A stretch of 64,000 bases of DNA from Deltaproteobacteria bacterium (GTDB taxonomy: Bacteria; JAGRBM01; JAHCIT01). The stretch's first letter is position 1. Every line of letters starts with the position of its first letter. Position numbers and translations under genes: made by a program. Shown here piece after piece: positions 1 through 64,000 of this stretch. The stretch spans positions 62,001 to 126,000 of the forward strand of contig JAHCIT010000005.1 of assembly GCA_026129095.1 (NCBI GenBank), in the 5' to 3' direction. Below the pieces are notes generated by a model, which was given only the letters and a program-made list of their open reading frames with translations, did no database searches and had not been told where the DNA came from.

Positions 1-438
1 TTCGCCCATATTGGGGAAACGCCAGTCGTCGTCTTTCGGCAGATATCCCAGCACACGGCCGCCACCATTGCCTGAGCCACCGGTCTTTTCGGCTGCCTCG
101 AAGATTGTATCCCCCTTGAACACGCCATACGCGGCATCCTTGCCGCCACCTTCTCCGCTCCATGTTTGCCCGCCGGGGTTCTGTTCTTCGAGCATCTGGA
201 GGATGCGAATATCCCATCCATGCGGGTAACCGCCGTACGGCTTGGTCTCGACATTATTCCACCACATGTATTCCTGCCCCCGCGAGAACGTCCATGTGGA
301 CTTGCACGCCATGGTGCAGGTCTGACAGCCAATACAGCGGTTGATGTTGAATACGAAGGCAAACTGCGCGTCCGGATGCGCTTCCTCATGCGGGTAGCTC
401 ATCTCTCGGCCGATCTGCCAGTTTTGCACTTTAGGCAT
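1..438 (-). CDS. nxrB: Nitrite oxidoreductase/nitrate reductase beta subunit, NxrB-type (partial)
   Basis: Iron-sulfur electron-transfer subunit that would carry electrons between the molybdenum subunit NxrA and a membrane or soluble partner. Only the first 146 residues are in the window; the gene runs off the left edge. The start ATG is preceded by a strong AAGGAGAG site. The protein opens [13 protein letters not shown], then a 4Fe-4S motif [11 protein letters not shown] and the block [19 protein letters not shown], which from memory is typical of NxrB of Nitrospira and anammox bacteria. There is no signal peptide, so export would be by hitch-hiking on the Tat signal of NxrA. It is the fourth gene of the minus-strand operon. 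Other type II DMSO-reductase beta subunits (selenate, chlorate, ethylbenzene) remain possible but fit less well. Confidence 0.88.
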
Positions 439-468
439 CGCTACTCTCCTTGGAGGATGACAAACTTG

Positions 469-717
469 TCAGCTGGACAGTCCGCCACCGCGGACCTGCC
501 CGATCACGTCGATCACAAACTGCTCTCCGTACTGCTGGAAAATGCGGTTGACACCGAGATAAAAGGGATCGCGGAAAAGCATGAGAAGCTCCTCGTCCGA
601 ATATCCCATCATCATGTATTCCTCGACGAAACATTCCGTCATTTTCCGGTCATCTCCGGGCACCAGCATGCCGACCATCTCGAACGGGTCTTCGACATCG
701 GGTTCATTCTTTGGCAT
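469..717 (-). CDS. Small conserved-looking protein between nxrA and nxrB
   Basis: 82-residue acidic protein of unknown function, lying 6 bases after the nxrA stop and 30 bases before nxrB, so almost certainly co-transcribed and probably translationally coupled. It has no signal peptide and no membrane segment. Visible features are a very acidic N-terminus, a run ECFVEEYMMMGYSDEELL and an aromatic-rich stretch FRDPFYLGVNRIFQQYGE, which looks like two or three short helices. The position suggests an assembly or maturation factor or a small accessory subunit for the oxidoreductase; that is inference from context only. Confidence 0.7.
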   Translation of the reverse strand: MPKNEPDVEDPFEMVGMLVPGDDRKMTECFVEEYMMMGYSDEELLMLFRDPFYLGVNRIFQQYGEQFVIDVIGQVRGGGLSS

Positions 718-723
718 TTTCTT

Positions 724-3700
724 TCAACCTTTCCGGGTGAGCTCGCCAGCCAGATAGCGTTGCATCCATCCGGACTCGTTTCCGGGCATCATCCCGCGCC
801 TGGTGGGCGCAAACAGCCCTACTCCACCCAAGCCCCCATCTTCGGCCTTGGATACCTTGACCAGTGTCTCTTTCGGAACGGTGTTGACCGCGTGGTTGTC
901 GGCTTCGCCGCCAAACAGGTAGCTCATGTACACTTTGGCCTTGTGGAACAGGCTGTCGAGCTGATGCATCGGCATCAGCCAGCCCCGTGTGATCGACTGG
1001 TGGGATCCGTACCGGTAGTTCGACTGGTATCCCGTATCGAGTGACTGGGCCCGCCCGTCTGGGCGCGTTTCGGCCGCTTTCACGGTACGCTCGGTTGCCA
1101 TCCATGCACCGTGCTTGATCATCACTATTCCATACGGATAGGCAGGGTTGTATCTCGCCCGCAGCATCAGCCGGGAAACCCGGTAGAACGGGTCATCGGG
1201 TTTCCAACCGGTATACGGCCGGTCGGCGGGATTAGCGTCCACATACACGTAGTCCCCATCCTCAATGCCCATTTCCCTGGCTGCCTGCGGATTGATATGA
1301 ACCTGATGTTCACCAACGCCAGCGGCACGTTTGTCCAGCCGGTAGGGGTCACCAAAATCGTTGTTCCAGATGAAATGCCAGTCCGTCGTAAACCAGGAAG
1401 AATGGGTGGAATGCCGGGACTTCGGCGTAAGGCAGATAAACTTGTAGCCTTTCTCCCATAACGGGTTCTTTGTCTTTTTGACTTCCTTCCATGGCAGCCT
1501 GATGTTGCGGATCTGCCGCTCATCCGCACCCATGTGGCCGGGAGGAATCCCGTAATCCTCCGGACGAATAAAGGGATTCGAGCTGACAATAACGTTTGGC
1601 AGGTAGGGGGTCGCTTCCGGACCTTCCCTGTGAACAATGAAGTTCTCGCCGTATTCGATCACCTCGGGCTCATCGTTGTATGCCTGGAGACGGCCCGTTG
1701 GTGTGTAGAATGGCTGTGGATCGTGAATCTGCTCATAGAATGCCACTCTCGGATAGGTCCGGAAATTAAGAAGGGCGACGCCGGACTCCCCGTACTTGCC
1801 GGACATGATATCGGCGAGCTTGTAACCGCGTGTCGTGGTGGAAGAGTCGAGCAGACGCTGGATATAGGCATCCGTGGAACCTTCCAGAACGAACTTCCAC
1901 ATGTCCGCAAACCGCGACTCTCCAACGAGATCTCCTATCTTCTTCGACATCTCCGCCAGGATTCGCGCATCGTCGCGGGTGTCATAAACCGGAGCCAGCC
2001 CGCCCTTCCATATCTGCAGGAATGGATTGGAACAGGAGGCAGTGATTTCATGCACCTGCGCCTCGACCCATGAATTTGCTGCCAATGCAATGTCACAGTA
2101 TTCAATCGTCCCGTTCAGCTCGATATCGGTCGACATGATCAATTCGACATTCGGGTTTACGTTCTGGACCATCTCGTAAACCCACTTGGCGTTGTTGATC
2201 AGGTTGACATTGGTGAACCACATGACCTTGGTGGGCGTCGGCATATGGCTGTGTCCGGTGAATGATTTCCGGCCGTATTTGGGCGTATCAACCACTAGGG
2301 CCTTGTCGCCGTAATTCCAGTAGCCGGGTTCCTCGTCCTTCGAATACATATGAGCGTGGATCGACTTTCCATCTGCCGAGGGATCTAGGTTCAGCTCCCA
2401 CGGATCCTCACCTATCCAGCCCTTGAATCCGGGGCCTGACCACTTGGACCCCTGGAAAATTGCAGCCTTGTAGTTCCCCGCCCACGTGTAACTTCCGGCA
2501 CCCGGTTCACCGATATTCCCTGTAAGGATCAGTGGCAGATAGACCGCCCGGTTCATCTCCGTGGCATGAAACCAGTGATTCAGTCCTTCTCCTACATGGA
2601 TCGCCACCGGCTTGATGGTGGCAATGTCATTGGTCAGCCGCCGCACCAGTTCCTTGGGAGCACCGGTAATCTCATGGACCGAATCCAGGTCGTAATCCTT
2701 CAGGTGAAGCTTGTAGAGTTCGAACAGAGGATAAACTTCGGCCGTTTTCCCATCGAGAAGCTTTATCCTGAATTTCCCTTCAAGTGCGGCATCAATGCCA
2801 AGACTGTCATAGCGTGTGCCCACATCGTCACGGCTCACCGGGACAGCTGCGCCGGCTTTCATATCCCAGACCATGTAATCACCGAGCGTCTCACGTTGCT
2901 CTCTGGTCAGGCCCTGTTCCTTCATGGAGGGAGAGTCCGAAAGGTCCTTGGGCTTGTATCCTGGAATTACATCCGCCGGCTGAAGGCGCTTGAGCGTATC
3001 GGCACGAACCAGCAGCGGGAAATCCGAAAACCGCTTGATGAACGCCGGGTCGTATTTCTTTTCGTCGATCAGCAGCTTTGTGATCCCGAGAAGAAGCGCT
3101 GTATCACTGGCTGGCCGGACCGGAATCCAGTAGTCCGATTTTGTTGCCGGCGGCGAATATTCAGGGGTAATCGTCACTATCTTGGCGCCGCGCTCCATGC
3201 ACTCGATGAAAAAGTGGTTGTCGGCGCGCTTGTTTTCGACGAGATTCTTTCCGATCTGGATGTGCAGCTTGGTGACCCGCATGTCGTTCATGTCGCAGTC
3301 GGCCGCCTGGAGACCGTGAACGAACGGGTGGCCCGGCGCCTGGTCACCATGCCAGGTATAGTTCGACCAGACACGCCCGCCCTTGGCCTTTTCCGGCCCA
3401 ACTTTCCGGACCTTTGCATCAAGCAAGGCCAGACTGTTGCAAAACCGGTACATGCCGTATTTGCCAATGACTCCCAGAAGCCCCATGCCCCCGCGACACT
3501 TGAACAGCCGCGTTCCGGCCCCCTCCCAATGCTCCAGCATTTCCGGCTGATAGCCCTGATCCAGGAGCCGCTTTTTACCCTCTTCGCCGCTGTATTTCCC
3601 GGCGATATGGATCATCCCCTTGGCGGCATAGGTATAGGCTTCATCCCACGAGGCCCGGATGAACTGGTCCTGGCCGCGCGCATTGAACTTGTATTTGGTC

Positions 3701-4167
3701 TTGTTCGCTTCGGTGAGTTCGGGAAATCCGTCATCTGCCCATTCTTTCCAACCTTTCCGGATGATGGGGTGTTTCAGGCGGTACGGACCGTATACCCGGC
3801 GCTGGAACGTAAACCCGTTCGAGCAGCCGCGCGGATTCCATGCGTGGGACGCCTGGTTTCCGTACAGATCGGTGATGCGGTGACTGTCGTAGTTCTGCTC
3901 CGCCCGGATAAATACGCCGTTCCGGACAAACGCCCGCATCCGGCACTCGTGCGTGCAGTTTGGCGAGCATACCCATGAAAAATGGGAATCGTACCGGTAC
4001 TGGTCCAGGTAGACCTTTTCCCATCCCCGTGACGGATAGTGCCTGAGCGGATTGGCAATGTCCGTGGGCTGGAGAAATCCAAAAGAGAACCGTGGTGAGG
4101 CGAGCGCCGCAGCCGTACCGGCGGCAGCACCTTTAAGAAATTTGCGGCGGAAAATATCAGTTCCCAA
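724..4167 (-). CDS. nxrA: Nitrite oxidoreductase/nitrate reductase catalytic (molybdopterin) subunit, NxrA-type
   Basis: Mo-bis-MGD enzyme of the type II DMSO reductase family, interconverting nitrite and nitrate in the periplasm. I chose the TTG at 4167 (1147 residues, near the usual NxrA length): AAGAGGAG lies 7 bases upstream and the start overlaps the previous stop by 11 bases. An ATG at 4209 would add 14 residues. The N-terminus carries a Tat motif, RRKFLKG, followed by an alanine-rich core. FS0 cluster ligands appear as Cys67-x3-Cys71-x3-Cys75 and Cys115, with Cys where NarG has His. The probable Mo ligand is Asp275 in WHGDQAPGHPF. Blocks such as KNLVENKRADNHF, EYSPPATKSDYW and GENFIVHREGPEATPYLP match, from memory, NxrA of Nitrospira and anammox bacteria. 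Direction of the reaction cannot be told from sequence. Confidence 0.9.
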   Translation of the reverse strand: MGTDIFRRKFLKGAAAGTAAALASPRFSFGFLQPTDIANPLRHYPSRGWEKVYLDQYRYDSHFSWVCSPNCTHECRMRAFVRNGVFIRAEQNYDSHRITDLYGNQASHAWNPRGCSNGFTFQRRVYGPYRLKHPIIRKGWKEWADDGFPELTEANKTKYKFNARGQDQFIRASWDEAYTYAAKGMIHIAGKYSGEEGKKRLLDQGYQPEMLEHWEGAGTRLFKCRGGMGLLGVIGKYGMYRFCNSLALLDAKVRKVGPEKAKGGRVWSNYTWHGDQAPGHPFVHGLQAADCDMNDMRVTKLHIQIGKNLVENKRADNHFFIECMERGAKIVTITPEYSPPATKSDYWIPVRPASDTALLLGITKLLIDEKKYDPAFIKRFSDFPLLVRADTLKRLQPADVIPGYKPKDLSDSPSMKEQGLTREQRETLGDYMVWDMKAGAAVPVSRDDVGTRYDSLGIDAALEGKFRIKLLDGKTAEVYPLFELYKLHLKDYDLDSVHEITGAPKELVRRLTNDIATIKPVAIHVGEGLNHWFHATEMNRAVYLPLILTGNIGEPGAGSYTWAGNYKAAIFQGSKWSGPGFKGWIGEDPWELNLDPSADGKSIHAHMYSKDEEPGYWNYGDKALVVDTPKYGRKSFTGHSHMPTPTKVMWFTNVNLINNAKWVYEMVQNVNPNVELIMSTDIELNGTIEYCDIALAANSWVEAQVHEITASCSNPFLQIWKGGLAPVYDTRDDARILAEMSKKIGDLVGESRFADMWKFVLEGSTDAYIQRLLDSSTTTRGYKLADIMSGKYGESGVALLNFRTYPRVAFYEQIHDPQPFYTPTGRLQAYNDEPEVIEYGENFIVHREGPEATPYLPNVIVSSNPFIRPEDYGIPPGHMGADERQIRNIRLPWKEVKKTKNPLWEKGYKFICLTPKSRHSTHSSWFTTDWHFIWNNDFGDPYRLDKRAAGVGEHQVHINPQAAREMGIEDGDYVYVDANPADRPYTGWKPDDPFYRVSRLMLRARYNPAYPYGIVMIKHGAWMATERTVKAAETRPDGRAQSLDTGYQSNYRYGSHQSITRGWLMPMHQLDSLFHKAKVYMSYLFGGEADNHAVNTVPKETLVKVSKAEDGGLGGVGLFAPTRRGMMPGNESGWMQRYLAGELTRKG

Positions 4168-5134
4168 GGGAAGTCTCCTCTTGCCGTGACTCCTGGTGCT
4201 GGCTGGCATGACCAGCTCCCGCAGTTGTGATCATGATTTCAAGCCGTTCCTGGCACTGGCCACAGATGGCGCCGTGAACATCGGGGTAAAATGTCCCGAT
4301 TGCGTCTTTCAGGATGCCCTTGTCCGGGATATCGCCGGTCATGACGAACTCGGCCGCAGGGAAACCGCAGAATCCACACTCACAAATAGCCCCGCTTCGC
4401 AGCCGGCGCCGCTGCTGCTGGAGTCCTCTTGCAGCCTCGGCAAGATGCTCATGTGTGATCGTCCGGTGTGCGTCCAGCCACGGCTGGAATTCGGCCGCCT
4501 GCCCCCCTGACAACTGGTCCAACACGGAAAGACGCTCGGCATATTTATCTGTGGCTGCCCAGCCCGCCTTCCGCATGCGGTAATCTGCGTAGAGGGCCCA
4601 CAATAGTGAGTATGCACGGGTGAGCTGCTGGACTTCTGCCGGGTGCCGGCCAGCAAACACCGCATCACCGGTATAGACAAACTCCGGATTTACAAGGTCC
4701 TGGAGCTGAAGCCAGCTGAACTTGAGAAATGAGTCCAGTTTTGCGCCGTCAGTCAGGCTTCCAGCTGTTATGTACAGTGCTGCCTGATTGTTTCCCGCGG
4801 AGGCGTCTTGGTTCCCGGGGAGATCTGCCCCCTCGTCTCCAGACTGGCGTGCCTGGAAAACGACGATTTTCCTGAGCCGCTTCGTGATGAGCGGAAAGTC
4901 CGCCAGGGATTCCTGAAAAACTTCGGGATACCCGAGTTTCTCGAATAATGAGTGGTATACAGTCCTGAATTTCGCTTCACGTACCGCGTCTACCGCCGTT
5001 TCTGCATATATCCTGTCGGCCTGTCGGCGAAAATCGGATTCAAGACGGTGAGCCAGCCGGTCGACAGCAGACCGGATTCGCAATTCGATCGCCGTCTCGA
5101 TCAGGAGAGGATCGAATTCGAAGTCTGTGCCCAT
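4157..5134 (-). CDS. Uncharacterised helical Zn-ribbon protein heading the nxr operon
   Basis: 325 residues from the ATG at 5134, which has a good GGAGAGAGG site 3 bases upstream; a longer form from 5224 is possible but lacks such a site. The first 250 residues look all-helical and soluble, without signal peptide. The C-terminal part has a CECGFC ... CGQC arrangement, spaced about 40 residues, like a zinc ribbon or rubredoxin-type knuckle. The gene ends inside the start of nxrA, so it is translationally coupled to it. All-helical accessory proteins of this size usually serve as TorD/NarJ-like chaperones in such operons. I see no clear TorD signature, so a chaperone role is inferred from position only. 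Confidence 0.75.
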   Translation of the reverse strand: MGTDFEFDPLLIETAIELRIRSAVDRLAHRLESDFRRQADRIYAETAVDAVREAKFRTVYHSLFEKLGYPEVFQESLADFPLITKRLRKIVVFQARQSGDEGADLPGNQDASAGNNQAALYITAGSLTDGAKLDSFLKFSWLQLQDLVNPEFVYTGDAVFAGRHPAEVQQLTRAYSLLWALYADYRMRKAGWAATDKYAERLSVLDQLSGGQAAEFQPWLDAHRTITHEHLAEAARGLQQQRRRLRSGAICECGFCGFPAAEFVMTGDIPDKGILKDAIGTFYPDVHGAICGQCQERLEIMITTAGAGHASQHQESRQEETSLGN

Positions 5135-5449
5135 TCGCCTCTCTCCAAATGCACTCCCGGCAATAACCTCTACAGATGAAATATCCACAGAAAATACCGG
5201 CTTGGACTTCCTAGTTACCGACACCCCCGCGGCTCACGATATGACAGGTATCATCATCAGAATAATGAAGAAGCGCGGTTTCCACGGACGTCGGTACAGA
5301 TTTGGAAAGACAAGAACTCTCCCTATGGATCCCTGACCGGGCTGATCTGAAATTTTTGGTGGAGGATCTCACCTCCGAATACCGGCCACTCGGAGCACAA
5401 GGAAGGTCACTCACCTGCCCCGCCTCATATCAGCCTTATGCCCCCACAG

Positions 5450-5501
5450 GGCGCACATGACTTTGCTTTTTTGTCCGGAAACCTACGAACTTCTACGAAC
5501 T
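5450..5501 (+). repeat. 52-bp direct repeat, left copy
   Basis: This block begins GGGCGCACATGACTTTGC and ends ACCTACGAACTTCTACGAAC. It recurs at 13051-13102 in the same orientation with only two mismatches (positions 12 and 26 of the block). Each copy lies about 40-50 bases upstream of a tRNA-Lys 3' fragment. I read it as the conserved terminal sequence of an integrated element. Confidence 0.85.
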
Positions 5502-5540
5502 GGCACGACGGTTTCCCCGTAACTGGAGAGGGTTAAAGGG

Positions 5541-5590
5541 CCGGACTCTTAATCAGCGGGTCGCCGGTTCGAGCCCGGCATCTCCCACCA
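5541..5590 (+). repeat. tRNA-Lys(CTT) 3' fragment, left copy (att-like)
   Basis: The sequence runs from the anticodon arm (loop CTCTTAA, anticodon CTT) through a perfect T arm (GCCGG TTCGAGC CCGGC) to the 3' acceptor strand ATCTCCC and ACCA. The 5' half of the tRNA (acceptor strand GGGAGAT and D arm) is absent upstream, so this is not a functional gene. A second copy lies at 13150-13194. Such fragments are left when elements integrate into tRNA 3' ends. Confidence 0.85.
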
Positions 5591-5878
5591 CACCTTCCCC
5601 CGGCAGCTAAACCCCCGGTATCCCTGTCAGATTGCAGGAATGGGTCCATTACGGCCGGTTCCGGCCAAGACCGCCCGAACTCCTGAAAAACGGGAGCGGA
5701 TGACTTTGGGACAGCGTTTTCGCTGGCAAGCGGGGCTGGTCTTGTGACCTTCCCACAGAGAGCAGGTACAGTTTTTGGGGTGAGGTTGAGACTGGCACCG
5801 CACCAGTTGGTCCATGTTATACGAGTATACGGCTTTCGGTGATTACTCCCGCGAGCCCGAAAGCAGGCGGCCGTAAGC

Positions 5879-6136
5879 GTGAAAACCCCGTCTTCAGTCT
5901 TCAATGATCTCTCAAGATGGCTGGAAGCCTGTGGATGCAGTTTCTCCGGAGAAGAAGTTGGCCGTCTTATTGACCAGGCACTCGACCACCACGAATCCCC
6001 GCAGGTTCTGGTCTCGGCAATTCTCGATCGTTGCTCTGCATTCGACGAATACAACGGAGAACTGCTCTTCCAGTCCGTTTTTGCTCTCTGGAACGACAAG
6101 GCCCGGGAATGGAACCGGGCCCGGCGGTTCAACTAG
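5879..6136 (+). CDS. Hypothetical protein, 85 residues
   Basis: GTG start with only a weak AGGCGG site upstream. The product is a soluble, probably helical protein with no motif I recognise; the C-terminus is rich in Trp and Arg (FALWNDKAREWNRARRF). It converges with the sigma-54 activator gene and overlaps its end by 8 bases. Codon use looks coding-like, but there is no further support. It may be a small island gene of unknown role. Confidence 0.45.
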   Translation: MKTPSSVFNDLSRWLEACGCSFSGEEVGRLIDQALDHHESPQVLVSAILDRCSAFDEYNGELLFQSVFALWNDKAREWNRARRFN

Positions 6137-7634
6137 GCTCCTCATCAACCCGGACCCCGGAACGAATCAGCCGGTTGTGAAGCGTGGTCCGGGGGATCCC
6201 CAGCAGCCGTGCGGCCTGGGACAGGTTTCCGCCTGACAGGTCCAGTGCCCTGCGAACGAGAGCCAGTTCGAATTCCGCCAATGTCCGGTCCAGATCGAAC
6301 GATCCCCCGAAGTCAGAATCCTTTACCTCGATAATAACCGTCCTGCTGACGGTTGATGGCCGGGCGGCTTCCGCGTCGATGTGGATCACATCAGGCGGTA
6401 TCCGGCCTGACTGGACCGTAATCATCGCCCGTTCAAGGACGTTTTCCAGTTCCCGGACGTTTCCCGGCCAGCCATATTCGCTCATCCGCCTGATCGCCTC
6501 GCTGTCGATGCCAGTGACCGACGTCCCTAGCCGGTTATTCAGCTTCTCAACAATCGCTCTCGCAAGCATTGGCAGGTCATCAATGCGCTCGCGAAGCGGC
6601 TTGAGTTCAACCGGATAGACGGAGAGACGGTAGTACAGATCCTGCCGGAAGCGGCCAGCTTCAACCTCTGCGAGCAGATTCCGGTGCGTCGCCGCAATGA
6701 TACGGCAGTCGCTCCGTTCGGCCCGTTCGGCTCCGACCGGCAGATATTCACGGTTCTGAATCGCCCTGAGGAGCTTCACCTGGATTTCGAGCGGCGCCTC
6801 GCCGATCTCGTCGAGAAACAGCGTGCCACCGCGTGCGACCGAGAATGCCCCCTTGCGCGACTGGGTGGCGCCGGTAAACGAACCCCGCACATGGCCAAAC
6901 AGTTCGCTCTCCACCAGATCCCTGGGCATGGCGGCAAGATTGATTGAAACAAACGGCCCCTTGGCCTTCTGGCTCAGAACGTGGATTATCCGTGCGGCCA
7001 CTTCCTTTCCCGACCCCGTTTCTCCCTGAAGCAGAACAGTCGTCGGAAACGGTGCCACAGTTTCAATCGCGGCAACCACATTGGGGTCCAGATCTTCTTT
7101 CCGGACAAGAATATCCGCCGCCTGAAGGAGCTCATCGGTCAGGTGGACCTTCACGGGTTCCGGCCGGTGCTTCCAGTTGTGCAATGCATCCAGCCGCCGG
7201 AACAGAACAGACTCGGCCGTTGGGATGCACAGATAGTCCCTGAACCCCACATCAAGAGCCCGCCGGGCCAGTGCCATTTCCTCATGAGACAGGCAGGCGA
7301 GTCCCGGCGAAATTCTCAATGCCTCGACCAGAGAACCGGAAATATCCTGTTCCCGCTCCAGGATGCAGACCCAGATTTCGCCCGGATGGACGGGTAGCGG
7401 ATTCAGCACTTCGCGAAGGGAACGGAAGGGCTCGCCCCGCATTCCGGCCCATCGGTTGGCCGATATTTCAAGTGACCGGCTCTGTCCCACAAACAGCACA
7501 AAGAAATCCTTCGACGAAAAACCGTCAGGCAGGACAACAACATCGCCCAGAAGTGGATATTTTGGATGATCTGGAGAGATATATAAACCCGAAATCTGTA
7601 TTACTTCCAGATAGTTACAAAAAGAGACATTCAC
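6129..7634 (-). CDS. Sigma-54-dependent transcriptional activator (bEBP) with receiver-like N-terminus
   Basis: 501 residues from a GTG start with AAGGA upstream. It would open promoters recognised by sigma-54 RNA polymerase. The central AAA+ domain has Walker A GETGSGKE (204-211), the sigma-54 contact loop as GSFTGA (251-256, Ser for the usual Ala) and Walker B TLFLDE (271-276), followed by YGWPGNVRELENVLERA. A Fis-type helix-turn-helix closes the protein (GGNLSQAARLLGIPRTTLHNRL). The first 155 residues resemble a receiver fold at the end (ARRALDVGFRDYLCIP), but the conserved Lys is replaced and I cannot find the phospho-acceptor Asp. It may therefore be a pseudo-receiver sensing a protein or ligand. 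It is divergent from the hydrolase-ligase gene, its likely target. Confidence 0.92.
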   Translation of the reverse strand: MNVSFCNYLEVIQISGLYISPDHPKYPLLGDVVVLPDGFSSKDFFVLFVGQSRSLEISANRWAGMRGEPFRSLREVLNPLPVHPGEIWVCILEREQDISGSLVEALRISPGLACLSHEEMALARRALDVGFRDYLCIPTAESVLFRRLDALHNWKHRPEPVKVHLTDELLQAADILVRKEDLDPNVVAAIETVAPFPTTVLLQGETGSGKEVAARIIHVLSQKAKGPFVSINLAAMPRDLVESELFGHVRGSFTGATQSRKGAFSVARGGTLFLDEIGEAPLEIQVKLLRAIQNREYLPVGAERAERSDCRIIAATHRNLLAEVEAGRFRQDLYYRLSVYPVELKPLRERIDDLPMLARAIVEKLNNRLGTSVTGIDSEAIRRMSEYGWPGNVRELENVLERAMITVQSGRIPPDVIHIDAEAARPSTVSRTVIIEVKDSDFGGSFDLDRTLAEFELALVRRALDLSGGNLSQAARLLGIPRTTLHNRLIRSGVRVDEEPS

Positions 7635-7648
7635 GGCATCCTTTTTGA
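7634..7648 (+). promoter_or_regulatory. Candidate sigma-54 promoter
   Basis: CGGCAT, five bases, then TTGA, against the consensus TGGCAC-N5-TTGC: correct spacing with three deviations. It lies about 40 bases upstream of the hydrolase-ligase start, between that gene and the divergent sigma-54 activator. The match is weak; the context is what makes it worth listing. Confidence 0.35.
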
Positions 7649-7689
7649 GCTTGTCCCCTCAACCGCACTTCCCCGCGATGGAGGGTTCG

Positions 7690-10581
7690 ATGCCTTTCGA
7701 CCAGAGTGTTAACGGACCCTTTCCCGGACTGGCGGCCATACCATTAACGCTGGCCAATCCCGACGGAAATCCGGCTACCGCACTGCTGGATATACCGGAA
7801 ATGGCGGACGGGCCCTTGATTCCGGTTCTCGTGCCGCCAGTATTCGGACGTCCGAAAGAGGAACTTGGGCCCGTATCAGAGGCTCTCACGGCCCAAAACC
7901 GATTTATCGTGTTCCGGCCTGCATTCCGGTCCACAGGTGACGAAGCTCCCGGCAATCTCGATGACATGTATCTGTCGGGAGAGGAATGCACCTACTGGGG
8001 CCGGTATCTCAGGTCAGAACAGTTCCATACGCTCTGCCGGAACAGGCAGCCAGACATCCAGATCGATACCCGTGTTGCCTGTGTGGCCATGTCCATCGGG
8101 GCCACACAGGCATTTCTGTCCCAGGCCGAACACCAAACTTTCGATGCGCTTGCCCTTCTGTCCTTCGTTCCCCACTACCCGACATTCGTCCGGAACAAGG
8201 TCAAACGCGACTACTACGACCTCGTATCGATCGCCTGGGCACTTCGGATGAAGTCACGGCCCGGCTGGGCCGCCTGTTGCGGGGCAATTGCCGCCCGCAA
8301 AGCCGAAGAAGGCGAAGACCGAGAGACGGCCCGGCGGTATCAGCTGCTGGCAGACCGACTCTCCAACACCTCCAGAATCGACCGGAGCCAGATGGCCTCG
8401 ATGCTCGAAGGAGTGCCGGTCAACGCCTTCTCCGGCATCTGGAATGCCATTCGTGGCACTTTTGATTGCCGCTATGATCTTGAGGCGAATCTGCAGTCGA
8501 ACGCCAAAGTCGGGATTCCGCTTACCTTCATATCCGGCGGCAAGGATGACTACTTCCTGCAGGAAGAGATGGACGAATTCATTGCCCTGGCACGCCGTGA
8601 AGGCCGCGTCCGGCGGCTGCTCCGCCTTGAGAATGCCTGTCACCAGCTCCGTCCGTATCCCTGTTTCGAAAAAGCCATGGAGTTTGTCATCCAAGGGCTA
8701 TATAGCGATCTTGGAATTCAGGACGTACCTGTTCCGTTCTCACTAGCAAGAATAGCGGTCCGCCGGTTTTACGAGGTCCGGGGATTCGCCCTGCGCCATT
8801 CCAAAGACCTGGGCGCACCACCGGAGTTGACCCAAAAGGTTCTGCTTTCCAGCGAGGATCTCGCCCGGGTACTCGGGGAACTGTTCAAGCGCCCGGCAGA
8901 AACCGGCGCACTGGTCCGGCTGCTCGCCAGATCAGCGGAACAGATCGGTGGCGAACGGAGCATTCTCGACGAACTGGAACCGGTCCGGATAGGAAAGATC
9001 CTCAACAAATCGCTTTCACCGGAATTGTACCCTTCCATCGCAATAGGACTCTCTGAAGTTCCCGAACTGATCGGCCATCTGTTCCCAGACCATCTGCTTC
9101 AGGCGCTGGATCCGGAACACCTGGATGGATTGCTCCAGGAATTGCTCCGCCACACAGAAGCACTGGAAGCGTTCCTGACCACGGCAAATCCGGAACTGCT
9201 GCTCTCTCTTGGCAGGCGCAAGGCCCTCGCAGCCGCGCAACGTGCGATAAAACTGGTACCGGCTTTTACTGGACACAATCTACCGAAGGATCTCGATCAG
9301 GTTCCGTTCACCAGCAAGGAAGACTATGTCGAGGCGTTCCCGCTCGAAGACAGGTGCATCCACCGGGAACTTCCGCGGGAAGGGCTCATCGATGAATCGA
9401 GCGGTTCCAGCGGAATCCCAACCAACTGGACCCGTTGCCGCGAGGAGGAAGACCGGCTCGCAAACGGTGCCCGGTTCATCTACCGGTTCCTCTTTGGCCG
9501 TCCCGGTGACGACCGCCCGGTAATTCTGCTCAACGGTTTCAGTCAAGGTGCCTGGGCGACGTCAACCAAGCTAACCGTGCTCGCCCGCCATGTGGCACTC
9601 GTCAAGAATATCGGCCCGGAAGAAGAGCGTATTCTGGATTCCCTCGAGTACTTCGGCCGCCGTTACCGTTACATTATCGCCGGGTATCCGCCGTTTCTGA
9701 GGGAACTTGTCCGGGCCGCCACGGAACGGGTGGGGTTTGATTTGAAACCATATACCATCGATATCCTGCATGGCGGCGAAGGCTATACGGCCGGATGGCG
9801 ACGTTATCTTGAAGTGAATCTGGGATCGGGTGCCCGGATCGTGTCTTCATACGGTGCCTCGGATCTTGATCTCGGCGTTGCATACGAAACCACCCTCGCC
9901 CTCGTGGCCAGAAAAATACTGGAGGAAAACCCTGAGTTCCGCCGGGCCCTTCTGGAGACAGAGCGGATTCCGGTGTTTTTCGGCCAATATAATCCGATAG
10001 AGTTCTTTCTGGAAACCCGCCGCCACGACGGAGAATGCAGGACCCTCGTCTGCACCGTGACTAATCTGAAAGCGCACCAGCCCCGCATCCGTTACGATAT
10101 CGGAGACGAAGGGGATATCCTCCCATTTGACCGGATTGTAAACACGGCAAGGGAGTTCGGATTCGACCTGCCAGCATCAGGTTCCCTGAAGTTTCCGTTC
10201 GTCTACATATTCGGCCGTCTCGACGGGACCATCAGCATTGACGGTGCGAATGTTTATCCCGACCAGGTGCACGAGGCGATCCTGACCGATCATCAGCTGG
10301 CTCCCCTGGTCCGCGGCTTCCGTCTACGCCGTTCGGAAAACAGTTCCGGAGAAGTGCGATTCGAAATCGATCTGGAAATGTTCGGGGATGAGACAACGGG
10401 TGGCCCTGATGTCAGCACGGTTGCGGGCAAGCGGATATGCGATTATCTTGCGAAAGTGAACATAGATTTCCGTGAATCGCTGGCTCATAACCCGGCAGCC
10501 ACCAGTCCGGAAGTCAGGGTAGTCCGACCGGGTGAACTGGGAATCGGCACGACCATCAAACGCCGGTATGTGGATCGCTAA
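7690..10581 (+). CDS. LuxD-like alpha/beta hydrolase fused to PaaK/LuxE-like adenylate-forming enzyme
   Basis: 963 residues from the ATG at 7690, which has GGAGG 5 bases upstream. Residues 1-330 form an alpha/beta hydrolase: nucleophile Ser135 in AMSIGA, acid at GGKDD (286-287) and His318 in ENACHQL. The layout resembles LuxD acyl-ACP thioesterases. A helical middle follows (330-550). Residues 550-963 resemble phenylacetate-CoA ligase/acyl-protein synthetase enzymes: DESSGSSGIP near 567 (ATP loop), SSYGASDLD near 718, GRLDGTISIDGANVYPD near 842, and a C-terminal GTTIKRRYVDR that could supply the late catalytic Lys. The plausible chemistry is release of an acyl group and its activation as acyl-AMP or a thioester. 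No LuxC-like reductase is nearby. It is followed closely by the membrane protein gene. Confidence 0.8.
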   Translation: MPFDQSVNGPFPGLAAIPLTLANPDGNPATALLDIPEMADGPLIPVLVPPVFGRPKEELGPVSEALTAQNRFIVFRPAFRSTGDEAPGNLDDMYLSGEECTYWGRYLRSEQFHTLCRNRQPDIQIDTRVACVAMSIGATQAFLSQAEHQTFDALALLSFVPHYPTFVRNKVKRDYYDLVSIAWALRMKSRPGWAACCGAIAARKAEEGEDRETARRYQLLADRLSNTSRIDRSQMASMLEGVPVNAFSGIWNAIRGTFDCRYDLEANLQSNAKVGIPLTFISGGKDDYFLQEEMDEFIALARREGRVRRLLRLENACHQLRPYPCFEKAMEFVIQGLYSDLGIQDVPVPFSLARIAVRRFYEVRGFALRHSKDLGAPPELTQKVLLSSEDLARVLGELFKRPAETGALVRLLARSAEQIGGERSILDELEPVRIGKILNKSLSPELYPSIAIGLSEVPELIGHLFPDHLLQALDPEHLDGLLQELLRHTEALEAFLTTANPELLLSLGRRKALAAAQRAIKLVPAFTGHNLPKDLDQVPFTSKEDYVEAFPLEDRCIHRELPREGLIDESSGSSGIPTNWTRCREEEDRLANGARFIYRFLFGRPGDDRPVILLNGFSQGAWATSTKLTVLARHVALVKNIGPEEERILDSLEYFGRRYRYIIAGYPPFLRELVRAATERVGFDLKPYTIDILHGGEGYTAGWRRYLEVNLGSGARIVSSYGASDLDLGVAYETTLALVARKILEENPEFRRALLETERIPVFFGQYNPIEFFLETRRHDGECRTLVCTVTNLKAHQPRIRYDIGDEGDILPFDRIVNTAREFGFDLPASGSLKFPFVYIFGRLDGTISIDGANVYPDQVHEAILTDHQLAPLVRGFRLRRSENSSGEVRFEIDLEMFGDETTGGPDVSTVAGKRICDYLAKVNIDFRESLAHNPAATSPEVRVVRPGELGIGTTIKRRYVDR

Positions 10582-10613
10582 CGGACTGGCATCATTGAGG
10601 AGATAGGCAGGCA

Positions 10614-12272
10614 GTGAACCTCCAATCAGCCATCCTGCTACTGCTTGGAATCTCCCTCATTCCGCTGGCGGGCTATGTCTACAGGTTTGCTCACGACCGG
10701 GCCGAGGCACGCTGGTTTGCTCTGGGAGTCGTTGCGGCGTCTACTTATCTCATGGCCATCGCCATGATCGATCTGGCCCCATCTGACCGGGCAGCCCTTT
10801 GGGCCACCCGTTTGGCTTATGCAGGCCCCAGCATCGGCTTCCCCGCGATGATCCTGCTCGTCCGCAGAATCCTTCTGGCTACAGACGCCTCCCGGTCACT
10901 GTCAGCATTGCTGTTTCTGGCCTCCATCGCCGCCCACTCATTCGCCCTGTTTGGCGGCTCGGTGATCTCCGGAATCGACCGGACGACCATGCCCCCATCC
11001 TTTGTCTACGGACCATTCGCAATTGTCCCGCTGTCTTTCGATGCCGGAATACTCCTGTTTCTGGTTGCCGTCGTCATACGTGACTGGCCCAAGGCACCTT
11101 GGAGAGCCCAGAACCGGTTTCTCGTTCTGGTTGTTTCCCTGATCCTCTGGACGTTTTTCACCATCACTTCCAACCTGGTCCTGCCCATTCTCTACGGAGA
11201 TAACCGGTACTATCTGGTTGGCCCTGCCCTGCTTTTGCTTCCCGCCTGCGGCGGCGCCTGGGTCATTGCAGGAGAGCGGCTGCCGGATCTGCTTGCAATG
11301 GCAGGCCGGCTGTTCCCAAACGGGCGTTCCCGGTTGCTTCGGAAACTCGCCGATCTGGAACAGGGCCTGCTTGAGTTGCCAGACATTCATGCTCTCGTTT
11401 CAGAACTGGAGGGAGTGATGGGAGGCCGGCAGTTTGCCTACGCAGGAGCCGGAGACGGACTCAGCTTTACCCCGGGAGCCGTGGATTTTCTATACAAACC
11501 CGGTGACCGGCAGCGTGTCGAGAAACTGGCGAGCCATTACGCCCATTCTCCGGAAACCCTGGATGAAAACCTCCTGCTGACCGGATGGACGGAAGTTATC
11601 GGCTTTGCCGAGCCTGTAGCCTCTCCGTGGCCCGTCTCTTCTGCCCGGGAGATCGAGGTGATAAACAGGATGACCACCTCTCTCGCGGCTGAACCAGTGG
11701 TGATCCTTTCCGCAACAGGATATCTCGATACGATTTCCATCAAGTCCCTTGCCAAACAGGTCCGGCGAAGCCTGGTCTTCACGGCTGAACTGGTCGCAAA
11801 ACTGGATGGCGGCCGCGAGGATGCGGTCCGGTTGCTGAAGGAAGAACGGAACCTCAGGGATGTCATGATTGTCATCCGGCTGGCGGAGCAGGCCCGTGCC
11901 GAACATCTGGAAACCACGGTTTCCGCCTGTGTCTCAGATGGAGCCAAGCTCCTGCTCGTTACTGCTATGGACCGGAACGATCTGATTGGATACGGCCTCT
12001 TCGGCGGTACGGATATCAATCTTCAGGAAGCTCCCCTCTTCGCCTTGGGCAGTCCGCTGCAACGGGCTTCCAACATATCGGTCCATCTGGATCTCATTCT
12101 TTCCCGGCTCGAAGCCAGCTACGGCACCTTCTTCCGCCTGACGCCGGAAGAGAGACACTCGTTCTGCCGCCGGCAGTGGCGGTCAATCCAGGAACTGGAG
12201 TTTGAACTGGAAAAGCATCTGCTGATGTTCCGTTTTTCCCCTTCGGCAAGCCAGAAAGGAATACCCGTATGA
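10614..12272 (+). CDS. Seven-helix membrane protein with degenerate sigma-54 AAA+ domain
   Basis: 552 residues, GTG start with GGAG upstream. Residues 1-225 hold about seven membrane helices resembling the 7TM sensor module of some histidine kinases. There is no HisKA or ATPase domain of that type. Instead the last 200 residues follow the order of a sigma-54 AAA+ domain: VVILSATGYLDT (near 360) where Walker A should be, LLVTAMDRNDLIGYGLF where activators have IIAATHRNLLAEVEAGRF, and RRQWRSIQELEFELEKHL (near 519) where they have YGWPGNVRELENVLERA. Walker A, Walker B and the GAFTGA loop are not recognisable, and no Fis helix-turn-helix is present. A non-catalytic membrane partner of the neighbouring activator is my inference. 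It overlaps the next gene by 4 bases. Confidence 0.72.
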   Translation: MNLQSAILLLLGISLIPLAGYVYRFAHDRAEARWFALGVVAASTYLMAIAMIDLAPSDRAALWATRLAYAGPSIGFPAMILLVRRILLATDASRSLSALLFLASIAAHSFALFGGSVISGIDRTTMPPSFVYGPFAIVPLSFDAGILLFLVAVVIRDWPKAPWRAQNRFLVLVVSLILWTFFTITSNLVLPILYGDNRYYLVGPALLLLPACGGAWVIAGERLPDLLAMAGRLFPNGRSRLLRKLADLEQGLLELPDIHALVSELEGVMGGRQFAYAGAGDGLSFTPGAVDFLYKPGDRQRVEKLASHYAHSPETLDENLLLTGWTEVIGFAEPVASPWPVSSAREIEVINRMTTSLAAEPVVILSATGYLDTISIKSLAKQVRRSLVFTAELVAKLDGGREDAVRLLKEERNLRDVMIVIRLAEQARAEHLETTVSACVSDGAKLLLVTAMDRNDLIGYGLFGGTDINLQEAPLFALGSPLQRASNISVHLDLILSRLEASYGTFFRLTPEERHSFCRRQWRSIQELEFELEKHLLMFRFSPSASQKGIPV

Positions 12273-12712
12273 CCCCAGCGCAAGGCGAAAAGATCTATCA
12301 ACTCCGGACCAAACTCGGACTCACTCCCCAGCAATTTGGACGCATGGCCGGAGTAACGGCGGTGGTTGTTGCCAAATGGGAATCCGGTTTTGCCGAACCC
12401 GGCTGGCTGGCGCTCGGCCGGATAAGACGCGCCTGCGACGTCGACCTCAACTGGCTGCTGGACAGCGGCGATGACCGGCCGGACTATCTCCAAAACGCTG
12501 CCATCTGCGAGGGGAAGCTCGTCGATTCATCACTCCCTAAAATCAGCCGGAATCTCGAGCAAAAACTGATTGGCGACTACCGCAAGCTGAACGAAATCGA
12601 CAGGAGCTTCGTCAGAATGGTTCTGGAAACAGTCGGGAAAACTCCAGAAGTACCTGTGGCCAGGAGGTCGTCTCCCAAATTGCGCCCAAATCCATCAGAC
12701 AAGTTTGTCTAA
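12269..12712 (+). CDS. XRE-family helix-turn-helix protein
   Basis: 147 residues, overlapping the membrane-protein gene by ATGA and so translationally coupled. Residues 5-65 are a Cro/CI-type helix-turn-helix (KIYQLRTKLGLTPQQFGRMAGV, then KWESGFAEP). The rest is a helical tail with a positively charged end (ARRSSPKLRP) and no known sensor domain. It is last in the three-gene set and probably acts as an extra regulator of the island genes. No binding site can be assigned from the sequence. Confidence 0.85.
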   Translation: MTPAQGEKIYQLRTKLGLTPQQFGRMAGVTAVVVAKWESGFAEPGWLALGRIRRACDVDLNWLLDSGDDRPDYLQNAAICEGKLVDSSLPKISRNLEQKLIGDYRKLNEIDRSFVRMVLETVGKTPEVPVARRSSPKLRPNPSDKFV

Positions 12713-13050
12713 ACGACCACCGTCACAGCCTTTGGATACAAATGGTCCCTTAATCCCATTCCCGGTCTTAAATAGAACCGGTTTCATGAATGCCTGGGGA
12801 GGATCAGGAGTAAAGTTTGGCAGATGAAGCCGAAGAAGTTTTCCGGATAAAACTCCGTGCCTGGCAAACATTTTTCAGAACCAGCCGATTCAGGCGAACA
12901 GGCGCTCGATATGCGGCGAAACCCCGCTCGCCATAGCCGCCGGAGAAAAACCTCTCCACCTCGTCGTTATCGGACGTGGCGCAAAGCCGCTGGTGGCTGT
13001 CTGTAAAGCGATCAAGACCAGCGAACATCTTTTCGTCGTCTCGGTTCGCC

Positions 13051-13102
13051 GGGCGCACATGGCTTTGCTTTTTTGCCCGGAAACCTACGAACTTCTACGA
13101 AC
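13051..13102 (+). repeat. 52-bp direct repeat, right copy
   Basis: Same block as at 5450-5501, in the same orientation, differing at two positions (G for A and C for T). It lies 47 bases before the right tRNA-Lys fragment; the spacer is unrelated to the one in the left copy, which argues that the block itself is under selection or recently copied. Confidence 0.85.
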
Positions 13103-13149
13103 CTTGAGAATTACTGATATTTCTGGCCGCAGTTCGCGGAATGCCAGTG

Positions 13150-13194
13150 CCGGACTCTTAATCAGCGAGTCGCCGGTTCGAGCCCGGCATCTCC
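13150..13194 (+). repeat. tRNA-Lys(CTT) 3' fragment, right copy (att-like)
   Basis: Matches 5541-5585 except one base (A for G after the anticodon arm). It ends at ATCTCC without the last C and CCA, and begins at the same base of the anticodon arm as the left copy. It abuts the 3' end of the SDR gene at 13204, which marks the likely return to flanking chromosome. Confidence 0.82.
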
Positions 13195-13203
13195 TGTCGC
13201 AAG

Positions 13204-14007
13204 CTACTTGCCGAATAATCCCATCAGCGTGCCAGGGGCCTTGGGCATCAGGCGCGAGAGGGCGTCGAGGACTCTGGCGTCCGGACCGATCAGCAGGCGG
13301 GGTTCGTTAGACTGGATGGCATCCGCGATCTGCCGGGCGGCTAACTCCGGCTTCACGCCGAACTTTGCCACTAGACCCCTGCCCCGGTCTTTCAGCGTGG
13401 TGGCTTTGCCCCGGTAGCGGGCGGCGGCGGGAATGTTCGTCCGGACGGCACCGGGATGGACGCAGGTGACGCCGATATGTTTCGATGCCAGTTCGGCGCG
13501 CAGTGTCTCCGAAAATCCCCGTACGGCGTGCTTGGTCAGTACGTAACCCGGCATGCCGGCGATGGGCATGAAACCGGCTATGCTCGAAATGTTCACGATG
13601 TGTGCTTCAGGCCGGTTCTCAAGCAGCGGCAGGAAGAACTTGCAGCCATAGATCACGCCCCACAGGTTGACGCCGATGACCCACTCGAAGTCCTCGATCG
13701 TGTGATCTGCGAAACCGCCCAGCAGCGCGACGCCGGCATTGTTCACCAGGATATCGGCCTGCCCGTGCTCACCAAGGACCGCTCCGGGGAGCTTTTCCAT
13801 CTCGTCCCGCCTGGAGACATCCATCCGGTGGACTGACGCCCTTCGGCCAAGTCCCTCGACACGCTGGCGGACCGATTCGAGACCGGTTTCATTGATATCC
13901 ACAAGGGCGACATCGCAACCCCGAAGGGCCAGCTCAAGGCTCACGGCCTCGCCGATCCCGCTACCGGCACCCGTTATAACGGCAACCTTTCCGGTGAGGT
14001 CTTTCAT
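13204..14007 (-). CDS. Short-chain dehydrogenase/reductase
   Basis: 267 residues, usual SDR size; NAD(P)-dependent oxidation or reduction of an unknown alcohol or ketone. The cofactor loop is TGAGSGIG near residue 12, NNAG is near 88, Ser of the triad lies in NISSIAG and the catalytic pair is YVLTK. An acidic residue after strand 2 (ALVDINE) favours NAD. It is the last gene of a three-gene minus-strand operon, starting 4 bases after the enoyl-CoA hydratase stop without its own good ribosome site, so it is probably coupled. The context suggests a beta-oxidation-like step, but the substrate is unknown. Confidence 0.9.
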   Translation of the reverse strand: MKDLTGKVAVITGAGSGIGEAVSLELALRGCDVALVDINETGLESVRQRVEGLGRRASVHRMDVSRRDEMEKLPGAVLGEHGQADILVNNAGVALLGGFADHTIEDFEWVIGVNLWGVIYGCKFFLPLLENRPEAHIVNISSIAGFMPIAGMPGYVLTKHAVRGFSETLRAELASKHIGVTCVHPGAVRTNIPAAARYRGKATTLKDRGRGLVAKFGVKPELAARQIADAIQSNEPRLLIGPDARVLDALSRLMPKAPGTLMGLFGK

Positions 14008-14011
14008 GAAC

Positions 14012-14848
14012 TTATTTCGGCGGAGTTTTCATCATCCCTCGCGGGTCGATGAGCAGCTTGTGCACCTGCATGTTGTGGGAATGGCCAAGCTGCTGGAGCG
14101 ACATCGCCGCCTGCAGCGCCGTCCAGAGGCCCTGAGCATCCTGGGTCTGGTTCACCGACTGCTTGGCCAGCCGGAGCCCCATGCTGGGCCGGGAAGCGAT
14201 CTTCGAGGCCAGTTCAAGCGTCCGCTTTTCCAGTTCATCCCTCGGTACCACCTGATTCACCATGCCAAGCGCCTTCGCTTCGGCAGCTGTGACCGGATCC
14301 CCGGTAAAGAGCATTTCCTTCGCCTTGCGAACGCCGACTTCCCAGGGGTGGGCGAAATACTCGACACCATTCACGCCGAAACCGACGACCGGGTCTGAAA
14401 ACGTCGCATCATCACTGGCAATGATGAGGTCGCAGACCCAGATCAGCATCAGCCCGCCGGCAATCGTCTTTCCCTGCACCTGGGCGATCGTCGGCTTCGG
14501 CAGATTTCTCCAACGCCAGCAAAGACCGAGATAAATCTCTTCCTCTTGCGCCATGTACCCTTCGGCTCCCGGCAGGTCGAAGCCGCCCCAGTTCGTGACC
14601 GGAGTGAACGACGTCAGGGGCGTATTGTCCCGAAGATCGTGTCCCGAAGAAAAGTGCGGACCATCGGCGGCGAGGACGATCACCTTCACGTCCTTGTCAT
14701 GCGCTGCCAGGTCGAACGCGGTATTGATCTCATAGAGCATCTTCTTGCTCTGGGCGTTCCGGGTCTCTGGGCGGGCCAGGGTGATCCGGGCCACTCCGGC
14801 AGAGGGGGAATCATAACGGATTGTGGTGAACTCGGGATCTGTGCCCAT
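14012..14848 (-). CDS. Enoyl-CoA hydratase/isomerase family protein
   Basis: 278 residues of the crotonase fold; such enzymes hydrate or isomerise enoyl-CoA thioesters in the cytoplasm. The CoA and oxyanion segments are visible as ADGPHFSSGHDLRD and KTIAGGLMLIWVCDLIIASDDATF. One usual catalytic Glu is not obvious, since the segment reads DPVVGFGVNG, so a non-hydratase activity is possible. GGGAG lies upstream of the ATG. It sits between two SDR genes in one operon, which fits a degradative or modifying route on CoA-linked substrates. Confidence 0.88.
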   Translation of the reverse strand: MGTDPEFTTIRYDSPSAGVARITLARPETRNAQSKKMLYEINTAFDLAAHDKDVKVIVLAADGPHFSSGHDLRDNTPLTSFTPVTNWGGFDLPGAEGYMAQEEEIYLGLCWRWRNLPKPTIAQVQGKTIAGGLMLIWVCDLIIASDDATFSDPVVGFGVNGVEYFAHPWEVGVRKAKEMLFTGDPVTAAEAKALGMVNQVVPRDELEKRTLELASKIASRPSMGLRLAKQSVNQTQDAQGLWTALQAAMSLQQLGHSHNMQVHKLLIDPRGMMKTPPK

Positions 14849-14872
14849 GCTGTCCGCTCCCTGAAACCGGGC

Positions 14873-15631
14873 TCAGAATGCCACGCGTTTCGTAAAACCG
14901 CCGTCGGCGACCAGATTGATACCAGTGACAAGACTCGCCACGGGACTTGCAAGAAAAGCGGCGGCCCGTCCGATCTCTTCCGGTGTACCCATGCGGCCGA
15001 TGGCGCACTGCCTGACGGTCTGTTCATAGAACGCCGGCATGCCTTTCTTCATCATTTCCCACTGCCCGCCCTCGAAGATCACCGGACCGGGTGAAATGCA
15101 GTTCACACGGATCCCCTTTGCCGCGTACATCTGGGACAGGCCCTTGGCATGGGTAATCAGGGCCGCCTTGAGCGCGCTGTAGGGGATCGGGGCCATGAAA
15201 TACTCGACTGCCGCCGTGCTGCTGATGAACACCACGCTGGCCTCGCCACTTTTCAGGAGAAACGGCAGCGCAGCGTCAAAACATCTCACGCTCCCCATGA
15301 GATCGGTCTCGAAATTCGCCTGCCAGGCGGCTTCTCCGGGGTTTCCTCCACCAGTCGGATTCGGCACCAGGATGTCGATTCCACCGAGTTGTCCGGCGGC
15401 TTCGGCGATCCAGGTCTTCAGCGTCTTTGCATCCTTTACATCGACGGATTTGGTAAACACTCTCCCGCCATGGCGGGCAAGACTCTCTGCAGCCGTCTTG
15501 AGTCCCGCCTCGTTGCGGGCACAGACAGCGATGTCGGCACCTTCGGCCGCGAGTGTTTCGGCTATGGCCCGACCGATGCCACGGCTGGCCCCAGTCACGA
15601 TCGCCTTCTTGCCCTTCAGTTTCAGATCCAT
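14873..15631 (-). CDS. SDR-family oxidoreductase, FabG-like
   Basis: 252 residues. The cofactor motif is TGASRGIG near residue 14, followed by an Arg (CARNEAG) that favours NADP. The triad is S in FISSTAAV and Y-x3-K in YSALK. NNAG is replaced by a variant, VPNPTGG. The C-terminus DGGFTKRVAF is typical of FabG-like enzymes. GGAGG precedes the ATG. It is the first gene of the minus-strand operon, and its promoter region contains the TTTAACA/TGTTAAA palindrome shared with the divergent TetR gene. Confidence 0.9.
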   Translation of the reverse strand: MDLKLKGKKAIVTGASRGIGRAIAETLAAEGADIAVCARNEAGLKTAAESLARHGGRVFTKSVDVKDAKTLKTWIAEAAGQLGGIDILVPNPTGGGNPGEAAWQANFETDLMGSVRCFDAALPFLLKSGEASVVFISSTAAVEYFMAPIPYSALKAALITHAKGLSQMYAAKGIRVNCISPGPVIFEGGQWEMMKKGMPAFYEQTVRQCAIGRMGTPEEIGRAAAFLASPVASLVTGINLVADGGFTKRVAF

Positions 15632-15660
15632 GCTTTCCTCCCGGCAGGCCTGCTCTTGGC

Positions 15661-15686
15661 TTTAACACGTTTAAAATGTTAAACGC
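15661..15686. promoter_or_regulatory. Candidate TetR operator in the SDR/TetR divergent region
   Basis: TTTAACA and TGTTAAA form a 7-bp inverted repeat spaced by nine bases, and an overlapping CACGTTTAAA half resembles the perfect palindrome upstream of the Rieske gene at 19447. It lies between the divergently read SDR operon and TetR gene, a classic place for auto-regulation. Confidence 0.55.
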
Positions 15687-15733
15687 AATATGGTTTATCC
15701 GGAAAATCCCCGGACCATTACAGGAGCGTCGGC

Positions 15734-16420
15734 ATGGGTCTTCTGGAAAATCAGCGGCAGGAACGGATCGACAGGATCATGGAAACCGCCCGGCGAATGA
15801 TCGCCGAGCGGGGCTATGAAGGGGTCAACATGCGGGATCTCGCAGCAGCGAGCCGGGTGTCGGTTCCGACGCTCTACAACCTTTGCGGAGACAAGGCGGA
15901 ACTACTGTCCCGGTCCATGCAGGGACAGTTCTCGACCCTTCTCAAGACGATAGACCGGGAAACCCGCACGAAGGGCCTTGACAGGGTGATATCCATTGTC
16001 ACCCGGTGCAGCTCGGAAATGCTGCGACTGTCGCGCTACTCCCGGGCCGTCCTCGATGTGTTTGTGAACTCCGGGCAGATGCGGGAGGTGAGCGAGATGA
16101 TCGCCGGTGCTCTTGCACGGGACATCGAAAACGCCCTCCATGAAATGAAATCATCCCGCGAAATCGAGGCATGGGTCGATCCCCGTATCCTGTCAGAACA
16201 GGTCGCCAGCCATCTCATCATCTGTGCGCTCCAGTGGGAGAGTGGCTATCTCAGCGACAAGGCCCTGCCGGCCTCGATGCTGTACGGTTCCTGCCTCATG
16301 CTGCGGGGAGTTGCGGCGGGTCCGGCGGCCAGAGTGCTGGAGAAACGGATCCGTACCGTGCAGGCCGATGCCTATTCTGAAAAACCAGCCCGCCGGCAAC
16401 CGGCAAGCCGCACGTCCTGA
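15734..16420 (+). CDS. TetR-family transcriptional regulator
   Basis: 228 residues; AGGAG lies 7 bases before the ATG. The N-terminal helix-turn-helix is clear (IAERGYEGVNMRDLAAASRV, then PTLYNLCGDK). The C-terminal ligand domain is helical and unassigned. It is divergent from the SDR-hydratase operon and immediately upstream of the acyl-CoA synthetase gene, so it probably represses both in response to an acyl-CoA or aromatic effector. That ligand is a guess from the neighbours. Confidence 0.9.
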   Translation: MGLLENQRQERIDRIMETARRMIAERGYEGVNMRDLAAASRVSVPTLYNLCGDKAELLSRSMQGQFSTLLKTIDRETRTKGLDRVISIVTRCSSEMLRLSRYSRAVLDVFVNSGQMREVSEMIAGALARDIENALHEMKSSREIEAWVDPRILSEQVASHLIICALQWESGYLSDKALPASMLYGSCLMLRGVAAGPAARVLEKRIRTVQADAYSEKPARRQPASRTS

Positions 16421-16452
16421 TGTGATTGGGAAGACTGTCCGGCCATGGAACA

Positions 16453-17997
16453 ATGACCATGCCTTCATTCGCTGCCGCCCGTTCAATCTCGAATCCGGAC
16501 CAGATTGCACTCCGGGACCACCTTCAGGAGTTCAACTGGAGCGATATCGACCGGATTCTGAACCGTATCGCCAACGGAGTGCTGGCGCTGGACCCAACTC
16601 CGGTTCGTCGCGTGGCCATCTTCGCCCAGAATTCGGCGGAAACGCTGCTAGCGCATCTGGGTGGCCTTATTGGCGGTGCATCAACCGTACCGGCGAGCTT
16701 CCATCTCACGGCCCCGGAGCTTGCCTACATCCTGGAGGATTCCGGCTCGACGGTGCTGTTCGTCGGTCCGGAAACGGCCCGGACGGGGCTCGAGGCCGCC
16801 CGGCTCGCCCGGATCCCCCTCGTCATCGGCTGGCGTTGCCAGCCTGCAGAGGGGGTCGTCCACTGGAATGACTGGCTGGATCGGGCGTCTACCCAGCCAC
16901 CTCCGCTGGACCATGCTCCCAGGGCGAATTTCATGTACACGTCCGGCACCACCGGGCGGCCGAAAGGCACGGAGTTGCCGCCGACGATGTTCGCAGGTGG
17001 TGCGACCGTGGAGGAACATCTGGAGCGCCTTGCCCGGGCTCCCTTTGCCCTGTTCGGAACGCATCTGGTTGCAGGCCCGCTCTATCATACGGGGCCTCTC
17101 ACAGGCGTCCGGGTGCTGGGCGGAGGCAAGCCGGTCGTCGTGCTTCCGAAGTTTGACGCTGAAGCGGTCCTTGCGGCCATTGATAACTATAAAGTGGAAA
17201 GCTCGGTTCTGGTGCCGACCCATTTTATCCGCCTGCTGGCGCTGCCGGAGGATATCCGGAAGAAATACAATACCCGCAGCCTGAAGTTTGTCTTCCACAC
17301 GGGCTCCGCCTGCCCGGTGGACGTGAAACGGGGGATGCTCGACTGGTGGGGACCGGTTCTCTATGAGGCCTACGGCGCGACTGAAGTCGGAACGACCTGC
17401 GCCATCTCGCCGTACGACTGGCTGAAACATCCCGGCTCTGTGGGGAAACCCGTACCGCCATTCAGCGTGCTGGTGACCGACGATCAGGGCAGGGAACTTC
17501 CTCCCGGTACCGAGGGCAGGCTCTACTTCCGTGACTCTACCGGCCGGGGCATTGTCTATCACAACGACCCAGCCAAGTCGGCCGCGGCGCATCTTGCACC
17601 TGGTATATTCACTCTTGGCGAGATCGGCTACGTGGATTCCGGCGGCTTCGTCTATATTACCGACCGGTTCTCAGACATGGTCGTGTCGGGCGGTGTGAAC
17701 ATCTACCCCGCCGAGTCAGAGTCGGTAATCCTTCGTCATCCACAGGTGGACGACGTCGCCTGTATCGGGGTTCCCCATCCGGTGATGGGAGAGGAACTGA
17801 AAGCCATCGTGGTGGCCGCAGACCCGGGAAAACCGCCCCCGGCCCAGGAGATCATCAGCTTCTGCAAGGCGAATCTCGCCCACTACAAATGCCCAAAATC
17901 GGTGGACTTCGTTGCCGATCTGGGCCGCACGGCCGCCGGCAAGGTGAACAAGAAAAAGCTCAAGGCCCCCTACTGGCCGGAATCCCGCTCGCCGTAA
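16453..17997 (+). CDS. Acyl-CoA synthetase (AMP-forming)
   Basis: 514 residues from the ATG at 16453; a TTG at 16426 in frame is an alternative, and neither has a strong ribosome site. It activates a carboxylic acid to its CoA thioester through an acyl-AMP. Motifs are YTSGTTGRPKGTE (P-loop), YGATEVGTT, YITDRFSDMVVSGGVNIYPAE (hinge) and the C-terminal catalytic Lys in TAAGKVNKKKLK. No signal peptide. It follows the TetR gene by 32 bases and probably forms an operon with it. Together with the hydratase and the SDRs this gives a small CoA-dependent degradation set. Confidence 0.9.
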   Translation: MTMPSFAAARSISNPDQIALRDHLQEFNWSDIDRILNRIANGVLALDPTPVRRVAIFAQNSAETLLAHLGGLIGGASTVPASFHLTAPELAYILEDSGSTVLFVGPETARTGLEAARLARIPLVIGWRCQPAEGVVHWNDWLDRASTQPPPLDHAPRANFMYTSGTTGRPKGTELPPTMFAGGATVEEHLERLARAPFALFGTHLVAGPLYHTGPLTGVRVLGGGKPVVVLPKFDAEAVLAAIDNYKVESSVLVPTHFIRLLALPEDIRKKYNTRSLKFVFHTGSACPVDVKRGMLDWWGPVLYEAYGATEVGTTCAISPYDWLKHPGSVGKPVPPFSVLVTDDQGRELPPGTEGRLYFRDSTGRGIVYHNDPAKSAAAHLAPGIFTLGEIGYVDSGGFVYITDRFSDMVVSGGVNIYPAESESVILRHPQVDDVACIGVPHPVMGEELKAIVVAADPGKPPPAQEIISFCKANLAHYKCPKSVDFVADLGRTAAGKVNKKKLKAPYWPESRSP

Positions 17998-18008
17998 CGT
18001 GAGGTCGG

Positions 18009-19394
18009 TCAACCCTTCAGGTAATCATCGAGCGTCCTGTGCAGATGCCGGATGCGGCTCTCCTGGTAGTTTCCGAGCGTAACGCCCGGCTTCACGGCGG
18101 CTTTAAGCCCCTTTTGTACGAATGGAATATTGCTCATGTCCTGATCGAATACCGGACCGAGAAGCCCCAGTTCCTTGGCCGATGCCCAGGCTTCATCTGA
18201 ACCCAGAAGCCGGTATTTTGCCGGCGGTGGCCGCTCGCCGCCCTTCCGGACCGGCGCAAGCAGCATCACCTCCATCAGGCAGGAATCCGGGTCGTGCCCG
18301 TCCGGCCGGAACCGGTAGACAATGTTGTTGAAGAATCCTCCCCAGGGAAACAGATTGGGGAAAACGAAATACTGGATCGCGTCGAGCATCTCGCTGTCGG
18401 TAGCCTGCTTGAGATCCCAGCCGCTGCTGCCGCCGATCATCCCTCTCAGCATGTTCGCCGTGAAACTCCGGGCGGTCTGGCCGGGCGGCAGTTTCACACT
18501 GATCTTGTTTCCTTCCCGGCCGGCGTACTCCGCCATCATCGAGTCGAGGATCTTCTCATCCGGGTAAGCATCCCCGCCCAGGTGCGGACTCGCCACCCCC
18601 ATCGCCGTGATCATCCGGTTGAAGTGCGGCTTGCCGGGATAGACGTCGTACTGGGTATTGGCGTCCGCCGTGGAAGGCATGATCTGTGGATGGGTGGCGA
18701 TCACATGGTATGATTCCATGAACGCCTCCGCGCAGACCTTCCAGTTTGCGGCGACGATCTTGCCGACATGCGCCGACTTGTACCGGTTCCCGAGATCCCA
18801 CCGCTCGAAATGTTGCGGCACGACGTCCAGATAATCGGCGAGCGGCCTTGCCTCTGGATCAAGGTTGATAAAGACGAACCCGCCCCACAGGCCGGTCTTC
18901 ACTTCCGGCAGCCGGAACTCCTCGTCTGTCTTGTGGGCAAAATCCCAGCGGCAGGGGATTTCATGAATCGAACCGTCCAGCTTCCATGTGAACCCGTGAA
19001 ACGGACATCGAATCGCGGCGGCATGGCCCTGTCCCGTTTTCAGCAGCCGTCCACGGTGCAAGCAGACGTTATGATAGGCCCGTATGTCGCCATCCTGGGT
19101 GCGGAGAAGCAGGACTGAATGATCGCCGATCTCGTAGACCAGATAGTCGCCAGGTTTCGCAATATCTTCCTCCCGGCAAGCCATCTGCCATACCCGGTTC
19201 CACATGCGCGCCATTTCGAGGTCATGGAACTCCCGCGAGGTGTAGCGCTCCACTGGCAGGTCGGCGGCCGGCATCTTTTCGGCCACCGTTTCACGAAGGG
19301 CGGGAGGGACTGGCCGGGTCTCCCGGTCGAGAATCTGCTGTACGGTTGGCGCCTTGCACCGGTTGTCGGTGGTCTTCAGGTTCGACTCGCCCAT
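18009..19394 (-). CDS. Rieske non-heme iron oxygenase, alpha subunit
   Basis: 461 residues; hydroxylates an aromatic or alicyclic substrate with O2. The Rieske centre is split as CLHRGRL and CPFHGFTW, 18 residues apart; the mononuclear iron site is ESYHVIATHP plus a later acidic ligand. GGAGGG lies upstream of the ATG. No reductase or ferredoxin gene is adjacent, so electrons must come from elsewhere. It converges with the acyl-CoA synthetase and carries the perfect TTAAACATGTTTAA palindrome in its promoter, suggesting control by a TetR regulator of the cluster. Confidence 0.92.
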   Translation of the reverse strand: MGESNLKTTDNRCKAPTVQQILDRETRPVPPALRETVAEKMPAADLPVERYTSREFHDLEMARMWNRVWQMACREEDIAKPGDYLVYEIGDHSVLLLRTQDGDIRAYHNVCLHRGRLLKTGQGHAAAIRCPFHGFTWKLDGSIHEIPCRWDFAHKTDEEFRLPEVKTGLWGGFVFINLDPEARPLADYLDVVPQHFERWDLGNRYKSAHVGKIVAANWKVCAEAFMESYHVIATHPQIMPSTADANTQYDVYPGKPHFNRMITAMGVASPHLGGDAYPDEKILDSMMAEYAGREGNKISVKLPPGQTARSFTANMLRGMIGGSSGWDLKQATDSEMLDAIQYFVFPNLFPWGGFFNNIVYRFRPDGHDPDSCLMEVMLLAPVRKGGERPPPAKYRLLGSDEAWASAKELGLLGPVFDQDMSNIPFVQKGLKAAVKPGVTLGNYQESRIRHLHRTLDDYLKG

Positions 19395-19446
19395 CTCTGC
19401 TCCCTCCAGTCACCCGGCAACGACAGAATGCAACAGGTTCAATAGA

Positions 19447-19460
19447 TTAAACATGTTTAA
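19447..19460. promoter_or_regulatory. 14-bp perfect palindrome upstream of the Rieske gene
   Basis: TTAAACATGTTTAA is its own reverse complement and stands 53 bases upstream of the Rieske start codon in otherwise GC-rich DNA. Its core resembles the palindrome at 15661, so both may belong to one regulon. Confidence 0.55.
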
Positions 19461-19526
19461 AGCAAAGCAGCAACCGGCAACCGGATGGATATCCAGATTA
19501 AACAAAACCCTCCCGGATTCAGGCAC

Positions 19527-20144
19527 TCACTTCGCGAGGTAGCGGACGATCAGGTCGGCAGCTTCGTCGGCACAGTATTCCGCCGACAGGTGCCGGGGGC
19601 GGTCAAAGACGATCCGGAAGGTGAGATTCTCGGCGAGAGAGGTCACGAAGAACGCTGCCAGATCAATGTCGGTGATCCGCAGTTCCGTGCGGTGTGCCCC
19701 CAGATACATCCTGGCAAGATCCTTGCCCCGCTGGCGTACTGCTCCGATCATCCCGCGGCGTCCTACCCGCGGCACCTGCTCCACCAGATTCCTTACGAGT
19801 CTCGGCTGCACGGTCGCCAGCATCTCGACGAGCGCCCGCATCATCTTGTGTGCTGCGGTCTCAAGTGGCTCGTTCATCACCTCTGCAAGACGTTTCTGGA
19901 GTATGGTACCGAACCGATCGAGCAGGGAATCCAGCAACGCGGCGATGATGGCTTCCTTGTTCGGGAAATACTGGTAGAGGGAGCCGGGACTCACTCCAGC
20001 AGTCCGTGCGATCCGGTTCGTGGAGAGGTTGTCGTAGCCTTGTTCTGTCAGAATGCGAGCAGATGCCTTAACAATTGCATCAAATGTTTCACGGGAACGC
20101 GCCTGCTGGGGTTTTTTGCGGGGTCTGGCAGTATTTACCGTCAT
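19527..20144 (-). CDS. TetR-family transcriptional regulator
   Basis: 205 residues from the ATG at 20144, preceded by GGAGAGG; a start at 20174 has a poor site. The DNA-binding part is typical (ILTEQGYDNLSTNRIARTAGVSPGSLYQYFPNKEAI). The C-terminal helical domain is ligand-binding by family. It is divergent from the P450 gene with a 22-bp palindrome between them, so self-control and control of the P450 are likely. It lies downstream of no obvious operon partner. Confidence 0.9.
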   Translation of the reverse strand: MTVNTARPRKKPQQARSRETFDAIVKASARILTEQGYDNLSTNRIARTAGVSPGSLYQYFPNKEAIIAALLDSLLDRFGTILQKRLAEVMNEPLETAAHKMMRALVEMLATVQPRLVRNLVEQVPRVGRRGMIGAVRQRGKDLARMYLGAHRTELRITDIDLAAFFVTSLAENLTFRIVFDRPRHLSAEYCADEAADLIVRYLAK

Positions 20145-20192
20145 GCCCAACCTCTCCGAATGCGAATTGAACATTAACCCGACGTGGCCAAC

Positions 20193-20214
20193 AATACGAG
20201 CGTAAGCTCGTATT
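20193..20214. promoter_or_regulatory. 22-bp inverted repeat between TetR and P450
   Basis: AATACGAGC and GCTCGTATT are perfect inverted arms around a 4-base centre. It lies midway between the two divergent start codons, as expected for the operator of the adjacent TetR protein. As RNA it could also form a hairpin, but no T-run follows. Confidence 0.6.
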
Positions 20215-20254
20215 TTCCGGGGACGTACCCCGCGAGTGGCAAGGAGAGATACGG

Positions 20255-21490
20255 GTGCAGTTCAATCCACTGCTGCTTCCGCCCGGATGCTCCCGTTTCG
20301 AGGCCTATCGTGAGGCGATGGAGCGTAGCCCTGTCCATCAGCAGGGGATTTTTCCCGTCTGGCACATCCTGGGATATGAGGAATGCGTGCGCTCACTCCG
20401 CGAGGCGGAAAACTTCTCCTCAAGTCCCCTCAATTCATTTCTGGTGGCAGGCGCCCCCGACCGGCGGGAGGAACGGATCAAGCGGCTCGTCCCGGTCATG
20501 GGACAAACGGCGGAATTTGTCGACAATCTGATGTTGATGAATGACCCGCCCAGGCATACACGCCTGCGCGGGCTTGTCACAAGGGCCTTCTCTCCCACGG
20601 CGATCCGAAAGCTCCAGGACCGGATACAGGTGATGACCGACGAGCTGGTTGATAGCATCCTGAAGAAGGACACCTTCGATTTCGTAGAGGATTTCGCCAT
20701 CCCTCTTCCGGTCCATGTGGTCGCGGAGATTCTGGGCGTTGATATCGAACGGCGCCACGACTTCAAGCGCTGGTCCGATGGCTTTGTCTCCGTTCCGGTC
20801 CAGAAAATCATGTCTGGCGATATCGGTGACGAAAACATGGAGTGGCGCCGGGAGTTCACGGACTACTTTCTGGAGATTTTTGCGAGACGCCGCCGCGAAC
20901 CGGGCGACGACCTCGTGAGCCAGCTTGTCCAGCTTGAGCAGCAGGGCGAGAAACTCTCAGCCGATGAGCTTCTGGCGACCTGCGTCCTGCTGATGGTCGC
21001 CGGCAACGAGACCACCACGAATCTTCTCAGCAACACGGCCCTTGCACTGACCCAGTTTCCTGAGGAGATGGATCATATTGTCAGGAAACCGGCGGCGATA
21101 CCCGATGCGATCGAGGAATCGCTACGGTATTACGCCCCGATACAGGGTTTTCCCCGCTACTGCATCCGGAAGACGGAACTCGGAGACAAGACCATCAGGC
21201 CCGGCGACATGATGATGGTGTGGGCCGGGGCCGCCAACCGCGACGAAGCGGTCTTTGCCGATCCCGACCGGTTCGACATTACCCGCCCGCCCGGCAAGCA
21301 CCTCTCGTTCGGCATGGGAATCCACCATTGTCTTGGAGCCACACTCGCCCGCGTCGAAGGCCAAATCGCTTTCGAGACATTTTTCAGGCGGGTCGGCCCG
21401 CTGCGGCCAGTTGGTGATGAGCCACCCCAGTTCTTGCCATCCTCGTTCCTGTTTGGGCTCAAGACTTTTCGTATGTCGCGAGCACCATGA
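20255..21490 (+). CDS. Cytochrome P450
   Basis: 411 residues, soluble bacterial class; GTG start with AAGGAGAG upstream. Motifs are AGNETTT in the oxygen-binding I helix, ExxR in EESLRYY, and the heme loop SFGMGIHHCLGATLA with the axial Cys near residue 360. It hydroxylates an unknown substrate and needs a ferredoxin and reductase, neither of which is adjacent. It is controlled probably by the divergent TetR. With the Rieske oxygenase it marks this region as specialised in oxidative attack on hydrophobic compounds. Confidence 0.95.
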   Translation: MQFNPLLLPPGCSRFEAYREAMERSPVHQQGIFPVWHILGYEECVRSLREAENFSSSPLNSFLVAGAPDRREERIKRLVPVMGQTAEFVDNLMLMNDPPRHTRLRGLVTRAFSPTAIRKLQDRIQVMTDELVDSILKKDTFDFVEDFAIPLPVHVVAEILGVDIERRHDFKRWSDGFVSVPVQKIMSGDIGDENMEWRREFTDYFLEIFARRRREPGDDLVSQLVQLEQQGEKLSADELLATCVLLMVAGNETTTNLLSNTALALTQFPEEMDHIVRKPAAIPDAIEESLRYYAPIQGFPRYCIRKTELGDKTIRPGDMMMVWAGAANRDEAVFADPDRFDITRPPGKHLSFGMGIHHCLGATLARVEGQIAFETFFRRVGPLRPVGDEPPQFLPSSFLFGLKTFRMSRAP

Positions 21491-21617
21491 ACTTTTCCCT
21501 GACACCGGAGTCATTGACATTTTTATTGGTAGTCGTAGAAAATGGTTCGGGCTCTTGTTCATTCGGATTGCTGGTCTGAGCCCGGTATCTGCACCAGCTT
21601 TCAAGGCACTTTCTCCC

Positions 21618-22094
21618 GTGAATACAAGACACGACATTTCTTCCCTTGCCGGCCTGTCGCTTTCCGAACTGGCCCGGATTTTTGCACAGTTACCGTCTGG
21701 TTCTGCCGGCGATCTGAGCGGCACCTATACAGGCAAGGTTCTGGCGACGCCCGGCCTCGACTCGCTTCCAGAAACGCTCCGATCCGCCCTGCTCTCTATC
21801 GTCAACAGCCCCGTATCGCCCTGGCGCGGAAAGCGGTTTGGTGACGGCACCGGATCGAACGTCTGGCTGGGCGGCTCTACCGAGTTCGCCTCGTTCCGGA
21901 TAGCACAGGCAGAGGCTCTGGATGGTACCGGCCCCGTCATCCAGTTCGACTATGACGTGGACGGAAATCCCGCACCGGTACGGAAAATCCTTGGCGAAGC
22001 CCGTCCACTCGGGGAGGGCCGGTACCTGGCACGCATGAACTACCGGTTCGATTCCGGCCCGGTGCTGATCCTGTATTTCACGCTGGAGCCCTGA
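21618..22094 (+). CDS. Hypothetical protein
   Basis: About 158 residues from the GTG at 21618; the true start is uncertain because the frame stays open back into the P450 gene and no strong ribosome site is seen. The C-terminal half looks like a small beta-barrel with repeated hydrophobic-polar strands (PVIQFDYDVDGNPAPVRKI, YLARMNYRFDSGPVLILYF) and the segment SPWRGKRFGDGTGSN. I cannot name a family. It ends 9 bases before the rhodanese gene, so the two may be co-expressed. Confidence 0.6.
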   Translation: MNTRHDISSLAGLSLSELARIFAQLPSGSAGDLSGTYTGKVLATPGLDSLPETLRSALLSIVNSPVSPWRGKRFGDGTGSNVWLGGSTEFASFRIAQAEALDGTGPVIQFDYDVDGNPAPVRKILGEARPLGEGRYLARMNYRFDSGPVLILYFTLEP

Positions 22095-22103
22095 GCGTCA
22101 TCC

Positions 22104-22466
22104 ATGGGCCTCAAGGAACGGTTCTGGTGGATCCCCTTCGGCAGTGTGCCGGAAATATCCGCCGTGGAGTTGCACCATCTTCTGGAAAGCCACCGGACGC
22201 CCCAGATCATTGACGTCCGGACCAGAATGGAATGGAAAAATCGCAGGATCCGCGGCGCTGTGAGTGTGCCTATTACTGAGCTTCCGGAGCGGCTTACGGA
22301 CCTCGAACTGGACAAGACCCGTCCCGTCGTTGCCATCTGCCTGTCGGCCCATCGCAGTATTCCAGCCGTTCGCCTGCTCCAGAAGGCGGGGTTTGAGAAT
22401 GCCGCCCAGCTTTCGGGCGGCATGAAGAGCTGGTGGAAACTGGGTTACCCGGCCGAAAAGGGATGA
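22104..22466 (+). CDS. Rhodanese-like domain protein
   Basis: 120 residues, one rhodanese domain, cytoplasmic. The typical DVRTRMEWKNRRIRGAVSVP and the active-site loop with Cys in AICLSAHRS are present, followed by QLSGGMKSWWKLGYP. The family moves sulfane sulfur from thiosulfate or persulfides to acceptors. There is no second inactive domain. The substrate is unknown; its neighbours give no sulfur pathway. Confidence 0.92.
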   Translation: MGLKERFWWIPFGSVPEISAVELHHLLESHRTPQIIDVRTRMEWKNRRIRGAVSVPITELPERLTDLELDKTRPVVAICLSAHRSIPAVRLLQKAGFENAAQLSGGMKSWWKLGYPAEKG

Positions 22467-22534
22467 CCCGCCAGGCCCGGCTTCCCTGTGCTTCTTGATC
22501 TTCTCTCACCGGTGCCGCTATCCGCTATCCCGCC

Positions 22535-24430
22535 ATGCCGGTCGTAGCCGCTACTTCCCTCTATAAGACTTACGGAACCCGCCAGGTTCTTGGCGACGTG
22601 TCGGTAAGTATCCACGCCGGCGAACGCGTAGGGCTGGTGGGGCTGAACGGGGCAGGCAAGTCGACGCTGGCCCGTATTCTGGCAGGGCTCGAAACTCCAG
22701 ACCACGGCGAAATACGCCGGCGTCGGGAGACGACAACCCTTTATCTTGAGCAGGATCCGGCACTCGATCCCACCCTGTCGGCGAGGGAAGCGGTGCTGGC
22801 CGGGCTCGCGGAATGGGATCACGCCCGCCGCCGTCATGAAGCGGCCAGCCGGGAGATTGAGGTTGGGTCCGGCGACACGGAAAAGCTTGTACAGGTACAG
22901 GCTGATGCGGCTGCAGATCTCGAACGTCTGGGCGGCTGGGACCTGATGCACCGGGCCGAAGAAACCCTGAGCCACCTCGGAGTTCCCGATCCCAACGCCC
23001 TGTGTGGCACCCTGTCAGGAGGAGAACGCCGCCGGGTGGCACTGGCAAGAATACTGGTCGCCCGCCCCACGCTCGCCATTCTGGACGAACCCACCAACCA
23101 CCTCGATATGGAGACAATCGAATGGCTGGAGAAATACCTGATCGAGGATTACCCGGGAGCACTCCTGCTCATCACGCACGACCGCTATGTTCTGGACCGG
23201 GTAACCCAGCGGACGCTGGAGATCGAGAACGGGCGTCTTTTCGATTACGACGGCGGCTACGAATTCTATCTTGAGGCCCGTGCCGAGAGGCTTGCCCATG
23301 AAGAACGTGCCGAGTCCACGCGACAGAACTTTCTCCGCCGGGAGCTGGAGTGGCTCCGCCGCCAGCCCAAGGCCCGCCAAACCAAGCAGAAGGCCCGTAT
23401 CCAGCGCGTTCAGGAAGTCGTCCGCAATGTTCCCGTGCGGGAGGCCCAGACGGCCGACTTTTCCGTCACGGCCTCACGCTCAGGCAAGACGATCCTGGAA
23501 CTCCGTGCCGTGGGAATCGATATTGGCGGCCGCACACTGGTGCGGACGCTCGACCTTGGCCTGTGTGCCGGGGACCGGATCGGTATCGTCGGGCCCAACG
23601 GCGCCGGCAAGACGACCCTGCTCCGGGCTGTGCTTGGCGATACCACTCCTGCACGCGGCGAAATTGTCACGGGCAGCAATACCATCATCGCCTATCTCGA
23701 CCAGAACCGGTCGTCCCTGAAACCGGACGAAACCGTTCTGGAGAACGTCATCGGCAACCGGGGAAGCGAGACCGATGCCAAGATATATCTTGGCCGGTTC
23801 CGCTTCGATGGCGGTCAGCAGAGACTTAAGGTGGGGCTGCTTTCCGGCGGCGAGAGGGCGCGGGTGGCACTGGCGAAACTGCTTGCCGGACGGCCCAACC
23901 TGATTGTCATGGACGAGCCCACCAATGACCTCGATACGTCAACACTCGCTGCTCTCGAAAGCACACTGATCGACTTTGACGGGGCGCTGCTGGTGGTAAG
24001 CCACGACCGGTGGTTTCTGGACCGGGTGGCTACATCGATTCTGGCATTCGAAGATGGCGGCGAGGCGGTGCTGTACCCGGGCAACTGGTCTGATTACCGG
24101 CGGCGGGTTCTGGGTCTGGCGGCGTCGGCTAATCCGATGCCGCCTTCATCGCCGGCAGCCCCCACCCCAGTGAGGGCCTCTCTGGCTGGTGCAGGGAAAA
24201 AACTCACCTACGCTGAACGCATTGAGCTGGACGGCATCATGGAGAGAATAGCGGAAGCGGAAATACGCGTTGCGGAACTGGAGAAACGGCTAGAGGATCC
24301 GGCCCTCTACAGTGGCCGGGGCGAAGAAATCCGGCCGCTGATGGATCAACTGGATACCGGCCGGAAAAACCTGGAAGACCTGATTACCCGCTGGGAGACC
24401 CTAGAGTCTCGAAAATCCGAAAATTGTTAA
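22535..24430 (+). CDS. ABC-F family ATPase (Uup/EttA type)
   Basis: 631 residues with two ABC domains and no membrane part, so a ribosome- or DNA-associated ATPase and not a transporter. Walker A motifs are GLNGAGKST and GPNGAGKTT; both signatures read LSGGER; Walker B regions are [10 protein letters not shown] and [10 protein letters not shown] charged linker sits between the domains ([21 protein letters not shown]-like), and the C-terminal 90 residues form a coiled coil ([19 protein letters not shown]), as in Uup. Likely role is rescue or tuning of translation. Confidence 0.93.
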
Positions 24431-24451
24431 AATGATGATATTAATGTCATT
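24431..24451. promoter_or_regulatory. AT-rich imperfect palindrome
   Basis: AATGATGATATTAATGTCATT reads as an imperfect inverted repeat just after the ABC-F stop. The 177-base gap it opens is strikingly AT-rich compared with its surroundings and should hold the promoter of the response regulator. No factor can be named. Confidence 0.25.
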
Positions 24452-24607
24452 ATGACTGATGTGTGGTCAGCTATCGGCCCAATGTTTTACGCATATATAA
24501 CTACTTGAAATTACTATATATTTTATATTTTCACTCAAGTGCTCCATTCAAATACGATTTTTCCATTGACGCAAATCACACTCAATGGTCAAATCGGCCG
24601 CACCATC

Positions 24608-24979
24608 ATGGACGGTAAGCCCCTAACCATCGTTGCCTGCGAAGACGACCCGATCACCATCGCCTATATCAAGAAGGCGATCCGGCTGATTCCAAACGCA
24701 CAGGTCCAAACCTACAACAGACTTGGGGATGCCATGCTGGCCGTTCGCCGGGAAAAGCCGCAGGTTTTCATCTGTGACCATCATCTGCCCGGCCAGGATG
24801 GGACCGATGGGGTGAGACTGGTAAAAGGCTCGGACTGGGGCCGTGACGTCAAGGTTCTCGTCTATACCGGTGCCGATGTGCGCGAAAAGGCCATGGCGGC
24901 CGGGGCCGATCTTTTCCTCAAGAAGCCGGCCACAGTCGATACGCTCATCAATGCCGTCAGGTCTCTGGTCGGCGCCTGA
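24608..24979 (+). CDS. Single-domain response regulator (receiver only)
   Basis: 123 residues from the ATG at 24608. It is a stand-alone receiver: acidic pair in ACEDDP, phospho-acceptor Asp in VFICDHHLPG, Thr in VLVYTGAD and Lys in LFLKKPA. There is no output domain, so it would act by protein contact or phosphotransfer. A longer form starting at 24539 is possible but would add an unlikely leader. No histidine kinase is adjacent. Confidence 0.85.
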   Translation: MDGKPLTIVACEDDPITIAYIKKAIRLIPNAQVQTYNRLGDAMLAVRREKPQVFICDHHLPGQDGTDGVRLVKGSDWGRDVKVLVYTGADVREKAMAAGADLFLKKPATVDTLINAVRSLVGA

Positions 24980-25194
24980 ATCCAGCCACGTCAGGCTTCC
25001 GGCACCTCCACTCTCTCCATCCTGCCAAGTGTGTGAAACATTTGTGCCTTGTAGGATACTCCCCTAGGCAAATCCGCGTACCCCCGCCATAGTTCTCCCC
25101 ATTAATCCGGTTACCCATGGGCGCTGCTGGCCAGTAATGGCCGGAGCGGGTGTGTGGCTGGCTGCTGCCAACACTGAAAGCGACCTGCGGGACC

Positions 25195-26325
25195 ATGCCT
25201 CCACATTCCAAAATCTCTTTCGTTGCACCTGAAAACGACCCGTTCACCATAGCCGTCAAGGCCCGTATCAATGCCTACTTCAGGGCCAGCGGGAAGTCCC
25301 GCCATTGGAACGGACTCATGCTGGCAAAGACTTGTTTCTATATCGGCGGACTGCTTGGTTGCTATCTGGCCATCCTGTCAGGCCAGTTCAGCGAGCCGGT
25401 TCTGCTTGGACTTTGCGTCGGCATGGGGCTGTTCACTGCCGGAATCGGGTTTAATGTCGGGCACGACGCCATACATGGCGGCTATTCGTCTGGACGTCTG
25501 CTCACCCGGATCATGTCACATTCGTTCACGATGATCGGGGCGAACGTCTACAACTGGAACATTTCCCACAACATCGTTCACCACACCTACACCAACATAC
25601 CTGGCGCCGATGGTGACCTGAGCACTGTGCCAGCCCTCCGGTTTTCATCCGAGGCGCCATGGAAACCATTCCACCGGTACCAGCACCTCTATGCCTATAT
25701 CCTCTACGCCCTCTCGACTCTCATGTGGGTGACGAAGAAGGACTACCGCCACTTCTTTGAGGAAAAACTCCTGATCTACCAGAAGCCTTCACGACCGCCG
25801 CGACGTGAATACTTTATCCTTTTCGGCGGAAAGCTCGTTTACTACTTCATGATGCTGGTAATTCCGGCACTCGTTCTCGATCTCCCGGTCTGGAAGATCA
25901 TCACCGGATTTGTCGTCATGCATTTGGCCGCCGGCGCTGCACTCGCCAACGTGTTCGCCATGGGGCACATGGTCGAGGGTACTGCCTTACGCCCGGCCGG
26001 ACCCGATGGTCATATCCACGAATCATGGGCTGCGCACCAGGTGCGGACCTCCGCCAATTTCGGAACCCGTTATCCGCATCTGTCCAACTGGTTCTGTGGT
26101 GGGCTCAATTTCCAGATTGAGCACCATCTGTTCCCGCGGATCTGCCATGTCCACTATCCTGACATCGCCCCCATCGTTAAGCAGACTGCCGCAGAGTTTG
26201 GCATCCCCTATACTGAGTTTGAGACCATCTTGGCCGGAGCCCGATCCCACTACCGGTGGCTGAGACATTACGGAGCCGGCCGGCGAGGAGTTCAGCCAAT
26301 CCCCGCTGCACCAACAGTACCCTGA
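25195..26325 (+). CDS. Fatty acid/acyl-CoA desaturase
   Basis: 376 residues from the ATG at 25195 (a further in-frame ATG at 25150 is less likely). Membrane di-iron enzyme that introduces a double bond in an acyl chain. The three histidine boxes are HDAIH near residue 89, HNIVHH near 124 and QIEHH near 306; the Gln in the last box is typical of front-end desaturases, which act on acyl-CoA or lipids. Hydrophobic pairs lie around 45-90 and 215-255. There is no fused cytochrome b5 domain. A stand-alone gene; membrane-lipid adaptation is likely. Confidence 0.92.
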   Translation: MPPHSKISFVAPENDPFTIAVKARINAYFRASGKSRHWNGLMLAKTCFYIGGLLGCYLAILSGQFSEPVLLGLCVGMGLFTAGIGFNVGHDAIHGGYSSGRLLTRIMSHSFTMIGANVYNWNISHNIVHHTYTNIPGADGDLSTVPALRFSSEAPWKPFHRYQHLYAYILYALSTLMWVTKKDYRHFFEEKLLIYQKPSRPPRREYFILFGGKLVYYFMMLVIPALVLDLPVWKIITGFVVMHLAAGAALANVFAMGHMVEGTALRPAGPDGHIHESWAAHQVRTSANFGTRYPHLSNWFCGGLNFQIEHHLFPRICHVHYPDIAPIVKQTAAEFGIPYTEFETILAGARSHYRWLRHYGAGRRGVQPIPAAPTVP

Positions 26326-26365
26326 CATCTGGCCCCTTCCTGTTCCGGCCCCTATAGTTCCTCGC

Positions 26366-26740
26366 ATGGAACCCAGTATCGGGAAATTACGCGAGTCAGC
26401 ACGTCAGTGGATCGACGCATGGAACCGCCGGGATCTCGACGGAATCCTCGAACACTATGCCGACAACGTGAGGATATGCTCCCCCATGGTAACCGTTCGT
26501 ACGGGTTCACCCGACGGATGGCTTCACGGCAAGGCGAACCTGCGAGACTACTTTGCCATGGGCCTGCGAAAACCCGATATCCGCTTCGAACTGATCGACG
26601 TACTGATCGGAATTAATGCGGTAACCGTTGTCTATCGCCGTGAAAACGGAGCCATGGTAGCCGACTGCTCCGAACTGGATGCCCATGGGCGAATCATCCG
26701 GATGATTGCCTGTTATGGCAGTCCGGCGGGAACGCCCTGA
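26366..26740 (+). CDS. NTF2/SnoaL-like domain protein
   Basis: 124 residues. The start WIDAWNRRDLDGILEHYADNV is diagnostic of the SnoaL-like NTF2 fold, a cone-shaped pocket used for small-molecule binding or isomerase chemistry. Catalytic residues cannot be assigned. It lies 40 bases after the desaturase and converges with the membrane protein gene at 26747. Confidence 0.85.
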   Translation: MEPSIGKLRESARQWIDAWNRRDLDGILEHYADNVRICSPMVTVRTGSPDGWLHGKANLRDYFAMGLRKPDIRFELIDVLIGINAVTVVYRRENGAMVADCSELDAHGRIIRMIACYGSPAGTP

Positions 26741-26746
26741 CCTGGT

Positions 26747-27202
26747 TCATCTTTTCCCTGTATCGTCTTTCACATAACCAAGTTCGCGGGCCTTATCGAT
26801 CACCCTGTCAGCCAGCAGCAGCAGAAAGCCCGGTGGGTCAGTCAGTTCGAACTGCGTGAATGCGACACCGAAAGTCCTGCCTCGTGAAACGACTTTCAGG
26901 CGATCCCAGGGAATAAGCAGCGGTTCATGGCCGAAGCCGAATATCCAGGGCATGGCGATATAAAGGCCGGCAGATGCCAGCTTCACCGTGAGACAGTTGT
27001 TGTAGCCGCACCACCTGCCAAGCCGCCCGCTCTGCATCCGGAATGTCTCGGCCCGCATTGGCTCCAGCCGCGCACGGTACCGTTCGGCCAGTGGCCTCCA
27101 GCCACCCACACGGGCGACCACATGGAATATCCCGATCCACAAGATGACAAAGAAGACCGGAAAGGCATAGACATAACAGTAACCCGGAGGACAGGCGGCC
27201 AT
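26747..27202 (-). CDS. Hypothetical membrane protein
   Basis: 151 residues with an N-terminal membrane helix (YVYAFPVFFVILWIGIFHVV) and a shorter hydrophobic stretch near 80. The rest is soluble and looks like a small PH-like or beta-rich fold (PLLIPWDRLKVVSRGRTFGV). The function is unknown. It starts 6 bases after the HEAT-repeat lipoprotein gene ends and so belongs to its transcript. Confidence 0.75.
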   Translation of the reverse strand: MAACPPGYCYVYAFPVFFVILWIGIFHVVARVGGWRPLAERYRARLEPMRAETFRMQSGRLGRWCGYNNCLTVKLASAGLYIAMPWIFGFGHEPLLIPWDRLKVVSRGRTFGVAFTQFELTDPPGFLLLLADRVIDKARELGYVKDDTGKR

Positions 27203-27208
27203 TTCCGG

Positions 27209-27958
27209 TTATCGCGCAAGCCGCTCCTGCGGTGGAACAGAAGCACTGCCCTTCGGCTGCGATGCCGCCCGCGCGGTTTTTTCCTTTTCACCATCCAGCC
27301 AGGACAGTGTCTTTCGCGCCCAGAACCGAACCTTCTGGTCCGGATCGTTTTTTGCCTTCTCCAGCGCCGGGCGTGCCGGCTCAGCATCCATCCCCATGCG
27401 TGAAAGCGCACGGGCAGCACCATACCGGTAACCCGGATCGTCGTCTTCAAGCGCCTCGATGAGCGCTGGGACCGACGGACCTCCGATATTGACGATCGCC
27501 CGGCCCACGTGGCGCTTGGTTTCCTTGTGAACCCGGGGATCGCGAATCATGGCGGTCAGCTCAGGCACCGCTTCGCCGGCTGCCTCACCAATCTGTCCGA
27601 TCGCGCCAAGCGCGCTTACCACCATGGCTTCATCGCGGGCTTTCAGCCGCCCGACAAGCGCCGGCACCGCCTCTTTTGCTTCTGCTCCCATGCGGCCCAG
27701 CACCTGTGCGGCGCGGTTCCGAAGAGCGGCATTCTGCTCGGAGAGCAGCGGAATTATCCTCGGCACGGCCCGGGCACCATGCTGGACGAGGGCGTCCATC
27801 GCCTGATTGCGGATTTCAGACTCGGTGTTCCGCAGGTCTGATACCTTTGCCATGATCGACAGCTCAACCGGATCGAAAGAAGGCAGCTTGTCCTCTTCCT
27901 CGCAAGCTGAAAGCGCGAGCACAGCGGAAACCAGCACCAAGCGAATATGCCTCTTCAT
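27209..27958 (-). CDS. HEAT-repeat lipoprotein
   Basis: 249 residues from the ATG at 27958, preceded by a purine-rich site. The N-terminus MKRHIRLVLVSAVLALSAC is a lipoprotein signal with the lipobox ending at Cys19; Glu follows, which suggests sorting to the outer membrane. The mature part has five to six HEAT-like helical repeats with recurring ALxxALxRMG patterns, a protein-protein scaffold. The C-terminus is charged. The partner is unknown. The frame stays open to 28252, but that longer form lacks the signal. Confidence 0.85.
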   Translation of the reverse strand: MKRHIRLVLVSAVLALSACEEEDKLPSFDPVELSIMAKVSDLRNTESEIRNQAMDALVQHGARAVPRIIPLLSEQNAALRNRAAQVLGRMGAEAKEAVPALVGRLKARDEAMVVSALGAIGQIGEAAGEAVPELTAMIRDPRVHKETKRHVGRAIVNIGGPSVPALIEALEDDDPGYRYGAARALSRMGMDAEPARPALEKAKNDPDQKVRFWARKTLSWLDGEKEKTARAASQPKGSASVPPQERLAR

Positions 27959-28181
27959 GACTGCCCTTCCCCCGGAAAGAACCCCTCGAATTACAGCTCT
28001 GCCCGGCCAGCTTAGGCGTTCAACGGGCAAGGTGCCAGCATGGCCAGGTCCATTCTGAATCCCATATGAAATTCCGGAAATTGGCGCACTGCGGCTGTTT
28101 GGACCTGCTATCCGCCCCCATAATGTGAATGGATGATCTGTGAAGGCGGAGCGGACCTTAAGGTGAGAAAGGACCGCTGGC

Positions 28182-28856
28182 ATGGCTCTCCGCACCCGGA
28201 TCGCCTTCGCTTTCGCAGCTACGCTGACGGTTTTTACCGGATATCCCGGCAACTTAACTGCGCAAACATTCCCGCACCGCTCTTCCCCGGCACTCCTGGC
28301 TATCCAGTCCCCGCCTCCGCCGGTGCCCCTTGGCGCGGCGAGTCCCGTGCAGATCGGCCGTTACTGCACCGTATGCCCACGCCACTCCCGCATCGACGAA
28401 GACCTGACACAGTTTCTGATGCTCTCGGTTCTGGCAGGGGCGGGCTATTCGCAAACGGCGCCAGGCCTCCTCCATCCCGATACTGCCAGCTGGAAGCGGA
28501 ATATGGGGAGTTTCCGGTTCTACGACGGTGACCAGTGGTATACGGATGCCATCGCGCATCCGGTCGCCGCAACGGCGACCTACCTCACGCTCCGGGAACG
28601 TGGCTACACCCGGTGGGAATCGGCGGTATTCCTGTTCAGCGCGCTTGCGATTCGCGAGGTCGGCGTCAAGGCCTGGAGCACGCCGGCCGCCATGGACGAT
28701 CCGCTGATATTTACCGCGAGCGGTATCCTCCTGGGGACGCTCATCGAGGAGTTCACACCCTGGCGGCGCTACTTTGCCTATGCCGATCCCGACCACCACC
28801 TGCCGGGACAGGTTTCCACATACTGGTCGCCCACCCGGATTTCCGTTACCTGGTAA
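28182..28856 (+). CDS. Exported protein of unknown function, DUF3943-like
   Basis: 224 residues with a cleavable signal peptide (AFAFAATLTVFTGYPGNLTAQ). The middle has FYDGDQWYTDAIAHPVAATATYL and a later GILLGTLIEEF, a pattern I associate with DUF3943 envelope proteins. Two hydrophobic segments (75-92 and 155-172) could be membrane or core helices. There are two Cys in CTVCPRH. It is a single gene on the plus strand, divergent from the HEAT lipoprotein. Confidence 0.65.
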   Translation: MALRTRIAFAFAATLTVFTGYPGNLTAQTFPHRSSPALLAIQSPPPPVPLGAASPVQIGRYCTVCPRHSRIDEDLTQFLMLSVLAGAGYSQTAPGLLHPDTASWKRNMGSFRFYDGDQWYTDAIAHPVAATATYLTLRERGYTRWESAVFLFSALAIREVGVKAWSTPAAMDDPLIFTASGILLGTLIEEFTPWRRYFAYADPDHHLPGQVSTYWSPTRISVTW

Positions 28857-28896
28857 GACCCTTGCGCCGGACACCACCAGTGGCCATCTTTCCGGC

Positions 28897-29505
28897 ATGT
28901 CTTTCTATGCTGAACGGATATTCCCGCGCCTCAATGACCTTGCCACCCAGCCCTTCGCCCATCTTCGCGCCCGTGCGCTGGAAAAGGCCGCAGGGAATAC
29001 GCTAGAAATCGGCGCCGGCACGGGACTGAACTTCCCGCACTACCCGGAAACGGTCACACGGCTGACGGCAATAGAACCCTCACCCGGCATGATCGAGCGG
29101 GCAAGGCCGAGGGCATCTTCGGCCTCCATGCCGGTCGAACTCGTCGAGGGCACCGCCGAAAAACTGCCTTTCCCGGACAGCACATTCGATACCGTTACAG
29201 GCACCCTTGTATTCTGCTCGGTGACAGACCCTGAAAAGGCAGCCCGCGAGGTCTGGCGTGTCCTGAAACCCGGCGGCCAGTGGATCATCCTTGAGCATAT
29301 CCGCTCGAACAACGCCGGCACCCTCAGGTGGCAGCAACGCTGGAATCCGCTGTGGCAGCGCATCTTCCTCGGCTGCACGCTCGACCGTGATCTTCCTGCC
29401 CTGCTTGCCTCTGCCGGGTTCAATACGTCCGGCACGAAGGAAATTGACATTGACAGCCCCGCCATTGTGCGGCACCTGCTCGTGGGCGAGGCGATCAAGC
29501 AATAG
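28897..29505 (+). CDS. SAM-dependent methyltransferase, class I
   Basis: 202 residues from the ATG at 28897. The AdoMet site is LEIGAGTGLNFPHYP, the acidic end of strand 2 is IEPSPGM, and post-motifs read AEKLPFPDSTFDTV and RVLKPGGQW. This is the methyltransferase-11 type, close to UbiE/phospholipid N-methyltransferase in pattern, but the substrate is not assignable. It is 40 bases downstream of the DUF3943-like gene and may be co-transcribed with it. Confidence 0.88.
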   Translation: MSFYAERIFPRLNDLATQPFAHLRARALEKAAGNTLEIGAGTGLNFPHYPETVTRLTAIEPSPGMIERARPRASSASMPVELVEGTAEKLPFPDSTFDTVTGTLVFCSVTDPEKAAREVWRVLKPGGQWIILEHIRSNNAGTLRWQQRWNPLWQRIFLGCTLDRDLPALLASAGFNTSGTKEIDIDSPAIVRHLLVGEAIKQ

Positions 29506-29624
29506 CGGTTTCTTTCATCTCACCGTGAAACTCTTGGCACCCGGCCTCTCGCCCGGCTACCGTCGCCCGGCTGACAGGGGCGTCATCCGCACTTGCCGAG
29601 ATTACCCCCAGGCATGAGGAGGCC

Positions 29625-31001
29625 TTGAGAAGGCCCGTGAAAAAATTCTTCTACTCGGCCATCCGGCTCGTCACCATCTATCTCCTGGTCGTCAAGTATG
29701 CGTTCGTTTTTGCATGGTGGACCCTCAAGCGTTTCCTGCCGGGTGGCAAGAAGGACGAGTTCAACCAGAACGCACTGACGCGCTTTGCCTGGTGCTTCCG
29801 CCGGATGCTGGAAGACCTGGGGGCGACCTTCATCAAGATGGGCCAGATCATGTCCACGCGGCCCGACATATTCCCACCCTTTTTCATTGACGAGCTGAAA
29901 CACCTCCAGGATAACGTCCCGCCGTTCGATCCACGGCTCATTCCCCACGAATTTGAGTTCGCCTTCGGCAAGCAGCCACGGGAGATTTTCGCCGAGTTCA
30001 ATGAGACACCCATCGCCTCGGCCTCGGTGGCCCAGGTCCATGAAGCCCGCCTCAAGACCGGCGAACGGGTCGCCGTGAAAATCCGGCGGCCCGGTGTCCA
30101 GCAGAAGGTGGAGTACGACCTTGCCGTCATGCGGATCTTCGCCAAGTCCATCTCGTTTATTCCGTCAGTGGAAGTCACCTCGCCGGTCGAGACCGTCGAG
30201 GAGTTCGGAAATGCCATCAAGGGTCAGCTCGACCTGCGAAACGAGGCCAACAACAACCGCCGGTTCCGCAAGAACTTCGAGGGGAACCAGTTTGTCGGTT
30301 TTCCCAGGCTCTATGAAGACTATTGCGCCGAGAACATCCTGGTGATGGAGTTCGTGACGGGCTACCACATTGACGATGTGGGCCAGACTGACTGCGATCC
30401 ACAATGGCTGGCGCGCCACGGCCTGCGGGCGATTTTCCAGATGATCTACAAGGACGGTTTCGTCCATGCGGACCTGCACCCGGGGAACTTCCTGTTCAAC
30501 AACGGCAACCACGTCACCTATCTCGATGTCGGCATGGTGGGGGAGCTTTCCGACAGGGACCGGGAAAACTTCATCGAATCGTTCATGGCGATGGCCGACA
30601 ACAATGGACCCAAGGTTGCCGAGTGCCTGATGAACTTTGCCCCTTCACACCGGATCAGGGACTACGACGAATACGTGAAGGACGTTTCGACCCACGTCAA
30701 CGAGTTTTTCGGCAAGCCCCTGAACGAGATCGAGATTTCCATTGCTGTCGCCAAGATGGTGAACATCCTGCGAAAGCACCGGGTACGGGTGAATGCCGCC
30801 TATACGGTCGTGAATGTGGGGCTGCTCGTTGCCGAGGGCGTCGGCCGCAAGCTCTATCCGCAGATCAACCTGAACGAGGAGCTGTACCCGTTCCTGAACG
30901 AACTCTTCCAGGAGATGATGAAACGGCGCCTTGCGCAGATGAAGGTCCAGGCCGAGCAGGCGGCCAAACAGCGTGCAGCAGGTTCTGCTGCCAGCGCGTA
31001 G
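29625..31001 (+). CDS. UbiB/AarF/ABC1-family atypical kinase
   Basis: 458 residues from TTG 29625; GTG 29637 is an alternative. The ABC1 kinase-like fold is shown by KxGQ (FIKMGQIMSTRPD), the alanine-rich loop ASVAQVHEARL in place of a Gly loop, AVKIRRP, HADLHPGNF and DVGMVG. The family supports ubiquinone or other lipid metabolism by ATPase/kinase action. A hydrophobic N-terminal stretch (YSAIRLVTIYLLVVKYAFVFAWW) suggests membrane attachment; the C-terminal helices usual for UbiB are missing and the end is Ala/Lys-rich. No ubi genes lie nearby. Confidence 0.9.
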   Translation: MRRPVKKFFYSAIRLVTIYLLVVKYAFVFAWWTLKRFLPGGKKDEFNQNALTRFAWCFRRMLEDLGATFIKMGQIMSTRPDIFPPFFIDELKHLQDNVPPFDPRLIPHEFEFAFGKQPREIFAEFNETPIASASVAQVHEARLKTGERVAVKIRRPGVQQKVEYDLAVMRIFAKSISFIPSVEVTSPVETVEEFGNAIKGQLDLRNEANNNRRFRKNFEGNQFVGFPRLYEDYCAENILVMEFVTGYHIDDVGQTDCDPQWLARHGLRAIFQMIYKDGFVHADLHPGNFLFNNGNHVTYLDVGMVGELSDRDRENFIESFMAMADNNGPKVAECLMNFAPSHRIRDYDEYVKDVSTHVNEFFGKPLNEIEISIAVAKMVNILRKHRVRVNAAYTVVNVGLLVAEGVGRKLYPQINLNEELYPFLNELFQEMMKRRLAQMKVQAEQAAKQRAAGSAASA

Positions 31002-31005
31002 AGGC

Positions 31006-31794
31006 TTATTCCTCCGGTTTCGGCCCCACGCTCAGCGTGAAATTTGCGGCCAGATCGCCCAGCGCATAACCCACTCCATAAACCGGCGGGTAGACAACAC
31101 GGGTCTTTCGCTTTTCGACACCATCGAGAATGAGTTTCGCCAGTTCGGCGGGATCCCCTGTCGGCATAGCCTTTGCCAGCCGCCCTCCGCCGTACTGCTG
31201 CCGGGCGCCCCGCTCCAGAGCCGAGTAGACCGGTCCCGGATAGACCGTGAGCACATGCACATTCTTCGGCTTGAGTTCCTCGCGGGCCACCTCGGAAGCC
31301 ATCGCCAGTCCCGCCTTGGCAGATCCATAATAAGCGCAGCCCTTGAGACGTACCCGGCCCGCCATGCTGCTGATATTCACAATGGCACCCCGGCGGGACG
31401 CCGCCATCGGTGCAGCGCACAGGCTCATGAGCCGCATGGGAGCGAGATAATCAACAACAAGAACCCGCTCGCCCGCATCCCAGGGCGTCCCTTCGAGCGA
31501 GCGGACGTCCATGATACCCGCGCAATTGACGAGCAACGCTACCGGGCCATTCACCGATACCGCCTGCTCCATCACCTCCGGCAATCCCGATATGTTGGTC
31601 AGGTCGTGAGGGATAATGAGCGACTGGCCGCCGAGTTCTCCGGCCAGTTTTTCTGATGCTGCGCCATCCCTGTCTACCAGTGTCAGTTTCGCCTGCGGGT
31701 ACCGGCGGCGGAGCGACCTTACCAGTTCGCCGCCAATCGCTCCGGATGTTCCGGTAACAAACGCATGAAAATCAGCGGGGAAAGTGTCGAGCAT
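31006..31794 (-). CDS. Short-chain dehydrogenase/reductase
   Basis: 262 residues from the ATG at 31794, with GGGAG upstream. The cofactor motif is TGTSGAIGG, the triad Ser is in NISSMAG and the YxxxK pair is YYGSAK. An Asp (LVDRDG) after strand 2 favours NAD. It converges on the UbiB gene (4-base gap) and diverges from the alpha/beta hydrolase. The substrate is unknown. Confidence 0.88.
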   Translation of the reverse strand: MLDTFPADFHAFVTGTSGAIGGELVRSLRRRYPQAKLTLVDRDGAASEKLAGELGGQSLIIPHDLTNISGLPEVMEQAVSVNGPVALLVNCAGIMDVRSLEGTPWDAGERVLVVDYLAPMRLMSLCAAPMAASRRGAIVNISSMAGRVRLKGCAYYGSAKAGLAMASEVAREELKPKNVHVLTVYPGPVYSALERGARQQYGGGRLAKAMPTGDPAELAKLILDGVEKRKTRVVYPPVYGVGYALGDLAANFTLSVGPKPEE

Positions 31795-31918
31795 GGGCGG
31801 TCTCCCTGGACTTCCCGGCAGTCTCACCGGCTGCCACCTATGGGGTCAAAACGCGCCGTCTTCATGCGAATTGCCGCTTCTTGCCGCCAGGCCCCGCCGT
31901 CTTGTAATTAGATGCGCC

Positions 31919-32710
31919 ATGCCAATCGCCGACACCGGACGCCTCAAGATCTATTACGAAACCCACGGCCGGGGAGACCCTGTTCTCATGATCATGGGGC
32001 TGGGGGCCACCCGGCACTGGTGGTACAAGCAGGTGGAAGCGCTCTCCCGTGATTTCCAGGTCACTGTTTTCGATAACCGGGGAGTCGGGGAAACCGAGCG
32101 GCCCAAGGCGGCCTGGACACTTGGCGACATGGCCCTGGACACAGCTGCCCTCATGGATCACCTCGGCATCGACAGCGCGCATATTGTCGGCGCGTCGATG
32201 GGCGGGATGATCTCACAGCATTTCGCTCTGGAACATCCCGAACGGGTGCGAAAACTGGTGCTGGCCTGCACGACGCCCGCCATCGGTTTCAAGCCGCCGG
32301 ACCCGGCGGCCAGCTCGCTCCTTACGCCCCGTCCCGGCATCGGCCGGGAACAGGCCGCCAGGGATTCCCTCAAGATCATGTTCGTTCCCGAGTTCATCGA
32401 GCAGGGTGGCGAGGAGATCAGCCGGGTCATGGACATCTCGCTCAAATGGATGGCCCCGGCCCGCTCTCTGATGAACCAGATCGCCGCCGTGATGCAGCAC
32501 GACACCCGCCACCGGCTGAAGGATGTTTTCCACCCGACAATGGTCATCACAGGCGCGGCGGACATCCTCATTCCGCCGGAGCATTCTGACCTGCTGGCGG
32601 AGCTCATCCCCGGCGCCCGTCTGGTCAAGATCCCCAACGCCGGACACGGGTTCTTCATCGAGGCCGCCCCCGAGGCCAACCAGCACCTGCTGGAGTTTTT
32701 GCGCGACTAA
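31919..32710 (+). CDS. Alpha/beta-hydrolase
   Basis: 263 residues from the ATG at 31919. The nucleophile elbow is GASMGG, the acid lies in TGAADILIPP and the His is in PNAGHGFF. The pattern is that of the 3-oxoadipate enol-lactonase/haloalkane-type group with HWWYKQVEAL near the oxyanion region. Cytoplasmic ester or C-C hydrolase with unknown substrate. It ends where murJ begins in another frame. Confidence 0.9.
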   Translation: MPIADTGRLKIYYETHGRGDPVLMIMGLGATRHWWYKQVEALSRDFQVTVFDNRGVGETERPKAAWTLGDMALDTAALMDHLGIDSAHIVGASMGGMISQHFALEHPERVRKLVLACTTPAIGFKPPDPAASSLLTPRPGIGREQAARDSLKIMFVPEFIEQGGEEISRVMDISLKWMAPARSLMNQIAAVMQHDTRHRLKDVFHPTMVITGAADILIPPEHSDLLAELIPGARLVKIPNAGHGFFIEAAPEANQHLLEFLRD

Positions 32711-32726
32711 TGCCTTAATTGTCCCA

Positions 32727-34382
32727 GTGCCGCCACTGGACGACTCCACGGAAGGTTCCCCCAGCCGCGCCCCCGGCCAGCTCGCCGAGGCGGGCCCCAT
32801 CACGCTCGCCGTCCTTGCCTCTCGGGTTCTGGGGGTCTTGCGGGAGACGATATTCGCCGTATTGTTTGGGGCCTCCTGGGTGGCCGATGCCTATGTCATC
32901 GCATTCCGCATCCCGAATCTTCTGCGCGACATGTTCGCCGAGGGAGCACTGTCGGCGGCCTTCGTCCCCTCGTTCACCGAACGGCAGACAAAAGAAGGCC
33001 GCGAGAGCGCCCAGCGGCTTTTTTCGCTCACTCTGGGTGCAGCACTTACCCTGACCGGAATCCTGACCGTCCTTGCCATCATCTTCGCCGGGACCGTCGT
33101 TGACCTGATCGCGCCGGGATTCGCCGCCTCGGCGGAAAAACACGAACTGGCCACATCGCTCACCCGCGTGATGATGCCTTTCCTGCCGCTCATCTCGGCA
33201 ACGGCCCTCGTGATGGGCGTCCTGAACTCGAACCGCCGGTTCTTCGTTCCGGCGGCTGCCCCGGCACTGTTCAATGTCGTCTCGATCGTGGCGGGCGCGG
33301 CGATCTATCTGGTTACAAGCGAACCGGTGGCCGCCGCCTGGGCATGGTCGGTGGCGGTGATTCTCGCCGGCCTGGCGCAGATCGCCGTGCAGATCCCGGC
33401 GCTCGGAAAAACCGGCTACCGCCTCCGGCTGGTACTCCGGGGCGCATGGGAAGACCCCGGTCTCCGGCGGATCGCCCAGCTCATGGGCCCGGCCGTCCTT
33501 GGGCTCGCCATCGTCCAGATCAACATATTCGTCAATTCTGTCTTCGCGTCCCTGCTGGGCGACGGGCCGCTCTCCCACCTCAACTACGCTTTCAGGGTCT
33601 ACTACCTTCCCATCGGCCTGTTCGGCGTCGCGCTCGGCACCGTGGCCACGACTGCCTCGGCCGAGGCCGCCGCCCGAGGTGATCTCGACGCCCTCAAGAC
33701 GAATACTTCCCGTGCGCTCCGGAACGTCTTTCTGCTCACGCTCCCGTCGGTGACGGGGCTCATCGCCCTCTCGATGCCCACCGTAAGGCTTCTGTTTGAG
33801 TACGGCCGCTTCACACCGGCGGATACGACTGACACTGCACTGGTACTGTCGGCCTACGTAACGGGCCTGACGTTCGCCTCAGTCACGAAAGTCCTGGCAC
33901 CGGTATTCTACGCGCTGGACCGGCCCCGGTTTCCGGTGGCGGCGTCCATCACGGCCGTCATCGTCAACATCGCCTTCAACTGGGCGACCTACCGGACTCT
34001 CGGCGCTCCGGGCCTTGCTCTCGGCACGGCGCTGGGATCGCTTGCCGGGGCCGCGGTGCAGCTCACCGCCGCAGGGCGGCTCCTGCCCGGCTTCGGCATG
34101 GGGAGCCTTGCGGTTTCTTTCCTCCGGCTGCTGCTGGCCGCCGCCCTCACCGGCGGGGCCGCCTGGGGCCTCTGGCAAATGCTGGAAGCAAATCTCGGGA
34201 CCATGCTCGCTTCCGTCGCTGGCCGGATACCGGCCCGGCTCCTCGTCACCTTTCTGCCCATCGGTGCCGCTGTCGCCATCTATGCTCTGCTCCTGAGACT
34301 CGTCAAAGCCCCTGAAGCGGACGAACTGTTCGAACTGCTGGGGAAAGTGCGGCGAAAAGTGATGGGCAGAACCGGACCATGA
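32727..34382 (+). CDS. murJ: Lipid II flippase
   Basis: 551 residues from the GTG at 32727 (no ATG is in frame; ribosome site weak). Integral membrane protein with about 14 helices that moves lipid II across the inner membrane for cell-wall building. The start of the family is clear: TLAVLASRVLGVLRETIFAVLFGASWVADAYVIAFRIPNLLRDMFAEGALSAAFVP. The cytoplasmic Arg residues typical of MurJ are present. A strong hairpin at 34412 ends the transcript. Confidence 0.92.
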   Translation: MPPLDDSTEGSPSRAPGQLAEAGPITLAVLASRVLGVLRETIFAVLFGASWVADAYVIAFRIPNLLRDMFAEGALSAAFVPSFTERQTKEGRESAQRLFSLTLGAALTLTGILTVLAIIFAGTVVDLIAPGFAASAEKHELATSLTRVMMPFLPLISATALVMGVLNSNRRFFVPAAAPALFNVVSIVAGAAIYLVTSEPVAAAWAWSVAVILAGLAQIAVQIPALGKTGYRLRLVLRGAWEDPGLRRIAQLMGPAVLGLAIVQINIFVNSVFASLLGDGPLSHLNYAFRVYYLPIGLFGVALGTVATTASAEAAARGDLDALKTNTSRALRNVFLLTLPSVTGLIALSMPTVRLLFEYGRFTPADTTDTALVLSAYVTGLTFASVTKVLAPVFYALDRPRFPVAASITAVIVNIAFNWATYRTLGAPGLALGTALGSLAGAAVQLTAAGRLLPGFGMGSLAVSFLRLLLAAALTGGAAWGLWQMLEANLGTMLASVAGRIPARLLVTFLPIGAAVAIYALLLRLVKAPEADELFELLGKVRRKVMGRTGP

Positions 34383-34411
34383 ATTGCAGCCCCATCGTGG
34401 TCATCAATGAA

Positions 34412-34440
34412 AAGCGGCCTCCCTGTCCGGGAGGCCGCTT
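34412..34440. terminator. Hairpin terminator between murJ and ndk
   Basis: 12-bp perfect stem (AAGCGGCCTCCC with GGGAGGCCGCTT) around TGTCC. A-run upstream and T-rich ends on both strands let it serve both converging genes. Confidence 0.8.
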
Positions 34441-34465
34441 CCGTTCAAGTCCGTAGCCAGACCGC

Positions 34466-34897
34466 TTACTTGCGTCCCGCGTACACCTGCCGCTGGGGGA
34501 AGAACCAGCCGATCTCGAACTTCGCCGTGTCGGGGGCGTCGGAGCCGTGGACGGCGTTCCGCTCGATGTTCGTGCCAAAGAGCTTGCGGAGCGTGCCCGC
34601 GTCGGCCTTCTCGGGGTTGGTGGCGCCCATGATCTCCCGGTTCCGGGCGATGGCGTTCTCGCCTTCCAGCACCATGAGGAGCACCGGCCCCTCGGTCATG
34701 AACCTGATGAGGTCCGGGAAGAACGGGCGCGCCTTGTGGACAGCGTAGAACCCCTCGGCTTCCTCCTTCGAGAGGTGTTTCATCTGGGCCGCCACGACGC
34801 GGAGGCCCTTCTCCTCGAACTTCGAGATGATGCCGCCGATCGAGTTCTTCTGCACGGCGTCGGGCTTGATGATGCTCAGGGTCTGTTCAATGGCCAT
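34466..34897 (-). CDS. ndk: Nucleoside diphosphate kinase
   Basis: 143 residues, normal size. It transfers the gamma phosphate between nucleotides through a phospho-His, here in [24 protein letters not shown] opens the fold. It is the last gene of a sucC-sucD-ndk transcript, starting 23 bases after sucD; linkage to succinyl-CoA synthetase fits the known coupling of GTP and ATP pools. Confidence 0.97.
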
Positions 34898-34920
34898 TTC
34901 GGTTTACCTGCTTGCTCCTG

Positions 34921-36060
34921 TTACTTCTTTTTCTTCGCGGCTTTCTTCTTCGGCGCTTTCCGGGCGGCCTTCTTTTTTGCAGGCGCCTTCTTGCCGCCGA
35001 CGCTGGCCTTGATCCGGTTGAAAAGCTTCTTGCCTTCGGCTTTCGCCTTGTTTGCCGCCTTCTTTACCTGCGATTCGGCCTTCTTTTCGAGCTTCTTGAG
35101 CCCGCTTTCGGCCCGCTTCTCCAGCTTGCGGAGTTTCGGTTCAGCGTCCTTGATCGCCCTGGAGACACGCACCGAAATCTTCTTCGAGTGTTTGGCGCGT
35201 GCTTCCTCAAGTGTCTTGCCGAGGTCAGCCGGCGACATGGAGACATGGATCCCCGCCGCATGGAACGCCTCGATCTTGCTCTTCGCATCGCCCTTGCCGC
35301 CGGCGATGATCGCCCCGGCGTGGCCCATGCGCTTGCCCTTCGGGGCCGTCTGGCCGCCGATGAACCCGACAACCGGCTTCGTGCAGTTGGCCTTGATCCA
35401 GGTAGCGGCATTCTCCTCTGCACTGCCGCCGATCTCGCCGATCATGATGATCGCCTCGGTCTTGTCGTCTTCCTCGAACAGATCCAGCACCTCGATGAAG
35501 TCCATTCCCTTCACCGGATCGCCGCCAATACCAACACAGGTCGACTGCCCGAGCCCGATCCGGGTCACCTGGTGCACGGCCTCATAGGTGAGCGTCCCCG
35601 ACCGGGAGACGATGCCGATTGAGCCCGGCCGGTGGATATGGCCCGGCATAATTCCGATCTTGCACTGTCCCGGAGTGATGATACCGGGGCAGTTGGGGCC
35701 GATAAGCCGGGTCTTGCGGCCGCACATGGCCCGCTTCACCTTCAGCATGTCGGCAACCGGGATTCCCTCGGTGATGCAGACGACAAGATCCAGTTCGGCG
35801 TCGAGAGCCTCCAGTATGGCGTCGGCGGCAAACGGAGGCGGCACGTAGATGACGCTCGCATTCGCCCCGGTGGCCTCCCGTGCCTGCCGCACGGTATCGA
35901 ATATCGGAATGCCCTCGAAGTCGGTCCCGCCCTTGCCCGGCGTCACCCCCGCCACCATCTTGGTGCCGTAGTCGCGGCAGCCCCGCGTGTGGAACTGGCC
36001 GGTCGAACCGGTGATGCCTTGGGTAATGACCTTCGTGTTCTTGTCTACGAGTACCGCCAT
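34921..36060 (-). CDS. sucD: Succinyl-CoA synthetase alpha subunit with lysine-rich C-terminal tail
   Basis: 379 residues, about 85 more than usual. The first 295 are canonical: CoA-binding [11 protein letters not shown], and the active-site His in [14 protein letters not shown]. The start ATG follows sucC by 3 bases. From residue about 295 the protein continues into a coiled, very basic tail rich in Lys and Ala ending [15 protein letters not shown], like histone H1 or bacterial H1-like proteins. The catalytic step is succinyl-CoA to succinate with ATP or GTP formation. The tail could bind nucleic acid or another protein; that is speculation. Confidence 0.95.
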
Positions 36061-36063
36061 GAC

Positions 36064-37233
36064 CTAGCGCGCCTCCTTCGAGAGCCGGACGACCTTCTCG
36101 GCCGCATCGGCAAGACCGTCGGCCGAAACGAGCTTGAGCCCCGACTCGCTGAGCAGTTTCTTGCCCAGTTCCACGTTTGTACCTTCCAGCCGGACCACCA
36201 CCGGGACCGTGAGCCCCATTTCCTTGGCCGCCGAGATCACGCCCTGCGCGATCACGTCACACTTCATGATGCCGCCGAAGATGTTGACCAGCACGGCCTT
36301 TACCGACTTGTCGGACAGGATGATCTGGAACGCGGCCTTCACCTTCTCGGCCGTCGCGCCGCCGCCCACATCAAGGAAGTTCGCGGGCTCGGCGCCGTAG
36401 AGCTTGATGATATCCATCGTCGCCATGGCGAGGCCCGCGCCGTTCACCATGCAGCCGATCGTTCCGTCGAGGGCCACATAGGAGAGGTCGTATTTCTTCG
36501 CCTCGGTTTCGCGGGGGTCTTCCTCGTTGAGGTCACGCAGCCCTTCCCAGTCCTTGTGGCGGAACACGGCGTTATCATCCATGTTCAGCTTCGCGTCCAG
36601 CGCGACGACATCGCCCTCTGCCGTGACGATGAGCGGATTAATCTCGACCAGCGAACAGTCGTTTTCGAGATAGCAGCGGTACAATTTCTGCGTGAGGTCG
36701 ACGAACTTCTTCAGCGTGTCCCCTGAAAGGCCGAGCCGGTAGCCTAGTTCGCGGCCGTGGCAGGCGCTGACCCCCGAAGCCGGGTCCACCGCCACACGGA
36801 TGATCTTCTCCGGTGTCCGGTGCGCGACTTCCTCGATCTCCATGCCGCCTTCGGTCGAGGCGATGAACGACAGCCGCCCCGCCTCACGGTCCAGGGTGAT
36901 GGCGAGATAAAGCTCACGGACGATTTTCGCGCCCTTTTCCACCAGCACGGTGTGGACCTTCTTCCCCTCGGGGCCGGTCTGGTGGGTAACGAGCGTCATT
37001 CCCAGAATCCGGCCCGCCGCTTCGCGGGCCTCGTCGGGGCTCTTGCACACCTTCACGCCACCGCCCTTGCCGCGGCCGCCGGCGTGAATCTGCGCCTTCA
37101 CAACGACAACCGGGCTGGCCAGATCCCGGGCGATCCGGGCGGCCTCGTCCGCGGTCTTCGCGGTCCGGCCCTCAGGCACCGGGACGCCGTATTTGCGGAA
37201 AATCTCTTTCCCCTGGTATTCGTGAACGTTCAA
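36064..37233 (-). CDS. sucC: Succinyl-CoA synthetase beta subunit
   Basis: 389 residues starting with TTG at 37233 (site AGGGAGA 8 bases upstream). It holds the ATP-grasp fold ([17 protein letters not shown]) and the CoA/succinate domain ([16 protein letters not shown]). It pairs with SucD in the TCA cycle. First gene of the sucC-sucD-ndk operon; the 180-base gap upstream should hold the promoter. Confidence 0.97.
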
Positions 37234-37413
37234 GGCGCGTTCTCCCTGCTTATCGCTTTAAGGATTTGGGTGAACCCCAAAAGGCGCTTCTCCATAGCCA
37301 TCCGGCCATCTGGAAATCAAGACGCTTTAAGGGGAAGACAGCAGCACTGCCGCCTCATGCTACAGGGCCATTGCCACCCCCGGCCGGCATGGGCCAACCT
37401 GCCCTCGCGTCTC

Positions 37414-38139
37414 ATGGCAGAACCTTTCATCCAGGCCGTGCTGTTCGATTTCGATGGCGTCATGGTCGATTCCGAACCCCTGCACCTCCGGCTGTTCCAG
37501 CGGGTGCTGGCCGGCGATGGCATCGACCTGACCCGGGAACTTTACTACGCCCGTTATCTCCATCTGGATGATGAAGGGCTGTTCCGGGCCGTTTACGAGG
37601 ACACGGGCAGGCCGGTCAGCGAAAAGCACCTGCATGAACTGGTTCAGCGCAAGGAAGATATCTTCATGGAAGAAGCGCTGCATGGCGAGGGACAGGTGCG
37701 GATGTTCCCCGGAGTCGCCGATCTGGTGCGTGATCTCCACCACGAGGGCGTTCCGGTCGCGGTGGCATCGGGCGCGCTTGCCAGCGAGATCAATCCGATT
37801 CTCGAACATTTTGGCCTGCGTGGCTGCTTTACCGCCGTCATCGGTGCACGCGAATGCGGGCGTCACAAGCCACATCCCGAGCCGTACGAACGGGCATTCG
37901 GGGCCATGGTGACAGAGCGGACGGGCACAGGTCCGGTTCCCGTGATTACCCGAGCCCTCGCCATCGAGGACTCAGCGGGAGGCCTCCAGTCAGCCCGTGC
38001 CGCCGGATGCCGGGTAATGGCAGTCACCAATACCTACCCGGCGGAAAGGCTCCGGCCCCTGGCCGATGTGGTCGTTGATCGCCTGCCAGTGACCTTCGGC
38101 GAACTTGACCGGATCGCCCGGGGTGATGCCAGTACATGA
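37414..38139 (+). CDS. HAD-superfamily hydrolase, subfamily IA
   Basis: 241 residues from the ATG at 37414. HAD motifs are all visible: DFDGVMVDSEP (nucleophile and acid Asp), SGA in VASGALAS, K in RHKPHPEPYE and EDSAGG. This is the beta-phosphoglucomutase/phosphoglycolate phosphatase-like group, but the substrate is not decided. It overlaps the next gene by ATGA. Confidence 0.92.
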   Translation: MAEPFIQAVLFDFDGVMVDSEPLHLRLFQRVLAGDGIDLTRELYYARYLHLDDEGLFRAVYEDTGRPVSEKHLHELVQRKEDIFMEEALHGEGQVRMFPGVADLVRDLHHEGVPVAVASGALASEINPILEHFGLRGCFTAVIGARECGRHKPHPEPYERAFGAMVTERTGTGPVPVITRALAIEDSAGGLQSARAAGCRVMAVTNTYPAERLRPLADVVVDRLPVTFGELDRIARGDAST

Positions 38140-38663
38140 ACAGCGCCTCAACGGAAGCCGCCGCGGCAAGCGGGAGCTCAAAAAAACCGCCAGAGGTACC
38201 CCATGCGACCGGGTTTGCGGCCGGTATCTCGTTTGGCATCTGCATTAGCGGGATCTGGTATTCCTACACATTGATGACCACGCCTCCTGCGGTGATTGTC
38301 ACCACCTGGAGCCTGCCACTGGCCATCCTTGCGGCTGGCTTTGCCGGCGTCCTGGCCGGCTCACGCGGCGCACTCCGGTTTACCCGCTTTACCGTGGGAC
38401 TTCTGCTGGCCACAGGATCACCGGTGCTCGTCCATACCATCGCAGCCGGAGAGAGCATGCCGCTCCGGATCGCCTCGTTCGGCCTGACCTGCTACCTCGT
38501 GTCACTGCTCCTGATCCTCAGCGGCGACCCGGACGGAGTGCTGGGACCACCCCCGCAGCGGGGACAGATACCCCGGCGGGGGATCGCCATCGGAATAGTC
38601 GCGGTGGCCTTCTCCGCTGCTGCCTGGATTTGGGCCGAACGGAACGGCATCCGGCTATGGTAA
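38136..38663 (+). CDS. Hypothetical membrane protein
   Basis: 175 residues, four hydrophobic stretches (about 25-45, 60-80, 85-105, 115-130) and a final one near 150. No family recognised. It is translationally coupled with the HAD gene by ATGA overlap and ends before the PATAN gene. The role is unknown. Confidence 0.75.
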   Translation: MNSASTEAAAASGSSKKPPEVPHATGFAAGISFGICISGIWYSYTLMTTPPAVIVTTWSLPLAILAAGFAGVLAGSRGALRFTRFTVGLLLATGSPVLVHTIAAGESMPLRIASFGLTCYLVSLLLILSGDPDGVLGPPPQRGQIPRRGIAIGIVAVAFSAAAWIWAERNGIRLW

Positions 38664-38756
38664 ACAGCCGTGGCCGTTCGCTACGGTTTCGCCTACGATT
38701 GCCACCAAACCCAGGGCCCACTGACCGTAATCTCCCAGGAGAGGATTAGCTGCCGC

Positions 38757-39473
38757 ATGCCGCGGACCATTGTCCATGTCGATGACGATCCCGTTGTCCT
38801 ACAGCTACTCGCCACGGTGCTGGGGCGGGATGGTGTTCGTGTCGTGTCCGTCAGCAACCCGCTGACTGCCGCCAAAACGATCGCCGAAAACCATCCAGAC
38901 CTCGTCATCTGTGATATCTCCATGCCCGGGAAAAACGGGTTCGAGGTCATCCGCGAAATCCGCTACGCCACCCCGCCGGTTGACTGTCCGGTTATTTTCT
39001 TTTCAGCGATGGGGGATGATGTCTATCTGCGGATGGCGATGGACCTCGGCGCAGTGGATTTCGTCCGCAAGCCGGCATCTACCTCTGAAATCCGTGCGCG
39101 CGTCAAGGCCTGGTTCGCACCGGAAGGTGATCCCGCCCGCCGGCAAAAACACACGGTGATGCGCGGCCAGATGGATCTGCTCAGCGTGGCCGACATGCTG
39201 AGGTTCTTCGACCTGCGCCGGAAATCCGGCATCATCAAGATCTGGACTAACGGGGAGCGCCGGGGGGAACTGCACGTTTCGGGAAGCGTGGTCGTGAATG
39301 CACTCGACTCGCAGGGGTCGGGCGAGGAAGCCGCCCGGCGGCTTCTGGCAGTGAAATCAGGTGAAATCGAAGCGGTGATACTGGACAGTGTGGAAGCCCG
39401 CTCCGGAATGCAGATGCCGGTTTCCAGGCTGCTGGGGGAGTCGCTGCCTCCTCCGCCCGAAGAAGCCGGCTGA
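38757..39473 (+). CDS. Response regulator with receiver and DUF4388/PATAN domain
   Basis: 238 residues from the ATG at 38757. Receiver (1-120): acidic cluster HVDDDP, Asp in LVICDISMPG, Lys in FVRKPAS. The C-terminal part (135-230) matches the PATAN/DUF4388 pattern (MRGQMDLLSVADMLRFFDLRRKSGIIKIW), a protein-interaction domain common in delta-proteobacterial and myxobacterial signalling. No kinase is adjacent. AGGAGAGG sits about 12 bases upstream. Confidence 0.85.
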   Translation: MPRTIVHVDDDPVVLQLLATVLGRDGVRVVSVSNPLTAAKTIAENHPDLVICDISMPGKNGFEVIREIRYATPPVDCPVIFFSAMGDDVYLRMAMDLGAVDFVRKPASTSEIRARVKAWFAPEGDPARRQKHTVMRGQMDLLSVADMLRFFDLRRKSGIIKIWTNGERRGELHVSGSVVVNALDSQGSGEEAARRLLAVKSGEIEAVILDSVEARSGMQMPVSRLLGESLPPPPEEAG

Positions 39474-39474
39474 G

Positions 39475-39687
39475 TCAGTTTCCCAGCCGGGCTACCGGGG
39501 CACGGACCGGGCCGGTGAACCCCTCGAAGACCACTTCGATCACCTCGGTGCCGTCCACCGTTTCGGCCATGCCAACCACCGTTCCCGTCGTCCCGGCCCT
39601 GATCTGGGCCTCGCCTCCGCCCCGTATCAGCGGTGCGGAAAAATCCGCCACCGCCTTGATGACATCGCCCGGCATGAAGTCGCTCAT
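39475..39687 (-). CDS. Small hypothetical protein, SH3-like
   Basis: 70 residues with an SH3-like barrel look (GDVIKAVADFSAPLI, AGTTGTVVGM, EVVFEGF). It resembles small KOW/NifZ-type domains in length and pattern, but I cannot name a family. It ends one base after the stop of the PATAN gene, convergent with it. Confidence 0.6.
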   Translation of the reverse strand: MSDFMPGDVIKAVADFSAPLIRGGGEAQIRAGTTGTVVGMAETVDGTEVIEVVFEGFTGPVRAPVARLGN

Positions 39688-39722
39688 GATTGCTCAGTCC
39701 CGCTTTCCCGTAAAAACCAGTC

Positions 39723-39754
39723 AGGGCGCGGGAGTTAGCATGCCCCCGCGCCCT
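39723..39754. terminator. GC-rich hairpin downstream of the bacterioferritin-like gene
   Basis: AGGGCGCGGG and CCCGCGCCCT form a perfect 10-bp stem with a 12-base loop, 27 bases after the stop codon at 39781 on the minus strand. There is no long T-run, so it is an attenuated or RNA-stabilising hairpin if not a full terminator. Confidence 0.55.
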
Positions 39755-39780
39755 GCTGGCGAATGGCTGCCCCTACCGGG

Positions 39781-40239
39781 TCAGGACTTGGAGAACCGGC
39801 TGATGTCCCCCGGCTTGCGGAGCATCTTGTCCACTTCGCCCAAGTGCATCGTCTCCATGTAGATATGTTCGCGGGCATATTCTTCCAGCATCACGTCCTC
39901 GCCCTCGACTGCCTCCAGCAGTTCCTCATAGAGCTTGAGCGTGGCCCGCTCGTGGTTGAGGGATTCCCGGAGGATGTCCCCGATGTCGTGCTTCTGGGTC
40001 TCCAGCAGCGGTCCGATACCGAGCGAGGGATGGTCCCCCAGCGTCGTCACCAGTTCGCCGGCGGTTTCCGCATGCTTGAGCGACTCGGCGGCCTGTTCCC
40101 GGAGCCAGCTCACGATCGGAATCCGGTTGTAGCCATAAACCATGAACGAGTAGTGGGTGTAGTGAACGGCACCAGCCAGCTCCATCTCCAGGATACGGTT
40201 CAGGAACTTCACGGCCTTTTTTCGTACAGCGTCTTTCAT
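39781..40239 (-). CDS. Bacterioferritin/ferritin-like protein
   Basis: 152 residues from the second ATG (AAGGG at a better distance than for the ATG at 40248). Four-helix bundle with di-iron ligands: E in LEMELAGAVHYTHYS, E/H in ESLKHAE, E in LNHERATLKLYEELL and E/H in REHIYMETMHLGEVD. It stores or oxidises iron. The putative Fur-box-controlled porin lies 150 bases upstream in the same direction. Confidence 0.88.
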   Translation of the reverse strand: MKDAVRKKAVKFLNRILEMELAGAVHYTHYSFMVYGYNRIPIVSWLREQAAESLKHAETAGELVTTLGDHPSLGIGPLLETQKHDIGDILRESLNHERATLKLYEELLEAVEGEDVMLEEYAREHIYMETMHLGEVDKMLRKPGDISRFSKS

Positions 40240-40381
40240 CGTGTGCATTTCCCTTTGGTCTGCTTCGCCCTCGGGCGGTATTCAGGACCACTTCTTATCC
40301 AAAAATCCGGCCTTCTGTCAGCCGCATTTTCCGATGTCTCTAGTCGGACGAATGAAAATCACAATCAGGTTTGACTGCGGG

Positions 40382-41818
40382 CTAGAAGTTCCAGCCCACG
40401 GCCAGGTTGAACTGCTGCGGGTCGTCGCTGGTGTTCGAGAACATCCACTCGTAATCAGCCTTGAACACCACCCCCGGATGCGGAAGCCAGGCGACTCCGG
40501 CCACCACCTGGCGCCGGAGGCGGTTCGGATCCTTGACGTACCCTGCGGGAACCTTGCTCTGCATGTCCACGTCCTCGTACCGCAGGAACACCCGGCCACT
40601 CTGGTCCAGCGTCGGTGCCACGGCCGCCAGCAGGTCATAGGAAGCCTCCATATTCCAGCCCCAGAACCGCCCCGACACGACATTCCTTGAAGTCACACTG
40701 CCGGGTGCGACCGGCAGGAAGGTCGCGCTGTCGCCGTCATCGTTACGGATCGCCGACAGGGCAGCGTTGAGCGCACCGGCACGGCTGATGAAGCCAAGGC
40801 CGTGGCCGAACCGGAACTCGGCCCTTTCGATTTTGGCAATGATGTCACTGGTGAACATGCTGACGCGGATATCCTTGAGTCCGTTGAGCGAACAGGGATT
40901 CGCACCCGCCGCCGCCGACTGTCCTGACACCTTGCAGTCCTGGAACAGGTTGTGATCGGCGCCTCCGTGGTAGCCAAACAGGCCGATCAGGATATCCTCG
41001 GTCGGGTAGAGTTCGATCCGTCCTGCAAACGCGAGGTCATCGGCAAATGCCTGGATGCCTTTCTGGCGGCCGTTGCGGATACCGTCACGTGCGCGGAACC
41101 TGTCGGCACGGAGGCCATCGATCACCTGGACTTCGTAGTGCAGCCAGTCGGTTGGTTGGCCGTAAATACCGATACCGGGCTCCCACCACGTTGTCGGCCG
41201 GACAATCCGGTCGAGCAACGGGCGCTGCGCGCTCCAGTAGGTCGTGGGCTCGTGATACTTGTTAATATGGCTGACCGGAACGAGCAGGACGCCCGCCTGG
41301 ACACCGAACGCCTTGTGGGGCCTCAGGTCAATGAGGAGCTGTTCCATCTCGACTTCTGCACCGCCGTGCTCAATCTCGACCTCGGCAAAAAACCGGATCC
41401 AGTCATTGAAGTCATGCCCCAGGAACAGGATGAACCGGTAAGCATCCACGTTGTTGGCGTTGTCGAAGTTGTTGAAACTTGCGAAACCCGGACCCACATC
41501 GCTGGGTGCACGGTAAATCACCTCACCATACGAACCGATTGACGTGCCGCCCATGATCCGCTGGGTGAACGAGCGGAATGGGCCCCCTGGCGCAGCGGCC
41601 GAAAGCGAATCCGGGTCGCCGTCAGTGGCACCCTTTTGCAGGGTTCCCGATTTTGCACTCTTTCCGAGTGCCTCAACCTGCTGCCGAAGCTCCTGTATCT
41701 CCTTGCGGAGTTCCACCGACGTGTCGGCGGCCTCTTCGGCCCGAAGCGGCGATACGGCTGCGATTAGGGAAAAAATCATTCCAATAACAAGCCCCGCACT
41801 TACATGGTGCTGTTTCAT
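40382..41818 (-). CDS. Outer-membrane porin-like protein
   Basis: 478 residues with a signal peptide (LVIGMIFSLIAAVSPLRA) and then a coiled coil (SVELRKEIQELRQQVEALGK), a common porin opener. The remaining part consists of alternating beta strands and ends in Phe, as barrels do (NLAVGWNF). This is the phosphate-selective porin O/P-like or short-chain porin group; the solute is unknown. A Fur-box-like site lies 68 bases upstream. GGGGAGTGAAAG precedes the ATG. Confidence 0.82.
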   Translation of the reverse strand: MKQHHVSAGLVIGMIFSLIAAVSPLRAEEAADTSVELRKEIQELRQQVEALGKSAKSGTLQKGATDGDPDSLSAAAPGGPFRSFTQRIMGGTSIGSYGEVIYRAPSDVGPGFASFNNFDNANNVDAYRFILFLGHDFNDWIRFFAEVEIEHGGAEVEMEQLLIDLRPHKAFGVQAGVLLVPVSHINKYHEPTTYWSAQRPLLDRIVRPTTWWEPGIGIYGQPTDWLHYEVQVIDGLRADRFRARDGIRNGRQKGIQAFADDLAFAGRIELYPTEDILIGLFGYHGGADHNLFQDCKVSGQSAAAGANPCSLNGLKDIRVSMFTSDIIAKIERAEFRFGHGLGFISRAGALNAALSAIRNDDGDSATFLPVAPGSVTSRNVVSGRFWGWNMEASYDLLAAVAPTLDQSGRVFLRYEDVDMQSKVPAGYVKDPNRLRRQVVAGVAWLPHPGVVFKADYEWMFSNTSDDPQQFNLAVGWNF

Positions 41819-41885
41819 CTTTCACTCCCCTGAAGCACCTCGAGTTGCCGGGTGCTTCCTGTCCACACCGAGGATTAGTCTTTTT

Positions 41886-41900
41886 TGAAAACGATTGTCA
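41886..41900 (-). promoter_or_regulatory. Candidate Fur box upstream of the porin gene
   Basis: TGAAAACGATTGTCA matches 11 of 14 positions of the TGATAAT-N-ATTATCA heptamer pair and sits in an AT-rich patch 68 bases upstream of the porin. It would make the porin iron-repressed. Confidence 0.4.
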
Positions 41901-42025
41901 ATTACATTTTCATATCAGGTCTGTTCAAACTGGCAACCCTGCCCACCAGGGATCAGCAAGTCGCTAGAAATAATGGGATTTCAGGGTCTTGTGTTCCGCC
42001 AGAAAAATTGGCGGTAGCTTCGGGG

Positions 42026-42508
42026 TCAGCCTGGTTTTCGGGCCTGCTGGTGACGGTAGACAAACGCCCGAACGGCGTCGCGAAGCTCGCTATCAGCGAC
42101 TTCCGCCAGCCGGGCTTCAACGTCAGGAGGGAGTGCGCCCGGTGGCGGGGCGGGCAGGCGGTTCACCCGTGGCGAGCCGTTGCCGCCGGGAGTGCTGTCC
42201 GCCCACCGGCGGGTGCGGACACGGACCTCGCGGAACCGGGCGAATCCGCGCTCATGGAGGTGCTCAAGGATCATTCCGCTCAGGTTCCGGGCCTCCTCGG
42301 CCCAGGCATCCGTGCGGGCGTCCAGAAAGAGGATTTCGCCCTGGCTGAAGGCCGGACGGACATTCCGGGCAAAAGGGCCACCGACGACCAGTGGCCAGGC
42401 GCGGCGCAGCTCGATATCGGCCGACCGGGCGGAATGGCCCGTCACGCCGAGCGTTTCGCCCAGAAGCTCGTCAGCCCGGCGCACCGGTTTGTGCCGTTTG
42501 GGAGGCAT
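42026..42508 (-). CDS. DciA/DUF721-like protein
   Basis: 160 residues from the ATG at 42508 (MPPKRHKPVRRADELLGE). The core WPLVVGGPFARNVRPAFSQGEILFLDARTDAWAEEARNLSGMILEHLHERG follows DciA, the ancestral helicase-loader family with a KH-like fold. The charged C-terminus is longer than usual. A role in loading DnaB at the replication fork is inferred from the family. No dnaA or dnaB is close by. Confidence 0.7.
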   Translation of the reverse strand: MPPKRHKPVRRADELLGETLGVTGHSARSADIELRRAWPLVVGGPFARNVRPAFSQGEILFLDARTDAWAEEARNLSGMILEHLHERGFARFREVRVRTRRWADSTPGGNGSPRVNRLPAPPPGALPPDVEARLAEVADSELRDAVRAFVYRHQQARKPG

Positions 42509-42647
42509 ATACCCTGAAGGAAAGGCTGGCCCCTGCACGGCCGGGGTTCAAACCCGTCCATTATGAGATGTTGTTCATGTGAATTGACTCTCCGGGGCCC
42601 CATCGGGAAAATGGACAAGAGGGGCACCGCCTGCTGAAAGCCTGATA

Positions 42648-43244
42648 GTGATCCGATTCCTCGTCATAGCCGCACTCCTGTTCGTCGCCTTCGTACTGGG
42701 CATTATCGTCGCCAGGGACGACCTGCGCGAGGACGCCATCGACCACGCCCGCACGGCCATGACCCAGGCGTCCAGGGACGCCGCCAGGAAGGACCGGGAA
42801 ACTGCCCGGAAAGACAAGGACCGCAAGAGCGGCAGCCCTTCCTGGGGGCCCTGGGGAAGTTCCGGTCTGGGCGACCAGGACCGGGAAGACCAGAAGGTCG
42901 CCACCCGCCGCGACCCGCCTCCCACCCTGCGCCAGTCCCCCGATGCACCGGTTGACTACTCGGTGCCCGAGGAACGGCTCCCGGTTTCGCCAGCCGAAGA
43001 GGCCGCCGTCCGCCGGAGCCAGGAAAAGGGAAAAACCACCGGCGATCCCGAACGGCTTCGCCGGGCCGAGGAACGCCGGGCCGAACGCGAGCGGCTGCTG
43101 GCCATGACCCCCGAGCAGCGCAAGGCCTACCGCGAGGAGCGCAAGGCCGAGCGCGAGGCCCGGCGTGCACAGCGGGGCAGCCGCAACAACACGAAGACGG
43201 AAAATCCCCAGAGCGTCGAGGATATCCTCGAAGATAATCCCTGA
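42648..43244 (+). CDS. Membrane-anchored charged protein
   Basis: 198 residues from GTG 42648 with one N-terminal helix (MIRFLVIAALLFVAFVLGIIV); the rest is hydrophilic, with two highly charged parts (AARKDRETARKDKDRKSG; RRAEERRAERERLL and REERKAEREARR). No family is recognised. It overlaps the next gene by ATGA, so it is coupled to the gamma-glutamyltransferase. Confidence 0.7.
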   Translation: MIRFLVIAALLFVAFVLGIIVARDDLREDAIDHARTAMTQASRDAARKDRETARKDKDRKSGSPSWGPWGSSGLGDQDREDQKVATRRDPPPTLRQSPDAPVDYSVPEERLPVSPAEEAAVRRSQEKGKTTGDPERLRRAEERRAERERLLAMTPEQRKAYREERKAEREARRAQRGSRNNTKTENPQSVEDILEDNP

Positions 43245-44938
43245 TGACGGGAACTGCTCCGGCAGCGGCACGACTGGCCCCCAGCCTTCTGGCCGGGTTC
43301 CTCGCCATCACGGCGGTTGCCTGCGCCGGATTTCTCCAGTCCAGGCCCCCATCCCGCACGTCGGCTGTTGCGGCCAGCCACCCGCTGGCGACGGAATCGG
43401 CGGCACGGATCCTGACCGAAGGCGGATCAGCCATTGATGCGGCCATCGCGGCGGCGCTGGTGCTCAACGTGGCCGAGCCCTGGAACTCCGGCCTCGGCGG
43501 CGGCGGGTTCGCACTGGTTCACGACCCGGAGAAAGGCGCCGTCTCGTTCGACTTCCGCGAGCGGGCCCCCGCCGGGTTCGATGCCGCCGCGTTCGAGAAG
43601 ATACTGGCGAAACAGATTCACGCCTCGGTGGACGGCCCCCTTGCGGTCGCGGTTCCGTCCCTCTGGCCCGCGCTCATTGAACTCCACGCCCGCTACGGGC
43701 GGCTCCCCCTGGACCGGCTGGTCGAGGACGCCCGGCGGCACGCGGCAGATGGAGTGGCCCTAACGGGAGCTTACGGCGAGCGGTGCGAGCGGCGGAAGGC
43801 GGCCCTGGCGGCCGACTCCAATGCCCGGCGGATATTCCTGGACAGCAGCGGCAACTGCCCCGCTTCAGGGTGGATTCTGGTTCAGCCGGAACTGGCCAGC
43901 GTGCTGGGCCGCCTTGCCCCCAATCCGTCGCTCGATGAATGGAACGGCATCGTTGAGGCTCCGCTCGCCAAGCGGCTCGCACCGGCGGGAAATCCCGTCT
44001 CCGGGGCGGATCTTCGCGCCGCCGTTCCGGTCGAACGGCCCCCCGTGCGCGGCCGGTTCCGCAACCACGAGATCGTCTCGATGGGGCCGCCCTCGTCGGG
44101 CGGCATCATCGTGATCGGGCTTCTGCAAACGTACGAGGCAGCGGCGGGACTGTTTGCGGAGATGCCCCGCGATCTCCTGTGGATCAAGGCGTCGCGGCTC
44201 GCCTTCTTTGACCGGGCGAAACTCCTGGGCGATCCCGGCTTCTCGGATGTCCCGTCGCAGAAGCTGACCTCGGCGGATTACGCCCGCCGCCAGGCGGCCC
44301 GGATCAAACCCGGCTCGCGTCTGTTGCTGGACGAAGCATCACCCTCGCCTGCCGGTGGTACCGACACGACGCATCTCTCTGTCGTTGACAAGAGCGGGCT
44401 CGCCGTCGCCATGACGCTCTCCATCAACACGTCATTCGGTTCCGGCGTGGTGATCCCCGGAACCGGGATCCTCCTGAACAACCACATGGACGATTTCTAC
44501 CTCCGCCGCCCGAACGCCTACGGGCTCGTGGGGAACGAGCGTAACGCCCCCGCCCCCGGCAAGCGGCCTCTTTCCAGCATGGCCCCGACCCTTCTCTACG
44601 GGCCGGACGGGAAGCTCACTGCCGCACTCGGCTCACCGGGCGGAAGCCGGATCCCCTCGGCCGTTGCGTGGACGATCCGTGGACTGGTGGAAAAGAATCT
44701 TTCCGGCCGTGAGGCCATCTGCTCGCCCCGCCTTCACCACCAGTGGCAGCCGGATATCCTTTTTGCCGACCGGGAGGCCCCGGCAGCCGAACTCGCCGCT
44801 GCCGGATATACGGTACAGCCCGCCGCCACCGGCATCGGAAACGTGCAGATGGTCCTTCGCACACCGTCCGGCTGGGAGGCCCACTCCGACTGCCGCGGGG
44901 AAGGGACCGGCTGGTCTGGAACCGCCGGAGCGCCATGA
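43244..44938 (+). CDS. Gamma-glutamyltransferase, lipoprotein form
   Basis: 564 residues. A signal with lipobox-like AVACAG precedes the enzyme, so it is probably anchored to a membrane facing the periplasm. Processed Ntn hydrolase cleaving gamma-glutamyl bonds (glutathione and relatives). The new N-terminal nucleophile Thr lies in TDTTHLSVVD near residue 375, GSGVVIPGTGILLNNHMDDF follows and GSPGGSRIP is the end motif. It overlaps the glycosyltransferase start by ATGA. Confidence 0.9.
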   Translation: MTGTAPAAARLAPSLLAGFLAITAVACAGFLQSRPPSRTSAVAASHPLATESAARILTEGGSAIDAAIAAALVLNVAEPWNSGLGGGGFALVHDPEKGAVSFDFRERAPAGFDAAAFEKILAKQIHASVDGPLAVAVPSLWPALIELHARYGRLPLDRLVEDARRHAADGVALTGAYGERCERRKAALAADSNARRIFLDSSGNCPASGWILVQPELASVLGRLAPNPSLDEWNGIVEAPLAKRLAPAGNPVSGADLRAAVPVERPPVRGRFRNHEIVSMGPPSSGGIIVIGLLQTYEAAAGLFAEMPRDLLWIKASRLAFFDRAKLLGDPGFSDVPSQKLTSADYARRQAARIKPGSRLLLDEASPSPAGGTDTTHLSVVDKSGLAVAMTLSINTSFGSGVVIPGTGILLNNHMDDFYLRRPNAYGLVGNERNAPAPGKRPLSSMAPTLLYGPDGKLTAALGSPGGSRIPSAVAWTIRGLVEKNLSGREAICSPRLHHQWQPDILFADREAPAAELAAAGYTVQPAATGIGNVQMVLRTPSGWEAHSDCRGEGTGWSGTAGAP

Positions 44939-46062
44939 TCTGCCACCTCACCTCCAGCTATCCCACCAGCCGGGTGCCCTATTCGGGACACTTCATCCAT
45001 GCGCTCGCCCGCCAGCAGCAACTGACCGGCAGCGGCGTGCTGGTCATCGCCCCGGAGGCTGACCGCCCGGCGGCCCTCCGCGAAACCGGAGAGCCGCGCC
45101 TTGTCACCTTCGAGGCGGGAACCGGATTCGACCTGCCGGGCGGGCTCAAGGCGCTGCTGGAGACGAAACCCGCCGCCACCTCGGCGCGGCTCCCCGGCTA
45201 CCTGCAGAAGATGCTAATGGCGGTCCTCGATCAGGCGCGGACGGCGGAAGTGATCCATGCCCACTGGCTCGCCCCGGCGGGAATCGTCGCACTCATCGCA
45301 CGGGCGGCCATCGGGATTCCCGTCTGTCTCACCGCGCGAGGGAGCGACGTGACGCTGCTCGAAAAACTCCCGGCGGCGGCCGCCCTGCTCTTTGCCGGCG
45401 TACCAGTCGCTGCCGTTTCGGACCCGCTCGCCGCACGGCTACGTGCGCTGGGACTTGTCCGCGTCCGGACGATCGCGCAGCCGGCGGCCACCGGCACCGG
45501 CGAGCCGCCGCCCTGGACCAGCCGGGACCGGAGCCGGTTCGGCTGGGCAGGATCGCTCGTTCCGGGCAAGAGGCCCGATCTTGCCATCGAGGCGGTCCGG
45601 CTGCTCCCCGGTGCGACGCTGGACATACTGGGCGATGGCCCCCTGCGGGCAGAACTGGAAAAGACCTGTACAGATAACGGGCTCGGCGGCCGTGTCCGGT
45701 TTCATGGTGCGGTACCGCCGGACTCCATCCCTGCCTTTCTCAAGGAGATATCCGCTCTCGTTTTCACATCGGAGGCCGAAGGCCGCCCGAACATCGTGCT
45801 GGAGGCTGTCCTCACCGGGACGCCCGTCATCGCCTCGGCCATTCCGGCGGTCACGGAACTCCGGGGGCTCGGCGGAAACTTCCGCCCGTTCGCACCGGGA
45901 TCGGCCGGGGAACTCGCCGCCGCCATGCGCGACCACATGGCCAGCCTGATGCAGAGCCGCCAGATGGCCGAAGCGGCACGGGCGGGGATTCGCCTTCCTT
46001 CGTGGCCGGAAACCCTCGAAAGCTACGCGGAACTCTACCGCTCGGCGGCCGCCGCCGTCTGA
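44935..46062 (+). CDS. Glycosyltransferase, family 4-like
   Basis: 375 residues from the ATG at 44935, coupled to the gene before. GT-B fold: the C-terminal domain opens GWAGSLVPGKRPDLAIEAV and carries the donor-binding Ex7E (EAEGRPNIVLEAVLTGTPV). The acceptor is unknown; a cell-envelope glycan or exopolysaccharide is the usual target. The operon membership with gamma-glutamyltransferase has no known biochemical reason. Confidence 0.9.
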   Translation: MICHLTSSYPTSRVPYSGHFIHALARQQQLTGSGVLVIAPEADRPAALRETGEPRLVTFEAGTGFDLPGGLKALLETKPAATSARLPGYLQKMLMAVLDQARTAEVIHAHWLAPAGIVALIARAAIGIPVCLTARGSDVTLLEKLPAAAALLFAGVPVAAVSDPLAARLRALGLVRVRTIAQPAATGTGEPPPWTSRDRSRFGWAGSLVPGKRPDLAIEAVRLLPGATLDILGDGPLRAELEKTCTDNGLGGRVRFHGAVPPDSIPAFLKEISALVFTSEAEGRPNIVLEAVLTGTPVIASAIPAVTELRGLGGNFRPFAPGSAGELAAAMRDHMASLMQSRQMAEAARAGIRLPSWPETLESYAELYRSAAAAV

Positions 46063-46173
46063 CCGGGCCTCTGGTTTCGGCCGGCTTTCCCCGGCGCCTT
46101 GAAAAAACGGGCCGGTGCGTTCACAAGAGTTTCGCCTTGAGTTGAGGGGGCTCCCGCCCCCCATGTTCACACT

Positions 46174-46250
46174 GGGTCGCTAGCTCAGCTGGTTAGAGCA
46201 TCTGCCTTTTAAGCAGAGGGTCCCGGGTTCGAGTCCCGGGCGACCCACCA
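46174..46250 (+). tRNA. tRNA-Lys(TTT), complete
   Basis: Acceptor strand GGGTCGC pairs with GCGACCC; D arm TAGCTCAGCTGGTTAGAGCA; anticodon loop CTTTTAA with anticodon TTT; T arm CCGGGTTCGAGTCCCGG; encoded CCA. It is 77 bases and should function. Its 3' half from base 46202 is copied at 50989, which marks it as the integration target of the element that follows. Confidence 0.97.
46202..46250 (+). repeat. attL, 49-bp direct repeat
   Basis: Runs from the anticodon arm to the encoded CCA of the tRNA. Identical, base for base, to 50989-51037. Confidence 0.95.
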
Positions 46251-46668
46251 CTTTAAAGCCATTCTAAGACCGATTTCAGTTTCAGCCGATATGCTGGAGC
46301 AACCATAGAGCAACCAGACGGCTCCGTTACTACCGAACACCCAGGATCACTCCCGAACGACCCCACCACCGGGGGAAAAAAACCGCCCCCTTGCACAAAT
46401 AGTTCAACCTGGGTTCCCCCCCGAGGGGTGAAAAAATGGGATTTTCGCCGTAATTCCCGCCGGGGTTATCTCTTTCGGGGTTATCCCCCCGCCCGGAAAA
46501 ATAATTACGGAGCCGCCGGAAATTACCGGAGCCAGGTTATTCCGGCGGGGCAGATTGCCACCTTGCCGTTCCGTTCAGGTATCACACGCTAAAAGCCGGT
46601 TCCGGCAACTTACCGGCAGGTCCAGGTTGCGGGACTGGCGCCCCGGGCCGGTTAGCCCACTCGAAACG
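46251..46668. other. Non-coding, repeat-rich stretch (possible origin or transfer site)
   Basis: No gene. GGGGTTATC occurs twice (46462 and 46477); CCGTAATT (46448) and AATTACGG (46503) are inverted copies; CCGGAAATTACCGGAG lies at 46517. Long C- and A-runs occur near 46370-46440. The pattern recalls iterons of replication origins next to rep genes, but is not proved. Confidence 0.45.
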
Positions 46669-48150
46669 TCAACTTTGCAACTTGTCCGTTTCAGAGTGCC
46701 CCGCGTCATCCGCCGGGAGCGACCACCACCAGCCGCCTTGCCCCCGGTTGCCCTCGCTCCGGCGTTCCTTCCGGCATCCGAGCGCCCGGAAAACCCGGCG
46801 GACGGTCTTGTCACCGTGACCGAGGGCACGGGCGGCCTTGAACAACTCGCTAGATTTCTTGGGACCGTCCGACAACTGTTCTTCCACGAATTGGCGGGCC
46901 TCTTCCCGTGCGCTCCGTTCCTCGCTGGTGGCCTCGGGCGCGAGCAGGTCATGGGCCTGAAGATCGGTTTCGCCGGTCCACTGGAACCGTCCGTCCGCCA
47001 GCGAAAAGGTCAGTGATTTACCCGGCGCGGAACAGGACGCCTTGACGTGGGCAATGACCCGGCCGGCCGGGTTATCAGGCAGCGGCGCAACCAGCAGTTG
47101 CGAACGGGCCGCCGCCGTGAAGTCTATTGAGCCGAGCCCCCGGTATAACGCCGCGTCCTTCGCCTGTTTGCCGAGGTGCCGGATGAGCACGATGGCGCAC
47201 CCGTGCTTTTGGGCCAGCCCGGAGAGGGTGTCCAGAACGGGCCGGACCTCGTTCGCCTTGTTCATATCCACGTTCGGCCCGAGAAAACTCTGCACCGGGT
47301 CCACCACGGCCAGCGCCGGGCGGACTTGGGAAAGGTGCCGGTCGAGAAACGCCACGTCCTGAAGGGAGAACGTGCCGAGCCGCTTTCCCTCCGTCCGCTT
47401 CCCCTGAAGGGCGAACACCCTCGAAGGTTCGCCGCCGTAGGCTTCCAGTCTCGGGCGGATCGTATCGGCCAGCCCGTCCTCGCGGGTCATGTAAAGGGTA
47501 CTTGACGGTTCCCGCCCCGCCGTGTCGCCGGGCAGCGTACCGCCACGGGAAAGGGCCGCCGCTATCTGGAGCAAGAGCGAGGTTTTCCCGCAGCCCGGAT
47601 TGCCTTCAACGATGGTCAGCTTCCGCACCGGGAGAAACGGATTCCACAGGTATTCGACCGTTTCCGGTTCCACGTCCGCCAGACAGACCAGTTCAGACTC
47701 GCCGGAGCCCGGCGGCTGAAGCGCACCGCCAAGCTCCTGGAGTTCCGCCAGAAGCGGCGATACATCCTCACCTTGCCGGTTTCCGTCAATGGCCTGCCGC
47801 AGCAGCCGGTCCCGCTCCCGGTTGGACTTCAGCCGGGCCAGCGTTTCCAGCTTGCCCGGCAGTTCAACGGCGCTCACGGCTTCGGCTTCCAGTTCCGCCA
47901 GAAACGAATGAACGCCCTGAAGCATTTCCCCGCGAAGGGTGATCCGCCGCCCGAGGTTCACCGGGTCAATCGCTTCCCCGGACTCCCGAAGCTCCCGCAT
48001 CGCTTCAAAGGCTTCCCGGCAATGGGCGTGCGTGAACACCTCGGGCGCGATTTCACCGGCACGGTCCAGCCCGGCAGGGTCCAGCAGGATCATGCCGAGA
48101 ACCGCCTTTTCCGTCGCCTCGTCGGCAAGGTGCGGATTCCCGGGCGTCAT
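46669..48150 (-). CDS. DnaB-N-like domain fused to RepA-type AAA ATPase
   Basis: 493 residues. Residues 8-75 resemble the DnaB helicase N-terminal domain (EKAVLGMILLDPAGLDRAGEI and EAIDPVNLGRRI). Then a RecA/RepA-like ATPase: Walker A VEGNPGCGKTSLLLQI near 182, Walker B LAVVDPVQSF near 280, and VLIRHLGK. A winged-helix-like C-terminus follows (SSELFKAARALGHGDKTVRRVFRALG). It probably acts as the replicative helicase/initiator of the element. Overlaps the next upstream gene by 4 bases. The DnaB-N addition to RepA is worth noting. Confidence 0.8.
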   Translation of the reverse strand: MTPGNPHLADEATEKAVLGMILLDPAGLDRAGEIAPEVFTHAHCREAFEAMRELRESGEAIDPVNLGRRITLRGEMLQGVHSFLAELEAEAVSAVELPGKLETLARLKSNRERDRLLRQAIDGNRQGEDVSPLLAELQELGGALQPPGSGESELVCLADVEPETVEYLWNPFLPVRKLTIVEGNPGCGKTSLLLQIAAALSRGGTLPGDTAGREPSSTLYMTREDGLADTIRPRLEAYGGEPSRVFALQGKRTEGKRLGTFSLQDVAFLDRHLSQVRPALAVVDPVQSFLGPNVDMNKANEVRPVLDTLSGLAQKHGCAIVLIRHLGKQAKDAALYRGLGSIDFTAAARSQLLVAPLPDNPAGRVIAHVKASCSAPGKSLTFSLADGRFQWTGETDLQAHDLLAPEATSEERSAREEARQFVEEQLSDGPKKSSELFKAARALGHGDKTVRRVFRALGCRKERRSEGNRGQGGWWWSLPADDAGHSETDKLQS

Positions 48151-48404
48151 ACGGCAGTTCTCCCTCTGTCCGTCAACCTGACCGCTGGAAATTTGTATAA
48201 GGGATGAATACAGAATTGAACCAGTCCGTCCTTCTCAAGCGCCTTCAATATCGCTGTGAGCCTGGTGTTCGTCAAAGACCCACCTAGCGAGTCTCGCACC
48301 GACTCGATGGATATATCATCGTTTCGCCCGCCCAATTGACGTATCCTGATCAGGACGTGTTGCTGGATCACAAGATCGAGCGAACTGTTCCGCGTGCGTT
48401 TCAT
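48147..48404 (-). CDS. Small winged-helix protein
   Basis: 85 residues. A helix-turn-helix with MarR/PadR-like order is visible (SIESVRDSLGGSLTNTRLTAILKALEKDGLVQF). It overlaps the genes on both sides by four bases, an operon of coupled genes. It may regulate the element or serve as a replication accessory. Confidence 0.65.
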   Translation of the reverse strand: MKRTRNSSLDLVIQQHVLIRIRQLGGRNDDISIESVRDSLGGSLTNTRLTAILKALEKDGLVQFCIHPLYKFPAVRLTDRGRTAV

Positions 48405-48628
48405 GACCGCCCCTTTCCGGCGGCCCGGGCCGCCGCGTCAGAGGTGGAAGTAACGAGCCGTTCAGCAACCCATGAGTCCAGGTCCTCGGGCCGGTAGCGG
48501 ACAATGCGGTAACCCGCCTTCACGTAACGGGGGCCGCCTCCACGGTGACGCCACGCCTCAAGGCACCTTGCAGTGAGCCCGAGCCGTTCGGCGGCCTGTT
48601 TGGGTTTTAAAAATGTGTTGTCTGGCAT
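48401..48628 (-). CDS. AlpA/excisionase-like HTH protein
   Basis: 75 residues. MerR-type winged helix (FLKPKQAAERLGLTARCLEAWRHRGGGPRYVKAGYRIVRYRPEDLDSWVAE), as in AlpA regulators and excisionases. It likely sets the integrase direction and controls element genes. Confidence 0.88.
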   Translation of the reverse strand: MPDNTFLKPKQAAERLGLTARCLEAWRHRGGGPRYVKAGYRIVRYRPEDLDSWVAERLVTSTSDAAARAAGKGRS

Positions 48629-48725
48629 AATCGGAGCATCCTTTCGTCCAGCGGTAGGCGCTGGTTCTGATGCTCGATTGTGCCGGGTTTCGGGGCGGAG
48701 ATCGCTGTAAGAAACTGCACCTGTT

Positions 48726-49604
48726 TTATGGCTGTTTTCGGGGGCTCTTTTTTACAGGTTCAGGCAACTTCATGCCAAGCACCTGACAGACTTGTTCGAC
48801 GGCCAGTTGGACGGAACGGGTATGATTTTCCATGGCACGCGCTTTGGGTCTGGCAACCCGTACTATTTCTTCAAGTGTGCACCTATGGACGATTCGCTTC
48901 ACGGCCCACTCGAAATGTTCCGTGACAAAACCGTGATTCTTCTCGGGAGATTTAAGGACTCCCTGCCGCTGGTATTCAAGTTCCAGTCTGTCCAAGTGCT
49001 TCGACAGCCGCTCCATAAAAGTGTCCTTGAAGGATTTAGGGCGGCTCTTGGAACGTTTGAGGTTAATTTCTCGCCGAAACTCCCTCCAGACGATTTTGGC
49101 TGCTTTACTCCTGTGTTGAGTTTCAAGATCAACCCACATTGGGACAGCATCAAAACAGTAAAGAGACTTATTTTCCAGCGCCCATTTATGATGATTTACG
49201 CCCGGGCCCGGTGCTGGAAACACCTGCTTCATCCGTTCGCCATTTTTTTTCGCCACATACGTCCACGTCTCAAGCGTCTCGACTACGGAATCCAAGAACC
49301 AATCGTCTGGGATATTCGTTCTCAGAAGCCACCGGCGAAATTCGTCCGCAAACTCCCGGTAGTCCTGGGAACATTTGTTCGTGCTGGGCGTTCGCACCAG
49401 ACAGCGAATGATCTGGGGGTCAACTGGATTCTCCTTGCATTTTAGACGTACGTACACAGGGGCTACCTTTTGCCTGAGGTCAACAACGAGTTCCGGTGCA
49501 ACGCGGTTGAAGGCCTGGAGAAATTCGACTCTTGCCCGTAACGCATCTCCTGGCGTGTAATAGTCACCACTCGCTAGCGGCACGCGACCTTTCTTGCGTG
49601 GCAT
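48726..49604 (-). CDS. Element-encoded protein of unknown function
   Basis: 292 residues, mostly helical and basic, no signal or membrane part. The order of features is an N-terminal MPRKKGRVPL, a middle with Cys and Trp residues (IIRCLVRTP, VETLETWTYVAKKNGE), a charged helical segment FKDTFMERLSKHLDRLELEYQRQGV, and a lysine-rich end. It lies 5 bases after the integrase gene and is thus coupled with it. Base content is lower in GC than its neighbours. I do not recognise a family. Confidence 0.65.
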   Translation of the reverse strand: MPRKKGRVPLASGDYYTPGDALRARVEFLQAFNRVAPELVVDLRQKVAPVYVRLKCKENPVDPQIIRCLVRTPSTNKCSQDYREFADEFRRWLLRTNIPDDWFLDSVVETLETWTYVAKKNGERMKQVFPAPGPGVNHHKWALENKSLYCFDAVPMWVDLETQHRSKAAKIVWREFRREINLKRSKSRPKSFKDTFMERLSKHLDRLELEYQRQGVLKSPEKNHGFVTEHFEWAVKRIVHRCTLEEIVRVARPKARAMENHTRSVQLAVEQVCQVLGMKLPEPVKKSPRKQP

Positions 49605-49608
49605 CAGT

Positions 49609-50808
49609 TCACCCTCCCGCCTGGCGGATCGGAACCACTTCCCCGCCCGTCCGTTTCTTCGCCACAGCCATTAGCTGTTTGCCGTGCCGGTCAAGGGCCT
49701 TACGGGCCTGATCTTCCCCGAGACGGGCATAAATCTTGGTGGTCTGAACGCTTGAGTGGTTGAGGACGTGGCCGATAAGCACAAGGGAGTTGCCCGACTG
49801 GGCGAGCCAGCTTCCCACGGTGCGGCGCAGGTCATGGAGCGTCACGTCCGTCACCCCGGCCTTTTCCCGCACGCTCCGCCACGCCTTGCCGATGTTCACG
49901 TAATGGCTTCCCGGTATCCCTCCGGGGATTACGTAGGGGTTCCCCTCTTCCCTCGGGAGTTCTTTCAGGATCGCCACGGCCTCGGGCGAGAGCGGAACCG
50001 TGTGCGCCCTGCCCGACTTGGTATCCGGCAACCGGAGTTCCTTGCTCTTTAAGTCAACGTCCGACCATTTGGCCCTGAGCAGTTCATTCTTGCGGACACC
50101 GGTGAGCAGGTAGAGCCACAGGGCCTTGCGGACATACAGGTTGGAATACCCGTTGATCGCCTTGGCGAGTTCCGGCAGCTCTTTGGCCGTTACCCACCGG
50201 TCCCGCTTTCGCTCCGGGTAAAGTTCGATACCCCGTGCGGGGTTGGGCAACCCCTCGGGCATCAGCCCCCACTGCTTCGCCAGTTCAAACACCTTGGCGA
50301 GCATCTTGATTGTTCGGTTGGCCTCAATCGGGGCGCCCTTGCCGATTTTCCGGTGAAGGTCCGCAATTTCCGCCCGGGTGATCGTAACGGGCTTCCGGTT
50401 GAGCCAGCCCGAGGGAACGTGCTTGTTGAGCCGCCTTTCGTCCTCTTCCCACGTCCGCTTGCGGGGCTTGGCGTGCCGTTCGATATAGACGGCCTTCAGG
50501 TCCCTGAACGTCTCGCCGCTACGGCCCTTTTCACGCTCCGCTTGCGGGTCTTTCCCTTCAATCACTTCAACCAGCTTGCGGCGTGCCAGGTCCCGCGCCT
50601 CATCCACCGTGAGCACCCCGTATTGCCCGAGGGCCATGAACCGTTGCCGCCCCTGTGCCCGGTATTTGATGACGAACGACTTTATGCCCGAGGGGTAGAC
50701 CCGCAATCCGAAACCGGGAAGCTGGCCGTCCCATTCGACCCGGCACCCCTTCCGGTTCGTGCCGCCCGGGTAGTAAACAGAGTCCACTTTTCGCTTGCTT
50801 AGTGCCAC
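49609..50808 (-). CDS. Tyrosine-type integrase
   Basis: 399 residues from the GTG at 50808 (site AAGGCGG); an ATG at 50880 would add 24 residues without a site. N-terminal DUF4102-like arm-binding domain, then core-binding and catalytic domains. Active residues are Arg in LTGVRKNELLRAKW, HDLRRT, the later His in LIGHVLNH and Tyr in TTKIYARLG. It drives site-specific recombination at the tRNA-Lys 3' end. Unlike most cases it sits at the end far from the intact tRNA, next to attR. Confidence 0.93.
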   Translation of the reverse strand: MALSKRKVDSVYYPGGTNRKGCRVEWDGQLPGFGLRVYPSGIKSFVIKYRAQGRQRFMALGQYGVLTVDEARDLARRKLVEVIEGKDPQAEREKGRSGETFRDLKAVYIERHAKPRKRTWEEDERRLNKHVPSGWLNRKPVTITRAEIADLHRKIGKGAPIEANRTIKMLAKVFELAKQWGLMPEGLPNPARGIELYPERKRDRWVTAKELPELAKAINGYSNLYVRKALWLYLLTGVRKNELLRAKWSDVDLKSKELRLPDTKSGRAHTVPLSPEAVAILKELPREEGNPYVIPGGIPGSHYVNIGKAWRSVREKAGVTDVTLHDLRRTVGSWLAQSGNSLVLIGHVLNHSSVQTTKIYARLGEDQARKALDRHGKQLMAVAKKRTGGEVVPIRQAGG

Positions 50809-50988
50809 GCGAGCCGCCTTCCCGTCCCCGTGTCCGGCTGGTTGCTCGGCTGGAGCAACCACGGAGCAACCACACGGCATGATTTCACGTGCGGGAACGT
50901 GCTTTCAATATGAGGCACCTTTCGGCATTTTTGCAAGCAATTTGTAGGGGTTATCGTATTTGGAAGGGTCTGGAAGGGTCACGAAACC

Positions 50989-51037
50989 CTGCCTTTTAAG
51001 CAGAGGGTCCCGGGTTCGAGTCCCGGGCGACCCACCA
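50989..51037 (+). repeat. attR, 49-bp direct repeat (tRNA-Lys 3' half)
   Basis: Exact copy of 46202-46250. Upstream bases differ from the tRNA, so the 5' half is absent. Confidence 0.95.
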
Positions 51038-51086
51038 GTTTTAGGGCGGTCCAAGGCCGCATGTGTATTCCCGGCTGGCCCAATAA

Positions 51087-51266
51087 ACCTGCGAAGTCCG
51101 CTATGCGTCAGCCCCCCGCCGGCTGCTGCTCGCTTCCGTCTGGATTTATCTCGCGGCGGTTTACCTGATGTTTCTCGTCTCGCCCTGGTACGGCGACATG
51201 CAGGTCCGGGCCGCCTTCGACCGGATACTCACCCACGCGGGGGTGGTGATGGGGGTGGCGGCGATT
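51087..51266 (+). pseudogene. Truncated membrane-protein gene remnant
   Basis: One frame gives a coding-like peptide RLLLASVWIYLAAVYLMF, then VSPWYGDMQVRAAFDRILTHAGVVMGVAA, the start of a membrane protein. The frame upstream closes at a TAA (51084) and no good start is seen; after 51266 the sequence turns AT-rich and no longer continues the protein. It looks like the stub of a chromosomal gene cut by the neighbouring insertion. Confidence 0.5.
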
Positions 51267-51297
51267 TCAAATCGTACCAAACATGTTCGGGATATCA

Positions 51298-51696
51298 TTA
51301 CCATACCACCCCGTACTTTCCATCGTAATCAGCGCAATGATCTTCCGGACCAGTAAATCCCTCATAATAGTAAACCTGCCCCAGCCTGCGAGCGTCTTCG
51401 CCCTCTTCGCCCAGCACCGGATGGTTCTCGATCAGGCAAACATCGATTAGGTCATCCCGACTGCACAGATCATCAGGGGAGAACTCGCCCCCGTCCTCTG
51501 AACAGTATTTTTCGACCTTCTCCTCTTCGAAACCGAAATAGCCTGACACATTTGATTGTATATTGATTTCAATACACATCTTTTCGTCAATATAATCACA
51601 TGAAACCACTTTAGCGCGAAATCTGTCGCATCCCGATAGGGCCAGTACAATCCACAGCACCCGTAGACCGATAGCACTGGTGAGTTCTGCTCTCAT
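51298..51696 (-). CDS. Small lipoprotein coupled to the Rhs fragment, possible immunity protein
   Basis: 132 residues from the ATG at 51696, overlapping the Rhs stop by ATGA. The signal ends in a lipobox (IVLALSGC), so the mature protein is acidic, periplasmic and membrane-anchored with four further Cys in pairs (VSCDYIDEKMC, KYCSEDGG, DDLCSRDD). It has no family I know. The coding region is lower in GC than its surroundings, as expected of a cassette gene. Immunity to the C-terminal domain of the upstream Rhs gene is inferred from order, coupling and location. Confidence 0.7.
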   Translation of the reverse strand: MRAELTSAIGLRVLWIVLALSGCDRFRAKVVSCDYIDEKMCIEINIQSNVSGYFGFEEEKVEKYCSEDGGEFSPDDLCSRDDLIDVCLIENHPVLGEEGEDARRLGQVYYYEGFTGPEDHCADYDGKYGVVW

Positions 51697-52703
51697 GGCC
51701 ACCTGCCCCATTTCCATGGCGAATCGTTTTCATGGTCTTCCAGGAAGTTTATCTTTGGATCATGCCATTTATCGCGTAGAACGTTGCCTTGGTCATCTTT
51801 CAATTCCCGGCCAAACATCATGGCAAGCATGCCCATTGTTACATGTGACGCCACATATCCATCACCAAGCACGCCCGCCTGCTGTAAGTGCAACGATTCG
51901 TGGCTTACCCAATCGTGAAAGTTCCAGCCTTTACGGATTCCGTTCCGTTCGACCTTGAGCAGCATGGCGTGGCCGATAGTTTGCGCGGATGCTTTTCCCA
52001 TCACGAACCCGGTGCCTGAAAATACGATCGTCCCTTGGCCACCGACAGATTCGGCATGGATGCCAACATGCTTCCCCTGCATCGCACCAACTGCAATGGC
52101 CGCTAAACCTACCGACAGTCCAAGCATGGTGGTTTTCGCGCCGACCAGATAGCCATGGAATCCAATCCCCCCTTTTTGCTGGGTCGATGCGTAGGTTGCC
52201 GCGTCAGCACCGATCACAAATGGGTTTGCCGCCATCTGCCCAAGTGTATCCCAGAACGCATCCGACAGCCCAAAGCCGGGCAAGGGAATGGGGAGAATTG
52301 CCATGAAGAGTGCCTGCATGACGATGCTGATCACGCTGGATAACACTTTCAGCACGAACTTCTTCACCCACTTCCAGAACCCGTACCCGTCCACATCCAC
52401 CCGGTTCAGCGGGTTGTTGAGCACGTAGCTGAAGCGGTTCAGATCCTGCGGCTCGAACGTCCGCCCCTGCCAGTCCCGCACCTGCTCCGGGATGCCGTCC
52501 GCGGGCGAGGCGCTTCCCGACTGGAACCCCCATTCGACAAGCCGCATCGCCTGAAGCGGCGCGGGTTCGAGTTGCCGGGGGTCGGCCGAGATGAACCGGC
52601 CCGCCTGGGGGTCGTAGTAGCGGTTCTCGAAGTTCACGAGGCCAAGCGCGGCGTCCTGCCGCTTGCGCGTGAAGGTCCGGTCATTGGCCGGTCCGGTATT
52701 CAT
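51693..52703 (-). CDS. Headless Rhs core with C-terminal metalloprotease-like domain
   Basis: 336 residues from the ATG at 52703. The first 90 carry the end of an Rhs core (GLVNFENRYYDPQAGRFISADP and LNRFSYVLNNPLNRVDVDGYG), after which polymorphic toxins have their variable tip. The rest contains hydrophobic segments (VLSSVISIVMQALFMAILPI; GLSVGLAAIAVGAM) and HExxH-type SHESLHLQQ in the tail, suggesting a zinc hydrolase. The long shell repeats needed for delivery are absent, so this is an orphan cassette: silent, or a donor for recombination with a full-length Rhs gene. Confidence 0.75.
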   Translation of the reverse strand: MNTGPANDRTFTRKRQDAALGLVNFENRYYDPQAGRFISADPRQLEPAPLQAMRLVEWGFQSGSASPADGIPEQVRDWQGRTFEPQDLNRFSYVLNNPLNRVDVDGYGFWKWVKKFVLKVLSSVISIVMQALFMAILPIPLPGFGLSDAFWDTLGQMAANPFVIGADAATYASTQQKGGIGFHGYLVGAKTTMLGLSVGLAAIAVGAMQGKHVGIHAESVGGQGTIVFSGTGFVMGKASAQTIGHAMLLKVERNGIRKGWNFHDWVSHESLHLQQAGVLGDGYVASHVTMGMLAMMFGRELKDDQGNVLRDKWHDPKINFLEDHENDSPWKWGRWP

Positions 52704-52715
52704 CGTCAGTTCCAC

Positions 52716-53114
52716 TGCCTTGCGCCCAGTATATCACGGCCCCCTGATCCCCATAATCAGAACTGATTTCTGTTTCTAATAACCCTTTTCCGGCATTCCC
52801 AGGGGCTAGGTCCGCCCAGTGGCCACGCCTCACCTCAAACGAGGCGTGGTGAGCCGTGGTGAAGCGTGGTGGCTGTAATTGACTGTTTTCACTCGCTATT
52901 TTTATGTGATATCCATCACTTTCTACCGGCCTGACCCGTGTTGAGGTGTGGCGAAGCGTGGTGAGCCGTGGCGGCGGCCCGGTTCACCGGCCGGGCGCAA
53001 CCGGCTGGCGGCCGGTTTTCCGGGACCATAGTTTCCTGAAATAGAAGTAAATTACGGAACATTTAAGTCCCTTTGAGGCGGGGCCAGCGCCGGGAACGGG
53101 CTGGAACTGGCGGA
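52716..53114. other. Non-coding repeat region between the Rhs cassette and sdhB
   Basis: No gene. It holds a hairpin (CCACGCCTC with GAGGCGTGG, 52823-52849) and two direct copies of GCGTGGTGAGCCGTGG at 52844 and 52956. Further GTGGCG/GTGGTG units lie around them. It may be the residue of recombination at the element or a short-repeat array; no promoter for sdhB is expected here because sdhB ends at 53115. Confidence 0.55.
52844..52971 (+). repeat. GCGTGGTGAGCCGTGG direct repeats
   Basis: The 16-mer is found exactly at 52844 and 52956, each in a run of GTGG-containing units (tgaagcgtggtgg after the first, gtgtggcgaa before the second). The copies are 112 bases apart. Confidence 0.75.
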
Positions 53115-53900
53115 TCAGCTTCCGAACCACTTGCGTAGTTCGTACTTGATCGTCTCGCGGCCCATCTTGGCGATGGACTCGGTCAGGGGGATTTCCTTCG
53201 GGCAGACCTGGACGCAGTTCTGCGCGTTGCCGCAGGCGGCGATGCCGCCGGGACCGAGCAGCGCCTCCAGCCTCTCGTCGGCATTGCGCTCGCCGGTCGG
53301 GTGCATGTTGAACAGGCGCGCCTGGCTGATGGCCGCCGCCCCGATGAAGCCGGTTTTCTCGTTGTAGTTCGGGCAGGCCTCCACGCAGCAGCCGCAGGTC
53401 ATGCAGGTGGACAGCGTATAGGTCACATGCTGGTCCTTCGGGCTCTGGCGCGGGCCGGGGCCCAGGTCATAGGTCCCGTCGATCGGGATCCACGCCTTCA
53501 CGCGCTTCAATGCCTCGAACATCGGCTGGCGGCTCACCTGCAGGTCGCGGATCACCGGGAACTTGCCCATGGGCTCCAGGACGATGGGCTGCTCCAGATG
53601 GTCCACAATGGCCGAACAGCTCTGGCGCACCTTCCCGTTGATGACCATGGTGCAGGAGCCGCAGACCTCCTCCAGGCAGGCGCATTCCCAGTTCACGGGG
53701 GTGGTGGGCTCGCCTCCGGCGGTTTTCGGATTCTTCTGGACGCCCATCAGCAGCGAGATCACGTTCATGCCCGCCTCGTAGGGGACCTCGAACTCCTGCC
53801 AGTAGGGCGCCGAGCCGGCCTCGTCCTGCCGCTTCACCTTGAACCGGACGGTCTTGCCGCCGCCTGTGTGCTGCTGTTCGCTACCGTGCGCCTGCGTCAT
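53115..53900 (-). CDS. sdhB: Succinate dehydrogenase/fumarate reductase iron-sulfur subunit
   Basis: 261 residues. The 2Fe-2S site is CACLEEVCGSC ... CSAIVD, the 4Fe-4S and 3Fe-4S sites are CMTCGCCVEACP and CGNAQNCVQVCP. It passes electrons from SdhA to quinone at the membrane. It is the last gene of the sdhC-sdhA-sdhB transcript, 46 bases after sdhA. Confidence 0.97.
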   Translation of the reverse strand: MTQAHGSEQQHTGGGKTVRFKVKRQDEAGSAPYWQEFEVPYEAGMNVISLLMGVQKNPKTAGGEPTTPVNWECACLEEVCGSCTMVINGKVRQSCSAIVDHLEQPIVLEPMGKFPVIRDLQVSRQPMFEALKRVKAWIPIDGTYDLGPGPRQSPKDQHVTYTLSTCMTCGCCVEACPNYNEKTGFIGAAAISQARLFNMHPTGERNADERLEALLGPGGIAACGNAQNCVQVCPKEIPLTESIAKMGRETIKYELRKWFGS

Positions 53901-53946
53901 CTTTGTCTGCTCCTGGAAAAATATCCGGCCTGTCCCGCCCGCCGTG

Positions 53947-55704
53947 TCAGTCGTATTTCCGGGCCACCGGCTTCATCAGGGAGATATCCACGTCCTCGTA
54001 GGCAATCTCCGGTGCCTCGGTGAGCCCCACGAACTTCGCTCGCGTGGTCTTGAGGAACTTCTCGTCATTGCGGTCAGGAAAATCGGGCTTGTAGTGGGAA
54101 CCCCGCGATTCGTCGCGCTTCAGGGCCCCCAGCGTGATGACCCGCGCCAGCGCCAGCATGTACTTGAACTGGCGGGTGAACAGGATCTCCCGGTTCATGC
54201 GCGAGCCCCGGTCCACGATTCCCGTCCGGCTCCAGCGGTCCTGAAGCTCCTGGAGCTTCACGTCGGTTTCCTTGAGCTTGTCGTTGTACCGGACGATCGT
54301 GACGTTCTCGGTCATCAGGTCGCCGAGCTGGTCGAGCATCCGGAAGCAGTTCTCGCTGCCGCTCATGCCCTTGATCCGGTCGAACTCCTCCTGCTCGATC
54401 CTCACCGCGCCGGTGAATACCGATTCGGCCACCTTGTCGCCGGCCTTCTTCTGGTTGCCGAGGTAGTCCAGTATCTTTTCGGCCGAGTAGAACCCGCCGA
54501 AGATGCAGGAGACGAGCGAGTTCGCGCCGAGGCGGTTCGCGCCGTGATACTGGTAATCGACCTCTCCGGCGGCGAACAGGCCCGGAAGGTTCGTCATGTG
54601 GCCGTCATCCACCCACAGGCCGCCCATCGAGTAGTGGACGCCGGGGAACACCTTCATGGGCACCTTGCGCGGGTCGAAACCGGCGAACTTCTCGTAGATT
54701 TCGAGCACCGCCTTGAGCTTGGTGTCCAGGTAGTCCTTCGGCAGGTGCGTCACGTCCAGGTAGACCATCGCCTTGCCGTCTATGCCGAGCCCCTTGTTGA
54801 ACACGACATCGTGGATTTCGCGGGAGGCGACGTCACGCGGCACCAGGTTCCCGAAGCGCGGATACTTCTCCTCAAGGAAATACCAGGGCTTGCCGTCCCG
54901 GTAGACCCACACCCGGCCTCCTTCGCCGCGCACCGATTCGGAGATGAGCCGCAGCTTGTCCGAGCCGGGGATGGCGGTCGGGTGGATCTGGATGAACTCG
55001 CCGTTGGCATAGTGCGCGCCGCAGGCGTAGGTAGACGCCGCCGCGCCGCCGGTGTTGATGGCCGAGTTCGTGGACTTGCCGAAAATGAGGCCTGGGCCGC
55101 CCGTGGCCACCAGCACGGCGTCAGCCTTGAACACCTTGAGTTCCATCGTCGGCATGTAGACCGCCACGATGCCCCGGCAGATGCCTTCTTCATCCAGCAC
55201 GGGACGGAGGTATTCCCATCCCTCGAACTTCTCGACCGCACCCTCGGCCTCGTAGCGGCGGACCTGCTCGTCCAGCGCGTACAAAAGCTGCTGGCCGGTG
55301 GACGCGCCGGCGAACGCCGTGCGGTGATGGAGCGTGCCGCCGAACCGGCGGAAATCGAGGAGCCCCTCCGGTGTGCGGTTGAACGTGACGCCCATCCGGT
55401 CGAACAGGTAGATGATCCGGGGCGCGGCATCGCACATCAGCTTCGGCAGCTTCTGGTTGGCGAGGAAGTCCCCGCCCTTGATCGTGTCCTTGAAGTGAAG
55501 CTCCGGTGAATCGCCCTGGCCCTTGGTGTTCACCGCGCCGTTGATGCCGCCCTGGGCGCAAACGGAGTGGGAACGCTTCACCGGAACGATGGAAAACAGC
55601 GACACGGTGCCGCCCAGTTCGCAAACCTTCATCGCGGCCGAGAGCCCCGCGAGCCCGCCGCCGACGATGATGACGTGATTTCCTGCCTTGCCCTGTGCTG
55701 TCAT
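53947..55704 (-). CDS. sdhA: Succinate dehydrogenase/fumarate reductase flavoprotein subunit
   Basis: 585 residues, cytoplasmic. FAD fold HVIIVGGGLAGLSAAMKV; His attachment in KRSHSVCAQGGING; catalytic His/Arg in HRTAFAGASTG and YRDGKPW regions. The family oxidises succinate to fumarate or runs in reverse. It is 37 bases after sdhC. Confidence 0.97.
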   Translation of the reverse strand: MTAQGKAGNHVIIVGGGLAGLSAAMKVCELGGTVSLFSIVPVKRSHSVCAQGGINGAVNTKGQGDSPELHFKDTIKGGDFLANQKLPKLMCDAAPRIIYLFDRMGVTFNRTPEGLLDFRRFGGTLHHRTAFAGASTGQQLLYALDEQVRRYEAEGAVEKFEGWEYLRPVLDEEGICRGIVAVYMPTMELKVFKADAVLVATGGPGLIFGKSTNSAINTGGAAASTYACGAHYANGEFIQIHPTAIPGSDKLRLISESVRGEGGRVWVYRDGKPWYFLEEKYPRFGNLVPRDVASREIHDVVFNKGLGIDGKAMVYLDVTHLPKDYLDTKLKAVLEIYEKFAGFDPRKVPMKVFPGVHYSMGGLWVDDGHMTNLPGLFAAGEVDYQYHGANRLGANSLVSCIFGGFYSAEKILDYLGNQKKAGDKVAESVFTGAVRIEQEEFDRIKGMSGSENCFRMLDQLGDLMTENVTIVRYNDKLKETDVKLQELQDRWSRTGIVDRGSRMNREILFTRQFKYMLALARVITLGALKRDESRGSHYKPDFPDRNDEKFLKTTRAKFVGLTEAPEIAYEDVDISLMKPVARKYD

Positions 55705-55741
55705 GTGAGTTCCAAAATCCTTCAGTATTCGCCTGGAATAA

Positions 55742-56488
55742 TCAGTTGCCGGACGCTTCCGGCAGCGCCGGTGCCTCTGAAGCCGTTTCAGCGAGCACGG
55801 CGTGGTGCTTGCCCGCCTCCTCCGTGCGGGGCTTGCCCCAGCCGAAGATCACGGCGGCCCCGACGCCCATGCCCGCCAGCGCCAGGAACAGCCCGAAACA
55901 GGCCAGCGCGGCGAGCTTCTGCGCCCTTGCCGTGATGGCGATGCCCCACTTGCAGAGAATCGAGAACATCCCGTTGGCGAAGTGGACCGCCGCGAAGACA
56001 CAGAAAACGACGTAGAAGATGTTGGCCGGGATTCCGAGCACCGAGCCGCTGCCGATGTAGTTGTACATGTAGGCGGCATCCGGCTCGACGCCATTCACCA
56101 GATAGTTCCAGCGGGTGTGATAGACGTGGTAGCCGATCATCACGAACAGGGCGACGCCGCTCCACCGCTGGATGTCGAACATCCAGTTCCGCAGGTACGG
56201 GTACTGGGTCGCGTTCTGCTTGGCCTCATACGTGAGGTAGAAGCCGTAGACGCCGTGAAACAGGAGCGCGGCGACGAGCCCGATCTCGATGACCGGGAGC
56301 ACGGGGATCGCCTGGATCGCCTCGCCGTGCTCGTTCCATGCCTTGTCGCTCCAGAAAATATACGTGTGGGCGTACAGGTGCTGGAGCAGGAACACGCCCA
56401 GCGGCACGACGCCGCTCAGGGCGTGGAGCCGCCGGAGAAGGAAATACCGTTCGTTCTGGGTGGGTAGGACCGAAGCGTCGTGAGCCAT
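55742..56488 (-). CDS. sdhC: Succinate dehydrogenase cytochrome b subunit
   Basis: 248 residues from the ATG at 56488. One five-helix di-heme cytochrome b of the Bacillus/delta type; helices lie near 20-45, 65-85, 110-135, 150-180 and 190-215. Heme-ligand His residues are seen in LLRRLHALSG, FLLQHLYAH, FHGVYG, MIGYHVYHTRW and AAVHFANG. There is no separate SdhD. It heads the operon, and a 17-bp palindrome stands 48 bases upstream. Confidence 0.93.
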   Translation of the reverse strand: MAHDASVLPTQNERYFLLRRLHALSGVVPLGVFLLQHLYAHTYIFWSDKAWNEHGEAIQAIPVLPVIEIGLVAALLFHGVYGFYLTYEAKQNATQYPYLRNWMFDIQRWSGVALFVMIGYHVYHTRWNYLVNGVEPDAAYMYNYIGSGSVLGIPANIFYVVFCVFAAVHFANGMFSILCKWGIAITARAQKLAALACFGLFLALAGMGVGAAVIFGWGKPRTEEAGKHHAVLAETASEAPALPEASGN

Positions 56489-56535
56489 ATCTGGTTTCTG
56501 CTGTCTTGCCGCCGTGATGTAGTTTGGCCGTATGC

Positions 56536-56552
56536 CTGTATACTGTATACAG
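56536..56552. promoter_or_regulatory. 17-bp palindromic operator upstream of sdhC
   Basis: CTGTATACTGTATACAG: arms of 8 bases around one central base, followed by a further ATATAC half site. It lies 48 bases upstream of sdhC. The TGTATACA-like arms recall operators of GntR-family regulators. Confidence 0.6.
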
Positions 56553-56619
56553 ATATACGGCCCAACGCTGGCCCGCAGTGACCGCCGTGTCAAGATGAAT
56601 GCGGCTACACAAAAAAGTT

Positions 56620-56644
56620 GCCCTTCCCCGGTCAGGGGAAGGGC
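56620..56644 (-). terminator. Intrinsic terminator of dps
   Basis: GCCCTTCCCC and GGGGAAGGGC form a perfect 10-bp stem around GGTCA; on the minus strand a six-T run follows (AACTTTTTT). It lies 20 bases after the dps stop. Confidence 0.88.
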
Positions 56645-56663
56645 AGCCTGCAAACAAAAGCCC

Positions 56664-57173
56664 TTATTCTTCCAGCAGGGAGCGGAGCATCCAGGCGTTC
56701 TTTTCGTGGAGCTGCATCCGCTGGGTCAGGAGGTCCAGCGTGGCCTCGTCACTGGCCTTTTCGGCTGTCGCCACGATGGACCGGGCCGTGCGGATCACCG
56801 TCTCCTGCCCGTTAACCAGTTGCCGGATCATCGCCTTGGCCTTGGGAACCCCCTTGGACTCGGAAAGCGACGACAGTTTGGCGAAGTCCGAATAGGTGCC
56901 GGGCGCCGGTTCGCCAAGGGCCCGGATACGCTCGGCGATCAGGTCAACGGCCAGGGCCAGCTCGTTGTACTGGGTTTCAAACATGAGGTGCAGCGTCTGG
57001 AACATGGGCCCGGTGACGTTCCAGTGGAAATTGTGGGTGGTGAGATACAGCGTATAGGTGTCGGCCAGAAGGCTGCTCAAGCCCCTGGCGATGGCCACCC
57101 GGTCCTTCTCCCCGATGCCGATGTCGATTTTCGGCGGCCCGCTGGCGCCGCCGCCCTTGTTCTTCTTGCCCAT
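56664..57173 (-). CDS. dps: Dps-family DNA-protecting ferritin
   Basis: 169 residues. It stores iron and protects DNA from oxidative damage as a dodecamer. The di-iron site of Dps is seen in [45 protein letters not shown]. The N-terminus is lysine-rich (MGKKNKGGG), which helps DNA binding. GGAG is upstream of the ATG, and the strong terminator at 56620 follows. Confidence 0.95.
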
Positions 57174-57300
57174 GAAAACGTCTCCTTTGCTGCCGCGTTA
57201 TGTGCATGACACGCGGCAACACCCGCCGCGCATCCTATCCGTGATGCCGGCACCAAACCATGACATTTGGCAGGGATGTCCGGCTGGACGGGCAGCCTGA

Positions 57301-59781
57301 CTACCCGGCGCGCCGCTGGATCATGCCTTCGACGGCTTCGGGGGGAAGGATAAGATCGCGGCGGCCGGTCTGGCCCACCTGGGGGCCGACAATGCCGTCG
57401 TATTCCATCTGCTCGACGTAGCGGGCGGCCTTGTTGTAGCCGACGCTCATGCGGCGCTGGAGATAGCTGATGGATATCTTGCGCTCCTTGAGGACCACGC
57501 GGATCGCCTCGATGTAGCGGGGATCGCCGAACATGTCCTCGCTGGAGCCGCCGGGCCCCTCCTCGTCGTCACCGGGCATGGTGAGAATCTCGCCGATGTA
57601 TTCGGGCTTGCCGGTCTTGCGCAGAAAATCACAGACCGCGTTCACCTCGTCGTCGGAAATGAACGCCCCGTGAATACGCTCGGGGGCGCTCGATTTCGAG
57701 TGGATGAACAGCATGTCGCCGTTGCCGAGCAGTTCCTCTGCGCCGGGCTCGTCCAGCACGGTCTTGGAATCAACACCCGTGCGGAGCTTGAAGCTGACGC
57801 GGGTCGGCAGGTTCGCCTTGAGCGATCCGGTGACGATGTTCACCGACGGACGCTGGGTGGCGATGATGAGATGGATACCGACGGCACGGGCCATCTGGGC
57901 AATCCGCTGGATCTGGACTTCCACCTCCTTTCCCACGGTCATCATGAGGTCGGCCATCTCGTCCACGACAACGAAGATGCGGTGCATGGGCACAGGGGGA
58001 GTCAGCGCCATCGATTCGGGCAGCGGGGACGGCAGTCCCGATGCGGCATCCACTCCGGCCGATTCACCCGGCCGGATACCCTCGGCGGCGGCCTCGGCCG
58101 GAAGGCTGGAGCCGTGCCAGTTTTTCCACGAGCCATCCTTCAGGGCCTTGCGGACCGTCTCGTTATAACCGTCAATGCTCCGCACCCCGCGCTCGGCCAG
58201 TTGCGTCAGCCGGTGCTCCATTTCGGCCACGGCCCACCGGAGTGCCGAGGCGGCCTTCTTCACGTCCACGATGATCGGGGCCAGCAGGTGAGGGATGTCC
58301 TCATAAGGCTTCAGTTCGACCATCTTCGGGTCGATCATGATGAAGCGGGCGTCCTCCGGACGGCATTTGTACAGGAGCGAGATCAGGGTCGAGTTGATCC
58401 AGACCGACTTGCCTGCGCCCGTGGTGCCCGCAACGAGCAGGTGCGGCGCCTTGGTCAGCTCGAAATAGATCGGCTTGCCGTGGATGTTCTTGCCCATCGG
58501 AACGATGTAGGGCGACGGGGCCTTCTGGAACTCGTCGTCCTCGACCAGTTCCTTCAGCGTGATCGTCTCGCGGTCCTTGTTGGGCACCTCGATCCCGACC
58601 ACCGATTTGCCCGGGATGGGCGCGAGAATCCGGATGTTCGGCACGGCGAGGCCCAGCTTGAGGTCCGGTATGAGCTTCTGGATCGCCGAGACACGCACCC
58701 CCTGCCCCGGCTCGAACTCGTATGTCGTCGCCACCGGGCCGGGCTCGATCTGGGTCACGCCGCCCTTCACTCCAAAATCGAGAAGCTTCTTTTCGATGAG
58801 CCGCGCCGTCGCCTGGAGCGCATCGGGGTTCTGCCTGATGCGGCGGGCGTCGGTTTGCAGGAGTTCCACCGGCGGGAGCGGCGCGGGTGTCCCTTCGGCA
58901 CGGGCGAATTCAAACGCCTCCTGCACCACCTTCCGCACCTTGGCACGCTTTTTCTTCTGGGCCGGGGCGGCTTCCCCGGCCTCGTCGTGGGTCACCACCA
59001 CCGGTTCGGGCGTCGGACGCGCCGCATCCAGTTCGGCCGACATCTCGCGGACAATCGATTCGCGTTCTTCCAGGGCGTCCTGGACCAGCTTCTCCTCGCG
59101 GGCCTTTTCCATGGCCGCACGGGCCCAGTGCCAGGTGTCACGGATCGCCTTCAGGAGCGAGAACCGCACCAGCAACTGAAGGGAGACGACGGTAAGCGCA
59201 AGGCCGATCACCACCGCACCCGACCGGGAGAAGAACCGGGCCAGAAGGCCCTGCCCCACCAGGAGACCGATCGTTCCGCCACCAGCCACCTGACCGGCCG
59301 GACCATGGGAAAACACCACGCTCGACAGCGCCGCCGCGCATATAACGAGGCCGCCAAAGGCGGCTGTCCGGGCGGCGAGCGCCTTCCCCCACGGAATCTC
59401 CCGCTCGGTGAAAAACCGCCAGGCCAGATACAGTGCCGCCGGTCCCATGAGCCAGGAACCCCAGCCCACCATGTCGATCAGGAGATTCTCGGCCACCCAG
59501 TGCCCGGCACGGCCGAACCAGTTGGCCATCTGCTCGCCGGGACGGTCGCTCGCATCGTACGAAACGAGGCTCCCCAGAAGGAATATGCCCAGAAGTCCCC
59601 ATCCGAGGCCCACCATCTCGTTTTTGATTGCGCCAAAGCGGTCAGCTTCGCCGCCGGTGACAGCGGCGCCGTCCACCGCCGCAGGGGAAGTCCGGCGGGC
59701 GCGCCTTTTCGGCGTAGCGGCCTCCGGCGGCGGCAGTTCCGGCATCAGGTCTTCAGTGGTTTCGGGGACAATCGTCGGCAT
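57301..59781 (-). CDS. ftsK: DNA translocase FtsK/SpoIIIE
   Basis: 826 residues from the ATG at 59781. An N-terminal membrane part of four helices (about 60-200) is followed by a coiled, charged linker and the motor: Walker A AGTTGAGKSVWINS, Walker B region IFVVVDEMADLMMT, and the C-terminal gamma winged helix for KOPS reading (RRMSVGYNKAARYVEQMEYDGIVGP). It pumps chromosomal DNA at division. The gap upstream shows no recognisable promoter. Confidence 0.96.
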   Translation of the reverse strand: MPTIVPETTEDLMPELPPPEAATPKRRARRTSPAAVDGAAVTGGEADRFGAIKNEMVGLGWGLLGIFLLGSLVSYDASDRPGEQMANWFGRAGHWVAENLLIDMVGWGSWLMGPAALYLAWRFFTEREIPWGKALAARTAAFGGLVICAAALSSVVFSHGPAGQVAGGGTIGLLVGQGLLARFFSRSGAVVIGLALTVVSLQLLVRFSLLKAIRDTWHWARAAMEKAREEKLVQDALEERESIVREMSAELDAARPTPEPVVVTHDEAGEAAPAQKKKRAKVRKVVQEAFEFARAEGTPAPLPPVELLQTDARRIRQNPDALQATARLIEKKLLDFGVKGGVTQIEPGPVATTYEFEPGQGVRVSAIQKLIPDLKLGLAVPNIRILAPIPGKSVVGIEVPNKDRETITLKELVEDDEFQKAPSPYIVPMGKNIHGKPIYFELTKAPHLLVAGTTGAGKSVWINSTLISLLYKCRPEDARFIMIDPKMVELKPYEDIPHLLAPIIVDVKKAASALRWAVAEMEHRLTQLAERGVRSIDGYNETVRKALKDGSWKNWHGSSLPAEAAAEGIRPGESAGVDAASGLPSPLPESMALTPPVPMHRIFVVVDEMADLMMTVGKEVEVQIQRIAQMARAVGIHLIIATQRPSVNIVTGSLKANLPTRVSFKLRTGVDSKTVLDEPGAEELLGNGDMLFIHSKSSAPERIHGAFISDDEVNAVCDFLRKTGKPEYIGEILTMPGDDEEGPGGSSEDMFGDPRYIEAIRVVLKERKISISYLQRRMSVGYNKAARYVEQMEYDGIVGPQVGQTGRRDLILPPEAVEGMIQRRAG

Positions 59782-59899
59782 GGTCCGGGCGTACGTCCAA
59801 AGAAGGCGCGGCTCCACAAAAGTCGGCCGCACCTATATAAGCCCACACCTGACACCGGAACCCCAACAGGATACCGGACCCTGCGGGGATTGCAACGGA

Positions 59900-60874
59900 T
59901 TACCGCGCCGGTTCGAACAGGCCGGCCTTCAGGTAATCCGCGCCCGGAAAATCGGGCGGCGGCGGAAGCCGCTCGACAAGGCGGAACATGGCCAGCGACT
60001 GCCGGAACGATGCCCACGACCAGCCGGCAAGGTTCGACGCCGCCAGCAGAAGGCCGCCCGGCGCAAGGACCGTTTTCAGGTCATGGGCCATGCTCAGGTA
60101 CCCGTCACGAACAGTGAAACGGCCCTCCCGGCTCGTGGCATAGGAAGGCGGATCAACGACGATGATATCGAAACGCTCTCCACGGCCGGCCAGGTCCGCC
60201 AGATAGGCCACCGCGTCGGCCCGCACCTGACGGATTGAACCCTGCACTCCGGACAGTTCCGCGTTGGCCCTTGCCCAGTCGAGCCACCGGGGACCGATAT
60301 CCACCTCGACAACCTCCGGCGCACCGCGGAGCGCCGCCACCACCGAGAAGGCGCCGGTGTAGGAGAACAGATTCAGGGCACGAACGCCCCTGCCCTCCTT
60401 CAGCCGGCGCCTGACCTGCGCTCCAACAACCTTGCGGCCGTCGCGCATATCGAGAAAAAGACCGGTCGAAAACCCTGCCTCCAGCGACACCCATAACGGA
60501 ACGCCGTTTTCTGTCACCTGGAACCGTCCCGCCGGTGGCTCCCCGAACAGGACATCGGGCCTTGCAGGCTCGTCGCCGGAATGGGAGAGGTTGTCCGGCC
60601 GGGATTTCCAGACAGCACTCCTCGCTTCCATGCCAAACCGGTCCTTCAGGGCCGAAGCGGCCTGCTCGCACCAGTACCGGGCGGCATTCCGGGGATTCTT
60701 TTCGGTCTTCGGATAGTGGGTGGCCAGCAGGTGACCGGCATAGAAGTCGATGGTCAGTTCCGGATGCAGTTCAAAATGGGAAACCCGGAAGGCATCCGAT
60801 GCCTTGGCTACGCCCGCCCGGAGATCGAGCAGCCGGGCGAGATTGCCGGACGGTGATGATGAACCGGACGCCAT
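59900..60874 (-). CDS. Class I rRNA (cytosine-C5) methyltransferase, RlmI-like
   Basis: 324 residues from the ATG at 60874. SAM fold: ALNLFSYTGAFSVVAALRGAPEVVEVDIG, then VDPPSYATS (the PP motif of RNA/DNA base methyltransferases) and LLLAASNLAGWSWASF. The closest pattern is RlmI, 23S rRNA m5C1962. No PUA domain is visible at the N-terminus, which makes the exact target uncertain. Convergent with nothing; its promoter lies near 60900. Confidence 0.8.
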   Translation of the reverse strand: MASGSSSPSGNLARLLDLRAGVAKASDAFRVSHFELHPELTIDFYAGHLLATHYPKTEKNPRNAARYWCEQAASALKDRFGMEARSAVWKSRPDNLSHSGDEPARPDVLFGEPPAGRFQVTENGVPLWVSLEAGFSTGLFLDMRDGRKVVGAQVRRRLKEGRGVRALNLFSYTGAFSVVAALRGAPEVVEVDIGPRWLDWARANAELSGVQGSIRQVRADAVAYLADLAGRGERFDIIVVDPPSYATSREGRFTVRDGYLSMAHDLKTVLAPGGLLLAASNLAGWSWASFRQSLAMFRLVERLPPPPDFPGADYLKAGLFEPAR

Positions 60875-61064
60875 ACTCAAGGTGCCGAGTGTAGACGAAA
60901 AACCGGCATTTGCCGGGCGTTCCGGAAAGGCAGCCGGAACCTGCAACCGGCGTCTTTTCTCCGGGGTATGAATAGGCTACTCAAAAGGCCCGTTCGGCCG
61001 GACCGGCACTCCACATGCGGTCCGGATACTCCCCAAGCGCCCGGAAAAGGAGCCCCCGCCGCTC

Positions 61065-62369
<1,305 letters not shown>

Positions 62370-62399
62370 TCCGGCCTCAAGAACCGGGAAGGCAGGTAA

Positions 62400-64000
<1,601 letters not shown>

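Follow-up and report, generated by a model that had tools for sequence, protein, structure and literature searches.

A seven-helix membrane protein joined to a degenerate AAA+ domain of the sigma-54 activator type

The window, a stretch of 64,000 nucleotides, is part of contig C5 of a 3.67-Mb genome (G000) that contains 18 strong Sigma54_activat matches. The gene of interest (P0001) is a complete open frame on the forward strand that runs from a GTG start codon at position 10614 to a stop codon at position 12272 and encodes 552 amino acids (table 1). The original prediction had delimited this frame correctly, and it represents a real gene with a known full-length homologue (P0003) and a codon-position GC that resembles that of the adjoining genes. 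P0001 belongs to a likely operon whose first gene, located 32 bp upstream, encodes an acyl ligase-like protein, and the gene of an XRE-type regulator overlaps the P0001 stop codon by 4 bp (ATGA). A gene for an intact sigma-54 activator (bEBP) runs divergently from the head of this operon. The N-terminal domain of this bEBP had no match among seven bEBP-bearing loci from the genome that carries P0003 (G001), a subset of the bEBPs of that genome. By eye, residues 1-170 of the same protein resemble a degenerate receiver, with no Pfam match in this region, and the N-terminal part of the ligase-like protein resembles an alpha/beta hydrolase, so that the latter could be a hydrolase-ligase fusion.

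Table 1. Genes and protein features at the P0001 locus, and the intact membrane activators of the two genomes (positions are those of the window unless a locus is given)
Feature	Position	Strand	Evidence
Intact bEBP (AAA+, lid, HTH_8) with unclassified N-terminal domain	6129..7634	-	PF00158 E 7e-63, PF25601, PF02954
978-aa protein, C-terminal half PaaK-type acyl-CoA/acyl-protein ligase-like	7645..10581	+	TIGR02155 E 3.8e-6; PDB 2y4o E 1.2e-4
7TM/pseudo-AAA+ protein gene (P0001)	10614..12272	+	Open frame; P0003 homologue (24% identity, BLASTP E 1e-20); codon-position GC
Seven-helix membrane domain, HisKA_7TM-like, residues ~1-220	10614..11273	+	PF16927 E 0.001; identity to L003; hydropathy; AF2 helices
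Linker, ~120 aa, no family match	11274..11633	+	LPDL..GR..PN.RSR at start conserved with P0003; no Pfam match
Alpha/beta half of pseudo-AAA+ domain, residues ~344-480	11643..12053	+	Secondary-structure order; Foldseek of P0003 model; no significant sequence profile match
bEBP-type AAA+ lid, residues 482-538	12057..12227	+	hhalign E 3e-5, 0/300 shuffles; PDB profile matches FleQ/NtrC/FlrA; genome matches
XRE-type helix-turn-helix regulator	12269..12712	+	PF01381 E 6e-8
Intact 7TM-bEBP, 624 aa	L020 694-2568 (G000:C1:183693-185567)	+	HisKA_7TM E 3.6e-8, Sigma54_activat, AAA_lid_14, HTH_8
Intact 7TM-bEBP, 620 aa	L046 884-2746 (G001:C260)	+	HisKA_7TM E 7e-6, Sigma54_activat, AAA_lid_14, HTH_8

P0001 is a seven-helix membrane protein, as had been predicted. 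Residues 8-185 match the HisKA_7TM family (PF16927) with 19.4 bits, which is below the Pfam cut-off of 28.6 bits, and the seven-helix region is also seen as hydropathy peaks and as helices in an AF2 model. The N-terminal match of P0003 to the same family is weaker (E = 0.052). The membrane domain looks homologous to the N-terminal domain of 7TM histidine kinases with HisKA_7TM, and one of these (L003) aligns with P0001 residues 7-233 at 23% identity. L003 itself was rejected as a member of the family since it is an ordinary 7TM histidine kinase that has only the membrane domain in common with P0001. In contrast to these kinases, the output of P0001 is a pseudo-AAA+ domain, and the 7TM domain is the sole Pfam match of the protein, with no kinase domain. 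The linker has no Pfam match; the motif at its start is conserved between P0001 and P0003.

The C-terminal domain of ~210 amino acids displays the layout of an AAA+ protein, an alpha/beta half followed by a helical lid. It had been claimed that the last ~200 residues follow the AAA+ core block by block, and at the sequence level this holds for the lid, which contains the predicted counterpart of the WPGNVRELEN motif. A comparison of the two-member family with 27 bEBP AAA+ domains (hhalign) gave a score of 39.4 over 57 columns of the lid (E = 3e-5, probability 73 percent), and none of 300 column-shuffled queries reached this score (best 25.1; reversed query 18.5). P0001 alone beat 1000 out of 1000 composition shuffles and P0003 alone 999 out of 1000, both at the same position of the bEBP profile. 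When the family profile was compared with PDB sequences, the only matches were chains of FleQ, NtrC, and FlrA, all of them bEBPs, all within the lid and each with an E value near 1. Furthermore, three out of four non-self matches in a family search of 386 genomes were lids of intact bEBPs; a match in L026 falls on the strand opposite a bEBP gene and was regarded as accidental. Judged by sequence, the lids of P0001 and P0003 are clearly related to bEBP lids, beyond chance.

The block-by-block claim lacks profile support in the alpha/beta half. Profile comparison of this half with bEBPs stripped of the sigma-54 loop gave no significant match (5 out of 150 shuffles were as good), and the proposed IIAATHRN counterpart fits only by the order and spacing of secondary-structure elements and by the structure prediction for P0003. 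A MAFFT alignment of P0001 with bEBPs misplaced the alpha/beta half and was left out of the folding. The C-terminus of P0003 was folded by AF2 with P0001 as the sole aligned row, hence with no bEBP sequence, which gave a model of moderate quality (pLDDT 65, pTM 0.56) with the order alpha0-beta1-alpha1-beta2-alpha2-beta3-alpha3-beta4-alpha4-beta5-lid helices. The best 50 Foldseek matches of this model in the PDB are all AAA+ proteins (best E = 1e-5, TM-scores 0.34-0.45), with the bEBP-type protein VpsR at rank 10; given the low TM-scores, the arrangement of the two halves relative to each other should not be trusted. The full-length model of P0001 is poor (pLDDT 42) and not usable. The usable model, being that of P0003 and not of P0001 itself, supports a predicted AAA+ fold for the C-terminal domain, with an alpha/beta core and then a helical lid. 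P0001 matches neither PF00158 nor the related sigma-54 interaction-domain family Sigma54_activ_2 (PF14532) at E <= 1 and is therefore more divergent.

The sequences of both P0001 and P0003 show that the Walker A and B motifs and the sigma-54 loop have been lost. The P-loop GxxxxGK (Walker A), the Walker B acidic pair, the GAFTGA motif or insertion that contacts sigma-54, and the arginine context of WPGNVREL are absent from both proteins. Neither of them carries a C-terminal DNA-binding HTH; P0001 ends ~14 residues past the lid and has no HTH match in Pfam. A minority of bEBPs likewise lack the C-terminal HTH. In view of established bEBP biochemistry, it is very unlikely that P0001 or P0003 hydrolyses nucleotides, remodels sigma-54, or binds DNA. 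Because defining features of bEBPs were looked for and are absent, P0001 is placed outside the bEBPs; it is a variant of two known kinds, a bEBP AAA+ domain and a 7TM sensor.

P0003 (533 amino acids) is alignable with P0001 over its full length, and the two host species belong to different families of one order. Both genes are uninterrupted, and since both remain intact at 24% identity in different families we infer selection for a retained pseudo-enzyme instead of a decaying gene. The pseudo-enzyme status that had been proposed for P0001 is well supported by this retention across two families without the catalytic motifs. The genomes searched comprised 386 genomes, the only two covered from the same phylum (G000 and G001) and 384 others. 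Family members were found only in the two own-phylum genomes and in none of the 384 others, of seven genomes of the 16S-nearest phylum, or of 369 of another near phylum; a single match with E = 0.003 was rejected as a 33-amino-acid piece with a stop. No further relatives turned up when genome contigs were scanned with P0001 or with the alignment of the two members. Weak Sigma54 matches elsewhere in the P0001 genome were, where inspected, MoxR-, ComM-, and ClpX-like AAA+ proteins. Overall, it is well supported that P0001 is a membrane sensor-type protein joined to a degenerate bEBP-type AAA+ domain.

As far as the sequences tell, this lineage also has an active version of the 7TM-to-AAA+ architecture. 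One intact 7TM-bEBP is encoded in each genome (L020 and L046), and in these proteins HisKA_7TM and a bEBP AAA+ domain follow each other in the same order as in P0001. These proteins differ from P0001 in their intact Walker A and B, GAFTGA, and HTH_8, in a coiled-coil-like linker between HisKA_7TM and the active AAA+ domain, and in their synteny, a GH5 glycosidase gene following the 7TM-bEBP gene in both genomes. None of the other genomes among the 386 yielded a match to their N-terminal halves. The presence of an active 7TM-AAA+-HTH protein in both genomes makes it a plausible ancestor and partner of the pseudo form, which may derive from this architecture. However, the 7TM domain of P0001 is nearer to that of a histidine kinase, the linkers of the pseudo and active proteins differ, and their 7TM domains show no specific resemblance, making an independent fusion possible.

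The original prediction saw an activator domain turned into a regulatory subunit, and a regulatory role for P0001 is likely. The specific reading proposed here, that P0001 acts as a signal-gated, non-catalytic regulatory partner of an active bEBP by protein contact, is given slightly less than an even chance (about 0.45). The output domain would be a descendant of a sigma-54 activator's AAA+ motor that no longer binds or hydrolyses ATP, contacts sigma-54, or binds DNA. A change in the membrane domain would cause the pseudo-AAA+ domain to associate with an active bEBP, to inhibit it, or to let it go by direct contact, in a mode that may be likened to the partial or co-dependent bEBP subunits of mixed complexes such as FleT (with FleQ) and HrpR/HrpS. 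Mixed bEBP complexes are known for HrpR-HrpS, FleQ-FleT, and the VnfA paralogues (PMC9542535, PMC7277832). Some activators do without a DNA-binding or a signal domain, and FleT of Rhodobacter has neither a signal-recognition nor a DNA-binding domain (PMC3162934). All of these are bEBP-derived AAA+ proteins in mixed complexes, but none is described as membrane-bound in those papers (PMC3162934, PMC9542535, PMC7277832), and P0001 differs from them in being without Walker A, Walker B, and GAFTGA.

Two candidate partners are present in the P0001 genome, the neighboring bEBP (6129-7634) and the 7TM-bEBP at G000:C1, the latter being an equally good candidate. The neighboring bEBP adjoins the P0001 operon, but a bEBP neighborhood is not conserved at P0003, where the locus on an 8.3-kb contig contains no activator gene, and a partnership with this neighbor is not supported by conservation as read from the sequences. 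The 7TM-bEBP occurs together with the pseudo form in both genomes, a sample of two that cannot establish co-occurrence. Only two members of the pseudo-AAA+ family are known.

The absence of an activator gene near P0003 also bears on the possibility that the output of P0001 is unrelated to sigma-54 and that the fold was reused as a docking module, for instance one that controls another product of the operon such as the acyl ligase-like protein or the XRE regulator. The tight packing of this operon, with a short gap upstream and an overlap downstream, agrees with such a use, as does the fact that sigma-54 promoter matches in the window (13) do not exceed the expected number (14.4). The operon partners are, however, likewise not conserved at the P0003 locus, and the lid retains sequence specific to bEBPs, which suggests that it still makes contacts of the bEBP type; a docking module is possible though somewhat unlikely. 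An improbable alternative is that P0001 is an anti-activator or sink that keeps a soluble bEBP bound at the membrane until a signal frees it. PspA holds PspF in a comparable way by means of a different fold. A membrane tether combined with a bEBP-like interface without catalysis would suit this function; the explanation is a special case of the regulatory partner from which it is not separable here. An accidental AAA+ resemblance, the C-terminal domain being some other alpha/beta-plus-helices module (e.g., a receiver-like one), is disfavoured and highly improbable, as the nonsignificant alpha/beta half and the poor model of P0001 itself are set against a lid match with strong nulls, PDB profile matches to bEBPs only, Foldseek matches of the P0003 model to AAA+ proteins only, and a lid placed, as in AAA+ proteins, right after an alpha/beta unit with five strands.

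In the usual account, sigma-54 is activated by soluble proteins whose N-terminal domains are phosphorylated or bind a ligand. A lineage in which active as well as catalytically dead AAA+ domains are fixed to 7TM sensors, here within a little-studied phylum, would mean a direct route from the membrane to sigma-54. It would also be a case in which the motor domain of a bEBP has come to serve regulation only, much as pseudokinases do in kinase pathways. A literature search that covered few subscription journals returned no description of membrane-bound bEBPs or pseudo-AAA+ activators. P0001 as a regulatory partner might, on a still more tentative and rather unlikely extension, represent a new receptor class in which a 7TM protein with a dead bEBP AAA+ domain enters the rings or dimers of active activators, some of them 7TM-anchored themselves, and connects outside signals to sigma-54 transcription without a phosphorelay.

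Two further frames were observed in the P0001 genome. The reverse-strand frame at 4157-5224 of the window encodes 355 amino acids with no family match above the cut-off and has a cysteine-rich C-terminus (CECGFCG...CGQC) that is possibly a zinc-binding site. A 988-amino-acid frame on another contig (L050, G000:C10:105500-110500) combines what by eye are a repeat-rich, TPR-like N-terminus and a GAF-like middle part with an intact sigma-54 AAA+ domain and HTH.
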